DNA of 52,998 nt from Bacteriovoracaceae bacterium. GTDB lineage: Bacteria; Bdellovibrionota; Bacteriovoracia; Bacteriovoracales; Bacteriovoracaceae. Positions 1 through 52,998 of this stretch are shown piece by piece. Below the pieces are notes generated by a model. That model searched no databases and was not told the DNA's origin. It saw only the letters and a program-made list of their open reading frames with translations. The stretch covers positions 1-52,998 of the forward strand of contig QKCN01000110.1 of the NCBI GenBank assembly GCA_003245675.1, in the 5' to 3' direction. Made by a program: the position numbers and the translations under genes. The stretch's first letter is position 1. The number at the start of each line of letters is the position of its first letter.

Positions 1-3
1 ATT

Positions 4-1059
4 ATGCGTCAGATATTATTTATTTTTGTTCTACCTTTGCTCTTCTCCTGTGGTGCAAGTGACGAGGAAAAACTGGAAAATGCAGTTGAGCTCGCTCATA
101 TTTATCTTTCTGAAAGTAATTGCTCTGCGGCCCATTCCGCTTTAGATAGTCTATCGGGAGTTAACGATAAGGCGAATTATATTGAGGCGCGTGCCGCAGC
201 TTATGCTTGTGATGCCGATTTTTCAGAAATTGATTTTGTGACTAGTGATATTGAAAAGATCGCCGCTTCCGGAAATATTTTGGGAGGATTGACTTTAATG
301 TCAACGTCTCCTATGACTCGCTCTGATGACGTCAAGTTTGGCAAATTGCAAAAAGGGATTGATACGATTCTCTATGCTGGTGATGTTCAGACACCTACTC
401 ATGCTGCGCGTGAGGAGGTTTTCAGTGGGGCAGAGCTGCGTAATATGAATATGCAGGCAATTCTTATGGTTCTCGCTCAGATGGGAAAATACTTTTATTA
501 CTATGGTAGTACGGGGGGGACAGGTCAAAAAGGTGGCAATGGTTCAGGGGCAAAATGTCTTTATGGGGGGTATGGGTATTCTACTTATGCTGCCGGTGGA
601 ACAGTTCCTTTGCCGACCTTAAATATGTTTGTTGATAATTCACCTTGTGAAATTACTAATTGGGATCAGACCGATACAGTTGCTGATGCTGCAGACTGGG
701 AATCAGCGCAAGGACATGCAGACTTAACTGGTGACACCACTGAAGTTACGGCCCGTATGTGCCGTGGTGTGACTCTTTTCAATTCTTTTCTCGATCTTTT
801 AGTTAATACAACGTTGTCGGTAGCTGAAGAACTTGGTGATATTGGAGATCTTTCTGATCAATTTTCAACTTTCCAAACTCTGTGTGAAACATCTTTGACA
901 CAACTTTCTGATAATGGAGCCACTATTGACGGCCGTATTTGTTCTATCACCGATTATGATCTCTGTGTCGAACTTTTTGATAAAACAACAGAAGGACCCA
1001 AGCTAGAACTTCAAATCTTCTTTGGTTTTGTATTTGAAGCCTTATTGACGGATGGATAA
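4..1059 (+). CDS. Lipoprotein of unknown function
   Basis: A 351-residue protein that begins with a short hydrophobic segment ending in the lipobox LFSC, with Cys16 as the predicted lipidated residue. It should therefore be exported and anchored in a membrane. The region after the Cys (about 20-100) is helical and Ala-rich with TPR-like spacing, but I cannot assign a family. The middle (about 165-200) is rich in Gly, Tyr and Ser. The ATG is only three bases from the window edge, so its ribosome binding site is not visible; the signal peptide right after it supports this start. The 3' end overlaps the next gene by 8 bp, so the two are probably translated together. Confidence 0.8.
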   Translation: MRQILFIFVLPLLFSCGASDEEKLENAVELAHIYLSESNCSAAHSALDSLSGVNDKANYIEARAAAYACDADFSEIDFVTSDIEKIAASGNILGGLTLMSTSPMTRSDDVKFGKLQKGIDTILYAGDVQTPTHAAREEVFSGAELRNMNMQAILMVLAQMGKYFYYYGSTGGTGQKGGNGSGAKCLYGGYGYSTYAAGGTVPLPTLNMFVDNSPCEITNWDQTDTVADAADWESAQGHADLTGDTTEVTARMCRGVTLFNSFLDLLVNTTLSVAEELGDIGDLSDQFSTFQTLCETSLTQLSDNGATIDGRICSITDYDLCVELFDKTTEGPKLELQIFFGFVFEALLTDG

Positions 1060-2194
1060 TTTGAAAAAGATTTTACTTTTCACTATTCTTCTTTCTTTTG
1101 CATTTTCGGGCTTTGCCCGTGAGCAGACCTATTATGCTCGCTCTCCTAGGGCCTTGTTAATGGGAGATGCTTATACTGCTTTGGCCGATGATGGATACAC
1201 TCTTTTTTATAACCCTGCTGCCCTAGCAAGACATCGTGGCTTAACCATGAGCATCATGAATATGCAATTGGATGTAACTAATCCTTTGGAGCATGATGAA
1301 ATTCTAGATACACCCAATACTGATGAACCAGCAGAATTTGCCAAACAGTATTTGGCAGTTCCCATTCACTTGGGGCTAGGTTATGTTCCGGGACTTAAAT
1401 TTGGAACTTTTGGACTTAATGGTTTGGCATCGGTGAATACCAATCTAGAAGTTCTTAATGCTCATCATCCTTTACTTGATATCGATTATCGCTTTGATAA
1501 AGGTTTTGCCACTGGTTTTGCCGTTCCTATTTTTGGCTCTCGGCCACCTGCTGGCAATAGAAATCCTGGAGCCGGTAATTATGGGGCACTTGGTTTTGGA
1601 CTCAAATATATTTCTCGTGAAGGACTTCAAAAACGCATGCCTGTTTTTGGCACAGATATTCTCGATATTATGAATGAGCAACCAGAGACAATCGATGAAC
1701 TCAAAGATGCCATTGGCTATGGAAAAGGGAAAAGTTGGGCCTATGATTTGGGGTTTCTCTATCATGCTTACGCCAGTGGTACTAATTTGACTGTTGGCCT
1801 GTCGGCCATGGATATCGGTGGCACCTATTTTGATCGAGTGAGTGGAGAAGAGCAGATTCAACCCCAGCCGATGCATATTAATGCTGGTATTGCCTTCGAG
1901 CAAAATTTTGGACTATTTAATTATACTTTGTCGGCCGATTTTGCCCCTATGAATCAGCCTATTGCTTTGGCCAATAAAATTAAGTTAGGTGCACGCTTTG
2001 GTATCCCCCTTATTGACCTTTATATGGGGCTTAATGGAGGCTATCTTTCCTATGGTGCTTCACTTGATCTCTATATGTTCAAGCTTTATGCAGGCTTTTA
2101 TGGCATAGAGACGACATCAGAGATGTTTACCCATGCTTCTAAGCGGGCCATGATTTATCTGACACTGCTGGATATTTCCTTTCCCGGCCTGTGA
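1052..2194 (+). CDS. PorV/UPF0164-like outer-membrane beta-barrel protein
   Basis: A 380-residue protein with an N-terminal signal peptide (about residues 1-22, ending FSGFA). It is followed by the motif SPRALLMGDAYTALADDG and then FYNPAALA, which is the usual opening of PorV/UPF0164/TraF-like barrel proteins related to FadL. The rest is Gly- and aromatic-rich with alternating hydrophobic residues, as in beta strands. Location in the outer membrane is inferred from the family. It overlaps the upstream lipoprotein gene by 8 bp, so the lipoprotein may be its partner or assembly factor. The substrate, if any, is unknown. Confidence 0.7.
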   Translation: MDNLKKILLFTILLSFAFSGFAREQTYYARSPRALLMGDAYTALADDGYTLFYNPAALARHRGLTMSIMNMQLDVTNPLEHDEILDTPNTDEPAEFAKQYLAVPIHLGLGYVPGLKFGTFGLNGLASVNTNLEVLNAHHPLLDIDYRFDKGFATGFAVPIFGSRPPAGNRNPGAGNYGALGFGLKYISREGLQKRMPVFGTDILDIMNEQPETIDELKDAIGYGKGKSWAYDLGFLYHAYASGTNLTVGLSAMDIGGTYFDRVSGEEQIQPQPMHINAGIAFEQNFGLFNYTLSADFAPMNQPIALANKIKLGARFGIPLIDLYMGLNGGYLSYGASLDLYMFKLYAGFYGIETTSEMFTHASKRAMIYLTLLDISFPGL

Positions 2195-2229
2195 TTAGTC
2201 TCAAAATTGCTTTAAATGCACAAAATTTC

Positions 2230-2258
2230 TTGCACTTAATGCCTTTGAATTTTAGAAT
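2230..2258 (+). promoter_or_regulatory. Sigma-70-type promoter for phoH2
   Basis: TTGCAC (2230-2235) and TAGAAT (2253-2258) are separated by 17 bp, 36 bp upstream of the phoH2 start codon. The -10 matches the consensus at 5 of 6 bases and the -35 at 4 of 6. Confidence 0.55.
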
Positions 2259-2293
2259 TTAAGATAGCTAAATATGTAACTAAGGAGCTTCTT

Positions 2294-3604
2294 TTGCGTA
2301 AAACATTTGTCTTGGATACTAACGTACTTCTTTTTGATCCCCGCTCTATTTTTCAATTTGAAGATAATATCGTTTTTCTTCCAATCATTGTGGTGGAAGA
2401 ATTGGATCGCTTTAAAAAAGATCAAAATGAAAATGGTCGTAACGCTCGTTATTTTTCTAGAGTGGTTGATGAGTTAAGGCAGCAAGGTTCCTTGGCTGAA
2501 GGAGTGGAATTAGAAGGTGGAGGCAAGCTCGTTATTAGTATTGGTGAAGATTACAATAGTTCGGTAACGGGAATTGATCTCAAGATTAATGACAATAAAA
2601 TTTTGGCCAATGCGCTTGCGCTTAAGGACAAAGGCGAAACAGTCATTCTTATTTCCAAAGATATTAATTTGCGTCTTAAAGCAGATGCTTTGGGTCTTCC
2701 CTCTCAAGATTATATTTCTCGTCAAGCAAGCTCAGAGGAAGTTTTCTCTGGTCAAAAGATTTTTGAAGTGACAGCTGAGCGTTTAGCGAAATTTGAATCA
2801 GAACGTTTTTTAGATATGACTCAAGAAGAGATGGAGAATTCTTTTCCCAATGAATATATGATCATTTGCGAAGAGGGGAATCTTTCGCATCGTCGTTTGG
2901 GGCGCTATTCTGCTCAAAAGAAAGGTCTTGTACCTTTGATCCGTGTGAGAGAAGGAGTCTTTGGGATTTATCCGAAGAATGTTGAGCAGCAGTTTGCTTT
3001 TGATGCCCTTTTAAATCATGAAGTCAATTTGGTTAGTCTTATTGGTAAAGCAGGGACAGGGAAAACTCTTTTGGCCATTGCTGCCGGACTTGAACAAACA
3101 GTATCTCAGCGTCTTTACAACAGGGTTTTAGTTTCTAGACCCGTTATGCCAATGGGGCGCGATCTTGGTTTTTTGCCTGGTGATGTTAATGAAAAGCTAG
3201 GACCTTGGATGCAGCCTATTTTTGATAATATCGATTTTCTTTTTGGAACAAAATCTTCACCATCAGAAGTGAGCTGGGATGAATTGATCACCAAAGGTCT
3301 ACTTCATGTTGAACCTTTGACTTACATCAGAGGTCGCTCTTTACCTGAGCAGTATATGATTGTGGATGAAGCACAAAACTTGAGTCCTCATGAAATAAAA
3401 ACCATTATTACCAGAGCAGGGGAAGGCACTAAAATCATTTTGACGGGTGATACTGAGCAAATTGATAATCCTTATTTGGATTCTTTGAATAATGGTCTTT
3501 CTTATTGTGTCGATCGTTTGAAGACGGAAGAAATTGTGGCCCATATTTTATTGAAAGTTGGAGAGCGTTCACCGCTTTCAGAATTGGCCAGCTCTTTAAT
3601 GTAA
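2294..3604 (+). CDS. PhoH-like ATPase with N-terminal PIN domain (PhoH2/YlaK type)
   Basis: A 436-residue two-domain protein. Residues 1-140 form a PIN ribonuclease-like domain, with acidic residues at Asp8 (LDTNVLLFD), Glu35/Glu36 and Asp123 (SKDINLRLKA). Residues about 230-436 form a PhoH ATPase with Walker A GKAGTGKT (251-258), Walker B YMIVDEAQN and a later LTGDTEQID motif. PIN-PhoH proteins are known or proposed to unwind and cut RNA with ATP. The start is TTG at 2294, supported by AAGGAG at 2282-2287 with 6 nt spacing; the PIN motif begins seven residues in. The next gene follows after 15 bp on the same strand. Confidence 0.92.
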   Translation: MRKTFVLDTNVLLFDPRSIFQFEDNIVFLPIIVVEELDRFKKDQNENGRNARYFSRVVDELRQQGSLAEGVELEGGGKLVISIGEDYNSSVTGIDLKINDNKILANALALKDKGETVILISKDINLRLKADALGLPSQDYISRQASSEEVFSGQKIFEVTAERLAKFESERFLDMTQEEMENSFPNEYMIICEEGNLSHRRLGRYSAQKKGLVPLIRVREGVFGIYPKNVEQQFAFDALLNHEVNLVSLIGKAGTGKTLLAIAAGLEQTVSQRLYNRVLVSRPVMPMGRDLGFLPGDVNEKLGPWMQPIFDNIDFLFGTKSSPSEVSWDELITKGLLHVEPLTYIRGRSLPEQYMIVDEAQNLSPHEIKTIITRAGEGTKIILTGDTEQIDNPYLDSLNNGLSYCVDRLKTEEIVAHILLKVGERSPLSELASSLM

Positions 3605-3619
3605 TGAGGAAGTAGTAGA

Positions 3620-4201
3620 GTGAGTTACGAACGTAAACATTTACGTGCTCCTTTTCGTGAGCCTATTCTTTTTGAAGATGAGGGGCATGTTTATAAAGCT
3701 TTAGGTGCCAATATTTCAGAAGGTGGTATTCAAATCCACCAGATGCCTCATTTCCCTAAAAGTGAGATTGTATCCGTAATGTTTCCTTTGCCGCAATTTC
3801 CTCGTTTTATGAATTACAGCTTGGAGCGCTTGAAATCTTTTTCTCAAGAAATTTTTCCAGATAAAGTTGTTAATGGAAAAATTAAATCAGTGAGGAGGAT
3901 GGGGGAGACTTCTTCTGTGGATGAAGTTTTTAGAGTGCGCATTGGTGTGCAATTTATTGAATTGGATCCTTTTGCCCAAAAACTTATTGCAGATTATGTT
4001 GATACTTTCGCCAGCAATGTTATTCATCTTTTGCGGCTGATTGAAGATGCCAATGCTTTTAAGCTTTCTTTGGAGAGTGCGCGAGTGTTGGCAAAAATTT
4101 TGCGTTACCCTGATAAGCTCAAATTAGCAGAACTCCACCGTCGCGTGGCACACGACTATGTGAGTTTGCAGTGGCTTAAAAAAAATGTTTCAACACATTA
4201 A
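3620..4201 (+). CDS. PilZ-domain protein (probable c-di-GMP receptor)
   Basis: A 193-residue protein with an N-terminal PilZ signature: an RxxxR motif at residues 5-9 (RKHLR) and NxSxxG at 31-36 (NISEGG). These are the residues that contact cyclic di-GMP in characterised PilZ domains. The C-terminal 60 residues are helical and unassigned. The start is GTG at 3620, with AGGAAG 7 nt upstream. It lies 15 bp after phoH2, probably in the same operon. Its TAA shares bases with the stop codon of the convergent gene on the other strand, leaving no intergenic sequence between them. Confidence 0.85.
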   Translation: MSYERKHLRAPFREPILFEDEGHVYKALGANISEGGIQIHQMPHFPKSEIVSVMFPLPQFPRFMNYSLERLKSFSQEIFPDKVVNGKIKSVRRMGETSSVDEVFRVRIGVQFIELDPFAQKLIADYVDTFASNVIHLLRLIEDANAFKLSLESARVLAKILRYPDKLKLAELHRRVAHDYVSLQWLKKNVSTH

Positions 4202-4551
4202 TGTGTTGTCTCTTTTTCGGCAGAAAGACTTCCCAATTTGTTAACCAAATTTTGCTTGAGTTGGAAGATTGCTTCAGAGAGAAGGGGCGAATCTTCTTGA
4301 ACTCTTTTAGATAGTTCATTGAGCAGAATTTTTCCTCTTCGAATTTGTTGTTGAGATAGATCGAGTTGAGTGAATTCTTCAATGAAGACAGAAACCTCAT
4401 TCATTAAGGAAAAATCAGAGAGAGCGTTGAGATAATTTTGATAACGAGAAGGGGCATCGTCCTGAGCCTTTTTTAGCTTCCATGAAGACAAACTGACTAC
4501 ATTGTCTGCATCGGTGAGCTTTTTTACCGTGTTGTTGTTTTCTAAATCCAT
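4198..4551 (-). CDS. Small hypothetical helical protein behind a sigma-54-like promoter
   Basis: 117 residues with no signal peptide or membrane segment; mostly charged, predicted helical and Leu-rich (about 55-110). I do not recognise it. The start ATG at 4551 has an AGGAAG site upstream. A strong match to the sigma-54 promoter consensus lies 48-64 bp upstream of the start (4599-4615), so the gene is probably expressed from its own promoter. Its stop codon overlaps that of the convergent PilZ gene. Confidence 0.65.
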   Translation of the reverse strand: MDLENNNTVKKLTDADNVVSLSSWKLKKAQDDAPSRYQNYLNALSDFSLMNEVSVFIEEFTQLDLSQQQIRRGKILLNELSKRVQEDSPLLSEAIFQLKQNLVNKLGSLSAEKETTH

Positions 4552-4598
4552 TTTTCTTCCTTTCGTTTGAGCTAACGGACAACAGTCAGTCTAGTATG

Positions 4599-4615
4599 AG
4601 CAAGTACTATGCCAA
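4599..4615 (-). promoter_or_regulatory. Candidate sigma-54 (RpoN) promoter
   Basis: Read on the minus strand the site is TTGGCATAGTACTTGCT. The GG (4613-4612) and GC (4601-4600) are separated by exactly 10 bp, the hallmark -24/-12 spacing. Compared with YTGGCACGRNNNTTGCW, only two specified positions differ. The predicted transcript would start near 4588, giving a leader of about 37 nt before the ATG at 4551. Confidence 0.6.
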
Positions 4616-4675
4616 TAATCGCTTGAGCTTTCTTATATTTTCTGCAGATGGGATTGCCAAGATTAGTGGAAATAA

Positions 4676-5275
4676 TTACATGGTTTTATTACGATTAGTT
4701 TTTTTAATAATAACTATTGCGATAACTACAAGAAGAGCAATGATAAAAATGGCAATATTAAAGCGTTTTACTAAATCAATGACTTTGTCCTGGAGTTTAT
4801 AGGCCAGCGTGAAGATGGTCACAGTTGAAATCGTACAGGCAAGGAGATCGGCCAGCGCAAAACGCAGGAACTTCATTTTGCCAATCCCTGCTGTCAAAAA
4901 GAGCCCATTTCTAATGCCAAAAGGGATAAAGCGGCCAAAAATAAGGGTGATAACCCCATATTTATGGTAAAACTCCATGATTTTATAGACATTATCTTTG
5001 GATACCATTTTGGCAAAGAATTTAACTTCCCAGAGATGACGTCCTAGTTTTCTGCCAATTCCATAGCATATAAGGTCAGAAAGATAAGCGCCGAGGTAGA
5101 CGCCAATGAAAAGCTGATAAGTGAGATCAGGGCGTTTATGGGCCAACATGGCCGAGGCGATGAGCATGAGGTCTTCAGAAACGGGAATATTAAAGCCGGC
5201 CAAAAGCAGGGAGCCAAAGATTATATATGGCGCATAGTCTGCATGTTGACTGATGAATAAGAGTAAGTCTTCCAT
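4676..5275 (-). CDS. DedA-family membrane protein
   Basis: A 199-residue integral membrane protein with several hydrophobic segments. It carries the DedA/SNARE-associated signatures: an acidic pair in the first re-entrant region (IPVSEDLML) and GRFIPFGIRNG later on. The family supports envelope lipid recycling or flipping (undecaprenyl phosphate, phosphatidylethanolamine) and proton-dependent homeostasis; the substrate here is not known. It lies 66 bp downstream of rarA on the same strand. No convincing ribosome binding site precedes the ATG at 5275, so the start is less certain than the family call. Confidence 0.88.
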   Translation of the reverse strand: MEDLLLFISQHADYAPYIIFGSLLLAGFNIPVSEDLMLIASAMLAHKRPDLTYQLFIGVYLGAYLSDLICYGIGRKLGRHLWEVKFFAKMVSKDNVYKIMEFYHKYGVITLIFGRFIPFGIRNGLFLTAGIGKMKFLRFALADLLACTISTVTIFTLAYKLQDKVIDLVKRFNIAIFIIALLVVIAIVIIKKTNRNKTM

Positions 5276-5325
5276 GGCATGAGTGTAATGCTTTAGCCCT
5301 TCAAAGCCCAGAAAAAACTAATACT

Positions 5326-5340
5326 TGAGCGGTGCGCTCG
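5326..5340 (-). terminator. Possible weak terminator after rarA
   Basis: GAGCG (5327-5331), a 3-nt loop and CGCTC (5335-5339) form a short perfect hairpin right after the rarA stop. On the minus strand a T-run follows, but about ten bases further on, so this is a weak candidate. Confidence 0.3.
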
Positions 5341-5341
5341 G

Positions 5342-6646
5342 TTATTTTTTGTCCCCTTGAGAAGACTTTTTGGCACCGTGTAAAAAGTCTAATCTATCCT
5401 TTAATTGTTGTTCTCGACCGAATTCTGTGGGCCGATAGAAGGGAGGAATTGTGTCCACCGTATATTTTTGGGCCACAAAATGATTAGGAAAATCATGGGG
5501 GTATTTGTACTTCTCTACATGACGAGGATTGGGATAATTTTTTAAATGCTCGGGCACTTGGATATTAGGATTACTTTCGACATAGCTAAGGGCTTCGTTG
5601 ATTCCCAGATAGGCAGCATTACTTTTATGGGTTGAGGCAAGATAGGTGGTTGCCTGCCCCAAAGTAATACGTGCTTCCGGCAATCCGATTTTTTCTACCA
5701 CTTGAAGAGCATTGACGGCCACTTGTAGTGCCGTGGGATCGGCATTGCCTACATCCTCAGAGGCAAAGATAACGAGGCGGCGAGCGATAAAGATAGGGTC
5801 TTCTCCACCATCAATCATGACGGCCAGCCAAAGAAGTGCAGCACTAGGATCTGAGCCGCGCATACTTTTAATAAAGGCAGAGATGACATCGTAGTGACGA
5901 TCCTGATCTTTATCAAAATAGCGCGCATTGAGCTTAAGTAGGTTTTCGAGTTCCGCTTTATCGAGCACTTGGCTGGGGTTGGAGTTGAAGGCTGTTTCCA
6001 GCATTGTTAAGGCTTTGCGGGCATCTCCGCCCGCCATAAAAGCTAAAAATGAGAGAGCTTCATCTTTAATTTGGACGGAAAATTTATTTTGGGCCCTTTT
6101 GAGGATGGATGCCAAATCTCCTTCGCTGAGTGACTGCAACTCAACTTGGTGGAGGCGAGAGAGCAGGGCACGGTTAAGGCTATGGCGCGGGTTTTCGGTG
6201 GTTGCTCCAATCAGTGTAAAATCACCAGCTTCAACCTGAGGGAGAAGGGCGTCTTGTTGAGCCTTGTTAAAGCGATGAATTTCATCGATAAAAATCGCAG
6301 GAGCCAATTGGTGGTAGTTTTTCATTTCCAAGGCCCTTTCGATCATTTTGCGTAGATCCCCCACGCCACCTAAGACGGCACTGAAAGAGTACATTTCTTT
6401 GCCATAGCGTTTGCAAAGAAGGCGTGCGAGAGTCGTCTTACCCACCCCGGGAGGACCTGAAAGCACAAGGCTAGGTAGTTTATCACCCTTGAGGAAAGCA
6501 TAACGCTTGAGCAGATGATCCCATCCGGCAAATTCGGAGAGTTCCTGAGGTCGCAATTGATGGGCCCAGGGCGCATTGCTGCTTTCCTGAGTATCTTCTC
6601 TCTTTTCTAGAGGGGAAATAAATAATTCGGTCTGTTGTTTATCCAT
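5342..6646 (-). CDS. rarA: Replication-associated recombination protein RarA (MgsA/WRNIP1 family AAA+ ATPase)
   Basis: 434 residues. The AAA+ core has Walker A GPPGVGKT (64-71) and Walker B FIDEIHRFN, followed by the MgsA C-terminal domain (GSDPSAALLW, ASEDVGNADP, KYPHDF). RarA acts at stalled replication forks. The extreme N-terminus contains QTELF (residues 5-9), which fits the beta-clamp-binding pentapeptide QxxLF and suggests tethering to the clamp (inference). The frame is open for 15 more codons upstream. I chose ATG 6646 because AAGGA lies about 7 nt before it and because the upstream extension shows no family similarity. It is transcribed away from rpsU. Confidence 0.93.
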   Translation of the reverse strand: MDKQQTELFISPLEKREDTQESSNAPWAHQLRPQELSEFAGWDHLLKRYAFLKGDKLPSLVLSGPPGVGKTTLARLLCKRYGKEMYSFSAVLGGVGDLRKMIERALEMKNYHQLAPAIFIDEIHRFNKAQQDALLPQVEAGDFTLIGATTENPRHSLNRALLSRLHQVELQSLSEGDLASILKRAQNKFSVQIKDEALSFLAFMAGGDARKALTMLETAFNSNPSQVLDKAELENLLKLNARYFDKDQDRHYDVISAFIKSMRGSDPSAALLWLAVMIDGGEDPIFIARRLVIFASEDVGNADPTALQVAVNALQVVEKIGLPEARITLGQATTYLASTHKSNAAYLGINEALSYVESNPNIQVPEHLKNYPNPRHVEKYKYPHDFPNHFVAQKYTVDTIPPFYRPTEFGREQQLKDRLDFLHGAKKSSQGDKK

Positions 6647-6655
6647 TGAAATTCC

Positions 6656-6684
6656 TTGACAAGCTAAGCTATGGATTTTAATGT
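6656..6684 (+). promoter_or_regulatory. Probable rpsU promoter
   Basis: A perfect -35 TTGACA lies at 6656-6661. Candidate -10 hexamers are TTTAAT (6677-6682, 15-bp spacer) and TAATGT (6679-6684, 17-bp spacer). The -35 lies within the leader of the divergent rarA gene, so the two starts are tightly packed. Confidence 0.45.
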
Positions 6685-6723
6685 GTACCACATATTTTTT
6701 GCACGAGGAAGGGGGTGATTTTA

Positions 6724-6939
6724 GTGGATTCAGCGATCAAAGTTACAGTGGATGAGAAAAATCCCGTGGAACGTAGTTTGAGAAAATTCAAGCGTATGGT
6801 TGAAGCTTACGGAGTTGTTCGCGAGTACAGAAAACGCCAAGAGTACAAAAAACCTTCTGTTCGTAATAAAGAAAAAGTTGCGTCAGCAGAGAAGCGTAGA
6901 AGAAAATTAGGAACTCGTCGTTTTAGCGCGAAGTACTAA
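6724..6939 (+). CDS. rpsU: 30S ribosomal protein S21
   Basis: 71 residues. It has the S21 pattern AIKVTVDEKNPVERSLRKFKR and a basic C-terminus (EKRRRKLGTRRF). S21 binds the small subunit near the anti-Shine-Dalgarno region and helps initiation. Two in-frame GTG codons are possible, 6715 and 6724. I prefer 6724: the 14 bases at 6706-6719 match the extended 16S-complementary sequence AGAAAGGAGGTGAT at 12 positions, and this duplex would cover the GTG at 6715 while leaving 6724 about 8 nt after its core. A terminator follows directly. Confidence 0.93.
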   Translation: MDSAIKVTVDEKNPVERSLRKFKRMVEAYGVVREYRKRQEYKKPSVRNKEKVASAEKRRRKLGTRRFSAKY

Positions 6940-6951
6940 TCTTCAAAAAAG

Positions 6952-6981
6952 AAAGCCGGTATTATGACCGGCTTTTTTTTT
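6952..6981. terminator. Bidirectional rho-independent terminator
   Basis: AAAGCCGGT (6952-6960), loop ATTATG, ACCGGCTTT (6967-6975), then a T-run to 6981. On the opposite strand the stem is also followed by a T-rich tract (6945-6952), so it can end both rpsU and the convergent radical SAM gene. Confidence 0.88.
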
Positions 6982-6984
6982 AGT

Positions 6985-8640
6985 TTATGATCTTTCCATT
7001 GCAAGTTTGAGCGTTTGCTTTTTCTTGCGTGTTTCAATGACTTCAATTCCTTTTTGGTATTCTTTTCTTTGCATTGGCGGCTGTATGGTGTCGCCAAAGA
7101 GTTTAATTCTCATCCATTCTTTCACTGCTAGACTAAAGATAAGTAAAGGATGTGCTAGTTGTGAAAACTTTCTTTTGATCGTAAGTTGCTTGATATCTTT
7201 TTTTAGTTCGCGCAAAAGCAAATCCGTTTTCTTGTTTTCTGAAAAGAACTTTGCTGTAGGAAGGAAAAGATTAATTCTTTCCAATTGGGCATAAAAAAGT
7301 TTGGCCCTTTTTTGAATATGCTCATGAGTGCTTTGTGAACAATACATATAACCATTGTAGAATGTTCTCATGGCGCGTGCTAAGGATGCTCCATTGATTT
7401 GGTAATCTTTAAGAAAAGCCTGCTTAAGATAGTCTCTTGAGTCTAGAAGAGAAAAGTGAGGGTGTTTAAACCAAATGGTGTCTTGCCCATGTTGCTTTTT
7501 ATAGGGAACTTGTGAGAGAGGTAAAAGAATGTCCTCTTTTTGATAATCCGCAAAAAGTTGGGTTCCAGGAATTGGTCCTAATCCCATAAATTGCAAATAA
7601 TCAGGCTCTAAGGAGGTCACAAACTCCACATCATCCCAGATGCTTTCTTTGTCATGATGTTCCAGAAATAAAATTGCACTGGCCAATACCGCAATTCCTC
7701 GCCGACGCAATTCTTTTACTAAGTTTTTAAAATCTGTTCCTTCATTTTTTTCAAAAACATATTTTTTGGATTCAACACCTAACCAAATAAATTGAACACC
7801 AAGTCGCACTAAAAGATCTAGGTCTCCCAGATTGTTTAGGGTTTCCGCAGAACTAAAAATGCTGAAAGCGTAAGTTTTATTTTGGCGTTCCATGATTTCA
7901 ATTAACTCTAGCGCTCTTTCTTTTTGCTTAAGAAAGTTTTCATCCATGATAAAAAAATCATGTAGTCCTTTTTCTATTTCATAACGCTGACAGATATCAA
8001 ATATTTCTTGTCCTGTTTTTAAATAGGCCGAGTATTCTCGAAAGAAATGAGAAGTTGCGCAAAAGCGACACTTGTTGGCACAGCCGACACCTGGAACAAT
8101 GATACCCGAATCCTGTGGCAGGGGCACACCCATCACTTTTCTATTGAAAGAGCTGAAGAGTAAGGGATGTCTGATCGGGGCATTGGTATCTTCATCTAGC
8201 AGTTTCCGCAAAAAATATACTCCTTCTCCGCGACAAATATAGTCGTGTTGTATGAGTTGTTCAATGTCTGGAATATTGGTGCCATGTCCGCCCAAGATAA
8301 TTTTACTTTTGGGGGACAATTGTCTAATAGCGTGGCACATGCGAATGGCTTTTTCTAAATTAGGAATAATAAAGCTAACCCCAACATAGTCATAGGACTT
8401 CTTAATTTCCTTTTCAAAGTCCTTCCATTGGGGAAAATCGAGCACAGTGGTATCTGCTTTTATATTGGCAGCAAGTAGATGCAAACCAAAAGATTCATGA
8501 TTAAAGCGATAACTAAAAAGTCCCTGTTCGCGGGTCACTTGATTGTGAAAAAGCTCCATTTTATTGCCAGCTTCACCATATTCATCATTTACATCAAATG
8601 GGCCAAACACAGAGCAAAGCAATATTCGTTTTTTGTGCAT
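6985..8640 (-). CDS. B12-binding-domain radical SAM protein
   Basis: 551 residues. The N-terminal half (about 1-180) has the cobalamin-binding pattern of the BchE/HpnJ-like group (VGVSFIIPN, IILGGHGTN, RGEG). The radical SAM core follows with a CxxxCxxC cluster motif, GCANKCRFCATSHF, for the 4Fe-4S cluster that cleaves S-adenosylmethionine. Such proteins perform difficult methylations or rearrangements; the substrate cannot be read from the sequence. AGAGG lies 9 nt before the ATG. It stands alone, divergent from the kinase gene, so context does not suggest a pathway. Confidence 0.88.
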   Translation of the reverse strand: MHKKRILLCSVFGPFDVNDEYGEAGNKMELFHNQVTREQGLFSYRFNHESFGLHLLAANIKADTTVLDFPQWKDFEKEIKKSYDYVGVSFIIPNLEKAIRMCHAIRQLSPKSKIILGGHGTNIPDIEQLIQHDYICRGEGVYFLRKLLDEDTNAPIRHPLLFSSFNRKVMGVPLPQDSGIIVPGVGCANKCRFCATSHFFREYSAYLKTGQEIFDICQRYEIEKGLHDFFIMDENFLKQKERALELIEIMERQNKTYAFSIFSSAETLNNLGDLDLLVRLGVQFIWLGVESKKYVFEKNEGTDFKNLVKELRRRGIAVLASAILFLEHHDKESIWDDVEFVTSLEPDYLQFMGLGPIPGTQLFADYQKEDILLPLSQVPYKKQHGQDTIWFKHPHFSLLDSRDYLKQAFLKDYQINGASLARAMRTFYNGYMYCSQSTHEHIQKRAKLFYAQLERINLFLPTAKFFSENKKTDLLLRELKKDIKQLTIKRKFSQLAHPLLIFSLAVKEWMRIKLFGDTIQPPMQRKEYQKGIEVIETRKKKQTLKLAMERS

Positions 8641-8704
8641 AACAATTAACCTCTTGTTTTTTTTATTCTTTTTTTGAGAAATTGTAGCGAAAAGAATACG
8701 GCTC

Positions 8705-8747
8705 TTTTGTAAAAGTTTTGTAAAAACTTGCTAAGTCTCCGTAAAAA
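8705..8747 (+). promoter_or_regulatory. 11-bp direct repeats upstream of the two-component genes
   Basis: TTTTGTAAAA occurs at 8705-8714 and again at 8716-8725, a period of exactly 11 bp; a third GTAAAAA lies at 8741-8747, about two helical turns further on. Direct repeats at one-turn spacing are the usual binding layout for OmpR/PhoB-type regulators, and the downstream operon encodes one, so autoregulation is plausible. Confidence 0.5.
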
Positions 8748-8764
8748 GGTTAGTAACAGAAACC

Positions 8765-9751
8765 ATGAATCGATTGTTTTATCCTATTTTGAACTTTATT
8801 TTGCTGCAAATTTGCATTTGTGTATTCACTGTTTTGTGGATTGGTTGGTTTTTTATTGAAAAGCATGAGTATCAGAAATTAGTGCAGATTACAAAGATCA
8901 GCTATACCAACTTTGAACATTTACATATGAGTCAATCGACTCTTTTTACAGGAATTGCTTTTTTTGCATTTGTGATTATTGTTTCAACCTTTATGTTTAT
9001 TGGTTGGGTTAAGGAAAAAGTATTGGCCAAACATCGCAATGTCTTTTTTTCTGCTTTTACTCACGAACTGATGACGCCTATAACTTGTATTCAAATGAAC
9101 GTTGAATCGGTACTTTACCGCGAGACTCTCAATGAGGAAAAAAAGAAGATGCTTTTGGAAGCCGCTTTTTCTGAGGGGAAAAGGTTAGAAGGCTCGATCA
9201 ATAAGATCATTGCAATGACTCGTATTGAGTATAAGAAGACTCTTTTAAATAAAGAGATGTTGAGTGTGCAGGAGTTTTTTTCGAGTTATGTTGAAACGAA
9301 GAAAGAGTACTACCCTCATGTTCATTTTGAATTAAATCTCTCTGACTGCGGCAAATTAATTATGGCCGTTGATCCTTTGTATTTTACAATTGCCTTAGAT
9401 AATTTGATTGAAAATGCGGTGAAATATTCCAAAGATAAAGATAAAGATAAAGATACCACACGTATTCAATTGCTTTTGACGCATAAAATATTCCCACAAA
9501 AGCTGTTGTTAGAAGTTAAGGATAATGGCGTAGGAATGGAGCCTAATCGCGTAAAAAAATTATTCCAGATATTTTATCAGGATCGACCAAATTCACCCGG
9601 CAATGGTCTTGGTCTTTGTATTGTAGAGAATGTCAGTCGTCTGCATAAAGGTAAGGTATGGGGAGTGAGTGAAGGTGTCGGAAAGGGAATGTCCTTTGTG
9701 ATTCAACTGCCGTATAAGAAGGTTTATGAAAAAAAGAATTTTATTAGTTGA
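8765..9751 (+). CDS. Membrane sensor histidine kinase
   Basis: 328 residues. Two membrane segments (about 8-31 and 61-81) flank a short 30-residue periplasmic loop, so there is little room for a classical sensor domain. The dimerisation box is FTHELMTPI with phospho-acceptor His100. The catalytic domain has N box DNLIENAVKYS (212-222), G1 DNGVGM (253-258) and G2 GNGLGL (279-284). A (Lys-Asp)4 tract at 223-230, coded by four AAAGAT hexamers, sits right after the N box. It overlaps the regulator gene by 26 bp. The ribosome binding site is weak. Confidence 0.92.
   Translation: MNRLFYPILNFILLQICICVFTVLWIGWFFIEKHEYQKLVQITKISYTNFEHLHMSQSTLFTGIAFFAFVIIVSTFMFIGWVKEKVLAKHRNVFFSAFTHELMTPITCIQMNVESVLYRETLNEEKKKMLLEAAFSEGKRLEGSINKIIAMTRIEYKKTLLNKEMLSVQEFFSSYVETKKEYYPHVHFELNLSDCGKLIMAVDPLYFTIALDNLIENAVKYSKDKDKDKDTTRIQLLLTHKIFPQKLLLEVKDNGVGMEPNRVKKLFQIFYQDRPNSPGNGLGLCIVENVSRLHKGKVWGVSEGVGKGMSFVIQLPYKKVYEKKNFIS
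9431..9454 (+). repeat. Hexanucleotide repeat (AAAGAT)4 inside the kinase gene
   Basis: Four perfect AAAGAT copies in frame, encoding Lys-Asp four times. Slippage would add or remove two residues without a frameshift. Confidence 0.9.
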
Positions 9752-10448
9752 GGATGAGCCAAATTTATCAAATAGCTTAAGTCTCATCCTTGCTGAAGAA
9801 AATTATGAGGTTTTGGCCCTCGCGACTGGGCGGCCCGCGATTGAAAAATTTCAAGAATATGATCTTCTTGTTTTAGATCTGATGTTGCCTGACATTGATG
9901 GCGTTGATGTTGTAAAGGCCATTCGTGACAAATCGCCGCAATTTCCTATTATTATTATTTCTTCTCGTTCCTCAGAAGACGATCTAGTGCAAGGATTATC
10001 GGCAGGAGCAGACGACTATATGACGAAGCCTTTTTCGATAAAAGAGCTTTTGTTGAGAATTAGAAGAATGCTTGTTCGCCAAAAGTTTTATCTAGAAGAA
10101 GACGACACTAAAAAGAATAGCAAAGATTGGCCACGTATTTCTTGTTTTCAATTCCCTTCTGGGTTGCGAATTGACTTTGCTAATTTTAGGGCCCATACAT
10201 TGCAAGGCGAAATTGCCCTGACGACGCAGGAAGCTTATGTCTTGCATCATTTAGTTGAGTATGAGAATCAGGTCGTTGCTCGTCAAGATTTACTTGCCAA
10301 AATTTGGGGACACAATCTCTCGGTTGAGACGCGGACTATTGATAATTTTGTAGTGCGTTTTCGAAAATACTTTGAGAACAATACTCAGAAACCGAAGCAT
10401 TTTATAACCAAAAGAGGTGTCGGCTATTTATTTAAATCCAAAAGCTAA
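9726..10448 (+). CDS. OmpR/PhoB-family response regulator
   Basis: 240 residues. The receiver domain (about 1-120) has the acidic pair Glu9-Asp10, phospho-acceptor Asp51 (LLVLDLMLPDIDG), the Ser switch near 79-80 and Lys101 (MTKPF). The C-terminal winged helix (about 150-240) shows LTTQEAYVLHHL, the recognition region TRTIDNFVVRFRKYF and the wing KRGVGYLF. It is the cognate partner of the kinase whose gene it overlaps by 26 bp. AGAAGG lies 4 nt before the ATG. The 11-bp repeats upstream of the kinase are its most likely site (inference). Its stop overlaps the convergent gene's stop by 3 bp. Confidence 0.93.
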   Translation: MKKRILLVEDEPNLSNSLSLILAEENYEVLALATGRPAIEKFQEYDLLVLDLMLPDIDGVDVVKAIRDKSPQFPIIIISSRSSEDDLVQGLSAGADDYMTKPFSIKELLLRIRRMLVRQKFYLEEDDTKKNSKDWPRISCFQFPSGLRIDFANFRAHTLQGEIALTTQEAYVLHHLVEYENQVVARQDLLAKIWGHNLSVETRTIDNFVVRFRKYFENNTQKPKHFITKRGVGYLFKSKS

Positions 10449-11278
10449 CGCAAATTCCTTAAAACAATTTTCAAAACAGAGTTCCAGCGAAAGTGGATTG
10501 TATTGAGCAGTTTTTTGGCAATAGGATCGGCCTTAAGTGTCCCTTTCATAAGAAGCTTATTTGTCATGTTGAAGGAAATATTAAGGTCATGAAGTTTTGC
10601 CGCTAAAACCTGATGCCCTTGTGGTTGTGAAGATATTTGGCGTAGAGGATCAATAAGAGTTGAAAGCATGTCTTCAAAAACAATACGATGCTTTTCCGCA
10701 ACACTAGAGCAAAGCATAATGCCCCAATAGATTCCGAGGCGATTGAGATTGTTTTGCATTTCTTGCAAATGGATTTTGTCTTGTGCGAAATCTGTTCGGC
10801 GTGTCAGCATAAGACTTTGCAAGTTGTACTTTAGCTTAAGAGAGAAGAAAGAGAAGTTCTCTAACTGCCATATATAGTTCAAACAATTTTCTTGATTATC
10901 TTCGGGGCAGTTCAGTAGGAAATTGGATGATTGTGTTCGCAGTCTTTCTTTATCTACAAACTGGGAAATGCGCACAATTTGGGTGGAGATTTGTTGAATT
11001 TTGTTTTCACATTCCTTTTCTTGGCCACCTTCTAGGCATTCATCTTGGAAGTCAGCCACTGAAGTTTCGATTTTATGCATGTATTGCTTGAGGCTGATGA
11101 CTTCTGCCGTCTGAGGATAGAGCAATTTTAGAACGGAGTAAAAATCCGATACAATACTGCGCATTTGAGGACGAATGTAGCGTAGATATTGTAAACGGTT
11201 TACCGAAAGATCTTGGGTTACAAAACCGAAGGAGGGAAAACAAAAAATAATGGATAAAAAAATTAATAATCTTTTCAT
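10445..11278 (-). CDS. Secreted hypothetical protein
   Basis: 277 residues with a clear signal peptide (about 1-18, FLSIIFCFPSFGF). The mature part is helical with four to five cysteines, probably periplasmic; no family recognised. The start is unusual: the ATG at 11278 directly follows the T-run of the terminator hairpin behind ileS, and no Shine-Dalgarno sequence can be placed. Signal-peptide placement still argues for this ATG. Expression would need read-through or a promoter inside the ileS 3' end. Confidence 0.7.
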   Translation of the reverse strand: MKRLLIFLSIIFCFPSFGFVTQDLSVNRLQYLRYIRPQMRSIVSDFYSVLKLLYPQTAEVISLKQYMHKIETSVADFQDECLEGGQEKECENKIQQISTQIVRISQFVDKERLRTQSSNFLLNCPEDNQENCLNYIWQLENFSFFSLKLKYNLQSLMLTRRTDFAQDKIHLQEMQNNLNRLGIYWGIMLCSSVAEKHRIVFEDMLSTLIDPLRQISSQPQGHQVLAAKLHDLNISFNMTNKLLMKGTLKADPIAKKLLNTIHFRWNSVLKIVLRNLR

Positions 11279-11306
11279 AAAAAATGAGGCGGCGTTTAGC
11301 CGCCTC
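11279..11306 (-). terminator. Rho-independent terminator after ileS
   Basis: On the minus strand GAGGCGGC (11306-11299), loop TAAAC, GCCGCCTC (11293-11286), then A and six T (11284-11279). The last T touches the ATG of the next gene. Confidence 0.8.
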
Positions 11307-11314
11307 TTGATATT

Positions 11315-14300
11315 TTACCTTTTGGTTAGTTGGATAGAAAGAGAATCTCCATCAATGTCGTACTCAATGCCATTTGTTATCTTGCTTGTTTTGGTCGCTT
11401 CATCGCACAGAGTTTCTTTTTGGATATATTCCAAATGAGATTCGAAGGCGGTTGCGACTTTTCCGGTGGCATAGAATGTGAGAGCAATGCGATCGGCAAT
11501 ATTGAAGTTGAGATCTTTTCTCGTTTTTTGAATGCGATTGACTACTTCTCGGGCAATGCCTTCATTGATCAGACCATCGTTGAGATTACAGTCCATAACA
11601 ATGGAAATGAAGCGATTTGAAAGAGCATCAGAGTCGTCTTTGGGACCTCTGCGGATGAGGAAGTCATCGGCAGTGAAATTTTCACCATTTAGTTCTAGAA
11701 TTTCTCCACTTTCAATTTTGATAAGCTGTTCTGTTGAAAGTTTTCCAATCAGTCCTCTAAATTCCCCAAGGCGCTTCCCAAGGCGTTTGCCGAGTACAGG
11801 AGCGTTAGGTAGGGCCGAAAAAAGTACAAAATTTTCTTCATCCTGACGATACTCAACTTCTTTGATATTGAGCTCTGTCTTGATGTAGTCTTCAAGTGCC
11901 TTCACTTCCTTAAGTACGGATTCATCACGGTGAATGATCTTAAGAGACTGCAAAGGTGTTTTTACCTTGATCTGTACTTGATTTCTTTTTTGCCGTCCCA
12001 TGAGAATAATTTGCTGCATGCGCTCAACGGCATCTTCCAAATCAACGTTAATGTGTTTGGCATCGGTAATAGGGTAGTCACAGAGGTGAACTGATTCTTC
12101 TGTGATTTCACCAAAGCTTTTGAGTTCTTGGAAAACATGTTCACTTAAAAAAGGTGCAAATGGGGCCATTAAAGTGCTCATGGTTTTTATGGCCATGTAT
12201 AAAGCAGAGTAGGCTTCTTTTTTATCGTCCTTTAGACCTTCTTCCCAAAAACGGCGACGATTCAGACGAATATACCAATTTGTTAAGTCTTCAGAGAAAG
12301 CAAAGAGTGCAGGAACCACATTATAGAGGCGATAAGCTTCCATTTCTGCCGTGACATTTTCAATAAGGCTTTCTAGCTTAGACATGAGCCAACGATCGAG
12401 AATGTTGTCTCCAATTTTCAGATCTGTTTTGGGATTCCAATTATCAATCTCAGCATAAGTTTGGAAAAATTTATGAGCATTGTACCAAGGAAGGAGTACA
12501 CGGCGAACCATGTCTTTAACTCCGTCATCGGTAAAGCGTAGTTCTTCAGCCTTAACGAGTCCAGAGTTGATCAAGAAGAGGCGAAGGGCATCTGAGCCAA
12601 ATTGTTCCATCAATACATCTGGAGCGGTGTAGTTCTTGAGGCGTTTACTCATTTTGCGGCCATCGGCAGCGAGAACCATGCCATTGACGATAACATTTTT
12701 GAAAGCGGGTTTGTCAAAGAGCATGCTGGAGAGCACGGTCAAGGTGTAAAACCAGCCACGAGTTTGATCGAGACCTTCTGCGATATACTCAGCGGGAAAG
12801 CCTGTTTCAAAGACGTCTTTATTTTCAAAAGGGTAGTGTAGTTGGGCATAAGGCATAGAGCCTGATTCAAACCAACAGTCGAGTACTTCTGAAATTCGGC
12901 GATAGGTCCCAGCTTCCCCTGCTTTTTGAAAAGTGAGATCATCGACGTATTCACGGTGAAGGTCAGTGACTTTGGTTTGAGTGGCTTCTTCTAGTTCTTT
13001 GATTGAGCCAAAACAAGCCATGCTACCTGTTTCGTCATTGATCCAAATTGGCAGTGGAGTTCCCCAGACGCGGTTACGGGAGATGGCCCAATCGCGAGCG
13101 CCTTCCAGCCATTTTCCGAAGCGGCCTTCTTTGATATGAGAAGGGACCCAATTGATTGCTTCGTTAGCTTTTAGCATTTTATCTTTGATCTTATCTACTG
13201 AGAGATACCATTGGGGCATCGTCTTGTAGAGAAGTGGAGTATCGGTTCGAGGACAGAAGGGATAGGAGTGTGAACAAGTGGATTGCTCATAGATTTTATC
13301 TTCTTCTTTAAGTCTTTTAATGATTTCTTTATCCGCGTCCTTAACGTAAATTCCGGCCCAATCGGTGACTTCAGGAGTAAACTTTCCAGCATCATCAACA
13401 GGACAAACGAGCACATCTTTGAGTCCTGCTTCTTTCATCACGCGGTTATCATCTTCACCGAAGGCAGGAGCGATATGTACAATTCCGGTACCATCAGAGG
13501 TGGTAACGTATTCATCACTTAAGACTTGGTAGGCACCTTGGTCTGCTAATTCTTTGAAGTAAGGGAAAAGTGGTTCGTAGCGGAGACCTACGAGTTTATC
13601 TCCCTTAAAGGTTTCTAGAATTTCGTAGTCGCGTTTTTTGGAGTAAGCCGCGACACGGTCTTTGGCCATCAACAATTTAATATTATATTTTTTGTCGAGC
13701 ACTTTTACGTAATCTAGTTCCTTATTGACACAAAGGGCGAGGTTAGAAGGAAGTGTCCAAGGAGTTGTCGTCCAAGCTGTGAGGTAGCAATCATCGTCTT
13801 TGACTTTGAAAACGATGGTAATCGCAGGGTCTTGTACTTCTTGATAGTTCGATGTGGCTTCAAAGTTAGAAAGACCAGTTCCGAGAGCTGTTGAGAAGGG
13901 AACGACTTTATTGCCTTTGTAAATCAAGCCTTTGTCCCAAGCTTGTTTGAAAACCCACCAAACAGATTCCATAAAAGAAAGATCCATGGTGCGATACTGA
14001 TTTCCAAAATCTACCCAGCGTCCAAGTCGAGTGACCGTCTTTTCCCACTCGGCAGTATAGCGGCTAACAATGCCTCGGCATTCGTCATTGTATTTTTTGA
14101 CTCCGTTTTCTTTTACAAAATCGAGAGCAGACATGCCAAATTTTTTATCGATCTCTTGTTCGATGGGAAGACCATGGCAATCCCAACCAAAACGGCGATC
14201 GACATAATATCCTTTCATGGTGAAATAACGAGGAACAACATCTTTGAGAGTGTTGGCCACAAGGTGACCATGGTGAGGGAGACCCGTTGCAAAGGGGGGC

Positions 14301-14446
14301 CCATCATAGAAAATATAATTCTTTCCTTGTTTCGTTTTTTCTAGGGATTTTTTGAAAATGTTGTTGGTCTTCCAGAAGTCTAAAACTTTGTGTTCCGCCT
14401 CAACAAAACTAAATTGACCTTGTTCTACATTTTTTTCTTCAGACAT
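11315..14446 (-). CDS. ileS: Isoleucyl-tRNA synthetase, type 2 (KMSKR) form
   Basis: 1043 residues, the usual length. It charges tRNA-Ile with isoleucine. The class I signatures are HHGH (58-61, in GPPFATGLPHHGH) and KMSKR (598-602, in DGRKMSKRLKNY). The editing domain lies in about 190-400 (TAWTTTPWTLPSN, GTGIVHIAPAFGEDD). GLDQTRGWFYTL is typical of IleRS rather than ValRS or LeuRS. The KMSKR variant and C-terminal extension fit the eukaryote-like type 2 group, whose members are often insensitive to mupirocin (family knowledge). AAAGG lies shortly before the ATG. It ends at a strong terminator. Confidence 0.96.
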   Translation of the reverse strand: MSEEKNVEQGQFSFVEAEHKVLDFWKTNNIFKKSLEKTKQGKNYIFYDGPPFATGLPHHGHLVANTLKDVVPRYFTMKGYYVDRRFGWDCHGLPIEQEIDKKFGMSALDFVKENGVKKYNDECRGIVSRYTAEWEKTVTRLGRWVDFGNQYRTMDLSFMESVWWVFKQAWDKGLIYKGNKVVPFSTALGTGLSNFEATSNYQEVQDPAITIVFKVKDDDCYLTAWTTTPWTLPSNLALCVNKELDYVKVLDKKYNIKLLMAKDRVAAYSKKRDYEILETFKGDKLVGLRYEPLFPYFKELADQGAYQVLSDEYVTTSDGTGIVHIAPAFGEDDNRVMKEAGLKDVLVCPVDDAGKFTPEVTDWAGIYVKDADKEIIKRLKEEDKIYEQSTCSHSYPFCPRTDTPLLYKTMPQWYLSVDKIKDKMLKANEAINWVPSHIKEGRFGKWLEGARDWAISRNRVWGTPLPIWINDETGSMACFGSIKELEEATQTKVTDLHREYVDDLTFQKAGEAGTYRRISEVLDCWFESGSMPYAQLHYPFENKDVFETGFPAEYIAEGLDQTRGWFYTLTVLSSMLFDKPAFKNVIVNGMVLAADGRKMSKRLKNYTAPDVLMEQFGSDALRLFLINSGLVKAEELRFTDDGVKDMVRRVLLPWYNAHKFFQTYAEIDNWNPKTDLKIGDNILDRWLMSKLESLIENVTAEMEAYRLYNVVPALFAFSEDLTNWYIRLNRRRFWEEGLKDDKKEAYSALYMAIKTMSTLMAPFAPFLSEHVFQELKSFGEITEESVHLCDYPITDAKHINVDLEDAVERMQQIILMGRQKRNQVQIKVKTPLQSLKIIHRDESVLKEVKALEDYIKTELNIKEVEYRQDEENFVLFSALPNAPVLGKRLGKRLGEFRGLIGKLSTEQLIKIESGEILELNGENFTADDFLIRRGPKDDSDALSNRFISIVMDCNLNDGLINEGIAREVVNRIQKTRKDLNFNIADRIALTFYATGKVATAFESHLEYIQKETLCDEATKTSKITNGIEYDIDGDSLSIQLTKR

Positions 14447-14487
14447 AGTCCTTTACCTCTTTATGATCTAAATATTCATGACCCAAA

Positions 14488-14516
14488 TTTATAGCATATA
14501 ATGTACCGGGGATAAA
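14488..14516 (-). promoter_or_regulatory. Probable ileS promoter with extended -10
   Basis: On the minus strand TTTATC (14516-14511), a 17-bp spacer and TATAAA (14493-14488). The -10 is preceded by TGC, making it an extended -10. The predicted leader is about 35 nt, too short for a T-box. Confidence 0.5.
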
Positions 14517-14542
14517 GCTTGTATCTTTGTCTAGTTGGCGGC

Positions 14543-14553
14543 GCGTTAAACGC
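14543..14553. promoter_or_regulatory. Short palindrome upstream of guaB
   Basis: GCGTTAAACGC is a perfect 5+1+5 dyad in the ileS-guaB divergent spacer, just upstream of the candidate guaB promoter. It could be an operator, but it is short. Confidence 0.25.
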
Positions 14554-14563
14554 AGCAATTGCC

Positions 14564-14590
14564 TTGACTTGAACAAAATACTTATATAGA
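14564..14590 (+). promoter_or_regulatory. Candidate guaBA promoter
   Basis: TTGACT (14564-14569) is followed by TATAGA (14585-14590) at a 15-bp spacing. An overlapping choice is TTGCCT (14559) with TATATA (14583) at 18 bp. Confidence 0.4.
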
Positions 14591-14636
14591 TCATCATAGG
14601 AACTTCTACTAATAATTGTTTTCAAGGAGTTCCTTC

Positions 14637-16115
14637 ATGAGCCGTATAAGAGAAAACCTCAGTCTTACTTATGATGACGTTTTGCTCGTCCCCCAATATT
14701 CCGAAATTTTACCGGCCCAAACTAAGCTAAACTCCCGTTTATCGCGCAACATTGACTTGCAGATCCCGCTCGTATCTGCGGCGATGGATACGGTTACAGA
14801 GGTAGATATGGCCATTGCGATGGCACAACAGGGGGGCATGGGGGTTATCCATAAAAATATGGAGCCGCGTTTGCAGGCAAAACAAGTTACGCGAGTAAAA
14901 AAGTCAGAAGCGCGCATGATTATGAATCCTATTACCGTGCAAGAAACTGATACCTTAGGGCAGGTTCAGATGAAGACTCTAAAGTACAATATTACTGGAG
15001 TTCCCGTTATTGATGCGGCAGGGGATCTTAAGGGGATTTTGACCCAAAGAGATATGGGCCTAGCTAAAGGAGCTTCCCAACTCGTTTCAGAAATTATGAC
15101 TCCGCGGGAAAATTTAATTACTGCAACTAAAGATATTAGCACAGAAAAAGCCTTACAACTTTTGCATAAGCATCGTATTGAAAAATTACCCATCATTGAT
15201 GAAAAGGGAAAATTAATTGGCTTAGTAACCATTAAAGATTTGAAACGCAAAATAGAGTTTCCTCACGCTTGCAAAGATAAACTGGGGCGTTTGAGAGTTG
15301 CTGCGGCTTGTGGTGTTGGGCCTAAAGAAGTGGAGAGGGCAGAAGCTCTTATCCAAGCGGATGTCGATGCCATTGTTATTGATTCGGCCCATGGACATTC
15401 GCGTGGGATTATCGAAATGGTAAAAAAAGTAAAATCCATGATTGGGGATAAAAAAGTTGATGTCATTGCGGGCAATATTGCCACGGCCGAAGCGGCGAAG
15501 GCTTTGATCGCGGCAGGAGCTGATGCGGTGAAGGTGGGAATTGGTCCTGGTTCAATTTGCACCACTCGTATTGTGGCAGGAGTTGGGGTTCCTCAGCTTT
15601 CGGCCGTTATGGAATGTGCGGAGATTTGTCGTAAGGCCGGTGTGCCACTCATTGCCGATGGCGGAGTTAAGTTTTCTGGGGATGTGGTCAAAGCGTTGGC
15701 CGCAGGGGCAGAATCGGTGATGTTAGGATCAATGTTAGCTGGAGCAGATGAAACTCCTGGTGAAAGTATTCTTTATCAGGGGCGTCGCTTTAAGTCATAT
15801 CGTGGTATGGGATCCCTGAGTGCGATGTCTTGTGGCTCCAAAGATCGCTATGGGCAAGGGGATGTTACGGATCAAAAAAAACTGGTTCCAGAAGGCGTTG
15901 AGGGAATGGTTCCCAGTCGGGGGCCAGTGAAAGATACTCTTTATCAATTGATGGGAGGTATTCGCTCGGGAATGGGCTATTTGGGGGCACATACTTTAGA
16001 CGATCTTTTTGAGAAGGCTGAATTTGTGCGCATTACCGCTGCCTCACTTAAAGAATCACATCCTCATGATGTCACTATTACGAAGGAAGCCCCAAATTAT
16101 TCTTCTAAAGCTTAA
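14637..16115 (+). CDS. guaB: IMP dehydrogenase
   Basis: 492 residues. It oxidises IMP to XMP with NAD+, the committed step to GMP. The TIM barrel is interrupted by two CBS domains (about 95-210). The catalytic loop is [11 protein letters not shown] with the active Cys near 308, and the flap shows [10 protein letters not shown]. An in-frame ATG exists seven codons upstream, but ATG 14637 has AAGGAG at 14624-14629 with 7 nt spacing and matches the family N-terminus ([16 protein letters not shown]). guaA follows after 9 bp, so the two steps to GMP are co-transcribed. Confidence 0.97.
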
Positions 16116-16124
16116 GGAGCTAAA

Positions 16125-17684
16125 ATGAACTGGCAAAACTTTGCGGTTGGCATTATCGATTTTGGATCTCAGTATACTCAGCTTTTGGCCCGCAGGATGC
16201 GCGAGTTGGGATTGTCGTCAGTGATTATCCCCTATGAAGATGCACTGGCGCAAATTGAAAAAAAGCAACTTCCAAAGGCCATTATTTTGTCCGGAGGTCC
16301 CCATTCTGTATTTTTAGATAACCGCAATTTTAAATCTCTGTTTGCTTTAAAAAATATTCCGATGTTGGGAGTTTGTTATGGCATGCAACTGATGGCCCAT
16401 CATAATGGTGGCAAAGTCGAAAAAGGTGAAGTGGGAGAATATGGACATACTGAACTTTTTTCTCAGGACAATTTTTATGCAGAGAAACTACAGGGCGACG
16501 TTTCTGTTTGGATGAGCCATTTTGATCAAGTAAAATCTGTTGGAAATGATTTTAAGGTGATTTTAAAGAGCCCCAAAAATGTTATCGCAGGGTTTCAACA
16601 TAATACCTTGCCTTGGTTAGCTTATCAGTTTCATGCTGAAGTTGATCATGGAACACATAATCGTGAATTTTTGGAGTACTTCTGCTTTGAAGTGGCGAAA
16701 CTCAAGCCTGATTGGGATATCGATTCCATGTTGGAGGATATTAAAGCTAGAATTAATTTTGATCCCAAGAAGAAAGTTCTTTGCGCTTTTTCGGGGGGAG
16801 TCGATTCCTTGGTTGCCGCCGTCATAGCTCAAAAAGTATTAGGTGCTGATCCTTACTGCTTTTACGTTGATACCGGTTTGCAGCGCATTCAAGATGCTGA
16901 ACACATTAAAACTTTGCAAACAAATCTTGGGCTAAAAATTGAAGTGGTCGATGCCTCTCAGCTTTTCCTCGACCGTTTGGCCAATGTTGCAGAGCCAGAG
17001 CAAAAGAGAAAAATTATTGGACATACTTTTATCGAAGTCTTTGAACAGAAAGTTCACCAATTTGAAAGTGAGAAGGGGATTAAGTTTGATTATCTATTGC
17101 AGGGAACACTCTATCCTGATGTCATTGAATCAGTTTCGCCTCATGGAAAAGATGGTCCATCGGTAACAATCAAATCTCATCATAATGTGGGAGGCTTACC
17201 GGAGCGAATGCATCTTGAATTATTAGAACCTTTGCGTTTTCTCTTTAAAGATGAAGTAAGACGTATTGGTTTGTCTTTGGATCTTCCGCGCCAGTGGCTT
17301 TTTCGCCATCCGTTTCCTGGCCCCGCTTTGGGGGTCCGCATTATGGGGGATGTAAGTGTAGAGCGTTTGCGGATGGTGCGTGAGGCAGATCATATCCTTT
17401 ACCAAGAAATGCTCGAGCATAATCTTTATGATTCAATCTGGCAGGCATTTACAGTCTTCTTGCCCGTTAAAACAGTGGGAGTAAAAGGGGATGAGCGAGC
17501 CTATGAAGAAGTTATTTGTGTGCGTCTCGTAAACAGCTTTGATGGTATGACTGCTAAAATTTCTCAGGTACCTTTTCCTTTTTTAGAGAAGGTTTCCAGT
17601 CGTATTGCCAATGAAGTAAAAGGTATTACGCGAGTCGTTTACGATATTACTTCTAAGCCCCCAGGCACCATTGAGTGGGAATAA
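16125..17684 (+). CDS. guaA: GMP synthase (glutamine-hydrolysing)
   Basis: 519 residues. It aminates XMP to GMP with ATP and glutamine. The N-terminal class I amidotransferase has nucleophile Cys84 (GVCYGMQLM) with His170 and Glu172 (FHAEVDH). The ATP pyrophosphatase domain has the PP-loop SGGVDS (223-228), and the C-terminal dimerisation domain ends in the usual KPPGTIEWE. AAGGAG at 16114-16119 precedes the ATG. It is the second gene of guaBA. Confidence 0.97.
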   Translation: MNWQNFAVGIIDFGSQYTQLLARRMRELGLSSVIIPYEDALAQIEKKQLPKAIILSGGPHSVFLDNRNFKSLFALKNIPMLGVCYGMQLMAHHNGGKVEKGEVGEYGHTELFSQDNFYAEKLQGDVSVWMSHFDQVKSVGNDFKVILKSPKNVIAGFQHNTLPWLAYQFHAEVDHGTHNREFLEYFCFEVAKLKPDWDIDSMLEDIKARINFDPKKKVLCAFSGGVDSLVAAVIAQKVLGADPYCFYVDTGLQRIQDAEHIKTLQTNLGLKIEVVDASQLFLDRLANVAEPEQKRKIIGHTFIEVFEQKVHQFESEKGIKFDYLLQGTLYPDVIESVSPHGKDGPSVTIKSHHNVGGLPERMHLELLEPLRFLFKDEVRRIGLSLDLPRQWLFRHPFPGPALGVRIMGDVSVERLRMVREADHILYQEMLEHNLYDSIWQAFTVFLPVKTVGVKGDERAYEEVICVRLVNSFDGMTAKISQVPFPFLEKVSSRIANEVKGITRVVYDITSKPPGTIEWE

Positions 17685-17751
17685 TTGCCTAGTGTTATTA
17701 CCGATAATTTAAGACCGTTAACCGCAAGGTTGATTCGCCGAAAAGAAGAGT

Positions 17752-19200
17752 ATGAGCAAGTTTATACTCTTCTTATTTATTTTTTATTGGTCTAATGCTT
17801 GGGCCGAATTTGCGAAAAAGCGAGAGGTCGATCACGATCCTATTCGTTATAAGGGGCAAAGTGCGAATATAATCCAGTGGAATAAATTAGATGTTGATAA
17901 ATGGTTTGATATCAAACGTTGGATGCGTGAGCGCAAGCTTAAAAATGAAAATCCTTTGTGGAAAATACAATCACGCGGAAGACTTTATCAAGAACTAATG
18001 GGGCGTTTTATTTCTTGTGTTGGCTCTTGCCAAGTATATCGAGGAGAAAAGTTTGCGATGGCTTCGCATCAAACTCAGGTTCTAGAGCGAGATGAAGTGA
18101 GGACTCTTGATGATAGCTATGCTTGGATTTATCTTAGCGATGGAAGCTTGGTTCGCCTGTCGCCTCGTTCTTCTCTTAGCTTTAATGAAATAAATTTTGG
18201 AAAAAAACGCAATATGCTTGTTATGCGTGTAAATGAGGGAAATATTCTTTTTATTGGAAGGCAGAATCATCCTTTGGCTGAATTTGAGGGGCAAGAAACG
18301 GATTCTATTTTCTTACCTCTTTACCTAAAAGAAGCAAATATCTCTTATTATGTCTATGATCGTTTCTGGGGTTTGAATGAGGAGGATCTTTTAGCCTCCG
18401 CCTTAGATGATCGAACTCCCTTTAAGGATCACTTTAAGAAGGCAAATGCCTTTTGGAGAACGAATCAAGAAAATTCTCATTTTAAACCCACTGTGACGAT
18501 GCTTGTATTGCCCAACATTACACTTGAGGGAGTTAATCCCATTATTGGAGCCTATGTCACGCCTGGAGAAGATAGTTATTTTAAAAATTACAATCCAACT
18601 CGTTATTATGATATTCCCGAGGAGGAGCAGAATGAGCGTCCTTTGACTTTGTATTTTCGTGGATATGATAATAATCGAACAGAAATTGAAGCGGCATTTG
18701 ATATTTGGTTTCAGGTTGATTCTCAAGGTAAGGATTTTTCCTCTAAAGAAGTTAATACGGTAGGCTTGGGAGATGTTGTTACGCGTAGGATTCCTTCTAT
18801 CTTCATCGCAAGAGAGTTTTGGTTTTCCCGTTATGGGCTTCCCTTGTCGCAAGAAAATTTAGATCCTAAAGAGTTGGCAACAGAGCAGGGTTATCGCTTG
18901 TGGGAAACAGAAAGTGTTAATGAACAAGGTAAATTGGATTTGGATGCGCGTTTGGATTTTTGGCGCGTTTATTCTCGTAAAGCAGAGACAATGAATGTCT
19001 ACGATATGAAGCGCTTTAAAGAGCATCGTGAATTTTTACGACCTTCTTTGGATTCATTTTCTGTATCTTTTTTCAATAAGGCGGCAGAAGCCTATTTGAA
19101 TTCTTTGAAGCAAGATGTCTTTACTTCTTGGGAAGATCAGAAAACTATTCATGAGTATGGTTATGATTTCTGGTTATATCATAAGGCCAAAGGAAATTAA
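17752..19200 (+). CDS. Secreted protein with FecR-like domain
   Basis: 482 residues with a signal peptide (about 1-18, FYWSNAWAEF). Residues about 90-165 resemble a FecR/PEGA-type beta domain (GEKFAMASHQTQV, AWIYLSDGSLVRLSPRSSLSF). Such FecR modules in non-TonB settings are usually periplasmic scaffold or sensor domains. The rest is aromatic-rich and unassigned. It is 67 bp after guaA and 2 bp before maf; the maf ribosome binding site lies inside its 3' end, so it is coupled to maf rather than to purine synthesis by function. Confidence 0.6.
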   Translation: MSKFILFLFIFYWSNAWAEFAKKREVDHDPIRYKGQSANIIQWNKLDVDKWFDIKRWMRERKLKNENPLWKIQSRGRLYQELMGRFISCVGSCQVYRGEKFAMASHQTQVLERDEVRTLDDSYAWIYLSDGSLVRLSPRSSLSFNEINFGKKRNMLVMRVNEGNILFIGRQNHPLAEFEGQETDSIFLPLYLKEANISYYVYDRFWGLNEEDLLASALDDRTPFKDHFKKANAFWRTNQENSHFKPTVTMLVLPNITLEGVNPIIGAYVTPGEDSYFKNYNPTRYYDIPEEEQNERPLTLYFRGYDNNRTEIEAAFDIWFQVDSQGKDFSSKEVNTVGLGDVVTRRIPSIFIAREFWFSRYGLPLSQENLDPKELATEQGYRLWETESVNEQGKLDLDARLDFWRVYSRKAETMNVYDMKRFKEHREFLRPSLDSFSVSFFNKAAEAYLNSLKQDVFTSWEDQKTIHEYGYDFWLYHKAKGN

Positions 19201-19202
19201 TT

Positions 19203-19826
19203 TTGGAAAAATTAAAGCTAGTTTTGGGGAGTCAAAGTCCCAGACGCAAAGAACTACTCGGATGGTTAAACCTTCCTTTTTCAGTGCTTGTTCCAAATAT
19301 TGAAGAGATAAGTGAATTCACATTACCCTCTGAGATTGTAGAGGATGTTGCTTGTCAAAAAGGACGGGCCGTTTTGCAGCAACTGACTGATTCTCAAGTT
19401 ATTGTTGTGGCATCTGATACCATTGTAGTACGGGATGATGATATTTTAGGAAAGCCTGCTGATTTGAGTGAAGCCAGGCAGATGTTGAGCAGTTTGGCCG
19501 GGCGCTCTCACTATGTCTATAGTGCAGTCTATTTGGGGCGGAAATTAGATGGTCATCTTCAAGAGCAATCTTTTGTCGTAAAAAGTAAGGTCTATTTTGA
19601 TGACTTTAGTGAAGATACTTTAGAAACCTATTTATCCTTTGGTGAGAGTTTAGATAAGGCAGGTGCCTATGGTATCCAAGGAGCTTCACTTACTTTTATT
19701 TCTAGGGTGGAAGGTTCTTACTCTAATGTGGTGGGATTCCCTTTGAGTGATTTCCTGCGAGAATTAAAGTCGTTTATTGGAGTAGAGCAAGATGATCAGG
19801 GATCTTGGCGAAAACTTTTCGTGTAA
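19203..19826 (+). CDS. maf: Maf-family nucleoside triphosphate pyrophosphatase
   Basis: 207 residues. It has the Maf signature LGSQSPRRKELL at the N-terminus, then ASDTIVVRDDDILGKP and GKAGAYGIQGAS-like sequence (DKAGAYGIQG). Maf proteins hydrolyse non-canonical or dTTP/UTP-type nucleotides to the monophosphate. The start is TTG at 19203, with AAAGGAAA ending 7 nt upstream; the signature follows six residues later, so no later start is possible. The last 35 bp overlap the next gene. Confidence 0.92.
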   Translation: MEKLKLVLGSQSPRRKELLGWLNLPFSVLVPNIEEISEFTLPSEIVEDVACQKGRAVLQQLTDSQVIVVASDTIVVRDDDILGKPADLSEARQMLSSLAGRSHYVYSAVYLGRKLDGHLQEQSFVVKSKVYFDDFSEDTLETYLSFGESLDKAGAYGIQGASLTFISRVEGSYSNVVGFPLSDFLRELKSFIGVEQDDQGSWRKLFV

Positions 19827-20688
19827 TTGGGGAAAGCTGGAATATCTTTCGGAAAACTCTTGGCAGATTATTGTTAATGTCAAAGTTGCTCCGGGGGCCA
19901 AAATAGAAAAGCATTGCCAAGAAGGTGATCATGTAAAGGTCTTTTTGAGGGCCCGTCCCGTGGAAGGGGCAGCCAATAAAGCTTTGCAGGAATACTTTTC
20001 CAAAGCTTTGGGCATTCCTAAAAGTGCAATTTCGATTTTGAAAGGAGATAAGGGAAGAGAAAAACAACTTGCCTTATACTTTGAGACAAAGAAGAATAAG
20101 GGCATAGAATTTTTTAAGGACAAGATTTTGAAATTTGGGATTTTTTCTTTTCTTTTTTTCTTTTGTTTTTTTGCTACTCCTTTAGCTCGTGCTCAAGATG
20201 AAGTGAGTAAGGATGCTACCCCTGCGGCCGATCAGCAAGAGACTTCTCAATTAACAGAGAGAGATGTGCTGCTCAATGAATATGAGGCTGTTCTCAAGGT
20301 CAAGCAAGATGAGTTTCCTCAGCAGTTTTTTGAATTAAATAAAAAAGCACAAGATTTTCTAGAGAGAGAAAAAAACGTTTGCTCTAATCAGTACGATGCT
20401 ATTACTTTTGAGCAATCGGGAGTTGAAAAGGCTGAGGCTGAAAAATTGTCTCGTGATGAGAAGGAAAGTTGCTTTCGAAAATTGCGCTCTCATCAAGTCG
20501 TTTTAATTGAGTCTCAATTCAATGCTCGCAAAAACTATCTCAAAAAGCTGCATGAAAAAGTGCTTCAGGATTTAGACAAGGCTAAAAACGACGCCATCCA
20601 AGAGGCATATCAAAATTTTGAGCAAAACAAAAAGATGCTTTTATTGCAGCAAAAGAAAAGTAGTAAACGCAATCGCTCGAAAAAATAA
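19792..20688 (+). CDS. YggU/DUF167 (UPF0235) domain frame continuing into a secreted-type protein
   Basis: A single 298-codon frame. Residues 1-105 are a complete UPF0235 domain (VKVAPGAKIEK, LRARPVEGAANKALQEYFS, GDKGREKQLAL), normally a free protein of about 100 residues. No stop follows. From residue 113 the frame reads as a signal peptide (KFGIFSFLFFFCFFATPLARAQ) and a charged helical, probably coiled-coil domain (150-298) with a Lys-rich end. A Shine-Dalgarno and TTG sit exactly at the junction, so it may make a fusion, two proteins, or both. TGGAG lies 9 nt before the ATG. Confidence 0.8.
   Translation: MIRDLGENFSCNWGKLEYLSENSWQIIVNVKVAPGAKIEKHCQEGDHVKVFLRARPVEGAANKALQEYFSKALGIPKSAISILKGDKGREKQLALYFETKKNKGIEFFKDKILKFGIFSFLFFFCFFATPLARAQDEVSKDATPAADQQETSQLTERDVLLNEYEAVLKVKQDEFPQQFFELNKKAQDFLEREKNVCSNQYDAITFEQSGVEKAEAEKLSRDEKESCFRKLRSHQVVLIESQFNARKNYLKKLHEKVLQDLDKAKNDAIQEAYQNFEQNKKMLLLQQKKSSKRNRSKK
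20128..20688 (+). CDS. Possible separate secreted coiled-coil protein from an internal in-frame TTG
   Basis: Starting at TTG 20128 gives 186 residues that open as a textbook signal peptide (MKFGIFSFLFF..., ending PLARA before QDEV). AAGGA at 20116-20120 is 7 nt upstream, an ideal spacing. The mature part is charged and helical, with two cysteines and a basic tail (KKSSKRNRSKK). Other genes in this window also use TTG starts. A signal peptide in the middle of a cytosolic-type fusion is otherwise hard to explain. Confidence 0.5.
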   Translation: MKFGIFSFLFFFCFFATPLARAQDEVSKDATPAADQQETSQLTERDVLLNEYEAVLKVKQDEFPQQFFELNKKAQDFLEREKNVCSNQYDAITFEQSGVEKAEAEKLSRDEKESCFRKLRSHQVVLIESQFNARKNYLKKLHEKVLQDLDKAKNDAIQEAYQNFEQNKKMLLLQQKKSSKRNRSKK

Positions 20689-20693
20689 CTTAA

Positions 20694-20900
20694 TTAGCGT
20701 GGTATAGTTATACCTTTAATCTCCAAAAGCGTATTTTGGGGCTTCATGCTTTTGCTTTTGGTTAGTGAGCGCATAGGGCGCATTCTTAGTTTCTCTTTTT
20801 TTACTTTATTGGGATTGGGGTCTGAAAAAAGAGAATTTCTAATAGGAAGAGAGGGGGAAAGCTCTTTTGTTTCGAGTTTGTTTTCCTGTTCGTTGTTCAT
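20694..20900 (-). CDS. Possible small basic protein
   Basis: A 68-codon frame in an otherwise empty 388-bp gap. It has a good ribosome binding site (GGAGAGG about 5 nt before the ATG at 20900). The product is rich in Lys, Ser, Pro and Arg, with no signal peptide and no recognised family; it would be largely disordered. It converges on the YggU frame with a 5-bp gap. The composition is unusual enough that chance remains possible. Confidence 0.4.
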   Translation of the reverse strand: MNNEQENKLETKELSPSLPIRNSLFSDPNPNKVKKEKLRMRPMRSLTKSKSMKPQNTLLEIKGITIPR

Positions 20901-21045
20901 AAATCCCTCTCCATTTGAGTTGTTTTTAACTGTAATTAGTGTTTTTAAGTTCCACTATATTACCACATAAATTGATATTTTTCATTTATTCCACAACATC
21001 TATTTAATTCGTTTAAAATTTACATGGTAAGGCCAATGCGTTATT

Positions 21046-21058
21046 AATGAATATCATT
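21046..21058. promoter_or_regulatory. Fur-box-like dyad before the TRAP operon
   Basis: AATGAATATCATT is a perfect 5+3+5 inverted repeat. It differs from the core of the Fur box, AATGATAATCATT, only in the central bases. It ends 18 bp before the tatT start codon. The rest of 20901-21045 is very AT-rich and I see no other clear element in it. Confidence 0.35.
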
Positions 21059-21076
21059 TATTCAGGGTAAAATTGT

Positions 21077-22072
21077 ATGATTAAAAATAATATTTGTTTT
21101 GTTGTTTTATTGCTCTTTGCATCCTGCTCCACCATGAGGACTCTTCCTGTTAAAACGACCCAATCGCTGATTGAAGAATCTGCCAAAGAACTCGAAACAG
21201 AGAGAAGTTGGGAGATTTTTAAGGATGCAACGCTCTCTCATTTAAAGTTGATGGAGGGCATGTTGAAATTGGATCCCAACAATGAAACATTGCTCTATGT
21301 ATTGATCAAGGGATATTCTGCCTATGCCATGGGCGTTTATGAAACACTCTTCCTAGAAGATTATTTTATGGATGTAGAGGATTCTCCCTATAAAAAGCTG
21401 GCCCTCATCTCCTATAAAAAATCGTTAAAAATGGGTCTTCACTATTTGGAGGAGAAAGGAATTTCGACTGAGCTTCTCAAGCAGCTTTTGCGAAATACTG
21501 AACCAGAAGCGCAAAAAGTTTTGGATCGTTATCTTGATCATGAGTCACTTTCTGATATGAATGCTCTCTTTTTTACTGCCCAGGCTTTAGGGGGTATGAT
21601 CAATCTAAAAAAAGACGATCTTTATCTTGTCTCTAAACTTCCTTTTGCTAAATTGTTGGCGGGGTGGGTTTGCTCTCATGACCCTAATTTCTATTATGGT
21701 TCTTGCGATTTACTGCAGGGAGCGATTAGTGCATCCACTCCTCGTATGTTAGGGGGTGATCCTGAAACAGGAAAGCTAGCTTTCTTAAATGCCATCAAGG
21801 CTTGGCCAAATAATTTCATGAATCGAATTATGTATATTCAGTACTATCTGGTTCCACAAGGTGATCGAGCAGAGTATCAAAAGCAAAAATCAATTATCAC
21901 TAGCTTGCAAAAAAATTCCATTGGAATAAAAGACATATGGCCCGAACAAGAAATGACGCCTGAAGAAAAGGCAATATTTAAAAAGTCAGAGCAGATGAAT
22001 CTTTTAAATGCAATTGCATTAAAAAAATTGGATGTCATGGAGCGCTTTGAAGATAAAATCTTTGAAGAATAA
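21077..22072 (+). CDS. tatT: TRAP transporter TatT-component lipoprotein (TPAT family)
   Basis: 331 residues. Lipobox LFASC with the lipidated Cys near residue 17. The body is helical with TPR-like repeats (LKLDPNNETLLYVLIKGYSAYAMG) and a WVCSHDPNFYYGSCD disulfide-type pair. This is the TatT pattern known from Treponema pallidum Tp0956, where a lipidated TPR trimer binds the TRAP solute-binding protein. Here dctP, dctQ and dctM follow directly, exactly the TPAT gene order. It would sit in the periplasm, on the inner or outer membrane. The ribosome binding site is weak. Confidence 0.85.
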   Translation: MIKNNICFVVLLLFASCSTMRTLPVKTTQSLIEESAKELETERSWEIFKDATLSHLKLMEGMLKLDPNNETLLYVLIKGYSAYAMGVYETLFLEDYFMDVEDSPYKKLALISYKKSLKMGLHYLEEKGISTELLKQLLRNTEPEAQKVLDRYLDHESLSDMNALFFTAQALGGMINLKKDDLYLVSKLPFAKLLAGWVCSHDPNFYYGSCDLLQGAISASTPRMLGGDPETGKLAFLNAIKAWPNNFMNRIMYIQYYLVPQGDRAEYQKQKSIITSLQKNSIGIKDIWPEQEMTPEEKAIFKKSEQMNLLNAIALKKLDVMERFEDKIFEE

Positions 22073-22083
22073 GAGAGTGGTGG

Positions 22084-23070
22084 ATGAGATATTTATTATT
22101 GGTTTTATTGTTAGTCTTTCCTGGTCTTGTGATGGGAGCTGTTCGTGCCAAGATCGCCTTTTTGGCTCCTGAGGGATCTTCTTGGGGAAAAGTGGTCAAG
22201 GCAATGGCCAAAGAAATTAACAAGGAAACCGAAGGAGAGGTCCGCTTTAAGGTCTATTTTGGTGGAGTAGCTGGAGACGAACCCGATGTTTTGCGAAAAA
22301 TCAGAATCGCACAATTGCAGGGCGGTATCTTTACTGGGAAAACCCTTGCCGACATATACCCAGACTCGCGCGTTATTGAAATTCCTTTTTCGTTTCACGA
22401 TGATCGCGCACTTGCCTGGAAAACTTTGAATGATTTAACTCCCTTTTTTAATGAAGAGTATTCTAAAAGGGGAATGAAAAATCTTGGTTTTTTTGAAGTA
22501 GGGAAGGTCTATTTTGTATCTCAGAAAAAAGTAGAAAATTTGAAAGGTCTTTCGGGCATTAAAATTTGGGCCTGGGAAGGGGATCGAGTGGTCGCCGCCA
22601 TGTTAAAAACAATGGGCTTGATCTCAGTGCCTCTGGCATTGCCAGATGTTCTTTCTTCTCTTTCTACAGGCATTATTGAAGCAGCTTATGCTTCTCCGAT
22701 GGCCATGGTGGCTTTACAGTGGCACAGCAAAATTAAATATTTGATTGATTATCCTTTAGCCTTCTCGGTTGCTGCCTTTCTTGTTGATCAAGAAACGTGG
22801 AATAAAATCCCAAATAAGTATCAGACAAAAGTGGAACAAATAGTTAAAAAATATATGGAACAGGCAAATGAGCAAACAGCTCGAGAGAATGAAGAGGCTC
22901 TTGGAATGCTAAAAGCCGGAGGAGTTGAATTTATTACTTTTCCTGAGTCTGATCAAAAAACAAGTACTGATATTCGCAGTAAAGTGGTGTCATCCTTGAT
23001 AAAAGAAAAAGTTTTTAGTGCGCAAATAATTGAGCGTGTTGAGAAAATTATAAAAGAAAAGAAAAAATGA
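22084..23070 (+). CDS. TRAP transporter solute-binding protein (DctP/TatP)
   Basis: 328 residues with a signal peptide (about 1-19). It has the DctP fold pattern: GSSWGKVVKAMAKEINKET, VYFGGVAGDEPDVLRKIRIAQLQGG, then EIPF and the GLKIW-like KGLSGIKIWAWEGD motif. It binds the ligand in the periplasm and hands it to DctQM. The ligand is unknown; TPAT systems are proposed to carry hydrophobic ligands. GAGTGG lies just before the ATG, and the 3' end overlaps dctQ by 4 bp (ATGA). Confidence 0.9.
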   Translation: MRYLLLVLLLVFPGLVMGAVRAKIAFLAPEGSSWGKVVKAMAKEINKETEGEVRFKVYFGGVAGDEPDVLRKIRIAQLQGGIFTGKTLADIYPDSRVIEIPFSFHDDRALAWKTLNDLTPFFNEEYSKRGMKNLGFFEVGKVYFVSQKKVENLKGLSGIKIWAWEGDRVVAAMLKTMGLISVPLALPDVLSSLSTGIIEAAYASPMAMVALQWHSKIKYLIDYPLAFSVAAFLVDQETWNKIPNKYQTKVEQIVKKYMEQANEQTARENEEALGMLKAGGVEFITFPESDQKTSTDIRSKVVSSLIKEKVFSAQIIERVEKIIKEKKK

Positions 23071-23567
23071 AAGCGACTGCTCTTATAAAGAGATTAGATA
23101 ATTTTCTTAGACTTAGCTTACGAGTTGTGATCGCTATGTCTTTGAGCCTTGTTATGCTGGGCTCTTGTTTTTCTGTGCTTTTGCGTTGGGTTGGTGCTTC
23201 TCCTTTATGGCTTGAGCCACTCATTCGCCATTTAGTTTTTCTACTTGCTTTTTTGGGAGCAGCCTTAGCTGTCGAGCATGGAAAACACGTTGTTATTGAT
23301 CTCGTCCCGATGCTTTTGCGCAGTCGCCAGCAGCAAAGATCGGTTTTTTGGTTAGAGCGCTTGGGAGAATTTGTGGGGGCAATCATTACGTTTGTTCTTG
23401 CCTATTACGCTTGGCAATTTTTTCGTTTAGAAATGGAATATGGGCGCAAGGCTTTCTTGGGGATTCATAGTTCCTTTTTAGTTGGAATTATTCCTCTTGG
23501 TGCGATCATTTTGTCTTATAGCTTTTGTGGAAGTTTTATTCGCGCTTTTGTTGAGGAGAAGAAGTAA
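23067..23567 (+). CDS. TRAP transporter small permease (DctQ)
   Basis: 166 residues with four hydrophobic segments (about 18-40, 50-68, 92-115, 132-155). The DctQ pattern includes RWVGASPLWLEPLIRHLVFLLAFLGAALAVEHGKHVVID. It joins DctM to form the sodium-driven membrane unit. Its ATG overlaps the dctP stop, and dctM starts on the base after its own stop, so translation is coupled on both sides. Confidence 0.9.
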   Translation: MKATALIKRLDNFLRLSLRVVIAMSLSLVMLGSCFSVLLRWVGASPLWLEPLIRHLVFLLAFLGAALAVEHGKHVVIDLVPMLLRSRQQQRSVFWLERLGEFVGAIITFVLAYYAWQFFRLEMEYGRKAFLGIHSSFLVGIIPLGAIILSYSFCGSFIRAFVEEKK

Positions 23568-24827
23568 ATGGCCATTGCAGGAGTTATTTCACTTATTCTT
23601 CTTGGACTCATGGGAACTCCTTTATTTGTTGTTATGCTTGCTTTAGGTCTTGTCCTTTTCATTGGTGCAGGAATTGAAGGTTCCGCTGTTCCTGTTGAGA
23701 TGTATCGTCTCGCTTCTGCTCCAACTCTGACTTCAATACCTCTTTTTACTCTTGCTGGCTTGATGATGGCCCGCTCGAAAACTCCTGATCGCTTGCTTGC
23801 TTTTTTTGAAGCGAGTTTGGGGCGTTTCCCCGGAGGTGTGTCGTTTATTTCTTTAGTCCTCTGCGCATTTTTTACTGCATTTACTGGTGCTTCCGGTGTG
23901 ACCATCTTGGCTCTTGGAGGATTGCTCCTGCCGCTTCTTATTAAAGAAGGCATGAAAGATAATTTTGCTTTGGGACTGGTAACGACGGCTGGAGCAGTGG
24001 GATTGCTTTTTGCCCCCAGCCTTCCTCTTATTCTTTATGGAATTGTAGGGAAAGTTGATATTGAAAAACTTTTTTTGGCTGGCATTGTTCCTGGTATCAT
24101 ATTCATTTTAATTTACACTGTTTGGGCCGTTAAGAATGCACCGACACGACAGCGCGAAGCTTTTAGTTGGAAAAAGGTAAAGGAAAGTAGCTGGAATGCG
24201 CGTTTTGAACTTCCACTTCCCATTTTGGTACTCGCAGGTATTTATGGTGGAGTCGTGACCGTTACCGAAGCCGCGGCTTTGACTTCATTCTATGTTTTTG
24301 TGATGGAGTTTTTCTTGTATCGAGATCTTCGTTTAGATAAGGATCTTGTTTCTCTTTTTAGTGAAAGTGCGATGCTCGTGGGGGCCATTTTAATTATTTT
24401 GTGTTCTGCCATGGGGGTTACAAGCTATCTCATTGATGAAGAAATTCCGATGAAGCTTTTAGAATTTATGCAGCAGTGGATCACTAATAAGTATTTATTC
24501 CTTTTGGGTCTTAATGTTTTCTTGTTAATTGTTGGCTGTTTGATGGATGTTTTTAGTGCCATTATCGTCGTGGTGCCTTTGATTTTGCCAATGGCAGATG
24601 TGTTTGGAATAAATCCCATTCATATGGCAATTATCTTTCTTGCGAATTTAGAAATTGGTTTTATCACACCACCTGTTGGCATTAATCTTTTTATAAGTAG
24701 TTTTCGTTTTGGGAAGCCCATGCTTGAACTTTATCGTTCTGTTTGGCCTTTTGTTCTTATCTCTTTTATTGCGTTAATGTTAATAACTTATATTCCCGCA
24801 CTTTCTCTTTTTTGGTTTGATCTATGA
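23568..24827 (+). CDS. TRAP transporter large permease (DctM)
   Basis: 419 residues with about eleven to twelve membrane segments. It shows the DctM marks GRFPGGVSFISLVLCAFFTAFTGASGVTILALG-type (shortened here: FTGASGVTILALG), LPLILYGIVG, VTEAAALTSFY and the C-terminal NLEIGFITPPVGINLF. It carries the ligand across the inner membrane using the sodium gradient. The 3' end overlaps the next gene by 4 bp (ATGA), placing that gene in the same operon. Confidence 0.93.
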   Translation: MAIAGVISLILLGLMGTPLFVVMLALGLVLFIGAGIEGSAVPVEMYRLASAPTLTSIPLFTLAGLMMARSKTPDRLLAFFEASLGRFPGGVSFISLVLCAFFTAFTGASGVTILALGGLLLPLLIKEGMKDNFALGLVTTAGAVGLLFAPSLPLILYGIVGKVDIEKLFLAGIVPGIIFILIYTVWAVKNAPTRQREAFSWKKVKESSWNARFELPLPILVLAGIYGGVVTVTEAAALTSFYVFVMEFFLYRDLRLDKDLVSLFSESAMLVGAILIILCSAMGVTSYLIDEEIPMKLLEFMQQWITNKYLFLLGLNVFLLIVGCLMDVFSAIIVVVPLILPMADVFGINPIHMAIIFLANLEIGFITPPVGINLFISSFRFGKPMLELYRSVWPFVLISFIALMLITYIPALSLFWFDL

Positions 24828-26473
24828 ATGTAAATCGCTTGCTTTTCTTTGGTTTCACTTTGTTTTTTTGTTTTGCGCTTGAGGCAAAGTCTTTTGAGCC
24901 CTACGAGTATTATGGTTTTTCACGTTTGGGAATCGTTGATGCGGGTCTTTACTCTGGACCTTGGGCCCCCGAATTAGCTCCTTTAAATAAAAGAAATGAA
25001 CCCGCTTTTGCATTAGAAAAAGAGATGGATGTTTTTTTTCAACGTCATGTCAGTGAAGAACTTTCTGAGTTGAGCTCTTTTCTTTCTGAAGAAATTTTTG
25101 GTGGTTTAGAGTGTAATAGTGAGCTTCTTAATAAGAATTCATCCTATATGCGTTATTTGTTTCGCTTACAAACCATGAGTTATCTTTTTGCAGGACTACA
25201 GGAACTGAGCTTTTTATCTCAAAATCTTCATCTGGATAAGAACACTTGTACGATTGATTGGAATAAAGTTTTGAAGCAATGTCATCCTCAGACACCCGAT
25301 ATGAATTTGTTTTTAAAAAGGGCCCCCATTGTTATTGCTAGAGAAATACAGAATATGGAAAAACAGGCTCGCGAAATATTTAAATTTGAGCTTTGGAATG
25401 AAGAGGGTAAGAGGACATGGCCACTCTCTTACAATCGTTTGAGTTTTGTTAAAGGATCTGAGGCTCTTTTTTATCATGCCTCGGATATAAAAAAGGCGAT
25501 AGCACAGGCTTGTTCTGAAGATCTTGATCTTTTTTCTTATATTTGCAGTGAAGAAGATTCTCTCTATGGGGTTTCTTATGTTCCTCTGGCCTATCAGGTG
25601 ATTACTCGCTCTCATGTGATGCGAGTTATTGATGAAGGGGGCAAAGGGCGAAATTGTCTTAAACGTTTTGTTGATTTAGTCAGTTCTCGCGAGCGTTTGT
25701 ATCGTCAGCTCCCCACGATTTATGATTCTTGCTATAAGCTTTTTTCTCAAAAAAAAGATGCCATGTATTTGCAAGGTGATCTTTTTCTCCCCGGAGCCTT
25801 GAAAGAATTTGATATAAAAGGACTCGATGATTTTATCTATGCGGAAAATAAGCCGAAGGTTCAACCCACTGCGACTCCTCAGGTTGTTTTGGCCCAGCAG
25901 ACTCCAGTTGCTTTTGAGCCGACACCTACTCCGACTGTTACGGCTACACCTACGCCAACCGCAATACCAACTCCTCTTCCTACTGTTGCAGTTGTTCGCT
26001 CTGCTTTTGAGGAAGCTTGTTATCAATTTGCCAATCGGTCCCCTAATGTCGATTTTGTTGATGTGGATATGGAGGCCCTACGTGGAGATCTCGTTTTCAC
26101 CGATGAGCTGATGAAAAAGGCTGAAGGCCTTTGGGGCCCTTATCAAAAGGTTGAGGCATTACAGGAAATGAAGCAATTTGATAAATTGGGAAGTGAGCAG
26201 GCTCCAGTGCCTTTGCGCTTCTTGCTTTTTCTTATAAATTTGGAGCAACACCAAGGGCTTTACAATGTATTGTCTGTTATTGGAGAAGGCTTTTATGTTG
26301 TTAATGATTTGGAACGCAAAAGAAAAGCTGTATATATTAAATTGCTTAACGAAGAATCTTCTAATTGGCAGTGGCAGTTGCGTTTGACAGAGGCTCCGCC
26401 TATTCTTCCAGAAGTTAAAACGGAAAAAAAAGAAGAAGATAAAGGGAAGAAGACGAAGAAAAAGGGTAAATAG
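24824..26473 (+). CDS. Secreted protein of unknown function, fifth gene of the TPAT operon
   Basis: 549 residues with a signal peptide (about 1-22). A globular Cys-containing region (about 25-335) is followed by a Pro-Thr linker (about 345-390, PTPTPTVTATPTPTA), a second domain (about 395-530) and a Lys/Glu tail (KKEEDKGKKTKKKGK). No family recognised. Its ATG overlaps the dctM stop (ATGA), so it is made with the transporter and may be an extra periplasmic part, perhaps reaching through the wall via the PT linker (inference). The 53-bp repeat array begins right after its stop. Confidence 0.7.
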   Translation: MNVNRLLFFGFTLFFCFALEAKSFEPYEYYGFSRLGIVDAGLYSGPWAPELAPLNKRNEPAFALEKEMDVFFQRHVSEELSELSSFLSEEIFGGLECNSELLNKNSSYMRYLFRLQTMSYLFAGLQELSFLSQNLHLDKNTCTIDWNKVLKQCHPQTPDMNLFLKRAPIVIAREIQNMEKQAREIFKFELWNEEGKRTWPLSYNRLSFVKGSEALFYHASDIKKAIAQACSEDLDLFSYICSEEDSLYGVSYVPLAYQVITRSHVMRVIDEGGKGRNCLKRFVDLVSSRERLYRQLPTIYDSCYKLFSQKKDAMYLQGDLFLPGALKEFDIKGLDDFIYAENKPKVQPTATPQVVLAQQTPVAFEPTPTPTVTATPTPTAIPTPLPTVAVVRSAFEEACYQFANRSPNVDFVDVDMEALRGDLVFTDELMKKAEGLWGPYQKVEALQEMKQFDKLGSEQAPVPLRFLLFLINLEQHQGLYNVLSVIGEGFYVVNDLERKRKAVYIKLLNEESSNWQWQLRLTEAPPILPEVKTEKKEEDKGKKTKKKGK

Positions 26474-26487
26474 CGATTGTCAGTCCT

Positions 26488-26742
26488 TGTATATCGCCGC
26501 CATACATCCTGTATATCGCCGATTCCCGCGCATCCAGCGCTCCATCGGCATACCATACATCCTGTATATCGCCGATTCCCGCGCATCCAGCGCTCCATCG
26601 GCATACCACCATCGGCATACCATACATCCTGTATATCGCCGATTCCCGCGCATCCAGCGCTCCATCGGCATACCATACATCCTGTATATCGCCGATTCCC
26701 GCGCATCCAGCGCTCCATCGGCATACCATACATCCTGTATAT
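26488..26742. repeat. Perfect 53-bp tandem repeat array, about 57% G+C
   Basis: Four full, identical copies of a 53-bp unit lie at 26501-26553, 26554-26606, 26621-26673 and 26674-26726. A partial 16-bp copy follows at 26727-26742 and a partial copy precedes at 26488-26499. A 14-bp duplication of the unit's own end (26607-26620) splits copies 2 and 3. Each unit holds the dyads ATACA-TCC-TGTAT and GCCGAT...ATCGGC, the latter enclosing GCGC-ATCCA-GCGC, so each copy can fold as a hairpin. The unit is far richer in G+C than its surroundings. The array sits between the 3' ends of convergent genes. Confidence 0.95.
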
Positions 26743-26769
26743 AAAAAGCCCCTCGCATTCACGAGGGGC
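26743..26769 (-). terminator. Rho-independent terminator for the minus-strand gene
   Basis: GCCCCTCG (26748-26755), a 6-nt loop and CGAGGGGC (26762-26769). On the minus strand five T follow (26747-26743). It lies 45 bp past the stop of the gene at 26814-27833 and directly abuts the repeat array. On the plus strand no T-run follows. Confidence 0.75.
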
Positions 26770-26813
26770 AATCTCTCTTATCTCTCTTGAGAATTTCCTT
26801 TTAACTTTTTGAA

Positions 26814-27833
26814 CTATTTTAGGAATTCTCTATAACAAGTTGATTGATCTTGTGGCAAAAGGTAGTTCGGGCAGTGATTTTTGGCCGTTTTCATGAAATC
26901 ATCACCGGCACCAGCAATAGCTCCTTCGATACATTCCACTTCTCCAATATAGGTTTCAGTCGCTTTTGTACACATTTCAGAGATGATGTACTTTGTGTCA
27001 GCTTCATTGAAATAGATTTTACTAGAGTCTGAAAGATAGTTTTTCAAGCACTCTGCATTTGATAGATAATAACTTGTCGTTTTATCGCAAAGTCTTACGC
27101 CCGCTTGCATTTCACTGCTTTGTGTTGCTTTCATTCCGGCATTGAGGATTTTGGTTTGGGTTTCATAGCTTATAAAATTATCTGCGGCATTGTAGATAAC
27201 TTTATTAATCCAATAACCTTTCACGGGTCTTTGTGGTCTTGATGGTGGAGTGTAATTGTCTTCTTCCATCGATTCATCAAATGCTTTTAAACCAATGGCA
27301 ATCGCACGTTTTCTGAGCTCTGTTTTTTCTCTGGCATTGAATTTCTCGCTAGACAGTTGAGCATTGGTTCCTTCAATGGTCAAAAGTTTATCTTCATAAG
27401 AAATACCTTGCGCATTTTTATAAGAGTTGCCGCTTGTTGTTTTGAGGTCATAAAAATCACGGTTGGCATCCATGAAATTTACATTGCCATTTGCTGTTGC
27501 ATAAAACAATTTTTGGTAGATAATTCTGAAATCACTTGCTCCACCTTCTGGACGAAGACTATATCTTTTAGTGCTTTTAACATCACTGGCACAATTATTA
27601 AGATCAACAGTAAGTAATTCTTCGCCATTGGCGGAAAGAATGGCTTCGATGCGTTGTCCATTTCCTTTTAGCTCTCCACAAGTCGCGCTGTTAAGAATGC
27701 TGTAAGTTGCAGCTCTATTGAGATTAATTTTACAAGCGCTTTCAATTTTATCGACTACGGATTGACTACATTCTGCGGCCATGACACTAGATGCGATTAA
27801 AGCAGTACTAAGACCTAATAATAAAGATTTCAT
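26814..27833 (-). CDS. Secreted hypothetical protein
   Basis: 339 residues. The start at 27833 gives a clean signal peptide (MKSLLLGLSTALIASSVMAAEC) with AGGAG 5 nt upstream; the frame extends 26 codons further but that part has no signal character. The mature protein has about nine to ten Cys, including a C-terminal cluster (ECIEGAIAG, KNHCPNYLLPQDQSTC), and Ala-rich helices that look repetitive (NAADNFIS, GAGDDFMKTA). Periplasmic or secreted; no family recognised. It lies downstream of the HAD gene on the same strand with a 111-bp spacer, so it probably has its own promoter. Confidence 0.75.
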   Translation of the reverse strand: MKSLLLGLSTALIASSVMAAECSQSVVDKIESACKINLNRAATYSILNSATCGELKGNGQRIEAILSANGEELLTVDLNNCASDVKSTKRYSLRPEGGASDFRIIYQKLFYATANGNVNFMDANRDFYDLKTTSGNSYKNAQGISYEDKLLTIEGTNAQLSSEKFNAREKTELRKRAIAIGLKAFDESMEEDNYTPPSRPQRPVKGYWINKVIYNAADNFISYETQTKILNAGMKATQSSEMQAGVRLCDKTTSYYLSNAECLKNYLSDSSKIYFNEADTKYIISEMCTKATETYIGEVECIEGAIAGAGDDFMKTAKNHCPNYLLPQDQSTCYREFLK

Positions 27834-27944
27834 AAAAACTCCTATGTGTCTGTGTGTGGACAATGTTATAAACAGTGGAGGATATATAGCACGGCGCGTA
27901 AGATGATTCACAGAAAAAGACGCATTGTGTAAATTTTACTTATG

Positions 27945-28595
27945 TTAGCTATTAAACCAGCTAATCTTAAAGATAGGGGCCCTAGTCTGAGTTGCGGCAC
28001 GCAGGCCTGTTGGAGAATCTTCTAGAATGAGGCATTGAGTGTAATTGAGGTTAAATTTTTCCATTGCCGTCAAATAAGCTTCAGGATGGGGCTTAATTTG
28101 TGAGACCTGATTGGCTGATATTTTGAGATCAAAAAAAGATCCTAGATTATTAGCATCTAAAATGAGGTCCATATCTGCCTCAACACTGGCCGTGATAAGT
28201 GCTATCTTTGTTCCTTGAGTCTTTTGCTTTTGCAAAAAATCCATCATGACAGGAGGAATCATAACCATTTCTGGTTTTTGCTTGACCAGTTGGGCAAAAA
28301 TACTGTGCTTTTCATCAACAAATTCTTGTCCTCTGATCTGAGGGTAGCGTAGGCACAGTTCTTGGAAAATGCTTTGGTCATCGCGGCCAAGCACAAGCTC
28401 ATCTAGCTCTCCATTTTGGGGAGAGATGTTTCTTCGTTCTAGCCAAATTTGAGTAGCTTCTACATGTAGAGGTTCGGAGCTCAGCAAGGTTCCATCCATA
28501 TCAGAAAGAATTGCACGTGGTTGATGATTGAGGCAATATTGCTCTAACTCATTGATTTGATTTATTGTGTCAAGATCTGCAATGATGGTGGACAT
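27945..28595 (-). CDS. HAD-superfamily phosphatase/phosphomutase-like protein
   Basis: 216 residues. HAD motif I is SDMDGTLL with nucleophile Asp32 and acid/base Asp34; motif II is ITAS, motif III KPHPEAY, motif IV EDSPTG. The helical cap after motif I and the order of motifs match the beta-phosphoglucomutase/PGP-like subfamily I. The substrate is unknown; a sugar phosphate is the common choice. GAGGAA lies just before the ATG. It is divergent from the next gene with only 60 bp between starts. Confidence 0.85.
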   Translation of the reverse strand: MSTIIADLDTINQINELEQYCLNHQPRAILSDMDGTLLSSEPLHVEATQIWLERRNISPQNGELDELVLGRDDQSIFQELCLRYPQIRGQEFVDEKHSIFAQLVKQKPEMVMIPPVMMDFLQKQKTQGTKIALITASVEADMDLILDANNLGSFFDLKISANQVSQIKPHPEAYLTAMEKFNLNYTQCLILEDSPTGLRAATQTRAPIFKISWFNS

Positions 28596-28655
28596 TATTT
28601 CCTCGTCTATTTTTAAGTACTTAGAGATGCTAACATAGAAGCAGGAGAATTGCTT

Positions 28656-29099
28656 ATGGATATTTTCTCTTTGGAAAAAAATCTACCGACAGCCAAAGTC
28701 CCCCAAAAATTGGGTGCTGCTCAACATGCTGTGCTCACGAAAGATGAGAATGGAATAATTCATCACCCTGCACCTCGGGGAAATCTATCTCAGGGAGAGA
28801 TTCGGCAAAAGCTAAAGGAAAAAAAAGAAGCAGATGCTAAGGAGAGGGCAGAGAGTCTGGAAATTTCACGTCAGGCGAAATTAAAAGCTGCCCAGAGGAA
28901 AAAAGAGAAAGAGCTGGAGAAGGGAATAGCATCTGGTGATGAGGTCAAAGAAGAAAAGAAGAATGCTGATATCGTACTGAGTAATAATCCTTCAGATCCT
29001 CAAATGAAAGAAAAACTCAAAGCGGCTTTGAGTTCCGGTGCGGTCAATTTTTCGGGGAAAGAACAGCAAGTCTTGGCCAAAATTTTGAACAAAAAATGA
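28656..29099 (+). CDS. Highly charged hypothetical protein
   Basis: 147 residues. ATG 28656 is preferred over the upstream TTG 28650: AGGAG (28643-28647) is 8 nt from the ATG but only 2 nt from the TTG. Residues about 45-105 are Lys/Glu/Arg/Ala-rich and strongly helical, probably a single long helix or coiled coil (GEIRQKLKEKKEADAKERAE). The C-terminus (about 115-147) resembles a small folded tip. Cytoplasmic; no family recognised. Confidence 0.65.
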   Translation: MDIFSLEKNLPTAKVPQKLGAAQHAVLTKDENGIIHHPAPRGNLSQGEIRQKLKEKKEADAKERAESLEISRQAKLKAAQRKKEKELEKGIASGDEVKEEKKNADIVLSNNPSDPQMKEKLKAALSSGAVNFSGKEQQVLAKILNKK

Positions 29100-29161
29100 G
29101 AAAAATGTAGTAAAGCTTCTTTTACTGATCAATTCAATTTTCAGCAGAAGAAGGTGGCCCC

Positions 29162-30874
29162 ATGTCCGAACTTGTCAAACGTTCGTTGTTAAGTTCATTA
29201 ATTAGTGAATCTAGTGCTTATACTCATTTTTACGACTTAGAAAAGTTGTTGAATCAGGGAGAGAGTTTTGCGCTTCTTCCGCTGCAACCTCTCTACCTTT
29301 CGCTCAAACATACTTCACAAGAATTGGTTGCTGAGGTTTTACCTAAACTTAGTTCTGAGCAGAGAAGTCTTTTAATGGATTTAGATATTTGGTTTAAGGA
29401 CGACCTTGATATTGAAGCGTTTTCTTTTTGGCCATCTGTTTATCATGCTTGTTCGGATGATGAGACTAAAAGGGAGTTTATTAAAAGTGAATACTTTCTC
29501 TTTTTTCTAAAAAGCCGGGTTAATGTTTATACTTTTGATGTGGAAGATCCACAGTATCCCGATCACGATAACTACTTTTTGACAGAGGATAATTTACTGC
29601 TCATTGAATATGATGAAAATTTTCCTATGGTCATGGAGGTGAAGAACTTGATTCGTCTTTTATACAGTGAATTAGGTGTAGAAGAAGCTTATGTTTGGCT
29701 GTTTAAAATGGTTTCAGATACTCATTCTCACATGCAAGAAGAACTGTATTATCACAAAAAAGAACGCTTAAGAGATTTTGGAGTTATTGACTATTACGAA
29801 GCATTGGAAGTTTTAGGGGCATTTTCTTCGAGGGGCTCTTTAGAGTCTTATATTTTGGGAAAAAGACCTCTGACGGGTACACTCGATCAGGATATGAAAA
29901 ATCAAGCTCTTCACCGTTCGACCGTTGTTCCTTTCAGGGAAGGATTGGATTCTATTCATCAGGAATTGGAAAAATTGGACGATGGAAAACGACAAGATTT
30001 TTTGCGTTTTAATTTTGTTAGACTCGTCAATGCTTCGCTTGTTGCCAAACATGCCATCAATCAAGGCACTGTTGCTATTAATAAAGTGGGATCAGCGACT
30101 CGCAGTTATCTGAATTTGGGATATGAATATATTCGGGATTTCTTGTCCGAAAAAAAAATGCATTTAGAGCATGGTGTATTTTCTTATTTCGAGTTCACTG
30201 ATTGCTATCGCGTAGGACAAAGTCTTGTTCAATTGGAAAGACAAGCTTTGAAAAAAGAACTCAAGCAAAAAGGTTTTCTCGGAGATGAGGAGTCTTTTTT
30301 AGGTGAAAGTTGGAGCAAATTTTTAGATTATGCTTTTATGGATGTTCCTGAGATCCTTCGCCAAAATAGTCGCTACATGGCAATTGAAAATTTTGACGAT
30401 TTTAAGCAATGGCAAACTCAGATTGCTCATTTGGTTGGGCAGTTGCCTTATATTTCTATTTTGCACAGAAATTTTAAAAGACTTGAAGAGGAAGGTCTGC
30501 TCAATGACAACTTCTATCTCAATTACTCAGTGCGGGATATTGATTTTGAAGCAATTATTCTCAGCAGTTTGATGAATTTTTCTCTTGGCCATTATGGTGA
30601 TGAAAATGCTTCTAAAATGGGGCTTTCAGTTGCCGAATTACGTGAATTTGTGGTTCATTTTGCGGAAAGCGGGGAAAAAGGAAATTTCTTTTCAAGTGAA
30701 AATGAAAAATTGTCTGAAAGCATTGAGGCGTTTGTACAAAAGTTTTCTTTGGATAAATTTCCTCGGGATTATTTTTTAAGTCTTTTAAAGCAACACTTGG
30801 ACAATCATGATTTTGCAGAACTTGCAGATGACGATTTTCGCCATATTGGTGGGCCGATTCTTTTGATTTCGTAG
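29162..30874 (+). CDS. Large cytoplasmic protein, possibly DUF6178 family
   Basis: 570 residues with no signal peptide or membrane segment. The N-terminal part (LLPLQPLYLSLKHTS, LLMDLDIWFKDDLDI, FLKSRVNVYTFDVEDP) resembles DUF6178 proteins of deltaproteobacterial-type genomes; this is from memory and is not certain. Helical throughout and rich in acidic and aromatic residues; no catalytic motif seen. AAGGTGG lies 5 nt before the ATG. The gene stands alone, followed by a 157-bp gap. Confidence 0.55.
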   Translation: MSELVKRSLLSSLISESSAYTHFYDLEKLLNQGESFALLPLQPLYLSLKHTSQELVAEVLPKLSSEQRSLLMDLDIWFKDDLDIEAFSFWPSVYHACSDDETKREFIKSEYFLFFLKSRVNVYTFDVEDPQYPDHDNYFLTEDNLLLIEYDENFPMVMEVKNLIRLLYSELGVEEAYVWLFKMVSDTHSHMQEELYYHKKERLRDFGVIDYYEALEVLGAFSSRGSLESYILGKRPLTGTLDQDMKNQALHRSTVVPFREGLDSIHQELEKLDDGKRQDFLRFNFVRLVNASLVAKHAINQGTVAINKVGSATRSYLNLGYEYIRDFLSEKKMHLEHGVFSYFEFTDCYRVGQSLVQLERQALKKELKQKGFLGDEESFLGESWSKFLDYAFMDVPEILRQNSRYMAIENFDDFKQWQTQIAHLVGQLPYISILHRNFKRLEEEGLLNDNFYLNYSVRDIDFEAIILSSLMNFSLGHYGDENASKMGLSVAELREFVVHFAESGEKGNFFSSENEKLSESIEAFVQKFSLDKFPRDYFLSLLKQHLDNHDFAELADDDFRHIGGPILLIS

Positions 30875-31031
30875 AAGCAATGCTAAAAGTATTTGTTTTT
30901 GAATAATTTGAGTTTACTCCAATCTTGGAAGATACAAGTTTTTGAAATCACTGATTCGTAATTGTTCGCTATTGTGCTGATTTTACTAAGTTTAAATTCA
31001 GTTTTTGGTAAAGTTTAGCCGATAAGAAGTC

Positions 31032-33077
31032 ATGAAATTTCTTTTATTATTTATTTTAATTTTTGCCAATTGCCTTTGGGGGCAAGACGATGTTTTACAA
31101 GCTTTACAGAGTTATGCCCGCAAAGAGTTGGTTAATGAGGCTGTACTTGCTAATTATAGCGATGATATTCAGCGTTTAAAGGCCAAGCAAAAAGACTATC
31201 GAACGAGAATAGAGAATTTAGAAAGCGCTATTAAAAGTAGAGAAAAAATTATTGCCGACTACCCTCAAAATGAAAAAAAATTTTGGCAAATGGTTGATAC
31301 TTTTGCCCTTCAAAAAGAAAATAAAAAAATTACCAAATGTATACAAAAAACGGTTGAAACAGAGGGCTACCGATCTGTTGTTGCAAACTGTGGATTGCTT
31401 CGAGAAAAGAATTTGGCAATATCTGAAAAAGAGCAAATTCTAAAATTACTCGAGGCGATTTATGAGCCTCAAGATAAATTAAAAGCAGATAATCGCTCAG
31501 AGCGATCTCGTATTGATACTTATGAAAAGTTGATAAATTCAGATCAAGCGAAAATTAATGGATTGGAAACTTCAAGAGATGCAGGTTTTCAAGAGTTGTA
31601 TCCCTATAAAGCATATTTATCGGGCATCGAAATGTTAAGAGAGGAACCCTCTTTTTTAAATTGTAAGCGCGGAATGAAGTCTGTTGATTTGGAGCAGGAG
31701 TTTGTTTATTCTGGAGCTTCAGTTAAAGGTCCATTTTGGCAATTGCCGCGCGACAATCAAGATGGAGTAGGCTCCTGTTTTGCTAATGCAGCTAAGAATC
31801 TTTTAGTGAGTGTTAGTCAAGGTGAGTATAATGCTTCTTTTCTCGACATGGCCTTGCAGTACAAAGATAGAAATAATACTTTGTCTAAGGATGCTCTTGA
31901 TGGTGGAGAAAGTTGCGCCACTTTGGAAAGGATTAAGCGCGTTGGCTTTTGTCCTCAAGCATTTTCTCCAGTGGAATCAGGAAAGAGCAATGAGCTTTTT
32001 GAGGGATTTTTCCCAGAGAAAGTTCCATCAATGTATGAACAGGCAGAGCTTTTTGCATTGGTTGCTGACTTCATTGATGCGCGGACACAATTTTCAAAGA
32101 ACAAACAGTTAGAACAATATCTGGCGAAAAATATGAAAACCGTGATTGCTGATATTAATAAGAATGACTGTCTTATTTTTCCTTTGCCCTTTGTGGGGGA
32201 AGAAATTGTTCCCGAGTGGAAATGGAAGGAGTTATTTCATCTTTCTGAAGCAAAAAATAAAAGTCCCACAGTGAGCAAGACCTTTGCTTTAAAGCTGCTC
32301 CAAATGGAAAAAGATTTTGCTCCTCGCAAGCAGGAAATGTTTTTGGCTGGAAAGGGCCCCGTCGATGTCTTTGAGGCATTTTGGTCTCAGGTCGTTTCAG
32401 AGTTGCGTCCATATGGAATGGAAAATCGTAAAGAGTCTTTGCGCGACTATTATTGTAATCGCTTATCTGAGGATGTGAAAAAACCTAAATCGCATGAATG
32501 TTTAAAGGAAAGTTTGGATTATTTGGAGCGCTGGAAAAAACATGATGCTCAAGGGGGAGACTTAGCGCTTTGCCAATTCAATGGCGAGGATACCAATGTT
32601 CTTTTTAGTTCTTTGGGGAAATTACTTGAGACACTTGAAGAAATTGGTGGAAAATCTTCTCTTATGTTTAATGAAAAAGGGGAACTATTGGCCTCCTCTG
32701 ATCTTATGCAGTTGGCTGTGGCGCCCGCTTGTCTTAATCCGGCCAATCGCCAGCAAATTGATTTTGAATTCTATTGTGAGCGCGATCCTTCTTTTGTGAA
32801 AAGGGCAAAAGAGTTATTTCCTCAAAAAGAAAAGCAGGATCAGTTTATGAGAGCCCGCATTGCGCTTAACTTATTGCAAGGGCAGGCTGTTGGAAATTCA
32901 ACTTGTAATACCGTGGGATGCCATATTAATACAATTGTAGGAATGCGTTTTAATGAGCGCAATGGGCAATGTCAGTATAAAATTCGTGAATCACAGACTG
33001 GAACTTCTGATTGGCATGATGAAAGTGATATATTTGAAAATATCAAGGCTTTTACTGAGGCAGGGAGAGTTTGGTGA
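31032..33077 (+). CDS. Secreted papain-like cysteine protease homologue with altered third residue
   Basis: 681 residues with a signal peptide (about 1-17). Residues 20-185 form a long coiled coil. A C1-like core follows: Gln243 and Cys249 (DNQDGVGSCFANA) have the six-residue spacing of the papain oxyanion Gln and nucleophile. His631 (GCHINTIVG) matches the catalytic His. The usual Asn of NSWG is replaced by ESQ at 653-655. A 380-residue insert separates Cys and His. It may be an unusual protease or an inactive homologue. The next gene overlaps its stop. Confidence 0.6.
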   Translation: MKFLLLFILIFANCLWGQDDVLQALQSYARKELVNEAVLANYSDDIQRLKAKQKDYRTRIENLESAIKSREKIIADYPQNEKKFWQMVDTFALQKENKKITKCIQKTVETEGYRSVVANCGLLREKNLAISEKEQILKLLEAIYEPQDKLKADNRSERSRIDTYEKLINSDQAKINGLETSRDAGFQELYPYKAYLSGIEMLREEPSFLNCKRGMKSVDLEQEFVYSGASVKGPFWQLPRDNQDGVGSCFANAAKNLLVSVSQGEYNASFLDMALQYKDRNNTLSKDALDGGESCATLERIKRVGFCPQAFSPVESGKSNELFEGFFPEKVPSMYEQAELFALVADFIDARTQFSKNKQLEQYLAKNMKTVIADINKNDCLIFPLPFVGEEIVPEWKWKELFHLSEAKNKSPTVSKTFALKLLQMEKDFAPRKQEMFLAGKGPVDVFEAFWSQVVSELRPYGMENRKESLRDYYCNRLSEDVKKPKSHECLKESLDYLERWKKHDAQGGDLALCQFNGEDTNVLFSSLGKLLETLEEIGGKSSLMFNEKGELLASSDLMQLAVAPACLNPANRQQIDFEFYCERDPSFVKRAKELFPQKEKQDQFMRARIALNLLQGQAVGNSTCNTVGCHINTIVGMRFNERNGQCQYKIRESQTGTSDWHDESDIFENIKAFTEAGRVW

Positions 33078-33451
33078 GAATAATTTGTTTCATTGCTTTA
33101 TTGTTAAATCCTTGTCTGAGTTGGTCCGAATCTTTTTTCGTAAATGGGCGTTGGATTGATTTTTCCTCATTTGAAGGAACAAGTGTCCTCTGGGCAAATG
33201 GCCAAGTTGCGGCAAATGGCCATCAAGCACTAGTCGAGCTTAAGAAAAAAGACAAAATAGTAATTCCTCAACCTACCAAATACATCAGTTCTATGGGGTC
33301 AGCCTATTGCAAATATGTTTGGAAACAACCATCGTTGCTGGGCAAAAACAAGCAAGGCGATCAACGCTCTTTTTGCGTTTTCGCAGATGATAGTATTATT
33401 GAGCTAAATAGTCTCAGTTCCTATTTGGCAACTAAGAAAGTTTCTTTTTAA
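33074..33451 (+). CDS. Small secreted protein coupled to the papain-like gene
   Basis: 125 residues with a signal peptide (about 1-18, IALLLNPCLSWS). The mature part is short, beta-rich and has two Cys (SAYCKYVW and RSFCVFAD) likely to form a disulfide. The start is GTG 33074, which overlaps the upstream TGA (GTGA), with GGGAGAG upstream; a TTG at 33071 is also possible. Tight coupling and the shared export suggest it works with the upstream protein, for instance as a propeptide-like inhibitor or substrate adaptor (inference). Its 3' end overlaps the convergent gene by 20 bp. Confidence 0.6.
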   Translation: MRIICFIALLLNPCLSWSESFFVNGRWIDFSSFEGTSVLWANGQVAANGHQALVELKKKDKIVIPQPTKYISSMGSAYCKYVWKQPSLLGKNKQGDQRSFCVFADDSIIELNSLSSYLATKKVSF

Positions 33452-33779
33452 AAAAACGATTAAATTCTTTTTTGATATTGCTGTGGATCGGAGCACCTAT
33501 TTTGCGCAATTCATTTACAAGTTCTTGGCGGAGCTTTTTTTGGGTTTGCTGATGAATTTGGGTGAGCTTGGGAGTTTGCAAATATTCCAAATTCATTTTT
33601 GTTTGTTCATTTAGTAAGCGATTAATTTTTTCGAGGCGCTGAGTGTTGTATTCCAAAAAGGTCTGTAGATTGTATTTGGGTTCTAGTCTTCTGAGTTTTT
33701 TGGAATCTGGAACATCAAGTTCTTCTAAAAAGTCTGCAAATCCTGGCATTTTTTCGAAATCTTTATCTTTGGGGCTCAT
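33432..33779 (-). CDS. Small charged hypothetical protein
   Basis: 115 residues, helical, with a basic C-terminus (KKEFNRFFKKKLS). No signal peptide. Its ATG overlaps the stop of the upstream gene by 4 bp, so the two are a coupled pair. Its own 3' end overlaps the convergent secreted-protein gene by 20 bp. No family recognised. Confidence 0.6.
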   Translation of the reverse strand: MSPKDKDFEKMPGFADFLEELDVPDSKKLRRLEPKYNLQTFLEYNTQRLEKINRLLNEQTKMNLEYLQTPKLTQIHQQTQKKLRQELVNELRKIGAPIHSNIKKEFNRFFKKKLS

Positions 33780-34279
33780 GATTCAAACCTTTTGAGCTTG
33801 CTAAGGCGTCCCAATAGATTTTCGTAATAGGAACAGATTTTTCCAATTTTATTGAGTTCGCCTAGTTCGTGGCCAATATGGTTTAGCTCTTGAATTTTAT
33901 TTTCATTTGTAGCGTTAATGATTTTGGTGGTTAGTAGATCGAGTTTTTGTTGGAGTTTCTTTTCTACAGGGAGTGAAGCTAGTTGATCTGCTTTTTTGTA
34001 GAGTGCTGGAACTTTTTCATAGGAATCAAATTGTTGAAATGGATGATTCTCTAATGGAAATGATGAAATGAGATAGATTGGATTGGGGTATAGAGGAGAA
34101 ACACCTTCTCCTGAGATAAATTGTGTGAGGCGCTCACTAGCTTCTTCTGCCTCAACCTCTAGGGTGAAAGCTGAAATATCGAAGACAATGGGACGAACCC
34201 CTAAGCGCAGTAACTTGATTTTTTCATCAAGTTGCTCAAGGTTATTTATGTCAACACGTTCATAGCTGGGACAGGGCAT
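33776..34279 (-). CDS. Hypothetical cytoplasmic protein
   Basis: 167 residues. The N-terminal half (about 10-75) has alternating hydrophobic strands (IKLLRLGVRPIVFDI, NPIYLISSF); the C-terminal half is a helical, probably coiled-coil region (about 85-165). No family recognised. First gene of a two-gene minus-strand unit with the 115-residue protein. Divergent from the CpaF-associated gene with a 106-bp spacer that carries a good promoter for the other direction. Confidence 0.6.
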   Translation of the reverse strand: MPCPSYERVDINNLEQLDEKIKLLRLGVRPIVFDISAFTLEVEAEEASERLTQFISGEGVSPLYPNPIYLISSFPLENHPFQQFDSYEKVPALYKKADQLASLPVEKKLQQKLDLLTTKIINATNENKIQELNHIGHELGELNKIGKICSYYENLLGRLSKLKRFES

Positions 34280-34307
34280 ATCTCTCTCTTTTCTTTTGAT
34301 TAGAAGC

Positions 34308-34335
34308 TTGTAAAGTAGTTTCCTCCAAGTATAAT
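34308..34335 (+). promoter_or_regulatory. Promoter for the CpaF-associated operon
   Basis: TTGTAA (34308-34313) and a perfect TATAAT (34330-34335) at a 16-bp spacing, 50 bp upstream of the ATG at 34386. Confidence 0.6.
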
Positions 34336-34385
34336 TTTATTGAATAAAAGCGTTTTTGCAAACTTAAGATAGAAGAAAGGTGATT

Positions 34386-35075
34386 ATGTCGATTCAACTG
34401 CCCTATGTTGATATGCCAAAGGAACTTGTTTCCGTCCTAAAAATGAATAACTTAGGGCCTCATGACAAGATGAATCGTATGCGCCAGCTTGTTATGGCCG
34501 AACCTCATCTTAAGATTTTAGTAGAGGATTACTTTGCTCGCAAAGAACGTCAGGAAACCATCTCTGAGATTATGGGCATTGCTGATTGGGAAGCGTGGCG
34601 AGATCGCATGTCATCTATTTATATCCACCGCAAAAAGACGGGAAAATACACTCGCGATGCTAAATTGAGCCTCGTTGACGATATTTTGGGGTTGGAAGCG
34701 AAATGTCGTCGTTTCTTTGTTGAAAGCTCTGCCCGAGCCTTTTTGTTTGGGTTTTATTTGACTTTGGCTAATATTGAAAGGCAGCAAATGTCTGAGCCCC
34801 TTATTGCCCTTCCCATGGATATTTTTCGTTGTTTGGAAATTGTATCGCAAAAATCTCCAGATATAGACTGGATTATGATTTTTATTTGGCACTACGTTGC
34901 TTTCAAGGGTGCCGATCAATTCATTGTGCGTTTTAAGGAGCAAATAGAGGATGATTTTTATCAAACTCTTTATTTAGAGTTTAATGAAATGGAAAAAGAG
35001 CTCTACATTTCTAATTTATTGGCCTACTCCTATTCCATTCAGGAAGTGGATTTTTTAGTGAATAAGGGAGTCTAG
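34386..35075 (+). CDS. Hypothetical protein coupled to a CpaF-type ATPase
   Basis: 229 residues, soluble and helical. The ATG at 34386 is preferred over the GTG six bases earlier, because AAGG ends 5 nt before it. No signal peptide; contains an Asp/Trp-rich middle (DIDWIMIFIWHYVAFKG). No family recognised. The ATPase gene starts 3 bp after its stop, so the two are made together. It could be a regulator or adaptor of the ATPase (inference). Confidence 0.65.
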   Translation: MSIQLPYVDMPKELVSVLKMNNLGPHDKMNRMRQLVMAEPHLKILVEDYFARKERQETISEIMGIADWEAWRDRMSSIYIHRKKTGKYTRDAKLSLVDDILGLEAKCRRFFVESSARAFLFGFYLTLANIERQQMSEPLIALPMDIFRCLEIVSQKSPDIDWIMIFIWHYVAFKGADQFIVRFKEQIEDDFYQTLYLEFNEMEKELYISNLLAYSYSIQEVDFLVNKGV

Positions 35076-35078
35076 TCC

Positions 35079-36113
35079 ATGAAAAAGCACCCTAATAGTG
35101 TTTGGAATTTGATGAATGAACTCAACAGTAAACAAGGGATTACTGAGGTCATTATTAATAGTCCAGAAAAGATTTTTATTGAGAAAGGGGGGCGTTTTTT
35201 CTTTCTCAATGTCAAATTAACAAAAGAGGATATTGCTGAATTTTGCCAAGATTTAGCTAGTTTAAATAGAAAGAAACTGGATATTGAAAATCCTATTCTT
35301 AACGGAAATATGGAAGATGGAAGCCGTATCAACATTGTGTTGGAGCCTTTTTCGCACGGCTGTCCTGCTGTAACCATTAGAAAATACCTCAAACATATTA
35401 CTTCTTTTGATAATGATACGAGTATTTTTGGATTAGATGATAAATGGGTTCATTTTATTCGTGTCCTAATTCAAGCGCGCTGCAATCTTGTGGTTTCGGG
35501 CGGAACAGGTGTCGGGAAAACAACCTTCCTTAATCTGTTATTGCAAGAGATTCCACAAACTCAGCGAGTGATTACGATTGAAGATACAAAGGAGCTTTCG
35601 GCCAATTTATTGAACTGGGTTTCGTTAGAAACTTCTGCAGGAAATAGCTTGCATCAGACAATTATTACAATTCGTGACTTGGTTAAAAATTCTTTGCGTA
35701 TGCGTCCCGATCGTATTGTTATTGGTGAGGTTCGAGGTGATGAAATTTTTGACCTTTTGCAGGCGATGAATACAGGTCATGATGGTTCCTTTACCACTAT
35801 CCATGCTAATGCTCCTGCCGAATGTACTTCCCGTATTGAAAACCTCTTTTTGATGGCCGGCTATGAAATGCCTGTTAAGGTTGTGCGTGAGCAAATTTCA
35901 TCCGCTTTGGATTTCATCATTCAGTTGGGCCGCGATCGTGATGGAAAGCGCGTCGTTACTCATTTCACTGAAATTTCAAATATGGAAGGGGATAAGATTT
36001 TGCTCCAAGATATTGGAAAGCATGTCAATGGAAGCCTAATGGCCACGGGGCTTGTTCCCAAACGCATGGGCGATTTAATAAAGTTTGGATTAGAGAAGGA
36101 TTTCTTTCTTTAG
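35079..36113 (+). CDS. CpaF/VirB11-type secretion ATPase
   Basis: 344 residues. The N-terminal domain (1-110) has the ITEVIINSPEKIFIEKGG pattern of CpaF/TadA. Walker A is GGTGVGKT (141-148), the Asp box IEDTKEL, Walker B RIVIGEVRGDE, and the His box FTTIHANAP. These hexameric ATPases drive Tad pilus assembly or type IV secretion. It is shorter than full CpaF because the long N-terminal extension is missing. No pilin, CpaB, TadB/C or secretin gene is nearby, so it may serve a system encoded elsewhere. Confidence 0.9.
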   Translation: MKKHPNSVWNLMNELNSKQGITEVIINSPEKIFIEKGGRFFFLNVKLTKEDIAEFCQDLASLNRKKLDIENPILNGNMEDGSRINIVLEPFSHGCPAVTIRKYLKHITSFDNDTSIFGLDDKWVHFIRVLIQARCNLVVSGGTGVGKTTFLNLLLQEIPQTQRVITIEDTKELSANLLNWVSLETSAGNSLHQTIITIRDLVKNSLRMRPDRIVIGEVRGDEIFDLLQAMNTGHDGSFTTIHANAPAECTSRIENLFLMAGYEMPVKVVREQISSALDFIIQLGRDRDGKRVVTHFTEISNMEGDKILLQDIGKHVNGSLMATGLVPKRMGDLIKFGLEKDFFL

Positions 36114-36151
36114 TTTTCGATACTTATATAGAGTAGTTTTTTCACGCTCAA

Positions 36152-36180
36152 TTGACTTTTTCCCGATTTACAACTATTTA
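36152..36180 (+). promoter_or_regulatory. Possible promoter for the small secreted protein
   Basis: TTGACT (36152-36157) is followed at 17 bp by TATTTA (36175-36180). The -35 is strong, the -10 poor. Confidence 0.35.
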
Positions 36181-36220
36181 CCGCTCTTAGATTGCATTTA
36201 AAACAATATAGGAGCGTAAA

Positions 36221-36532
36221 ATGAAAAAGTTAATATTGCTATCTTTGGTTTCCTTGCTTTTTACTTCTTCAGCTTTTGCCGCTTGGCGAGCGCAGATGAG
36301 ATTTTTTGCTTCTCCAGTTCAAATTAATGCCCAGGTTTTTAATCCCAAACCGTATCCTATTCACTGCTGGGGTAATGTCTTTGGCAGCACAATGAGAGGG
36401 GCAGTGTTGAATGCTTGGTTTAATAATGTAATTTATCCCGGAGAAGTTCGCTCTACTTTTGTTGGTATCCATGATCCTCGTTATGATCGCTTTGTTGGGC
36501 ATTGGTCTAATATTGTTTGTGAAGAATATTAA
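36221..36532 (+). CDS. Small secreted protein with two cysteines
   Basis: 103 residues with a signal peptide (about 1-20, ending SSAFA). The mature 83 residues are aromatic-rich with Cys in HCWGN and near the end in VCEEY, probably one disulfide. AGGAG precedes the ATG. It is a single-gene unit, closed by a strong terminator. I do not recognise the family. Confidence 0.75.
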   Translation: MKKLILLSLVSLLFTSSAFAAWRAQMRFFASPVQINAQVFNPKPYPIHCWGNVFGSTMRGAVLNAWFNNVIYPGEVRSTFVGIHDPRYDRFVGHWSNIVCEEY

Positions 36533-36557
36533 TAAAATTAGAAATTATTATTCATAA

Positions 36558-36590
36558 AAAAAAGCCTCTTGTTTCCAAGAGGCTTTTTTT
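36558..36590. terminator. Bidirectional rho-independent terminator
   Basis: AAAGCCTCTT (36561-36570), loop GTTTCC, AAGAGGCTTT (36577-36586), then T to 36590. A-rich sequence on the left makes it work in reverse too, for the convergent Cys-repeat gene. Confidence 0.88.
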
Positions 36591-36613
36591 ATTTAAGCGA
36601 TGAATTTTAGCTA

Positions 36614-38623
36614 TTATCTTCTTCTGCTACTACTGCCACTTCCTGAGCTTGTTCTTGAAGAAGAGCCACTGCTTCTACTGCTACTTCCTGAACTTGTGGA
36701 AGATCCGCTGCTTCTGCTTGGTGGGTTATAGCGACTTCCAGAACTACTGCTTCCAGAGCTTGTAGAAGAACCACTGCTTCTACTTGGTGGGTTATAGCGA
36801 CTTCCAGAAGATGAAGATCCAGTTGATGGGCGAGTTGTGCTTCCTGAACCAGTTGAAGGACTTGTTCTAGGCTCTGTTCTTCTTGGAGTTGAAGGACTTG
36901 TTGTACTGCCGGACCCTGTGGATGGACGAGTTGTACTTCCAGATGAAGGAGGATTATAGCGTCCACCAGTTGGGGTTCCTGTTGATGGTCGAGTTGTACT
37001 TCCTGAACCAGTTGAAGGACTTGTTCTAGGCTCTGTTCTTCTTGGAGTTGAAGGACTTGTTGTACTTCCGGACCCTGTGGATGGACGAGTTGTACTTCCA
37101 GATGAAGGAGGATTATAGCGTCCACCAGTTGGAGTTCCAGTTGAAGGACGAGTTGTGCTTCCTGAACCTGTTGAAGGGCGAGTTGTTCTTGTTGGAGGAG
37201 TTGTTACTCTAGGTGCTGGCTCTACTCTTCTGCTTGGAGGATTATAGCGTGGCCCACGAGGAGTTGTTGGAGTACTGCGATAGTCGCGGTAGTTAGGAAC
37301 AGTACTTCTGTGGTGACTTACGCAAGTTCCGTATGTTGTAGAGTAATACTCGTCAGAACGGCAGCTTCTTGTATATGTTGAGCGATAGTAAGTACAGCGA
37401 CCGGCGCGATAATCAAAGTAAGAACCATATCCACAAGATGTTGAACTGCGGTATTCACAGCGGTGAGTGTAAGGACTCAAGTATTGGTTGTATCCGCAAT
37501 TGTATTGTGTATAGATGCTGCGGCAATATCCTCTATTGTAATCATAGTATTCACCGTGACGACAGCTTTTGTATGTTGATACACAGAAGCCTCTGTAGTG
37601 ATCATAGTATTCACCGGCACGACAGTTGCTATAATAGCTATAGTATACGCAACGGTTTTGTGACCAAGAGTAATATTTTCCCATAGGACAAGAGTGAGCA
37701 ACTCTTTCACAGCGATTTGAGAAGAAATCCCATTCATAGTTCCAAGGACAGCGATAGGCTCCTGTGCGTACGCAGCGGAATTGAAAGTGGTCAAAGTAGA
37801 ATCCTACAGAACAACGAATTGATGATGGAGGATTTGGATAGCTCACACAACGATTGTAAGTAGGATCATAGAATTGATTTGCTCCACAGCTAACAGTTCC
37901 TGCGGCGGCACAATAGTGTAGGTACTCGTCATAATAGTAGCCGGGAGGACACATATACCCTTGATCGTCATTGTCATCGATTTCAATAACGTATTGCTTG
38001 TAGATTTCTCTGTTGGCATTGCTGCTGAGTTTAATGATAAAAGAGAAGAGACCCGCATCGCGAGGAGTTCCTTCAATAGTGAGTTCTCCGCGATAGTCAT
38101 CTGCACGAACCGACATTCCGGTCGGAAGATTTTGGTCAACAATGTCCATTTGGAATTGCTCTGTTGTATAAAGATTAAATTTTAGAGTTTCTTGGTAGTA
38201 GGAGTTCACTTTTCCATCTTTTAAGTTTTCATCAGCAGGAAAGAGTGTTTGGTAGCTACGAGGAAGATTGGACATAAGGCAAACTTTTTCATTGGAAACG
38301 GTTTCACCTTGATAGCTTTGTCCCTCAATGCTCAGATAAAAGCACCATTTGCCTGCGAAGGCAGGGCGACCAAAAAGAAGAAGTGATCCATATCCTGTTT
38401 CTTGTACAGACATGCCAGGAGGAAGTTCATCATCATCAACCATCCAGCGAGCTTGGTTGTCTTTAGCTGTAAACTCAATTTCTTGATATGCATCCCAATC
38501 CATATAGGTAGAGTTGCGATCGTAATCAATAACATTCGCGTTGGCGCGAAAGGCGAGAATTGTTCCTGCGAGTACTAAAAACGTCAGCCAGAAATAGCGC
38601 ATGACAATTGTTTTTGGATTCAC
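36614..38623 (-). CDS. Large secreted Cys/Tyr-repeat protein with Ser/Thr/Pro-rich tail
   Basis: 669 residues. The signal peptide covers about 1-29. Two Ig-like putative domains follow (LPPGMSVQ...GRPAFAG and LPTGMSVR...GTPRDAG). Residues about 225-440 hold ten tandem modules, each with two Cys separated by exactly 12 residues (for example CGANQFYDPTYNRC, CRAGEYYDHYRGFC), rich in Tyr. The last 200 residues are low-complexity Ser/Thr/Pro/Gly/Arg with long duplications. It is probably a surface or secreted adhesin-like protein (inference). The start is GTG 38623, with AAGGAGGT just upstream, rather than the ATG 21 bp later. A sigma-54-like promoter lies upstream. Confidence 0.75.
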   Translation of the reverse strand: MNPKTIVMRYFWLTFLVLAGTILAFRANANVIDYDRNSTYMDWDAYQEIEFTAKDNQARWMVDDDELPPGMSVQETGYGSLLLFGRPAFAGKWCFYLSIEGQSYQGETVSNEKVCLMSNLPRSYQTLFPADENLKDGKVNSYYQETLKFNLYTTEQFQMDIVDQNLPTGMSVRADDYRGELTIEGTPRDAGLFSFIIKLSSNANREIYKQYVIEIDDNDDQGYMCPPGYYYDEYLHYCAAAGTVSCGANQFYDPTYNRCVSYPNPPSSIRCSVGFYFDHFQFRCVRTGAYRCPWNYEWDFFSNRCERVAHSCPMGKYYSWSQNRCVYYSYYSNCRAGEYYDHYRGFCVSTYKSCRHGEYYDYNRGYCRSIYTQYNCGYNQYLSPYTHRCEYRSSTSCGYGSYFDYRAGRCTYYRSTYTRSCRSDEYYSTTYGTCVSHHRSTVPNYRDYRSTPTTPRGPRYNPPSRRVEPAPRVTTPPTRTTRPSTGSGSTTRPSTGTPTGGRYNPPSSGSTTRPSTGSGSTTSPSTPRRTEPRTSPSTGSGSTTRPSTGTPTGGRYNPPSSGSTTRPSTGSGSTTSPSTPRRTEPRTSPSTGSGSTTRPSTGSSSSGSRYNPPSRSSGSSTSSGSSSSGSRYNPPSRSSGSSTSSGSSSRSSGSSSRTSSGSGSSSRRR
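36729..37139 (-). repeat. Internal 159-bp and 66-bp coding duplications
   Basis: A 53-codon unit (containing PTGGRYNPPSSGSTTRPS and TPRRTEPRTSPS) occurs twice in tandem, giving a DNA period of 159 bp (for example 36870 versus 37029). A second 22-codon unit (SSSSGSRYNPPSRSSGSSTS) is repeated nearer the end. Both periods keep the frame. Confidence 0.85.
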
Positions 38624-38678
38624 TTTGACCTCCTTGATACCTAAAAAAGCTTAGATAAAGCAAAATTGCTCTCCAACT

Positions 38679-38695
38679 TGCAATCTTTGGGCCAA
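38679..38695 (-). promoter_or_regulatory. Candidate sigma-54 (RpoN) promoter
   Basis: On the minus strand the site is TTGGCCCAAAGATTGCA. GG (38693-38692) and GC (38681-38680) are exactly 10 bp apart. It differs from YTGGCACGRNNNTTGCW at two specified positions. The transcript would start near 38668, about 45 nt before the GTG at 38623. The rest of the 161-bp spacer shows no other clear element. Confidence 0.6.
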
Positions 38696-38784
38696 AAAAA
38701 CAGTGTCATTTTGTCTTCTATTAGGGGAGTCTTGATAGGAAAGTAATGTCTTGATGCGCTGCAAGGTGCCCTTTGGCGCTTTTT

Positions 38785-40083
38785 CTAAAGAAGGGCCTTC
38801 AATTGTTCAACATAGTAGGGTGTGCGCATACCAGAAAGAACATGGTCAAAACCTATTTGCAAATAGGAATTGATGGCCAAAACGGAGAGTGGAAGTTTGG
38901 AATTGGGTGGAATAATTTCTTTATTTTCCAGTTCCTTTCGGTATTCGAGCCCCCTAATTGTCATAATTTTACGCGACATGGAGAGGGCCGCATCGTAGAG
39001 CAAGAAAAAGGGTTTCATATCTTCTTCGCTCATTTCTTCTGTTCTCCAGAGCTCGGATAGAAAGGGGAAAAAATGGGAAACAAAAAGTTGATCGACTGCA
39101 TCAGAGGTTGGAAGCTTTGCCCAGATTGCCTGAAATTGTTTTAAAAAAGGAATGCTGAGAATGTTTGTCCCAGGAGACAGGCGATCGAGCTTTTTCTGCA
39201 TGCGATGCAGACAAACTGAAAATAAATCGCTCAAATCTTCTTGCGACAATTCCTCTTGCTGGTATTCGTAGGTTGCCAAACGCATTGGACCTTCGGGAGT
39301 TAAGGCATTTAGTGGGCGATTGACAATACTAATAAGCTTGTTGGATTTGATAACATCAAGAAGAGATTGTCCATCGTAGTGTGGTTCAATGGCGTTGGTT
39401 TCTAAAAAATTGAAAGGGAATTGTACTATTTTAAAATGGTGACTTGATGAAATCTCATTGAGAATTTTTAGCACCGTATTGAGGTTTACTGATTGGGGAT
39501 GACTGGTCGGAAATGGTAAATGATTAGAACTCAAACCATAGTAACGGATTTTTCCTTCAGCGACTTTTTCCTCCAAAAACGTAAAAGCTTTTTTAAGTCT
39601 TTCACAAAAATCTTCTTGATTGAGCGATGAATTTTTCTTATCGGAGAAGTAGTACTCTGGATTATGCAGCAGAAAGCAATCGAGCTTGCTGCGATTGAGG
39701 CGTTCCAGAGACAGCTCCAGTTGTTGGGCCAAAAAGTCTGGATGAATGCAGTGAAGCAACTTATCGTGGATAAAAACGGTTTCTTTTTCAAGTGATGCTG
39801 CTGTCGTGCTTAGTTTGCGTAAGGCTTCCCACTCTTTAATAATATGGCCTTGAATATATCCTGCCTTGGAGCAAATGAAGATGGGGGTGTCGGGAAATTC
39901 ACTGATGACTTGCCCGATTAGTGTTTCTGATTCGCCGTTGGTGTAATTGGTTGATGTATCGATAAGATTAACACCGCTATTTATGGCAAGTCGTAGCGCT
40001 TCTTTATGCTGTTCCGAGCGAGGGGATATTCGATATCCTCCAAATCCTAGCTTTGAAATATGTTCCAGTTCTAGTTCTTTCAT
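38785..40083 (-). CDS. Aldo/keto reductase-family protein
   Basis: 432 residues, longer than the usual 320. The AKR barrel is in the first 280 residues: GFGGYRIS, DTSTNYTNGESE (catalytic Asp and Tyr), ICSKAGY (Lys) and FLLHNPEY (His), with GLSSN later. The C-terminal 130 residues are an extra helical region. It probably reduces a carbonyl with NADPH; the substrate is unknown. It starts 12 bp after the namZ-like gene on the same strand, which suggests a role in sugar or amino-sugar handling (inference). Confidence 0.82.
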   Translation of the reverse strand: MKELELEHISKLGFGGYRISPRSEQHKEALRLAINSGVNLIDTSTNYTNGESETLIGQVISEFPDTPIFICSKAGYIQGHIIKEWEALRKLSTTAASLEKETVFIHDKLLHCIHPDFLAQQLELSLERLNRSKLDCFLLHNPEYYFSDKKNSSLNQEDFCERLKKAFTFLEEKVAEGKIRYYGLSSNHLPFPTSHPQSVNLNTVLKILNEISSSHHFKIVQFPFNFLETNAIEPHYDGQSLLDVIKSNKLISIVNRPLNALTPEGPMRLATYEYQQEELSQEDLSDLFSVCLHRMQKKLDRLSPGTNILSIPFLKQFQAIWAKLPTSDAVDQLFVSHFFPFLSELWRTEEMSEEDMKPFFLLYDAALSMSRKIMTIRGLEYRKELENKEIIPPNSKLPLSVLAINSYLQIGFDHVLSGMRTPYYVEQLKALL

Positions 40084-40095
40084 CCTCGCTATGGC

Positions 40096-41313
40096 CTAAT
40101 AAAGTAATAACTCATTTCTTCTCTTTAAAAATGAGAGGAAGCGAGCGTCCTCTGCAATTTGAGTGAGAATCATTTCGACAGGAGTAAGTTTATTGAGTTC
40201 TTGTCTGATCCAGCGCTGTCCAACAAAACGATCAAAGAAACTTTTTATGATTAGCTTTTCACCTAGCTCCTCTTTTAGGATGGAAATGGTTGTCAGTAGA
40301 AGAGGGAGAGAGGCAATTTCTTGCTCATTATTTATAATAATTTTAAAGCCATTGCAGATTTGTCCTTCATATTCGCGTCTTGTAACGAGCCAAGAAACCG
40401 TTTGAAATTGAATATGTTCAAATTGTCGATTGAGTTTGGCAACAATGCGTGTTGCTTCTGCTGGAGAAATCCAAGGAGCACCATAATATTCAAATGCTTT
40501 TGAATTTTCTTTCCCACGTCCGACGGCCAAGTTGAGCGCTTCAAGTGGTCCCAGCAGGGAATAGAAGAGTGCTTGCTCACTTCTTTCGAGGGCCGGAGAG
40601 GGGGGAATCCAATTGAGACCAGTGTCTTCCCATTGCATTTTGCGGTCCCAGTTTTTCATTTTAATAACATGTAAATCGGCGTTGATATTAAGTTCACTAT
40701 TAAACCAAAAAGCCAGCTCTCCCATCGTCATTCCGTGGCGCATTGGTGTATTGGCAAAAGAGACGAGATTGTTTTCTAGTTCTGGCTCCAGCATAGGCCC
40801 CATAACTTGTACACCGCCAATGGGGTTAGGACGATCTAAAATGTAGACGGGAACATTATTTTCGGCAGCGGCCCTTATTGCCTTGGCCATAGTGGCGCCG
40901 TAAGTATAAAAGCGCATGCCGACATCCTGTAAATCAATGAGTAGGGCATCGATTTGTGCAAGCTGTGCTGGCTCAGGGGCACTTCTGGTCTGCGAGTAGA
41001 GAGAATAAACGGGAAGTCCCGTGATGGGATCAGTGCTATCTCCAACGTAGTCATCATCGTGAGTGCGAAAACCGTGTTCAGGAGAGAAAATCATTTTGAG
41101 GTCGAGACGCGGATCTTGGAAGATTAGATCAACTGAATTTTGTCCCGCTTGGGATACACTGGCCTTATGGGCGATAATACCAAGGCGTTGATGAACGAGA
41201 GTGGTAATTTCAGCCTCTGTAAAGAGTTGATCAATTCCTAGCTGAACTTTTCCCCAGGCTAATTGGCCGGCAGAGCAAAAAAGGATTGTGATTATTGAAA
41301 GTATTTTCTTCAT
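40096..41313 (-). CDS. Exo-beta-N-acetylmuramidase NamZ-type protein (DUF1343)
   Basis: 405 residues with a signal peptide (about 1-21). Family marks are GIIAHKASVSQAG, FSPEHGFR (with the conserved Glu), DLQDVGMRFYTYGATM, VYILDRPNPIGG and TPMRHGMTMGEL. Characterised NamZ proteins release MurNAc from the non-reducing end of peptidoglycan glycans. Start ATG 41313 gives the signal peptide directly and has GGAAGG upstream; an in-frame ATG ten codons earlier has neither. The signal peptide places it in the periplasm, to act on its own wall turnover or, in a predator, on prey wall fragments. Confidence 0.88.
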   Translation of the reverse strand: MKKILSIITILFCSAGQLAWGKVQLGIDQLFTEAEITTLVHQRLGIIAHKASVSQAGQNSVDLIFQDPRLDLKMIFSPEHGFRTHDDDYVGDSTDPITGLPVYSLYSQTRSAPEPAQLAQIDALLIDLQDVGMRFYTYGATMAKAIRAAAENNVPVYILDRPNPIGGVQVMGPMLEPELENNLVSFANTPMRHGMTMGELAFWFNSELNINADLHVIKMKNWDRKMQWEDTGLNWIPPSPALERSEQALFYSLLGPLEALNLAVGRGKENSKAFEYYGAPWISPAEATRIVAKLNRQFEHIQFQTVSWLVTRREYEGQICNGFKIIINNEQEIASLPLLLTTISILKEELGEKLIIKSFFDRFVGQRWIRQELNKLTPVEMILTQIAEDARFLSFLKRRNELLLY

Positions 41314-41426
41314 GTTCCTTCCAAAAAGAGTTAATTTAGTCATCCCAGATGACTATGCCTTAAGCTTGCTTATAGGGCAACCGTGGCATCTTAATTACTT
41401 GTTTTTTTAACATAGAGGAGCGCTAA

Positions 41427-41657
41427 GTGGTCGATAGAAGGACAGATATGTCAGCGAATGTCAGCCCCAAATATTATGTAGATGAAAACTGCATTGCCTG
41501 TTGTGCGTGTGTTTTAGAAGCCCCTTTGCTTTTTGCAATTGATGAAGATCAAGGAATTGCGCTTGTTGTTCGTCAGCCTCAGAATGAGCAAGAATTGTCT
41601 TTAATGCAAGCCACCCTTGAGCTTTGTCCGGTGGGCGCCATTAGAGATGATTCTTAA
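41427..41657 (+). CDS. Single-cluster 4Fe-4S ferredoxin
   Basis: 76 residues. The cluster ligands are Cys in CIACCACV (CxxCxxC) and the distal Cys in LCPVGAI. One-cluster ferredoxins of this kind carry single electrons; the partner is unknown. GTG 41427 has GAGGAG 6 nt upstream; an in-frame ATG at 41448 also has AAGG 6 nt before it, so either start is possible, and the fold is complete from both. The 3' end overlaps the convergent glycosylase gene by 17 bp. Confidence 0.9.
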   Translation: MVDRRTDMSANVSPKYYVDENCIACCACVLEAPLLFAIDEDQGIALVVRQPQNEQELSLMQATLELCPVGAIRDDS

Positions 41658-42363
41658 GTTCACAATTTTGCGCATAAGGCTTTTTGGAATAATGACGCTT
41701 GGCATGTGCAACCAAGAGTGCATGAAATTCCTGATAGATGTTTGTATTCGGGGCAATGGATGTCATCATTAACTCTTGTGCTTCATCATAGCTGGAGTTT
41801 GGAGAGACTAATTTGAGTTCTCTTAAAATACGTTGGGTATAAGCATCTATTACAAAGATGGGCCGCTTATAGGCATAGAGCAAAATAGAGTCGGCCGTCT
41901 CTGGACCAAGCCCCCAAATTTCGAGCAATTCTTGGCGAGAAGGTATTTTCTTTTTCCATTTCTGGAAAGCAGTTAAGAAGAAAATAATTTTTTTAAATTT
42001 TTGATTAAAGTAACCAGCTGGACGAATTGCATTTTTAAAAGATTCTTCTTCTAATTGCAGTAATTTGTTTAAAGAAAAATGAGTAAGCTTCTTGAGGTTC
42101 CAAAGAGCCTTTTCGACTTGATGCCAACTGGTATTTTGAGTGAGGATTGCCCCAAGGGCCATCTCGATCAACTCTTTTTGATTGTGAGGAAAAGAATAAT
42201 CTTGTGGGTGATAGTTTTGGGCGGGTTTTTCCAGCGATTTCATTATGGGCCACCAGCCTTGAGGACCATATTCTTTAAAAAGAATTTTATAGAGTTGCTT
42301 AATTTTTTCTTTTTTTGTTCGCACGATGCTTCTTCTGGCGATCTTCTTTAGACTCTTTTTCAT
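41641..42363 (-). CDS. HhH-GPD DNA glycosylase, MagIII-like, without Fe-S ligands
   Basis: 240 residues. It has the endonuclease III fold: GAILTQNTSW, the helix-hairpin-helix IWGLGPETADSI and the catalytic Asp in FVIDAYTQRI. The Lys that gives Nth its lyase activity (GVGRKTA) is Glu here, so a monofunctional base glycosylase is expected, as for 3-methyladenine glycosylase III. The C-terminus (HYSKKPYAQNCELKNHL) aligns with the 4Fe-4S loop but keeps only one Cys. The start is uncertain: no good ribosome binding site is present, and GTG 42324 is an alternative. Confidence 0.82.
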   Translation of the reverse strand: MKKSLKKIARRSIVRTKKEKIKQLYKILFKEYGPQGWWPIMKSLEKPAQNYHPQDYSFPHNQKELIEMALGAILTQNTSWHQVEKALWNLKKLTHFSLNKLLQLEEESFKNAIRPAGYFNQKFKKIIFFLTAFQKWKKKIPSRQELLEIWGLGPETADSILLYAYKRPIFVIDAYTQRILRELKLVSPNSSYDEAQELMMTSIAPNTNIYQEFHALLVAHAKRHYSKKPYAQNCELKNHL

Positions 42364-42478
42364 CTTGTTCTGTTGCTAGTTTAGAAAAACGAGAGCTTTT
42401 GAATGGGCTTTTTTGTATAAATACGACTCGCTTTCCAGATAGAAGTATAGATGCGGGTCCAAGTTTTACTGCTTTCAT
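42299..42478 (-). CDS. Possible tiny basic protein overlapping the glycosylase start
   Basis: 59 residues from ATG 42478; a TTG just before it is an alternative. AAGGA lies 7-10 nt upstream, a better site than the glycosylase has. The first 25 residues (MKAVKLGPASILLSGKRVVF) are strand-like and the rest is very basic and charged (DRQKKHRANKKRKN), as in nucleic-acid-binding peptides. It overlaps the start of the glycosylase frame by 65 bp, so translation of the two may be coupled. Confidence 0.5.
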   Translation of the reverse strand: MKAVKLGPASILLSGKRVVFIQKSPFKSSRFSKLATEQDEKESKEDRQKKHRANKKRKN

Positions 42479-42515
42479 CAATTATTTGTCCTTATATTTC
42501 ATAACGTCATGACAC

Positions 42516-42596
42516 CTCATAAATATGAGCATTAATTTTAAAAAATCAAGTCTTCTGATTATTTTGTTGAAAAAGAATTATATCTCATTAAGATAT
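42516..42596. promoter_or_regulatory. Two dyads in the divergent spacer before the methyltransferase
   Basis: CTCATAAATATGAG (42516-42529) is a perfect 14-bp palindrome. ATATCT-N5-AGATAT (42580-42596) is a second perfect dyad, ending 5 bp before the ATG at 42602 and overlapping a candidate -10 (TAAGAT, 42589-42594, 16 bp after TTGAAA). Confidence 0.4.
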
Positions 42597-42601
42597 GGGG
42601 C

Positions 42602-43405
42602 ATGCCAAATAAAAAAACATTGATATTACCAGTAGAGAAGAAATACGAACTCTATGAACGCTCTGTGCAAAATACTGAGTTTGAGGTCGACTTCTTAGTT
42701 GAGAACTTTAATAAGCGTTATGGACGTGATCCCAAAACTTTGCGAGAAGATTTTTGTGGGACGGCCATTCTCTGTAAGAGCTGGGTTCAGCGAGATGAAG
42801 AGAAGATTGCCTATGGCGTTGATCTCGATGAGATGCCACTAAATTATGGGCAAAAAATTCATTTAGCCGAATGCTCAGAAGATGAGCGTGCGCGCATTCA
42901 TTTGTATTTAGAGGATGTGCTAAAAGTAAAAACACCTGCGGCAGATATTGTTGTTGCTTTTAATTTTTCCTACATGATTTTTAAGAAGCGTCAGCTTCTG
43001 TTGCGCTATTTTAAGGCCGTCAGAAAATCAATGGGAAAAGAAGGTATGTTCTTCTTAGATCTTTTCGGTGGGCCTGATTCCCAAACTGTCATGGAAGAAG
43101 AAGTAGAGCATGATGATTTTTCCTATTTTTGGGATTGTGATCGGTTTAATCCTATTACCAATGAGTGTCTTTTTCATATTCACTTCGATTATAAGGGCCA
43201 TAAGTATAAAAATGTATTTACTTATGACTGGCGTCTTTGGGGTCTTGCAGAATTGAGAGATATTCTTACCGAAGCAGGGTTTTCAGAGACCCATGCCTAT
43301 TGGGAAGGTGATGATGGAGAAGGCGGAGGCGATGGCAACTTCTATATCACCGAAGATGCTGAAAATTGCGCTGCTTGGGTTTCTTACATTGTTGCATTAC
43401 CTTAG
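42602..43405 (+). CDS. Class I SAM-dependent methyltransferase
   Basis: 267 residues. LREDFCGTAILCKSW is motif I, GVDLDEMPL the acidic loop that binds the ribose of S-adenosylmethionine, and DIVVAFNFSYMIF motif IV. The C-terminal half is a beta-rich substrate lid ending WEGDDGEGGGDGNFYI, a Gly/Asp loop. It resembles the bacterial small-molecule methyltransferases annotated only as class I. Substrate unknown. The ribosome binding site is a weak GGGG directly before the start, within reach of the upstream dyad. Confidence 0.82.
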   Translation: MPNKKTLILPVEKKYELYERSVQNTEFEVDFLVENFNKRYGRDPKTLREDFCGTAILCKSWVQRDEEKIAYGVDLDEMPLNYGQKIHLAECSEDERARIHLYLEDVLKVKTPAADIVVAFNFSYMIFKKRQLLLRYFKAVRKSMGKEGMFFLDLFGGPDSQTVMEEEVEHDDFSYFWDCDRFNPITNECLFHIHFDYKGHKYKNVFTYDWRLWGLAELRDILTEAGFSETHAYWEGDDGEGGGDGNFYITEDAENCAAWVSYIVALP

Positions 43406-43462
43406 TTTTTAGGTCGGCCATTATTGTTTTTTTCTCTCTATCTTTGTAACTTTTTTTCAAGC

Positions 43463-43468
43463 TATAAT
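43463..43468 (+). promoter_or_regulatory. Perfect -10 box placed for a leaderless transcript
   Basis: TATAAT is followed after 6 bp by the ATG at 43475, where transcription would start. No good -35 is seen at the right distance and there is no Shine-Dalgarno sequence. Confidence 0.45.
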
Positions 43469-43474
43469 GATGTG

Positions 43475-44134
43475 ATGAGGGAGCTAGACTTTTTTTTCGA
43501 TTTTTTATCACCTTTTTCTTACCTGGCTTGGTGTAATTTCAAAGAGAAGCTGCCGGAGTGGCAGAACAAGCAATTAGTAGGAAAAGTATCTTATTATCCC
43601 ATACCAATGGGGATGGTCTTTGCACGCCACGAGACTAAGGGACCGGCCCAAATTGACTCCAAAAGAGAATTTTTATTAAAGCAGATTATCCGCTATTGCC
43701 GTCAGCGCGATATTCCTTTTTATGGGCCCAAGGAATTACCGTTTAATCCATTACCTGTTTTGCGCTTAGCAACTGCCTGTAATGCCAAAGAGAATCAATT
43801 TGCACTTATTGATTTATTATTTCGCATGGCCTGGGCAACTCCAGAATCACCAGCCTTAGATGATCCACAAGTTTTATCTCAATTAATCAAAGCAGAAGGA
43901 CTTCCTAATTCTTTGATGGAAGGGCTTTCTGATCGAACAACTAAAAAAGAAGTAAAAGAAAATTTAGAATATGCATTACAAAATGGAGTCTTTGGTGTGC
44001 CTACTTTTGTGTTAGGTGAAGAACTATTTTGGGGCAATGATTCCATAGACTATTTAGAACTTTTTTTGGAAGACAAGGACTGTCTGGACCGAGAACTGTT
44101 TGAAGCAATTTCCAAAAGGACGCTTGTTCCTTAG
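43475..44134 (+). CDS. 2-hydroxychromene-2-carboxylate isomerase/DsbA-fold protein
   Basis: 219 residues. LDFFFDFLSPFSYLAW is the N-terminal signature of the kappa-class GST/HCCA isomerase group, and GVFGVPTFVLGEELFWGND is its C-terminal thioredoxin-fold cis-Pro motif. The CxxC of true DsbA is replaced by SPFS, so it is an isomerase or glutathione-dependent type rather than a disulfide oxidase. The frame is open 17 codons upstream, but the family starts at MRELDFFFDF. The next gene begins 16 bp after its stop. Confidence 0.85.
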   Translation: MRELDFFFDFLSPFSYLAWCNFKEKLPEWQNKQLVGKVSYYPIPMGMVFARHETKGPAQIDSKREFLLKQIIRYCRQRDIPFYGPKELPFNPLPVLRLATACNAKENQFALIDLLFRMAWATPESPALDDPQVLSQLIKAEGLPNSLMEGLSDRTTKKEVKENLEYALQNGVFGVPTFVLGEELFWGNDSIDYLELFLEDKDCLDRELFEAISKRTLVP

Positions 44135-44150
44135 ACCTAGGATGGGTTTT

Positions 44151-45068
44151 ATGAAAATTTTGATGAGTTTTGTTTTACTGTCAGTATCAACTTCTCTTTG
44201 GGCATCACTTTGTTCAGAAGAAACTTTTTCGGCCCCTCAATCCAAAGAGGAATATTGCGCTCAGACATTGAAAGAGAAAAGAGGCATGTTGTGTGAGTAT
44301 GAGAATATGTTGGGACACAACAACCAAGGTGGACTTTTTGGATTGCCCACAGGGGTTTGTTGGTGGCACTCTCAATTTCATCGCAATCTCACTTACCTTG
44401 CTTACTACTGTCCAGAATGTACACGTCCAGATTTGTCTAATAAAAAAGAAGTGAGAAAACTTCATCAGTTGATTCGTTCCGTTATGAAAAGACAGGGAAC
44501 TGTTGAAATTAAAGGTTTTGCAAATGCCAAAGCATTTACTTCTCATCCTGTTGTTGCCAAAGTTTTGCAAAAAGAATTGCAAAAATGGATGGGGCGAGAT
44601 TCTTTCTTGCACTTTACTTGGGTTAGAGGCTTAGAAGGTAAAGCTCCAAATACGCACTATCTCACAAAGTTGTTAGAGGGAAGAGGGGCTAAATATGTTG
44701 AACGGCAAGAATATGAATTAGAGCAAGTATATAAGACTATTTTAGAGGAACGCATTGCTTATGTGATGTGGCAGCTTCCTGGAGTTGATGCTCATGCCGC
44801 GCTTATTGTCGATATGCAACCCTTGCCTTCTGGCGGATATAAAGTGTGGCTGCAGGATTCTAATTATCAAGAACGTTATTTAACGGTTAATGGGCAACAA
44901 CGTGTTTATACCACAAAGCCTCGTGAATTTTATTGGCAAAATGGTGGATGGTATACCTATGGGGGGCGAGGTCCTTATTCTATTTTGATGTTGAATCAAC
45001 TCAATCAAGATCGTTATTTTAAGAAAATAGAAAGAGCTTTTGCCAAGACTTGTGGCAAAGCTCTTTAG
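44151..45068 (+). CDS. Secreted protein with a possible thiol-hydrolase site
   Basis: 305 residues; start ATG 44151 gives a signal peptide (about 1-19) and has AGGATGGG upstream. Conserved-looking residues are Cys70 in TGVCWWHSQF, His215 in VDAHAALIVD and Asp236/Asn238 in VWLQDSNYQ. The order Cys, then His before a strand, then Asp or Asn is that of papain-like and NlpC-like hydrolases. I do not recognise the family, so catalysis is inference. About six Cys suggest disulfides in the periplasm. Convergent with the pullulanase gene. Confidence 0.65.
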   Translation: MKILMSFVLLSVSTSLWASLCSEETFSAPQSKEEYCAQTLKEKRGMLCEYENMLGHNNQGGLFGLPTGVCWWHSQFHRNLTYLAYYCPECTRPDLSNKKEVRKLHQLIRSVMKRQGTVEIKGFANAKAFTSHPVVAKVLQKELQKWMGRDSFLHFTWVRGLEGKAPNTHYLTKLLEGRGAKYVERQEYELEQVYKTILEERIAYVMWQLPGVDAHAALIVDMQPLPSGGYKVWLQDSNYQERYLTVNGQQRVYTTKPREFYWQNGGWYTYGGRGPYSILMLNQLNQDRYFKKIERAFAKTCGKAL

Positions 45069-45097
45069 TTTATTTTCGGACTGATTTAGGGGAAGGT

Positions 45098-47980
45098 TCA
45101 GGACTCTTTACAGGCGATGAGTGTTGAGCTTCTTCCTGGCATGCGAATTTGGCTTCCTTCAATTTCGACATCACTATTTTGAATCGGAGTTATTTGCGCA
45201 TGATTCTTATCCATAAAGACGTCACAATTTTTAAAGTCATTTAGTTGTTTTACGTCGAGTATTAGTTCGCGATTATCTGAATTGTGAATGACGAGAAGTT
45301 TATTATATTCAGTACTGTTATCTTCTAGTTGGGTCTCGATGAGGTACGCAATGAATTTTTTGTGTTCAACAGGAACTTGTCCCGCATGATGATCACAAAT
45401 TGAAAGATCGATTTCTGCCCAGTTTCCTTCTTGAATAGATTCTGGTGTTACAGTGTTGTTACCCATGGAAGAGTAGTAACCTGTAGGGCTTTCCCAAGCG
45501 CCAGCTTGTTTGACTAGTTTAAACTGTAATCCTCCTGAATCTGCCCATGCAGAGAAAAGAGAGCTTGTAATTTGCTCCTTACTCAAGCGGAGCTCTGCCT
45601 TGCCTTTTTCGTTAAAGTTTATTTCGAGGGCCGCTTCGGGCAAGTTGCAGGATGGGGGATTTTGGCAACCTATTTCGCCCACTAGATAGAGCTTGCTATT
45701 GTGTGGCCCATTTTTGAAGCGAATATAAAGGTAATCCAATTCATCAAAAGATTCGTAGCCGGCAGAATCGAGTTGAGGGCGAGAGGGGCGAATGCTTTCA
45801 CCGATGAAGCGCAATCCTTTTTGAATAGATTCTGCATTTTCGTAGTGAAGGGCCGTAAATTTTTGGCGGAGCTGGATAAGACCTTGAGTGTAGTCAAAGA
45901 TATCTTGAAATCTTTCTTTTCTTTCCCAGCGAATCATATTGGTAAAATCAGGAGAGCGATAACTATTTTCATGAAAAAATCTTTTCCCATATTCTTCAGA
46001 AGCCTCTGGAGATGAATGGGCCCTATCTTTTTCAGGATCGTTGTCCGCAAGAGGTTTGGTGCGGCCCATCTCAGCTCCACCGTGCAGTACAAGACGTCCT
46101 TGCGAGGTAAAGAGCATGGCCAAAGCTTGTTTTGTTAATTGTTTTCTAAATTCTTCGTTGGCGGGAATCGATAGATTGATTTTGTCCCATAAAGTAAAGC
46201 CATCGTGAATAGAGAGAAAGTTGATGGTCTCAAGAGGGGAGCGAGCAAAGCGGTTGTAGCCACTTTCATCAATATTGGCAAAAGTTTGATCTTCGTAAAC
46301 TTGAGGATAGTTGCGCAGCCCTCCGATTATGCCTGTTTTGACCACTGGACCAGTTGCGGTATCTCCTTGCACAAAACCAATGCCGGCCATACGACCAGTG
46401 TAGGAGTCTCGGGCAGAGTCATTGAAGGCCCCAATTTCTAGACCTTCGGGAATGTTTTGTTTGGTACTTGCTTCTTGCCCAGGCAGATCTGTAAATTCCC
46501 AAGCTTCTCCGTAGAGAATTTTGTCTTCTCCAATCGCGGCCCTAATTTCGCGCATGGTTTGATGATCGATAAATCCCATCAAATCAAAACGAAAGCCATC
46601 AACTCCAAATTCATGGGCAAAGTAGGCCAGAGATTCTACGATCAAGCGTCTTACGACTTTTGTTCTTGTTTCAACACTTGGGCCTGCGCCAGTATGATAG
46701 GAAATATCTCCTCTCTCATTGCGGCGAAGATAGCATCCAGGAGCAAGATGCTCAAAGGTGTAAGCACTCATTACATGGTTGTAGACCACATCCATGACAA
46801 TCCCAATTTTCTTTTGGTGGAAGTGATTAACCATTTCCTTGAATTCGACAATGCGGCTAAGTGGATCATGAGGATCACTAGAATAAAGTCCTAATAATGA
46901 AAAGTAGTGATGGGGATCATAGCCCCAATTATAATTGATCTTGTCCATGAACACCGTTTCATCTTGGAAGCTGCGATCATTGTCGTTGACGCTCTGAAAA
47001 GCTTGTACAGGAAGTAGTTGTAGGTGAGTGATTCCCAGATCTTCAAAATGACCAGATACTTCCATGAGACCTTTAAAAGTTCCATGGTATTCGGGGTTTG
47101 ATAATTGCAGTTCGGGGTTAATGGTGTAGTCGCGTACATGAAGCTCATAACCGATATAATCGGCTTTATTTTTCATGATGTCTTTATTCTTAAAGGGGAG
47201 AGTTGGAACGTTTATTTTTTGGGGATCAATTAAAGCTGCTTTGGCCGTTTTATTGCGACGATTGTTAAAGGCTGCTAAGGATTTGGCAAAGGGGTCGAGT
47301 GCAAAATTACTTTGACCAAGGGCCGTAACCTTTAGCATGTAATAGACTCCATGTAGTTCTGTCAGACCTAAATCTTGGGCATTAATTTTTAGCTTAAAGC
47401 TTCCTTTTTCATGGGGAAGCATCTCCTTTATGTCTAAGATTCTTTCTTGGTCTTGGGGGGAGAAAAAGAGGACCTCCACCTTACTCGCAGGAGGGGACCA
47501 GATAAAGAGTTCTGCTTCTTGAGGAGAATGAAAAACGGCACCTAAGGGGCCTTGATAGTCAAAATAAGTGTCCAGTGCTCCTCGTGAAAAGTAGGCATAT
47601 TTATTGGTGAAGTTGATAGAGGCGATGTGGCTTTTATGTAGGTCAAGAGCTTCATTAGTATAGGCAAATACCCGATCACCTTTTTGCTCGATATGAGAGA
47701 TCGCAATATGGCGCCCTTTTTCATCCGTTAGGTGAATGAATTCTTTTTTAATTTCAGGGTCTCCGTTGATATCTAAAACTATTTCCAATTCATGGGGATT
47801 ATTGATCCAAACAAAACGAAAGTTAAATTGACCTCTTTTTTTGGAGTCATGAGTTTGATTTTCCATAGATGTGATATCCTCTAAGTTTAATGATTGCCAA
47901 GTCTTGTTTACGGCCCATAGTTCAGTGGGTAAAACTAATGAAAACAAGATTAGAAAAATGGTCTGGATGGAGAATTTCAT
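45098..47980 (-). CDS. Secreted pullulanase-type glycoside hydrolase (GH13)
   Basis: 960 residues with a signal peptide (about 1-23). An N-terminal beta domain and CBM48 (about 130-240) precede the GH13 barrel. The type I pullulanase mark YNWGYDP is at about 350-356, region I DVVYNH at 397-402, nucleophile Asp466 (GFRFD), acid/base Glu492 (GEAWE) and Asp593 (SIHDG). It cuts alpha-1,6 branch links of pullulan, starch or glycogen. Start ATG 47980 has AAGGAG 6 nt upstream; the frame extends seven codons further without such a site. Divergent from the MalE gene. Confidence 0.92.
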   Translation of the reverse strand: MKFSIQTIFLILFSLVLPTELWAVNKTWQSLNLEDITSMENQTHDSKKRGQFNFRFVWINNPHELEIVLDINGDPEIKKEFIHLTDEKGRHIAISHIEQKGDRVFAYTNEALDLHKSHIASINFTNKYAYFSRGALDTYFDYQGPLGAVFHSPQEAELFIWSPPASKVEVLFFSPQDQERILDIKEMLPHEKGSFKLKINAQDLGLTELHGVYYMLKVTALGQSNFALDPFAKSLAAFNNRRNKTAKAALIDPQKINVPTLPFKNKDIMKNKADYIGYELHVRDYTINPELQLSNPEYHGTFKGLMEVSGHFEDLGITHLQLLPVQAFQSVNDNDRSFQDETVFMDKINYNWGYDPHHYFSLLGLYSSDPHDPLSRIVEFKEMVNHFHQKKIGIVMDVVYNHVMSAYTFEHLAPGCYLRRNERGDISYHTGAGPSVETRTKVVRRLIVESLAYFAHEFGVDGFRFDLMGFIDHQTMREIRAAIGEDKILYGEAWEFTDLPGQEASTKQNIPEGLEIGAFNDSARDSYTGRMAGIGFVQGDTATGPVVKTGIIGGLRNYPQVYEDQTFANIDESGYNRFARSPLETINFLSIHDGFTLWDKINLSIPANEEFRKQLTKQALAMLFTSQGRLVLHGGAEMGRTKPLADNDPEKDRAHSSPEASEEYGKRFFHENSYRSPDFTNMIRWERKERFQDIFDYTQGLIQLRQKFTALHYENAESIQKGLRFIGESIRPSRPQLDSAGYESFDELDYLYIRFKNGPHNSKLYLVGEIGCQNPPSCNLPEAALEINFNEKGKAELRLSKEQITSSLFSAWADSGGLQFKLVKQAGAWESPTGYYSSMGNNTVTPESIQEGNWAEIDLSICDHHAGQVPVEHKKFIAYLIETQLEDNSTEYNKLLVIHNSDNRELILDVKQLNDFKNCDVFMDKNHAQITPIQNSDVEIEGSQIRMPGRSSTLIACKES

Positions 47981-48017
47981 TTTGGACTCCTTGGCCATCA
48001 TTTTTTTGATAGTGGAA

Positions 48018-48047
48018 ATATTAGGGGGCTTTACCTAAGGAAGTCAA
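48018..48047 (-). promoter_or_regulatory. Pullulanase promoter with a dyad in its spacer
   Basis: On the minus strand TTGACT (48047-48042), an 18-bp spacer and TAATAT (48023-48018). The inverted repeat TTAGG-N8-CCTAA (48021-48038) covers the spacer and the edge of the -10, a natural repressor position. Confidence 0.5.
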
Positions 48048-48096
48048 ATGGATAGACTTGGGTAGATAAAAAATAAAGAATTAGCAAAGGATTTTT

Positions 48097-49296
48097 ATGA
48101 AATGGTCTTTTTTGTTGTTTTTCGCTCTTGTTATTAGTGCTTGTTCTCCAAAGGATGGGGCGACAAGTAAAAGAGAGAAGTTGGTAATATGGACTTCTAA
48201 TGAGCATATAAAAAAGGCAATTGATACTGTTGGCAAAAAATTTGTCGAGGACTATCAAGTTGATTTAGAAACAGTGGTACTGAATAAGGACCTTACCACT
48301 CAGTTTAAAACAGCTGCCATTTCCGGAAAGGGACCCGATGTTTTCACTTGGGCACATGATGTGGTAGGAGAGCTTGCTGCCTCTGGCCTTATTGAGCCTG
48401 TTCATATTTCCAAAACGCTTGAAGAGTCGCTATTTTCTGTTGCCTTAGATGCTTTTCGCTTTAAGGGAAAAACTTATGGCTATCCCTATGATTTGGAAGC
48501 AATTGCTTTGATCTATAATAAAAAGCTTTTACCTGTTCCCCCAGAAACTATGGAGGAATTAATTCAATTTTCCAAGCGCCTTAAAAAGATGAAGTCCGAA
48601 AACTATGGCTTTCTCTATGATATTGGGAATTTCTTTTTTAGTTTTCCTTTTCTGTCTGCCCGTGGAGGATACATTTTTAAAGTAGAAGATGGAGTGAGCA
48701 AAGTGAATGATATTGGGCTCAATAATAACGGCTCCGTTTTGGGTGGTGATTTGATTGCTCGTTTGGTTAAGGAAGATGTCGTTCCTGAATCGACTGATTA
48801 CTCAGTGGCATTTAACCTCATGAAAAAAGGGCAATTAGCTGCAAATATCAATGGTCCTTGGTCTATGTCGGATTTGATTAAAAGCCGTATCGATTTTGGA
48901 GTGGCACCACTTCCTAAATACAAAGGTTCACGTCCACGTCCTTTTGTGGGTGTTCACGGCTTTATCATTCGAAGATCCAGTCAGAAGAAGGAATTGGCCA
49001 AAGAATTGGTGGAAAACTATTTGATGACCAAAGAAGGAATTATGAGCCTTTACAAGCTAGATCCTCGTGGACCTTCTCGTAAAGATGTTGCGGCAGAGCT
49101 CAAGGATGATAAATATCTGCAAGCTTTTCTTGAAAGTGCAGCCAGCGGAATTCCTATGCCCAATGTTCCGCAAATGGGAGCAGTTTGGGGGGCCATGGGA
49201 ACGGCCTTGCGCTTTATCATAACGGGAAAGAAGAGCTCCCAAGAAGCTTTGGATGTTGCAGTGGAGCAAGTTAAAGCTTCTATTGAGAAAAAATAA
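48097..49296 (+). CDS. Maltose/maltodextrin-type ABC transporter substrate-binding lipoprotein (MalE-like)
   Basis: 399 residues. Lipobox VISAC with lipidated Cys16. The MalE pattern is clear: KLVIWTSNEHI, GKGPDVFTWAHDVVGELAASGLIEPV, YGYPYDLEAIALIYNKKLLP, and NGPWSMSDL near the hinge. It captures malto-oligosaccharides for import. AAAGGA precedes the ATG. It sits between the pullulanase and the GH13 enzymes, which would produce its ligand. MalF, MalG and the ATPase are not in the window. Confidence 0.9.
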   Translation: MKWSFLLFFALVISACSPKDGATSKREKLVIWTSNEHIKKAIDTVGKKFVEDYQVDLETVVLNKDLTTQFKTAAISGKGPDVFTWAHDVVGELAASGLIEPVHISKTLEESLFSVALDAFRFKGKTYGYPYDLEAIALIYNKKLLPVPPETMEELIQFSKRLKKMKSENYGFLYDIGNFFFSFPFLSARGGYIFKVEDGVSKVNDIGLNNNGSVLGGDLIARLVKEDVVPESTDYSVAFNLMKKGQLAANINGPWSMSDLIKSRIDFGVAPLPKYKGSRPRPFVGVHGFIIRRSSQKKELAKELVENYLMTKEGIMSLYKLDPRGPSRKDVAAELKDDKYLQAFLESAASGIPMPNVPQMGAVWGAMGTALRFIITGKKSSQEALDVAVEQVKASIEKK

Positions 49297-49419
49297 ATTT
49301 CTATTATTTCCTTACTTTATTCGTGATATTGGGTGGTTAGACTGTGTAATATTGTTGACCATCCTTGTCGGAAATTGGCGCTTTTGATAAGAGATAGCCT
49401 GCTAATCAGTAGGAGTAGT

Positions 49420-52266
49420 ATGCGCATCATCTTATTGACCATCTTCCTTTCTTTATTTTGCATGACCAGCCTTTGGGCCGGTGATTTTCGCTACTCTTTT
49501 TATTCCGATGATTCAGCCTATTATTTAAAATTACAACAAGACGGTTTTAATTTGCGTTTTCGCGTGGATCAGGATGATTGCTCAGAGATCAAGTCTGCTG
49601 CGGTTTTGATAAAATCCAGCTCAAGACGCTTTCCTTTTTACAAAGTGCAGTCTGGAAGCTCCCGTTGGCCATTATTGCCTCAGTCTGAGTTGTCTGGCAA
49701 ATGCTGGTTTGAGGCAAAGGTTGATGGCCTAGATCTCAATCGGCCAGAAGATAATTTCTATTTGTTAGAGCTAGAAACAGAGTCAGGACAGTCTTGGTTT
49801 TTTGCTGATTACGTAAGTTCTATTATGCCTTTGGCCCGCATTGTTTCTTGGAACAAGGCAAAGGACAATTGGATTTCATTAGGAGCTTTTGGCTCTACTC
49901 CTGTTGAGGGAGGGGGTGTTTTCTTTAAGATTTGGGAGCCCGAGGCAAGTCGCGTAGATCTTTTTCTTGGGACTTCAACACAAGCTCATGCCATGCTCAC
50001 AGACAGTTCTAAGGGAAATGCGAAGCGTGCACACTCTTTGTTTTACAGACAATCGGGTATTGGAACTGAGTACTATTATAAATTTGTAAAACAAGGGGCT
50101 TACGAAAATTTAGAGGTGGCCAATCATTCTTATTTTAGTGAGATAAAGGTCGATCCTATGGCCCGCAAAATTCGCTATGATAAAAAAGGCGGCTTTCATA
50201 ATGGATATATTCATCCGCGAGCCGTTGTTGCAGCTCCTTGGAATAAAACTTGGTCAAATGTTGCCGGTAACAAAAAGCTAAGTGGAAAGACTTCTGCCGA
50301 TTGGATTATTTATCAACTTTGGCCTCTAACTTTCAATCCTGACAATGATAATGATCAAGGCGAGTATCGTGGGACTTTCAAATCCATTGCTAAAAAAATG
50401 GGATATTTATCTGATCTTGGAATTAACTCCGTTGAATTTTTGCCCATTCATGAATCTCGCTTTAAAGCTTCTTGGGGCTATGCCCTAGATTCTCTGATTG
50501 CCGTTGAGAGCACCTTAGGCACAGAAACAGAATTACAAGATTTAGTGAGCTCCTTTCATCAAAGAGGCTTACGTGTCATTTATGATGTTGTTATTAATCA
50601 TGTGAATAATGATTTATTGCGTGAACCTTTAAGTCCCGATCGCATGTATACGAAGTTTTTTGCAGGGACAACAGAGTGGGGGCCAACTCCTGATTATAAA
50701 AAGATCATCGTGCGTAAATGGATTGCAGATTGCCTTATTGCTTTGATGCGCGATTACCGTGCCGATGGCTTTCGATTTGATGCCACTCATGCCATTCACA
50801 AAGAGCACAAAGATCCTCAGATTCGCTCTTTTGGGGCTTTGATGCTTCAGGAGCTCAATGCTTTGTTTAAGTCTTTAAATCCTGATTTTTATAGTATTGC
50901 CGAGGAGCTTCCCGATAATACTTGGATTACCACAGAGTTAAAACATAGTGGGGCAGGCTTTGATTCTCAGTGGAACAACAAGTTCAAATTGTTTTTCAAA
51001 GAAGATATGGTTTATTACTCATCGAATAAACGCAATGTGAATCTGGGACGTCTTTTGGGCGCTTTGATGGGATATTCGGACCAGTGTTCTGATGGTAATT
51101 GGGGAAATTGCTATGAAGAACGTCACTACGGTTCTCCTAAAAAGGCCGTCAGTTATTTGGGAAGTCATGATTTCCTCAAGCTCGTTGGCCCTATTGTGCG
51201 TTTAGTATCTTCTTATAAGAGGAAGATAAATATTGATCCCAATGGGCAACCTCTTAATATTGTGAATCCAAGAAAGGATCCCTATGATCCTCGTGGGGCT
51301 TTCTCTTTAATCCACAACGATTATACTCATGCCATTGGAAAATTAAGTTACGGTGTACTTTTTTCGAAACCCGGTCCCGTTCTTTTTTATCAGGGAGAAG
51401 AGGTCGCTAGTGACATTAATATCGCCAACGAATGGGAATATATGAGAGTTAACCCAGTGACCAATAGCCCAACTCAGGATGTTGATCTCAATGAATTTGT
51501 CGGAGACCATGCCTATCCTTGGGACTACCACCAATTGGCAACGATCAAATCGCGCACCCAATCGACTGAAACTCAAAGGCTTTTTGGTGGATACCACCGC
51601 TTTTTTAAAGATATGATCGCTTTTCGCAAGGCTAATCCGAATTTGAGTGAGCAGGATGCATTTAATGTCAAAGATCTGGGAGATGGTGTCATTGGCTACG
51701 AAGTGGCAAGTGGCAGCAATCATTACTTTATTGTTGCTAATTTTGGAGCAGAGAAAACTGGCAAGTGGGTGAAATTTCCAGTGGCTTATTCTGGCAAACA
51801 TTGGTGGAAGGAAGTGGTTAACTCTTCTAATCGTCGTTATGGTGGATTAAGTGATAAGTGGTCAAATCCTGTTTATGCCATGGAAGATCGCAGTCAGGAG
51901 ATTCGTCTTGCCGCCGATACTTTTGTTATGTTTCAGTCTGTTAAGTCTGCGGATATTGGAAGAGAAGTGTATTTGAGTGGTTCTTTCAATCGTTGGAATA
52001 TTGATCAAAAACTACGTCTTAATAAAGTTGAAGAAGAAGTTCTGGGCTGTGATTTTGAAGTGGAGCACAGTGGAGAATTTGAGGCCGTGGTTACTGACTC
52101 TGATTTTGATTGGCGCTTAGGTGATTCAGGTTACCAGGGATTAGGCCAGGTGGCTTATCTAACGAGTCGGGCCGATGCTCCTCCTTTTAAAATGACTTTG
52201 AGGACTGGAAAGTATCGTTTTGAGTTCAATATGAAAACTTTCCAATATCGTATCTACTCTCGTTAA
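49420..52266 (+). CDS. Secreted alpha-amylase-family enzyme (GH13) with N- and C-terminal beta domains
   Basis: 948 residues with a signal peptide (about 1-20). A short N-terminal beta domain (about 21-140) is shared with the next gene. A CBM48-like module (about 160-250, VFFKIWEPEASRVDLFLG) precedes the barrel: DVVINH 389-394, nucleophile Asp454 (GFRFDATHAI), acid/base near Glu495 (SIAEEL), then GSHD. RFDATHAI resembles trehalohydrolase/branching-type GH13. A C-terminal glycogen-binding-like domain (about 850-948, YLSGSFNRWN) ends it. Exact product unknown. ATG 49420 has AGGAG 4 nt upstream. Confidence 0.88.
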   Translation: MRIILLTIFLSLFCMTSLWAGDFRYSFYSDDSAYYLKLQQDGFNLRFRVDQDDCSEIKSAAVLIKSSSRRFPFYKVQSGSSRWPLLPQSELSGKCWFEAKVDGLDLNRPEDNFYLLELETESGQSWFFADYVSSIMPLARIVSWNKAKDNWISLGAFGSTPVEGGGVFFKIWEPEASRVDLFLGTSTQAHAMLTDSSKGNAKRAHSLFYRQSGIGTEYYYKFVKQGAYENLEVANHSYFSEIKVDPMARKIRYDKKGGFHNGYIHPRAVVAAPWNKTWSNVAGNKKLSGKTSADWIIYQLWPLTFNPDNDNDQGEYRGTFKSIAKKMGYLSDLGINSVEFLPIHESRFKASWGYALDSLIAVESTLGTETELQDLVSSFHQRGLRVIYDVVINHVNNDLLREPLSPDRMYTKFFAGTTEWGPTPDYKKIIVRKWIADCLIALMRDYRADGFRFDATHAIHKEHKDPQIRSFGALMLQELNALFKSLNPDFYSIAEELPDNTWITTELKHSGAGFDSQWNNKFKLFFKEDMVYYSSNKRNVNLGRLLGALMGYSDQCSDGNWGNCYEERHYGSPKKAVSYLGSHDFLKLVGPIVRLVSSYKRKINIDPNGQPLNIVNPRKDPYDPRGAFSLIHNDYTHAIGKLSYGVLFSKPGPVLFYQGEEVASDINIANEWEYMRVNPVTNSPTQDVDLNEFVGDHAYPWDYHQLATIKSRTQSTETQRLFGGYHRFFKDMIAFRKANPNLSEQDAFNVKDLGDGVIGYEVASGSNHYFIVANFGAEKTGKWVKFPVAYSGKHWWKEVVNSSNRRYGGLSDKWSNPVYAMEDRSQEIRLAADTFVMFQSVKSADIGREVYLSGSFNRWNIDQKLRLNKVEEEVLGCDFEVEHSGEFEAVVTDSDFDWRLGDSGYQGLGQVAYLTSRADAPPFKMTLRTGKYRFEFNMKTFQYRIYSR

Positions 52267-52373
52267 GCTTGATTCATCTTCCTGAAAATTTTACAAAAAA
52301 TGGCGTGATGCTTGAGTTCACGGCTTGTTCGTGGGAGAATTCGGCGTTTCTCTTTCGTAATTTGAGAGGTCAT

Positions 52374-52998
52374 ATGCGTTTTACTCATTACATCTTTTTC
52401 TTGATTCTGGGACTCTTGGCCAATTCCGTTTCTTGGGCCTCATCCTCTTGGATTCATTCCTTTTATACTGATGAAAGCTCCTATTACCTTAAGCTTTTTA
52501 AAGATGGTTTCATGCAGCGTTTTCGCGTTAATCGGGGAGAATGCGGAGAGATTCAAAAAGCTGAAATGCTGATTAAATCTCGTACTGCGCCGGTGGTATT
52601 TTATGATATGGGACGCAAAACTTCATCTCTTTGGCCAAAACTCTATGGTCTTAATGATTCCGATTATTGCTGGTTTGAAGTAAAGGTTAGTGGACTCGAT
52701 CTCAACAAGCCTCTTGAAAATCAATATGTCATTCGCATTTGGGAAAAAGGCGAGCAAACGCCATACAATCTCACGGAATATGAAACATCTGTTATTCCCG
52801 CGGGAAGAATTAAAAAAAGCAGCAAAGTGAATGATTCGGATTGGATCAACTTGGGAGCAATGGGGGCAACTCCTGTTGCTGATGGAGGGGTTTTCTTTAA
52901 AATTTGGGAACCTTTATCTGAACGCGTTGATTTATTTGTAGATGAACGTGGTCCTTATGCCATGAATGCAGACTCTAATAAACGCATTAATAATAAAT
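52374..52998 (+). CDS. Start of a tandem paralogue of the secreted GH13 enzyme (cut by window end)
   Basis: An open frame of 208 codons that runs off the window. ATG 52374 has GAGAGGT 4 nt upstream. A signal peptide (FLILGLLANSVSWA) is followed by FYTDESSYYLKLFKDGF, closely matching FYSDDSAYYLKLQQDGF in the gene before, and continues alongside it through CWFEVKVSGLDLNKP and GVFFKIWEPLSERVDLFV. It is therefore a diverged tandem duplicate. Whether the catalytic barrel is intact cannot be seen. Confidence 0.85.
   Translation, partial: MRFTHYIFFLILGLLANSVSWASSSWIHSFYTDESSYYLKLFKDGFMQRFRVNRGECGEIQKAEMLIKSRTAPVVFYDMGRKTSSLWPKLYGLNDSDYCWFEVKVSGLDLNKPLENQYVIRIWEKGEQTPYNLTEYETSVIPAGRIKKSSKVNDSDWINLGAMGATPVADGGVFFKIWEPLSERVDLFVDERGPYAMNADSNKRINNK

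Follow-up and report, generated by a model that had tools for sequence, protein, structure and literature searches.

A two-hairpin repeat element found behind terminators in Bacteriovoracaceae, with putative CsrA-binding loops

Group IIC introns insert next to intrinsic terminators, a few bases past the T-tract, and in one orientation. The repeat of the E. coli CsrB RNA is CAGGA(U/A/C)G, and the CsrA site obtained by SELEX is RUACARGGAUGU (PMC7652899). Bacillaceae-1 (RF01690) is listed in Rfam with no assigned function, and its strand is uncertain; its reverse complement, which according to the RMfam authors fits the CsrA-binding motif, has been proposed as a CsrA-binding RNA, and the discoverers of the family were themselves unsure of its strand (PMC4333381). 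Here, we describe a repeat element that resembles each of these systems in part, present as a tandem array in a stretch of 52,998 nucleotides (hereafter the window) from the genome of a Bacteriovoracaceae bacterium. A literature search with the literal core of the element, ACAGGATGT, returned just primers and unrelated text, and we found no description of the element in the literature searched.

The array and its setting in the window

The array (26500-26742) consists of four base-identical copies of 53 bp, each with 30 G+C, and a fifth copy of a small dyad. Its G+C content is 55% as against 40% for the window, in agreement with the initial annotation, which had described four identical copies, 30/53 G+C, in AT-rich surroundings. 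The array had also been called a perfect tandem repeat; the four copies are indeed identical, but they are not continuous, since a partial duplication of 14 bp (26595-26622; TRF period 14) lies between copies 2 and 3, so that the array is split 2+2. Beyond the fifth small hairpin comes what is left of one more, degenerate unit (about 26486-26499). TRF run on the window returned a period of 53, with exact blocks of 67 and 120 bp. The small dyad was found in five perfect copies (ATACATCCTGTAT), where 0.26 sites would be expected within two mismatches. Open frames are present across the array because of the repeat period. The copy number is that of a draft assembly, which has 124 contigs and is 88% complete.

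The minus strand is the informative one: over the 243 nt of the array it carries 17 GGA triplets and the plus strand none. Matches to the array were scored with two covariance models, R1 (built from seven units) and R2 (built from 62 units). Copy 1, the terminator-proximal one (26688-26742, minus strand; R2 58.4 bits, E 2e-12; R1 70.9 bits, E 8e-15), comprises a small hairpin, ATACA-GGA-TGTAT, a GGTAT linker, and a large hairpin, GCCGAT..GCGC-TGGAT-GCGC..ATCGGC. On the same strand, copy 2 (26635-26689; R1 70.9 bits) is identical to copy 1, copy 3 (26568-26636), whose unit is broken by the 14-bp partial duplication, is matched by R1 and R2 with an insert, and copy 4 (26515-26569) again scores 70.9 bits with R1. 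The fifth small hairpin (26502-26514) and the degenerate remnant together span 26486-26514 and were recognized from the sequence. Both dyads reported earlier, ATACA-TCC-TGTAT and GCCGAT..GCGC-ATCCA-GCGC..ATCGGC, are present; the CsrA-type GGA loops of the minus strand had been overlooked. Compared with shuffled sequences, both strands of the array fold far more stably (minus strand, z -5.8; plus strand, z -7.7), and single units fold as modeled (copy 1 at -20.2 kcal/mol).

In the orientation of the element, the upstream gene is a 365-aa ORF on the minus strand (26814-27911; no Pfam match), whose terminator is abutted by the array. The terminator stem-loop (26748-26769, minus strand; GCCCCTCGTGAATGCGAGGGGC TTTTTATATA) has nine pairs, seven of them G-C, and is followed by a T-tract at 26743-26747. 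On its other side, the array starts 12-27 bp 3' of the stop codon of a convergent gene (24824-26473, plus strand; 549-aa ORF, no Pfam match), the last of a TRAP-transporter operon with Pfam matches to TAtT, DctP, DctQ and DctM. The location first described, at the end of this operon (then termed 'TPAT') and touching the terminator of the opposite gene, was thus confirmed. No sigma-70-like promoter site was found on the minus strand near the array in this region of the window. With the copies lying 3' of a terminator and no such site on that strand, transcription of the array would depend on read-through.

Two further features of the window concern its proteins. The 549-aa product contains a Thr-Pro-rich segment. 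A second gene (36614-38623, minus strand) codes for a secreted-looking protein of 669 aa whose middle is rich in Cys and Tyr and whose tail is rich in Ser, Thr and Pro, and the tail is encoded by near-perfect DNA repeats of 159 and 66 bp (TRF, 95% and 88%).

The element family and its GGA loops

The minus-strand unit represents an element of about 52 bases with two hairpins, AT-NNN-CAGGATG-N'N'N'-KGTAT followed by an outer stem that encloses an inner hairpin with a GGA loop; the conserved foot of the hairpin is GTAT. There are 11 model matches in the genome of origin. Copies were found on other contigs as well as in the window, and most share the layout terminator-TTTTT-AT-NNN-CAGGATG-N'N'N'-KGTAT-large hairpin-GAT. 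Using R1, matches were detected in 44 of 129 Bacteriovoracaceae genomes, with up to 16 copies each, so that the unit is found again both in its own genome and in relatives, the two places where the initial annotation had proposed to look. R2 was run over 340 genomes sampled evenly from the phylum, a search that doubled as a negative control; 39 genomes had matches, and all were Bacteriovoracaceae among the matches listed. The element is intergenic in nearly all cases. Tandem copies occur independently in three other genomes (G022, G004 and G078). We conclude that the array in the window is no isolated VNTR: a dispersed element was amplified locally, in tandem, and the strong gene conversion suggested before need not be invoked.

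A scan of named genomes found carriers in Bacteriovorax, Halobacteriovorax and Bacteriovoracaceae MAGs. Hits of the same scan in Xanthomarina, ANME-2, Micrarchaeota and a deltaproteobacterial MAG were chance pattern matches on inspection. A genuine copy was found in a contig of one Gammaproteobacteria MAG, 3' of a terminator and among genes that read as gammaproteobacterial. A plasmid search with the array DNA gave one weak chance match, and none of the viral contigs searched carried the element; at the sensitivity of that search, spread by phage is unsupported. The Gammaproteobacteria MAG with the genuine copy also carries a separate repeat of like plan with GGA-loop hairpins (G348; L197, L201 and L205), in at least three near-identical copies, with a GCACATGGATGTGC hairpin followed by a larger hairpin whose inner loop is GGCAGGATGCC. 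Possibly, this repeat is a gammaproteobacterial cousin of the element, with CsrA-type loops.

An alignment of 62 copies revealed a well-conserved fold. Pairing was kept in 97% of the alignment cells. Changes on both sides were counted in 172 cells; shuffles gave 43 such cells, and sliding the structure along the alignment gave no more than 20. The three loop positions G-G-A were conserved in 59, 62 and 62 of the 62 copies in the small hairpin and in 61, 62 and 60 in the large hairpin, where the window copies have TGGAT as the inner loop. The GGA loops were retained also in variant inner hairpins, and each element contains on average 3.0 GGA, against 1.8 in shuffles. At the level of sequence, then, the copies form a family with a set orientation, adjacency to terminators, and covarying stems that carry fixed GGA loops.

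The small loop equals the CsrB repeat, including its degeneracy (the base 3' of the first GGA is U in 54, C in 6 and A in 2 of the 62 copies), but falls one base short of the optimum found by SELEX. The CsrA protein encoded by the genome of origin (C89:17148-17303, E 9e-27) aligns to solved CsrA/RsmE structures. Leu4 and Arg44, which we take to be key RNA-binding residues of CsrA, are in place. The csrA gene was found in 119 of the 129 family genomes (117 over the curated cut-off), and because it is nearly universal its presence is uninformative as a correlate of the element. Absence of the element from most csrA-bearing relatives implies that it is dispensable.

The Rfam models for CsrB/C and RsmX/Y/Z gave no match at threshold, the one 17-bit RsmZ match (E 1.3) being at chance level, and TwoAYGGAY (RF01731) gave none up to E 5-10. 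At permissive thresholds Rfam matches were mostly terminator-like and due to chance, and over the element itself only Bacillaceae-1 recurred. Four copies matched RF01690 over its full length on the opposite strand, at 22-26 bits (best 25.8; cut-off 35), and these full-model alignments place the two-hairpin plan with (reverse complement) CAGGAYG loops in the element. The element falls below the cut-off and is not filed as a member of RF01690. In the two plasmid-collection records of Bacilli that were checked, Bacillaceae-1 is not found behind a terminator, and in a Bacillus velezensis record it lies in the 16S-23S rRNA spacer, so that we do not extend the placement rule of the element to Bacillaceae-1.

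Together, these features lead us to favor, tentatively and at somewhat less than an even chance, the view that this is a mobile, terminator-seeking two-hairpin element that places putative CsrA decoy sites in read-through RNA. A mobile, non-autonomous element of the Bacteriovoracaceae would be gained a few bases 3' of a terminator T-tract, oriented in one way and in many cases behind highly expressed genes, and the array in the window would be a copy of it that was amplified in tandem. The read-through transcript would display two GGA-loop hairpins, of the CsrB type CAGGA(U/C/A)G and CAGGA, and RNA from the array in the window would offer nine. Read-through of strong genes may then yield a low level of decoy RNA able to bind CsrA, and the element may be tolerated or kept for this effect. 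Counting against this view are the dependence on read-through, the symmetric pairing in the stems (see below), the many csrA-bearing relatives that lack the element, the small loop that is short by one base, the lack of a CsrB/Rsm family match at the Rfam thresholds, and the copies with no upstream terminator. A bolder proposal, which we regard as unlikely, is that the element, by seeking out terminators of highly transcribed genes, spreads decoy sites through the genome, and that CsrA activity in these predatory bacteria is tuned by the sum of read-through from growth genes and flagellin, the copies acting as a distributed sponge that has no dedicated sRNA gene. If so, the architecture of Bacillaceae-1 and the gammaproteobacterial copy would make this kind of sponge widespread but unrecognized.

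Placement behind terminators

At least five T residues occur within the 8 nt upstream of 49 out of 70 copies. Moreover, a hairpin-plus-T terminator lies at most 60 nt upstream in 44 of the 70, as compared with 2-5 of 70 in control flanks read likewise. Some copies have no upstream terminator, yet the terminator-adjacent position first noted for the array holds as a general rule. The copies in the genome of origin share one orientation, and their terminators mostly differ in sequence, which indicates that the terminators were not duplicated along with the element. In 57 of 68 cases the upstream gene shares the strand of the element; of these 57 copies, 35 are followed by a convergent and 22 by a co-directional gene.

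Genes upstream of the element include those for ribosomal proteins L19 and L31, a ribosome hibernation factor and flagellins, as well as CspA (cold-shock protein), AtpE (ATP synthase c), peroxiredoxin, citrate synthase, H+-pyrophosphatase and SWIB proteins. MetK is found upstream twice, in different genera, S9 was identified by eye upstream of the copy L002, and two RNA genes, for RNase P RNA and 5S rRNA, also precede the element. None of the 27 convergent genes examined was of the highly expressed kinds listed here for the upstream genes. Our impression, from this informal control and with no formal enrichment statistic, is that the element often lies behind highly expressed genes.

Several individual loci are worth recording. 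At two paralogous loci of genome G071 (L086 and L097), the element follows one gene by a few bases and is separated by 9 nt from the start of another, which codes for a FAD-dependent oxidoreductase-like protein; this is a potential position for translation control. In genome G135, one copy (L138) is downstream of an HU/IHF-like gene, near a sequence that reads as tRNA-Cys-like. Downstream of a metK-linked copy, L005 1814-1940 is cobalamin riboswitch-like, scoring 47.9 bits and hence below the threshold of 50.

Gain of the element, competing explanations and known systems

At four loci of G135 (rplS, subtilase, flagellin and terC) the element is present, and the orthologous sites of congeners are empty in all four. 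The terminator is intact in the empty sites at rplS, subtilase and flagellin. At the subtilase locus the empty site reads CCTTTTTATTT-GAGCTTTC and that of G135 reads CTATTTT-element-GAGCTTTA; at rplS, the T-tract of the congeners runs to the start of rnhB with no element in between. The gain at terC is larger, and no strong terminator is found there. As several outgroups are empty, gain in G135 is the simpler reading, and from these site comparisons the element appears to have been gained recently, in a REP/MITE-like manner, at all four sites; we infer that this occurred by transposition and not by some other form of copying. Three genomes have the element in the SWIB intergenic region, one of them with its orientation reversed, which suggests repeated insertion. 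No terminal repeats were consistent among the copies. One copy in G135 (L111, 577-695) is at the center of an inverted repeat of 18 bp and 94% (TTCGACAGATTTAAATCA) with arms 83 nt apart, and the flank of the terC copy (L140) is partly like that of L111 (TTTAAATC, CTAGCATCT). These flanks may belong to a larger composite mobile unit.

Nearly as likely as a CsrA decoy is a purely DNA-level selfish repeat, REP- or MITE-like, whose single-stranded hairpins would be recognized by a trans-acting enzyme; CsrA would be irrelevant, and terminators would be the insertion target or a harmless landing place. The recent gains at precise post-T-tract sites, the patchy distribution and the tandem amplification in the window would all be expected of such a repeat. 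So would the symmetry of the stems: G-U and A-C mismatches are equally rare (6 and 7), whereas selection on one strand of RNA should favor G-U, which points to copying or correction of the element as DNA. Of all the evidence that speaks against a simple RNA explanation, this symmetry weighs most. However, no cognate enzyme emerged. The genome of origin has no Y1 (IS200/RAYT-type) transposase, the kind of enzyme for which the initial annotation had advised a check, and no reverse transcriptase. Across the 129 genomes, Y1 transposases are found in 29 of 44 with the element and in 57 of 85 without it (Fisher p = 1.0), reverse transcriptases show no association either (p = 1.0), and none of the Y1 transposase or reverse transcriptase genes that were fetched has an element next to it. 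RAYT and reverse-transcriptase movers were rejected on both counts, association and linkage. Nor does a DNA-level repeat explain why GGA is kept in both loops, variants included, or why the allowed variation fits the CsrB repeat, and harmlessness alone leaves the terminator-fixed orientation unexplained.

It seems improbable that the element is a structural device at 3' ends like the BIMEs of E. coli, serving as a fail-safe terminator, as a block to converging polymerases or in protection of mRNA 3' ends. Half of the copies do lie between converging genes, and the structure is strong on either strand; yet an already strong terminator precedes the elements, a T-tract (at least five T in 8 nt) follows in just 4 of 70 copies, and GGA in both loops would not be required. 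About a third of the copies, moreover, are between co-directional genes, and the constant feature is the upstream same-strand terminator; separation of convergent transcription, as first suggested, therefore does not account for the data. Regulation through 5' leaders, in which CsrA bound to an element just before a start codon would act as a repressor of the gene that follows, in operon transcripts or in those made by read-through, is very improbable as an explanation: the element ends at, or within about 10-20 nt of, the next start in several co-directional cases (rnhB after rplS in G135; L086/L097; L103), but such copies are a minority, and leader control cannot be the general role, as the gene at which the array in the window ends is convergent. 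Finally, it is hardly credible that the four-copy array is partly an assembly artefact of a locus with one true copy. The draft has 124 contigs, and perfect repeats are prone to misassembly; still, real internal structure is evident from the 14-bp interruption and the degenerate remnant, and tandem copies occur independently in G022, G004 and G078.

Predatory Bdellovibrionota thus harbor an abundant repeat that looks mobile, has no known mover and obeys an unusually sharp rule of placement. Should its loops bind CsrA, the element would connect selfish DNA with global post-transcriptional regulation and would allow Bacillaceae-1 to be put to a concrete test. Should they not, the question becomes which enzyme puts hairpin DNA behind terminators with neither a Y1 transposase nor a reverse transcriptase.

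Among described systems, the E. coli sRNAs rrA, rrB and rrF are non-repeat and lie between two terminators, whereas a second terminator is near the element in only 3 of 70 copies. REP/BIME sequences are, like the element, short dispersed extragenic palindromes at gene 3' ends, in tandem or inverted clusters and patchy in relatives. The REP/BIME-type assignment of the initial annotation stands to that extent, but not further: the foot is GTAT instead of GTAG, there is no RAYT, either in the genome of origin or linked to copies, and the position after terminators is fixed. Group IIC introns share the post-T-tract site and the single orientation, but the element is about 52 bp long, with no intron structure and no associated reverse transcriptase. 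CsrB/CsrC and RsmX/Y/Z likewise present several GGA motifs in hairpin loops, and the small loop is the CsrB repeat (PMC7652899); these, however, are promoter-driven sRNAs, whereas the element, probably not promoter-driven, occurs as many short copies dispersed behind terminators and has no Rfam match among them. Bacillaceae-1 differs in phylum, in its linker (UCA and not GTAT), in its rRNA spacer site and in scores of 22-26 bits, below 35, but its reverse complement has a like plan: a small stem with a CAGGAUG loop, a short linker, and a second, larger stem that has CAGGA(C)G as its inner loop.
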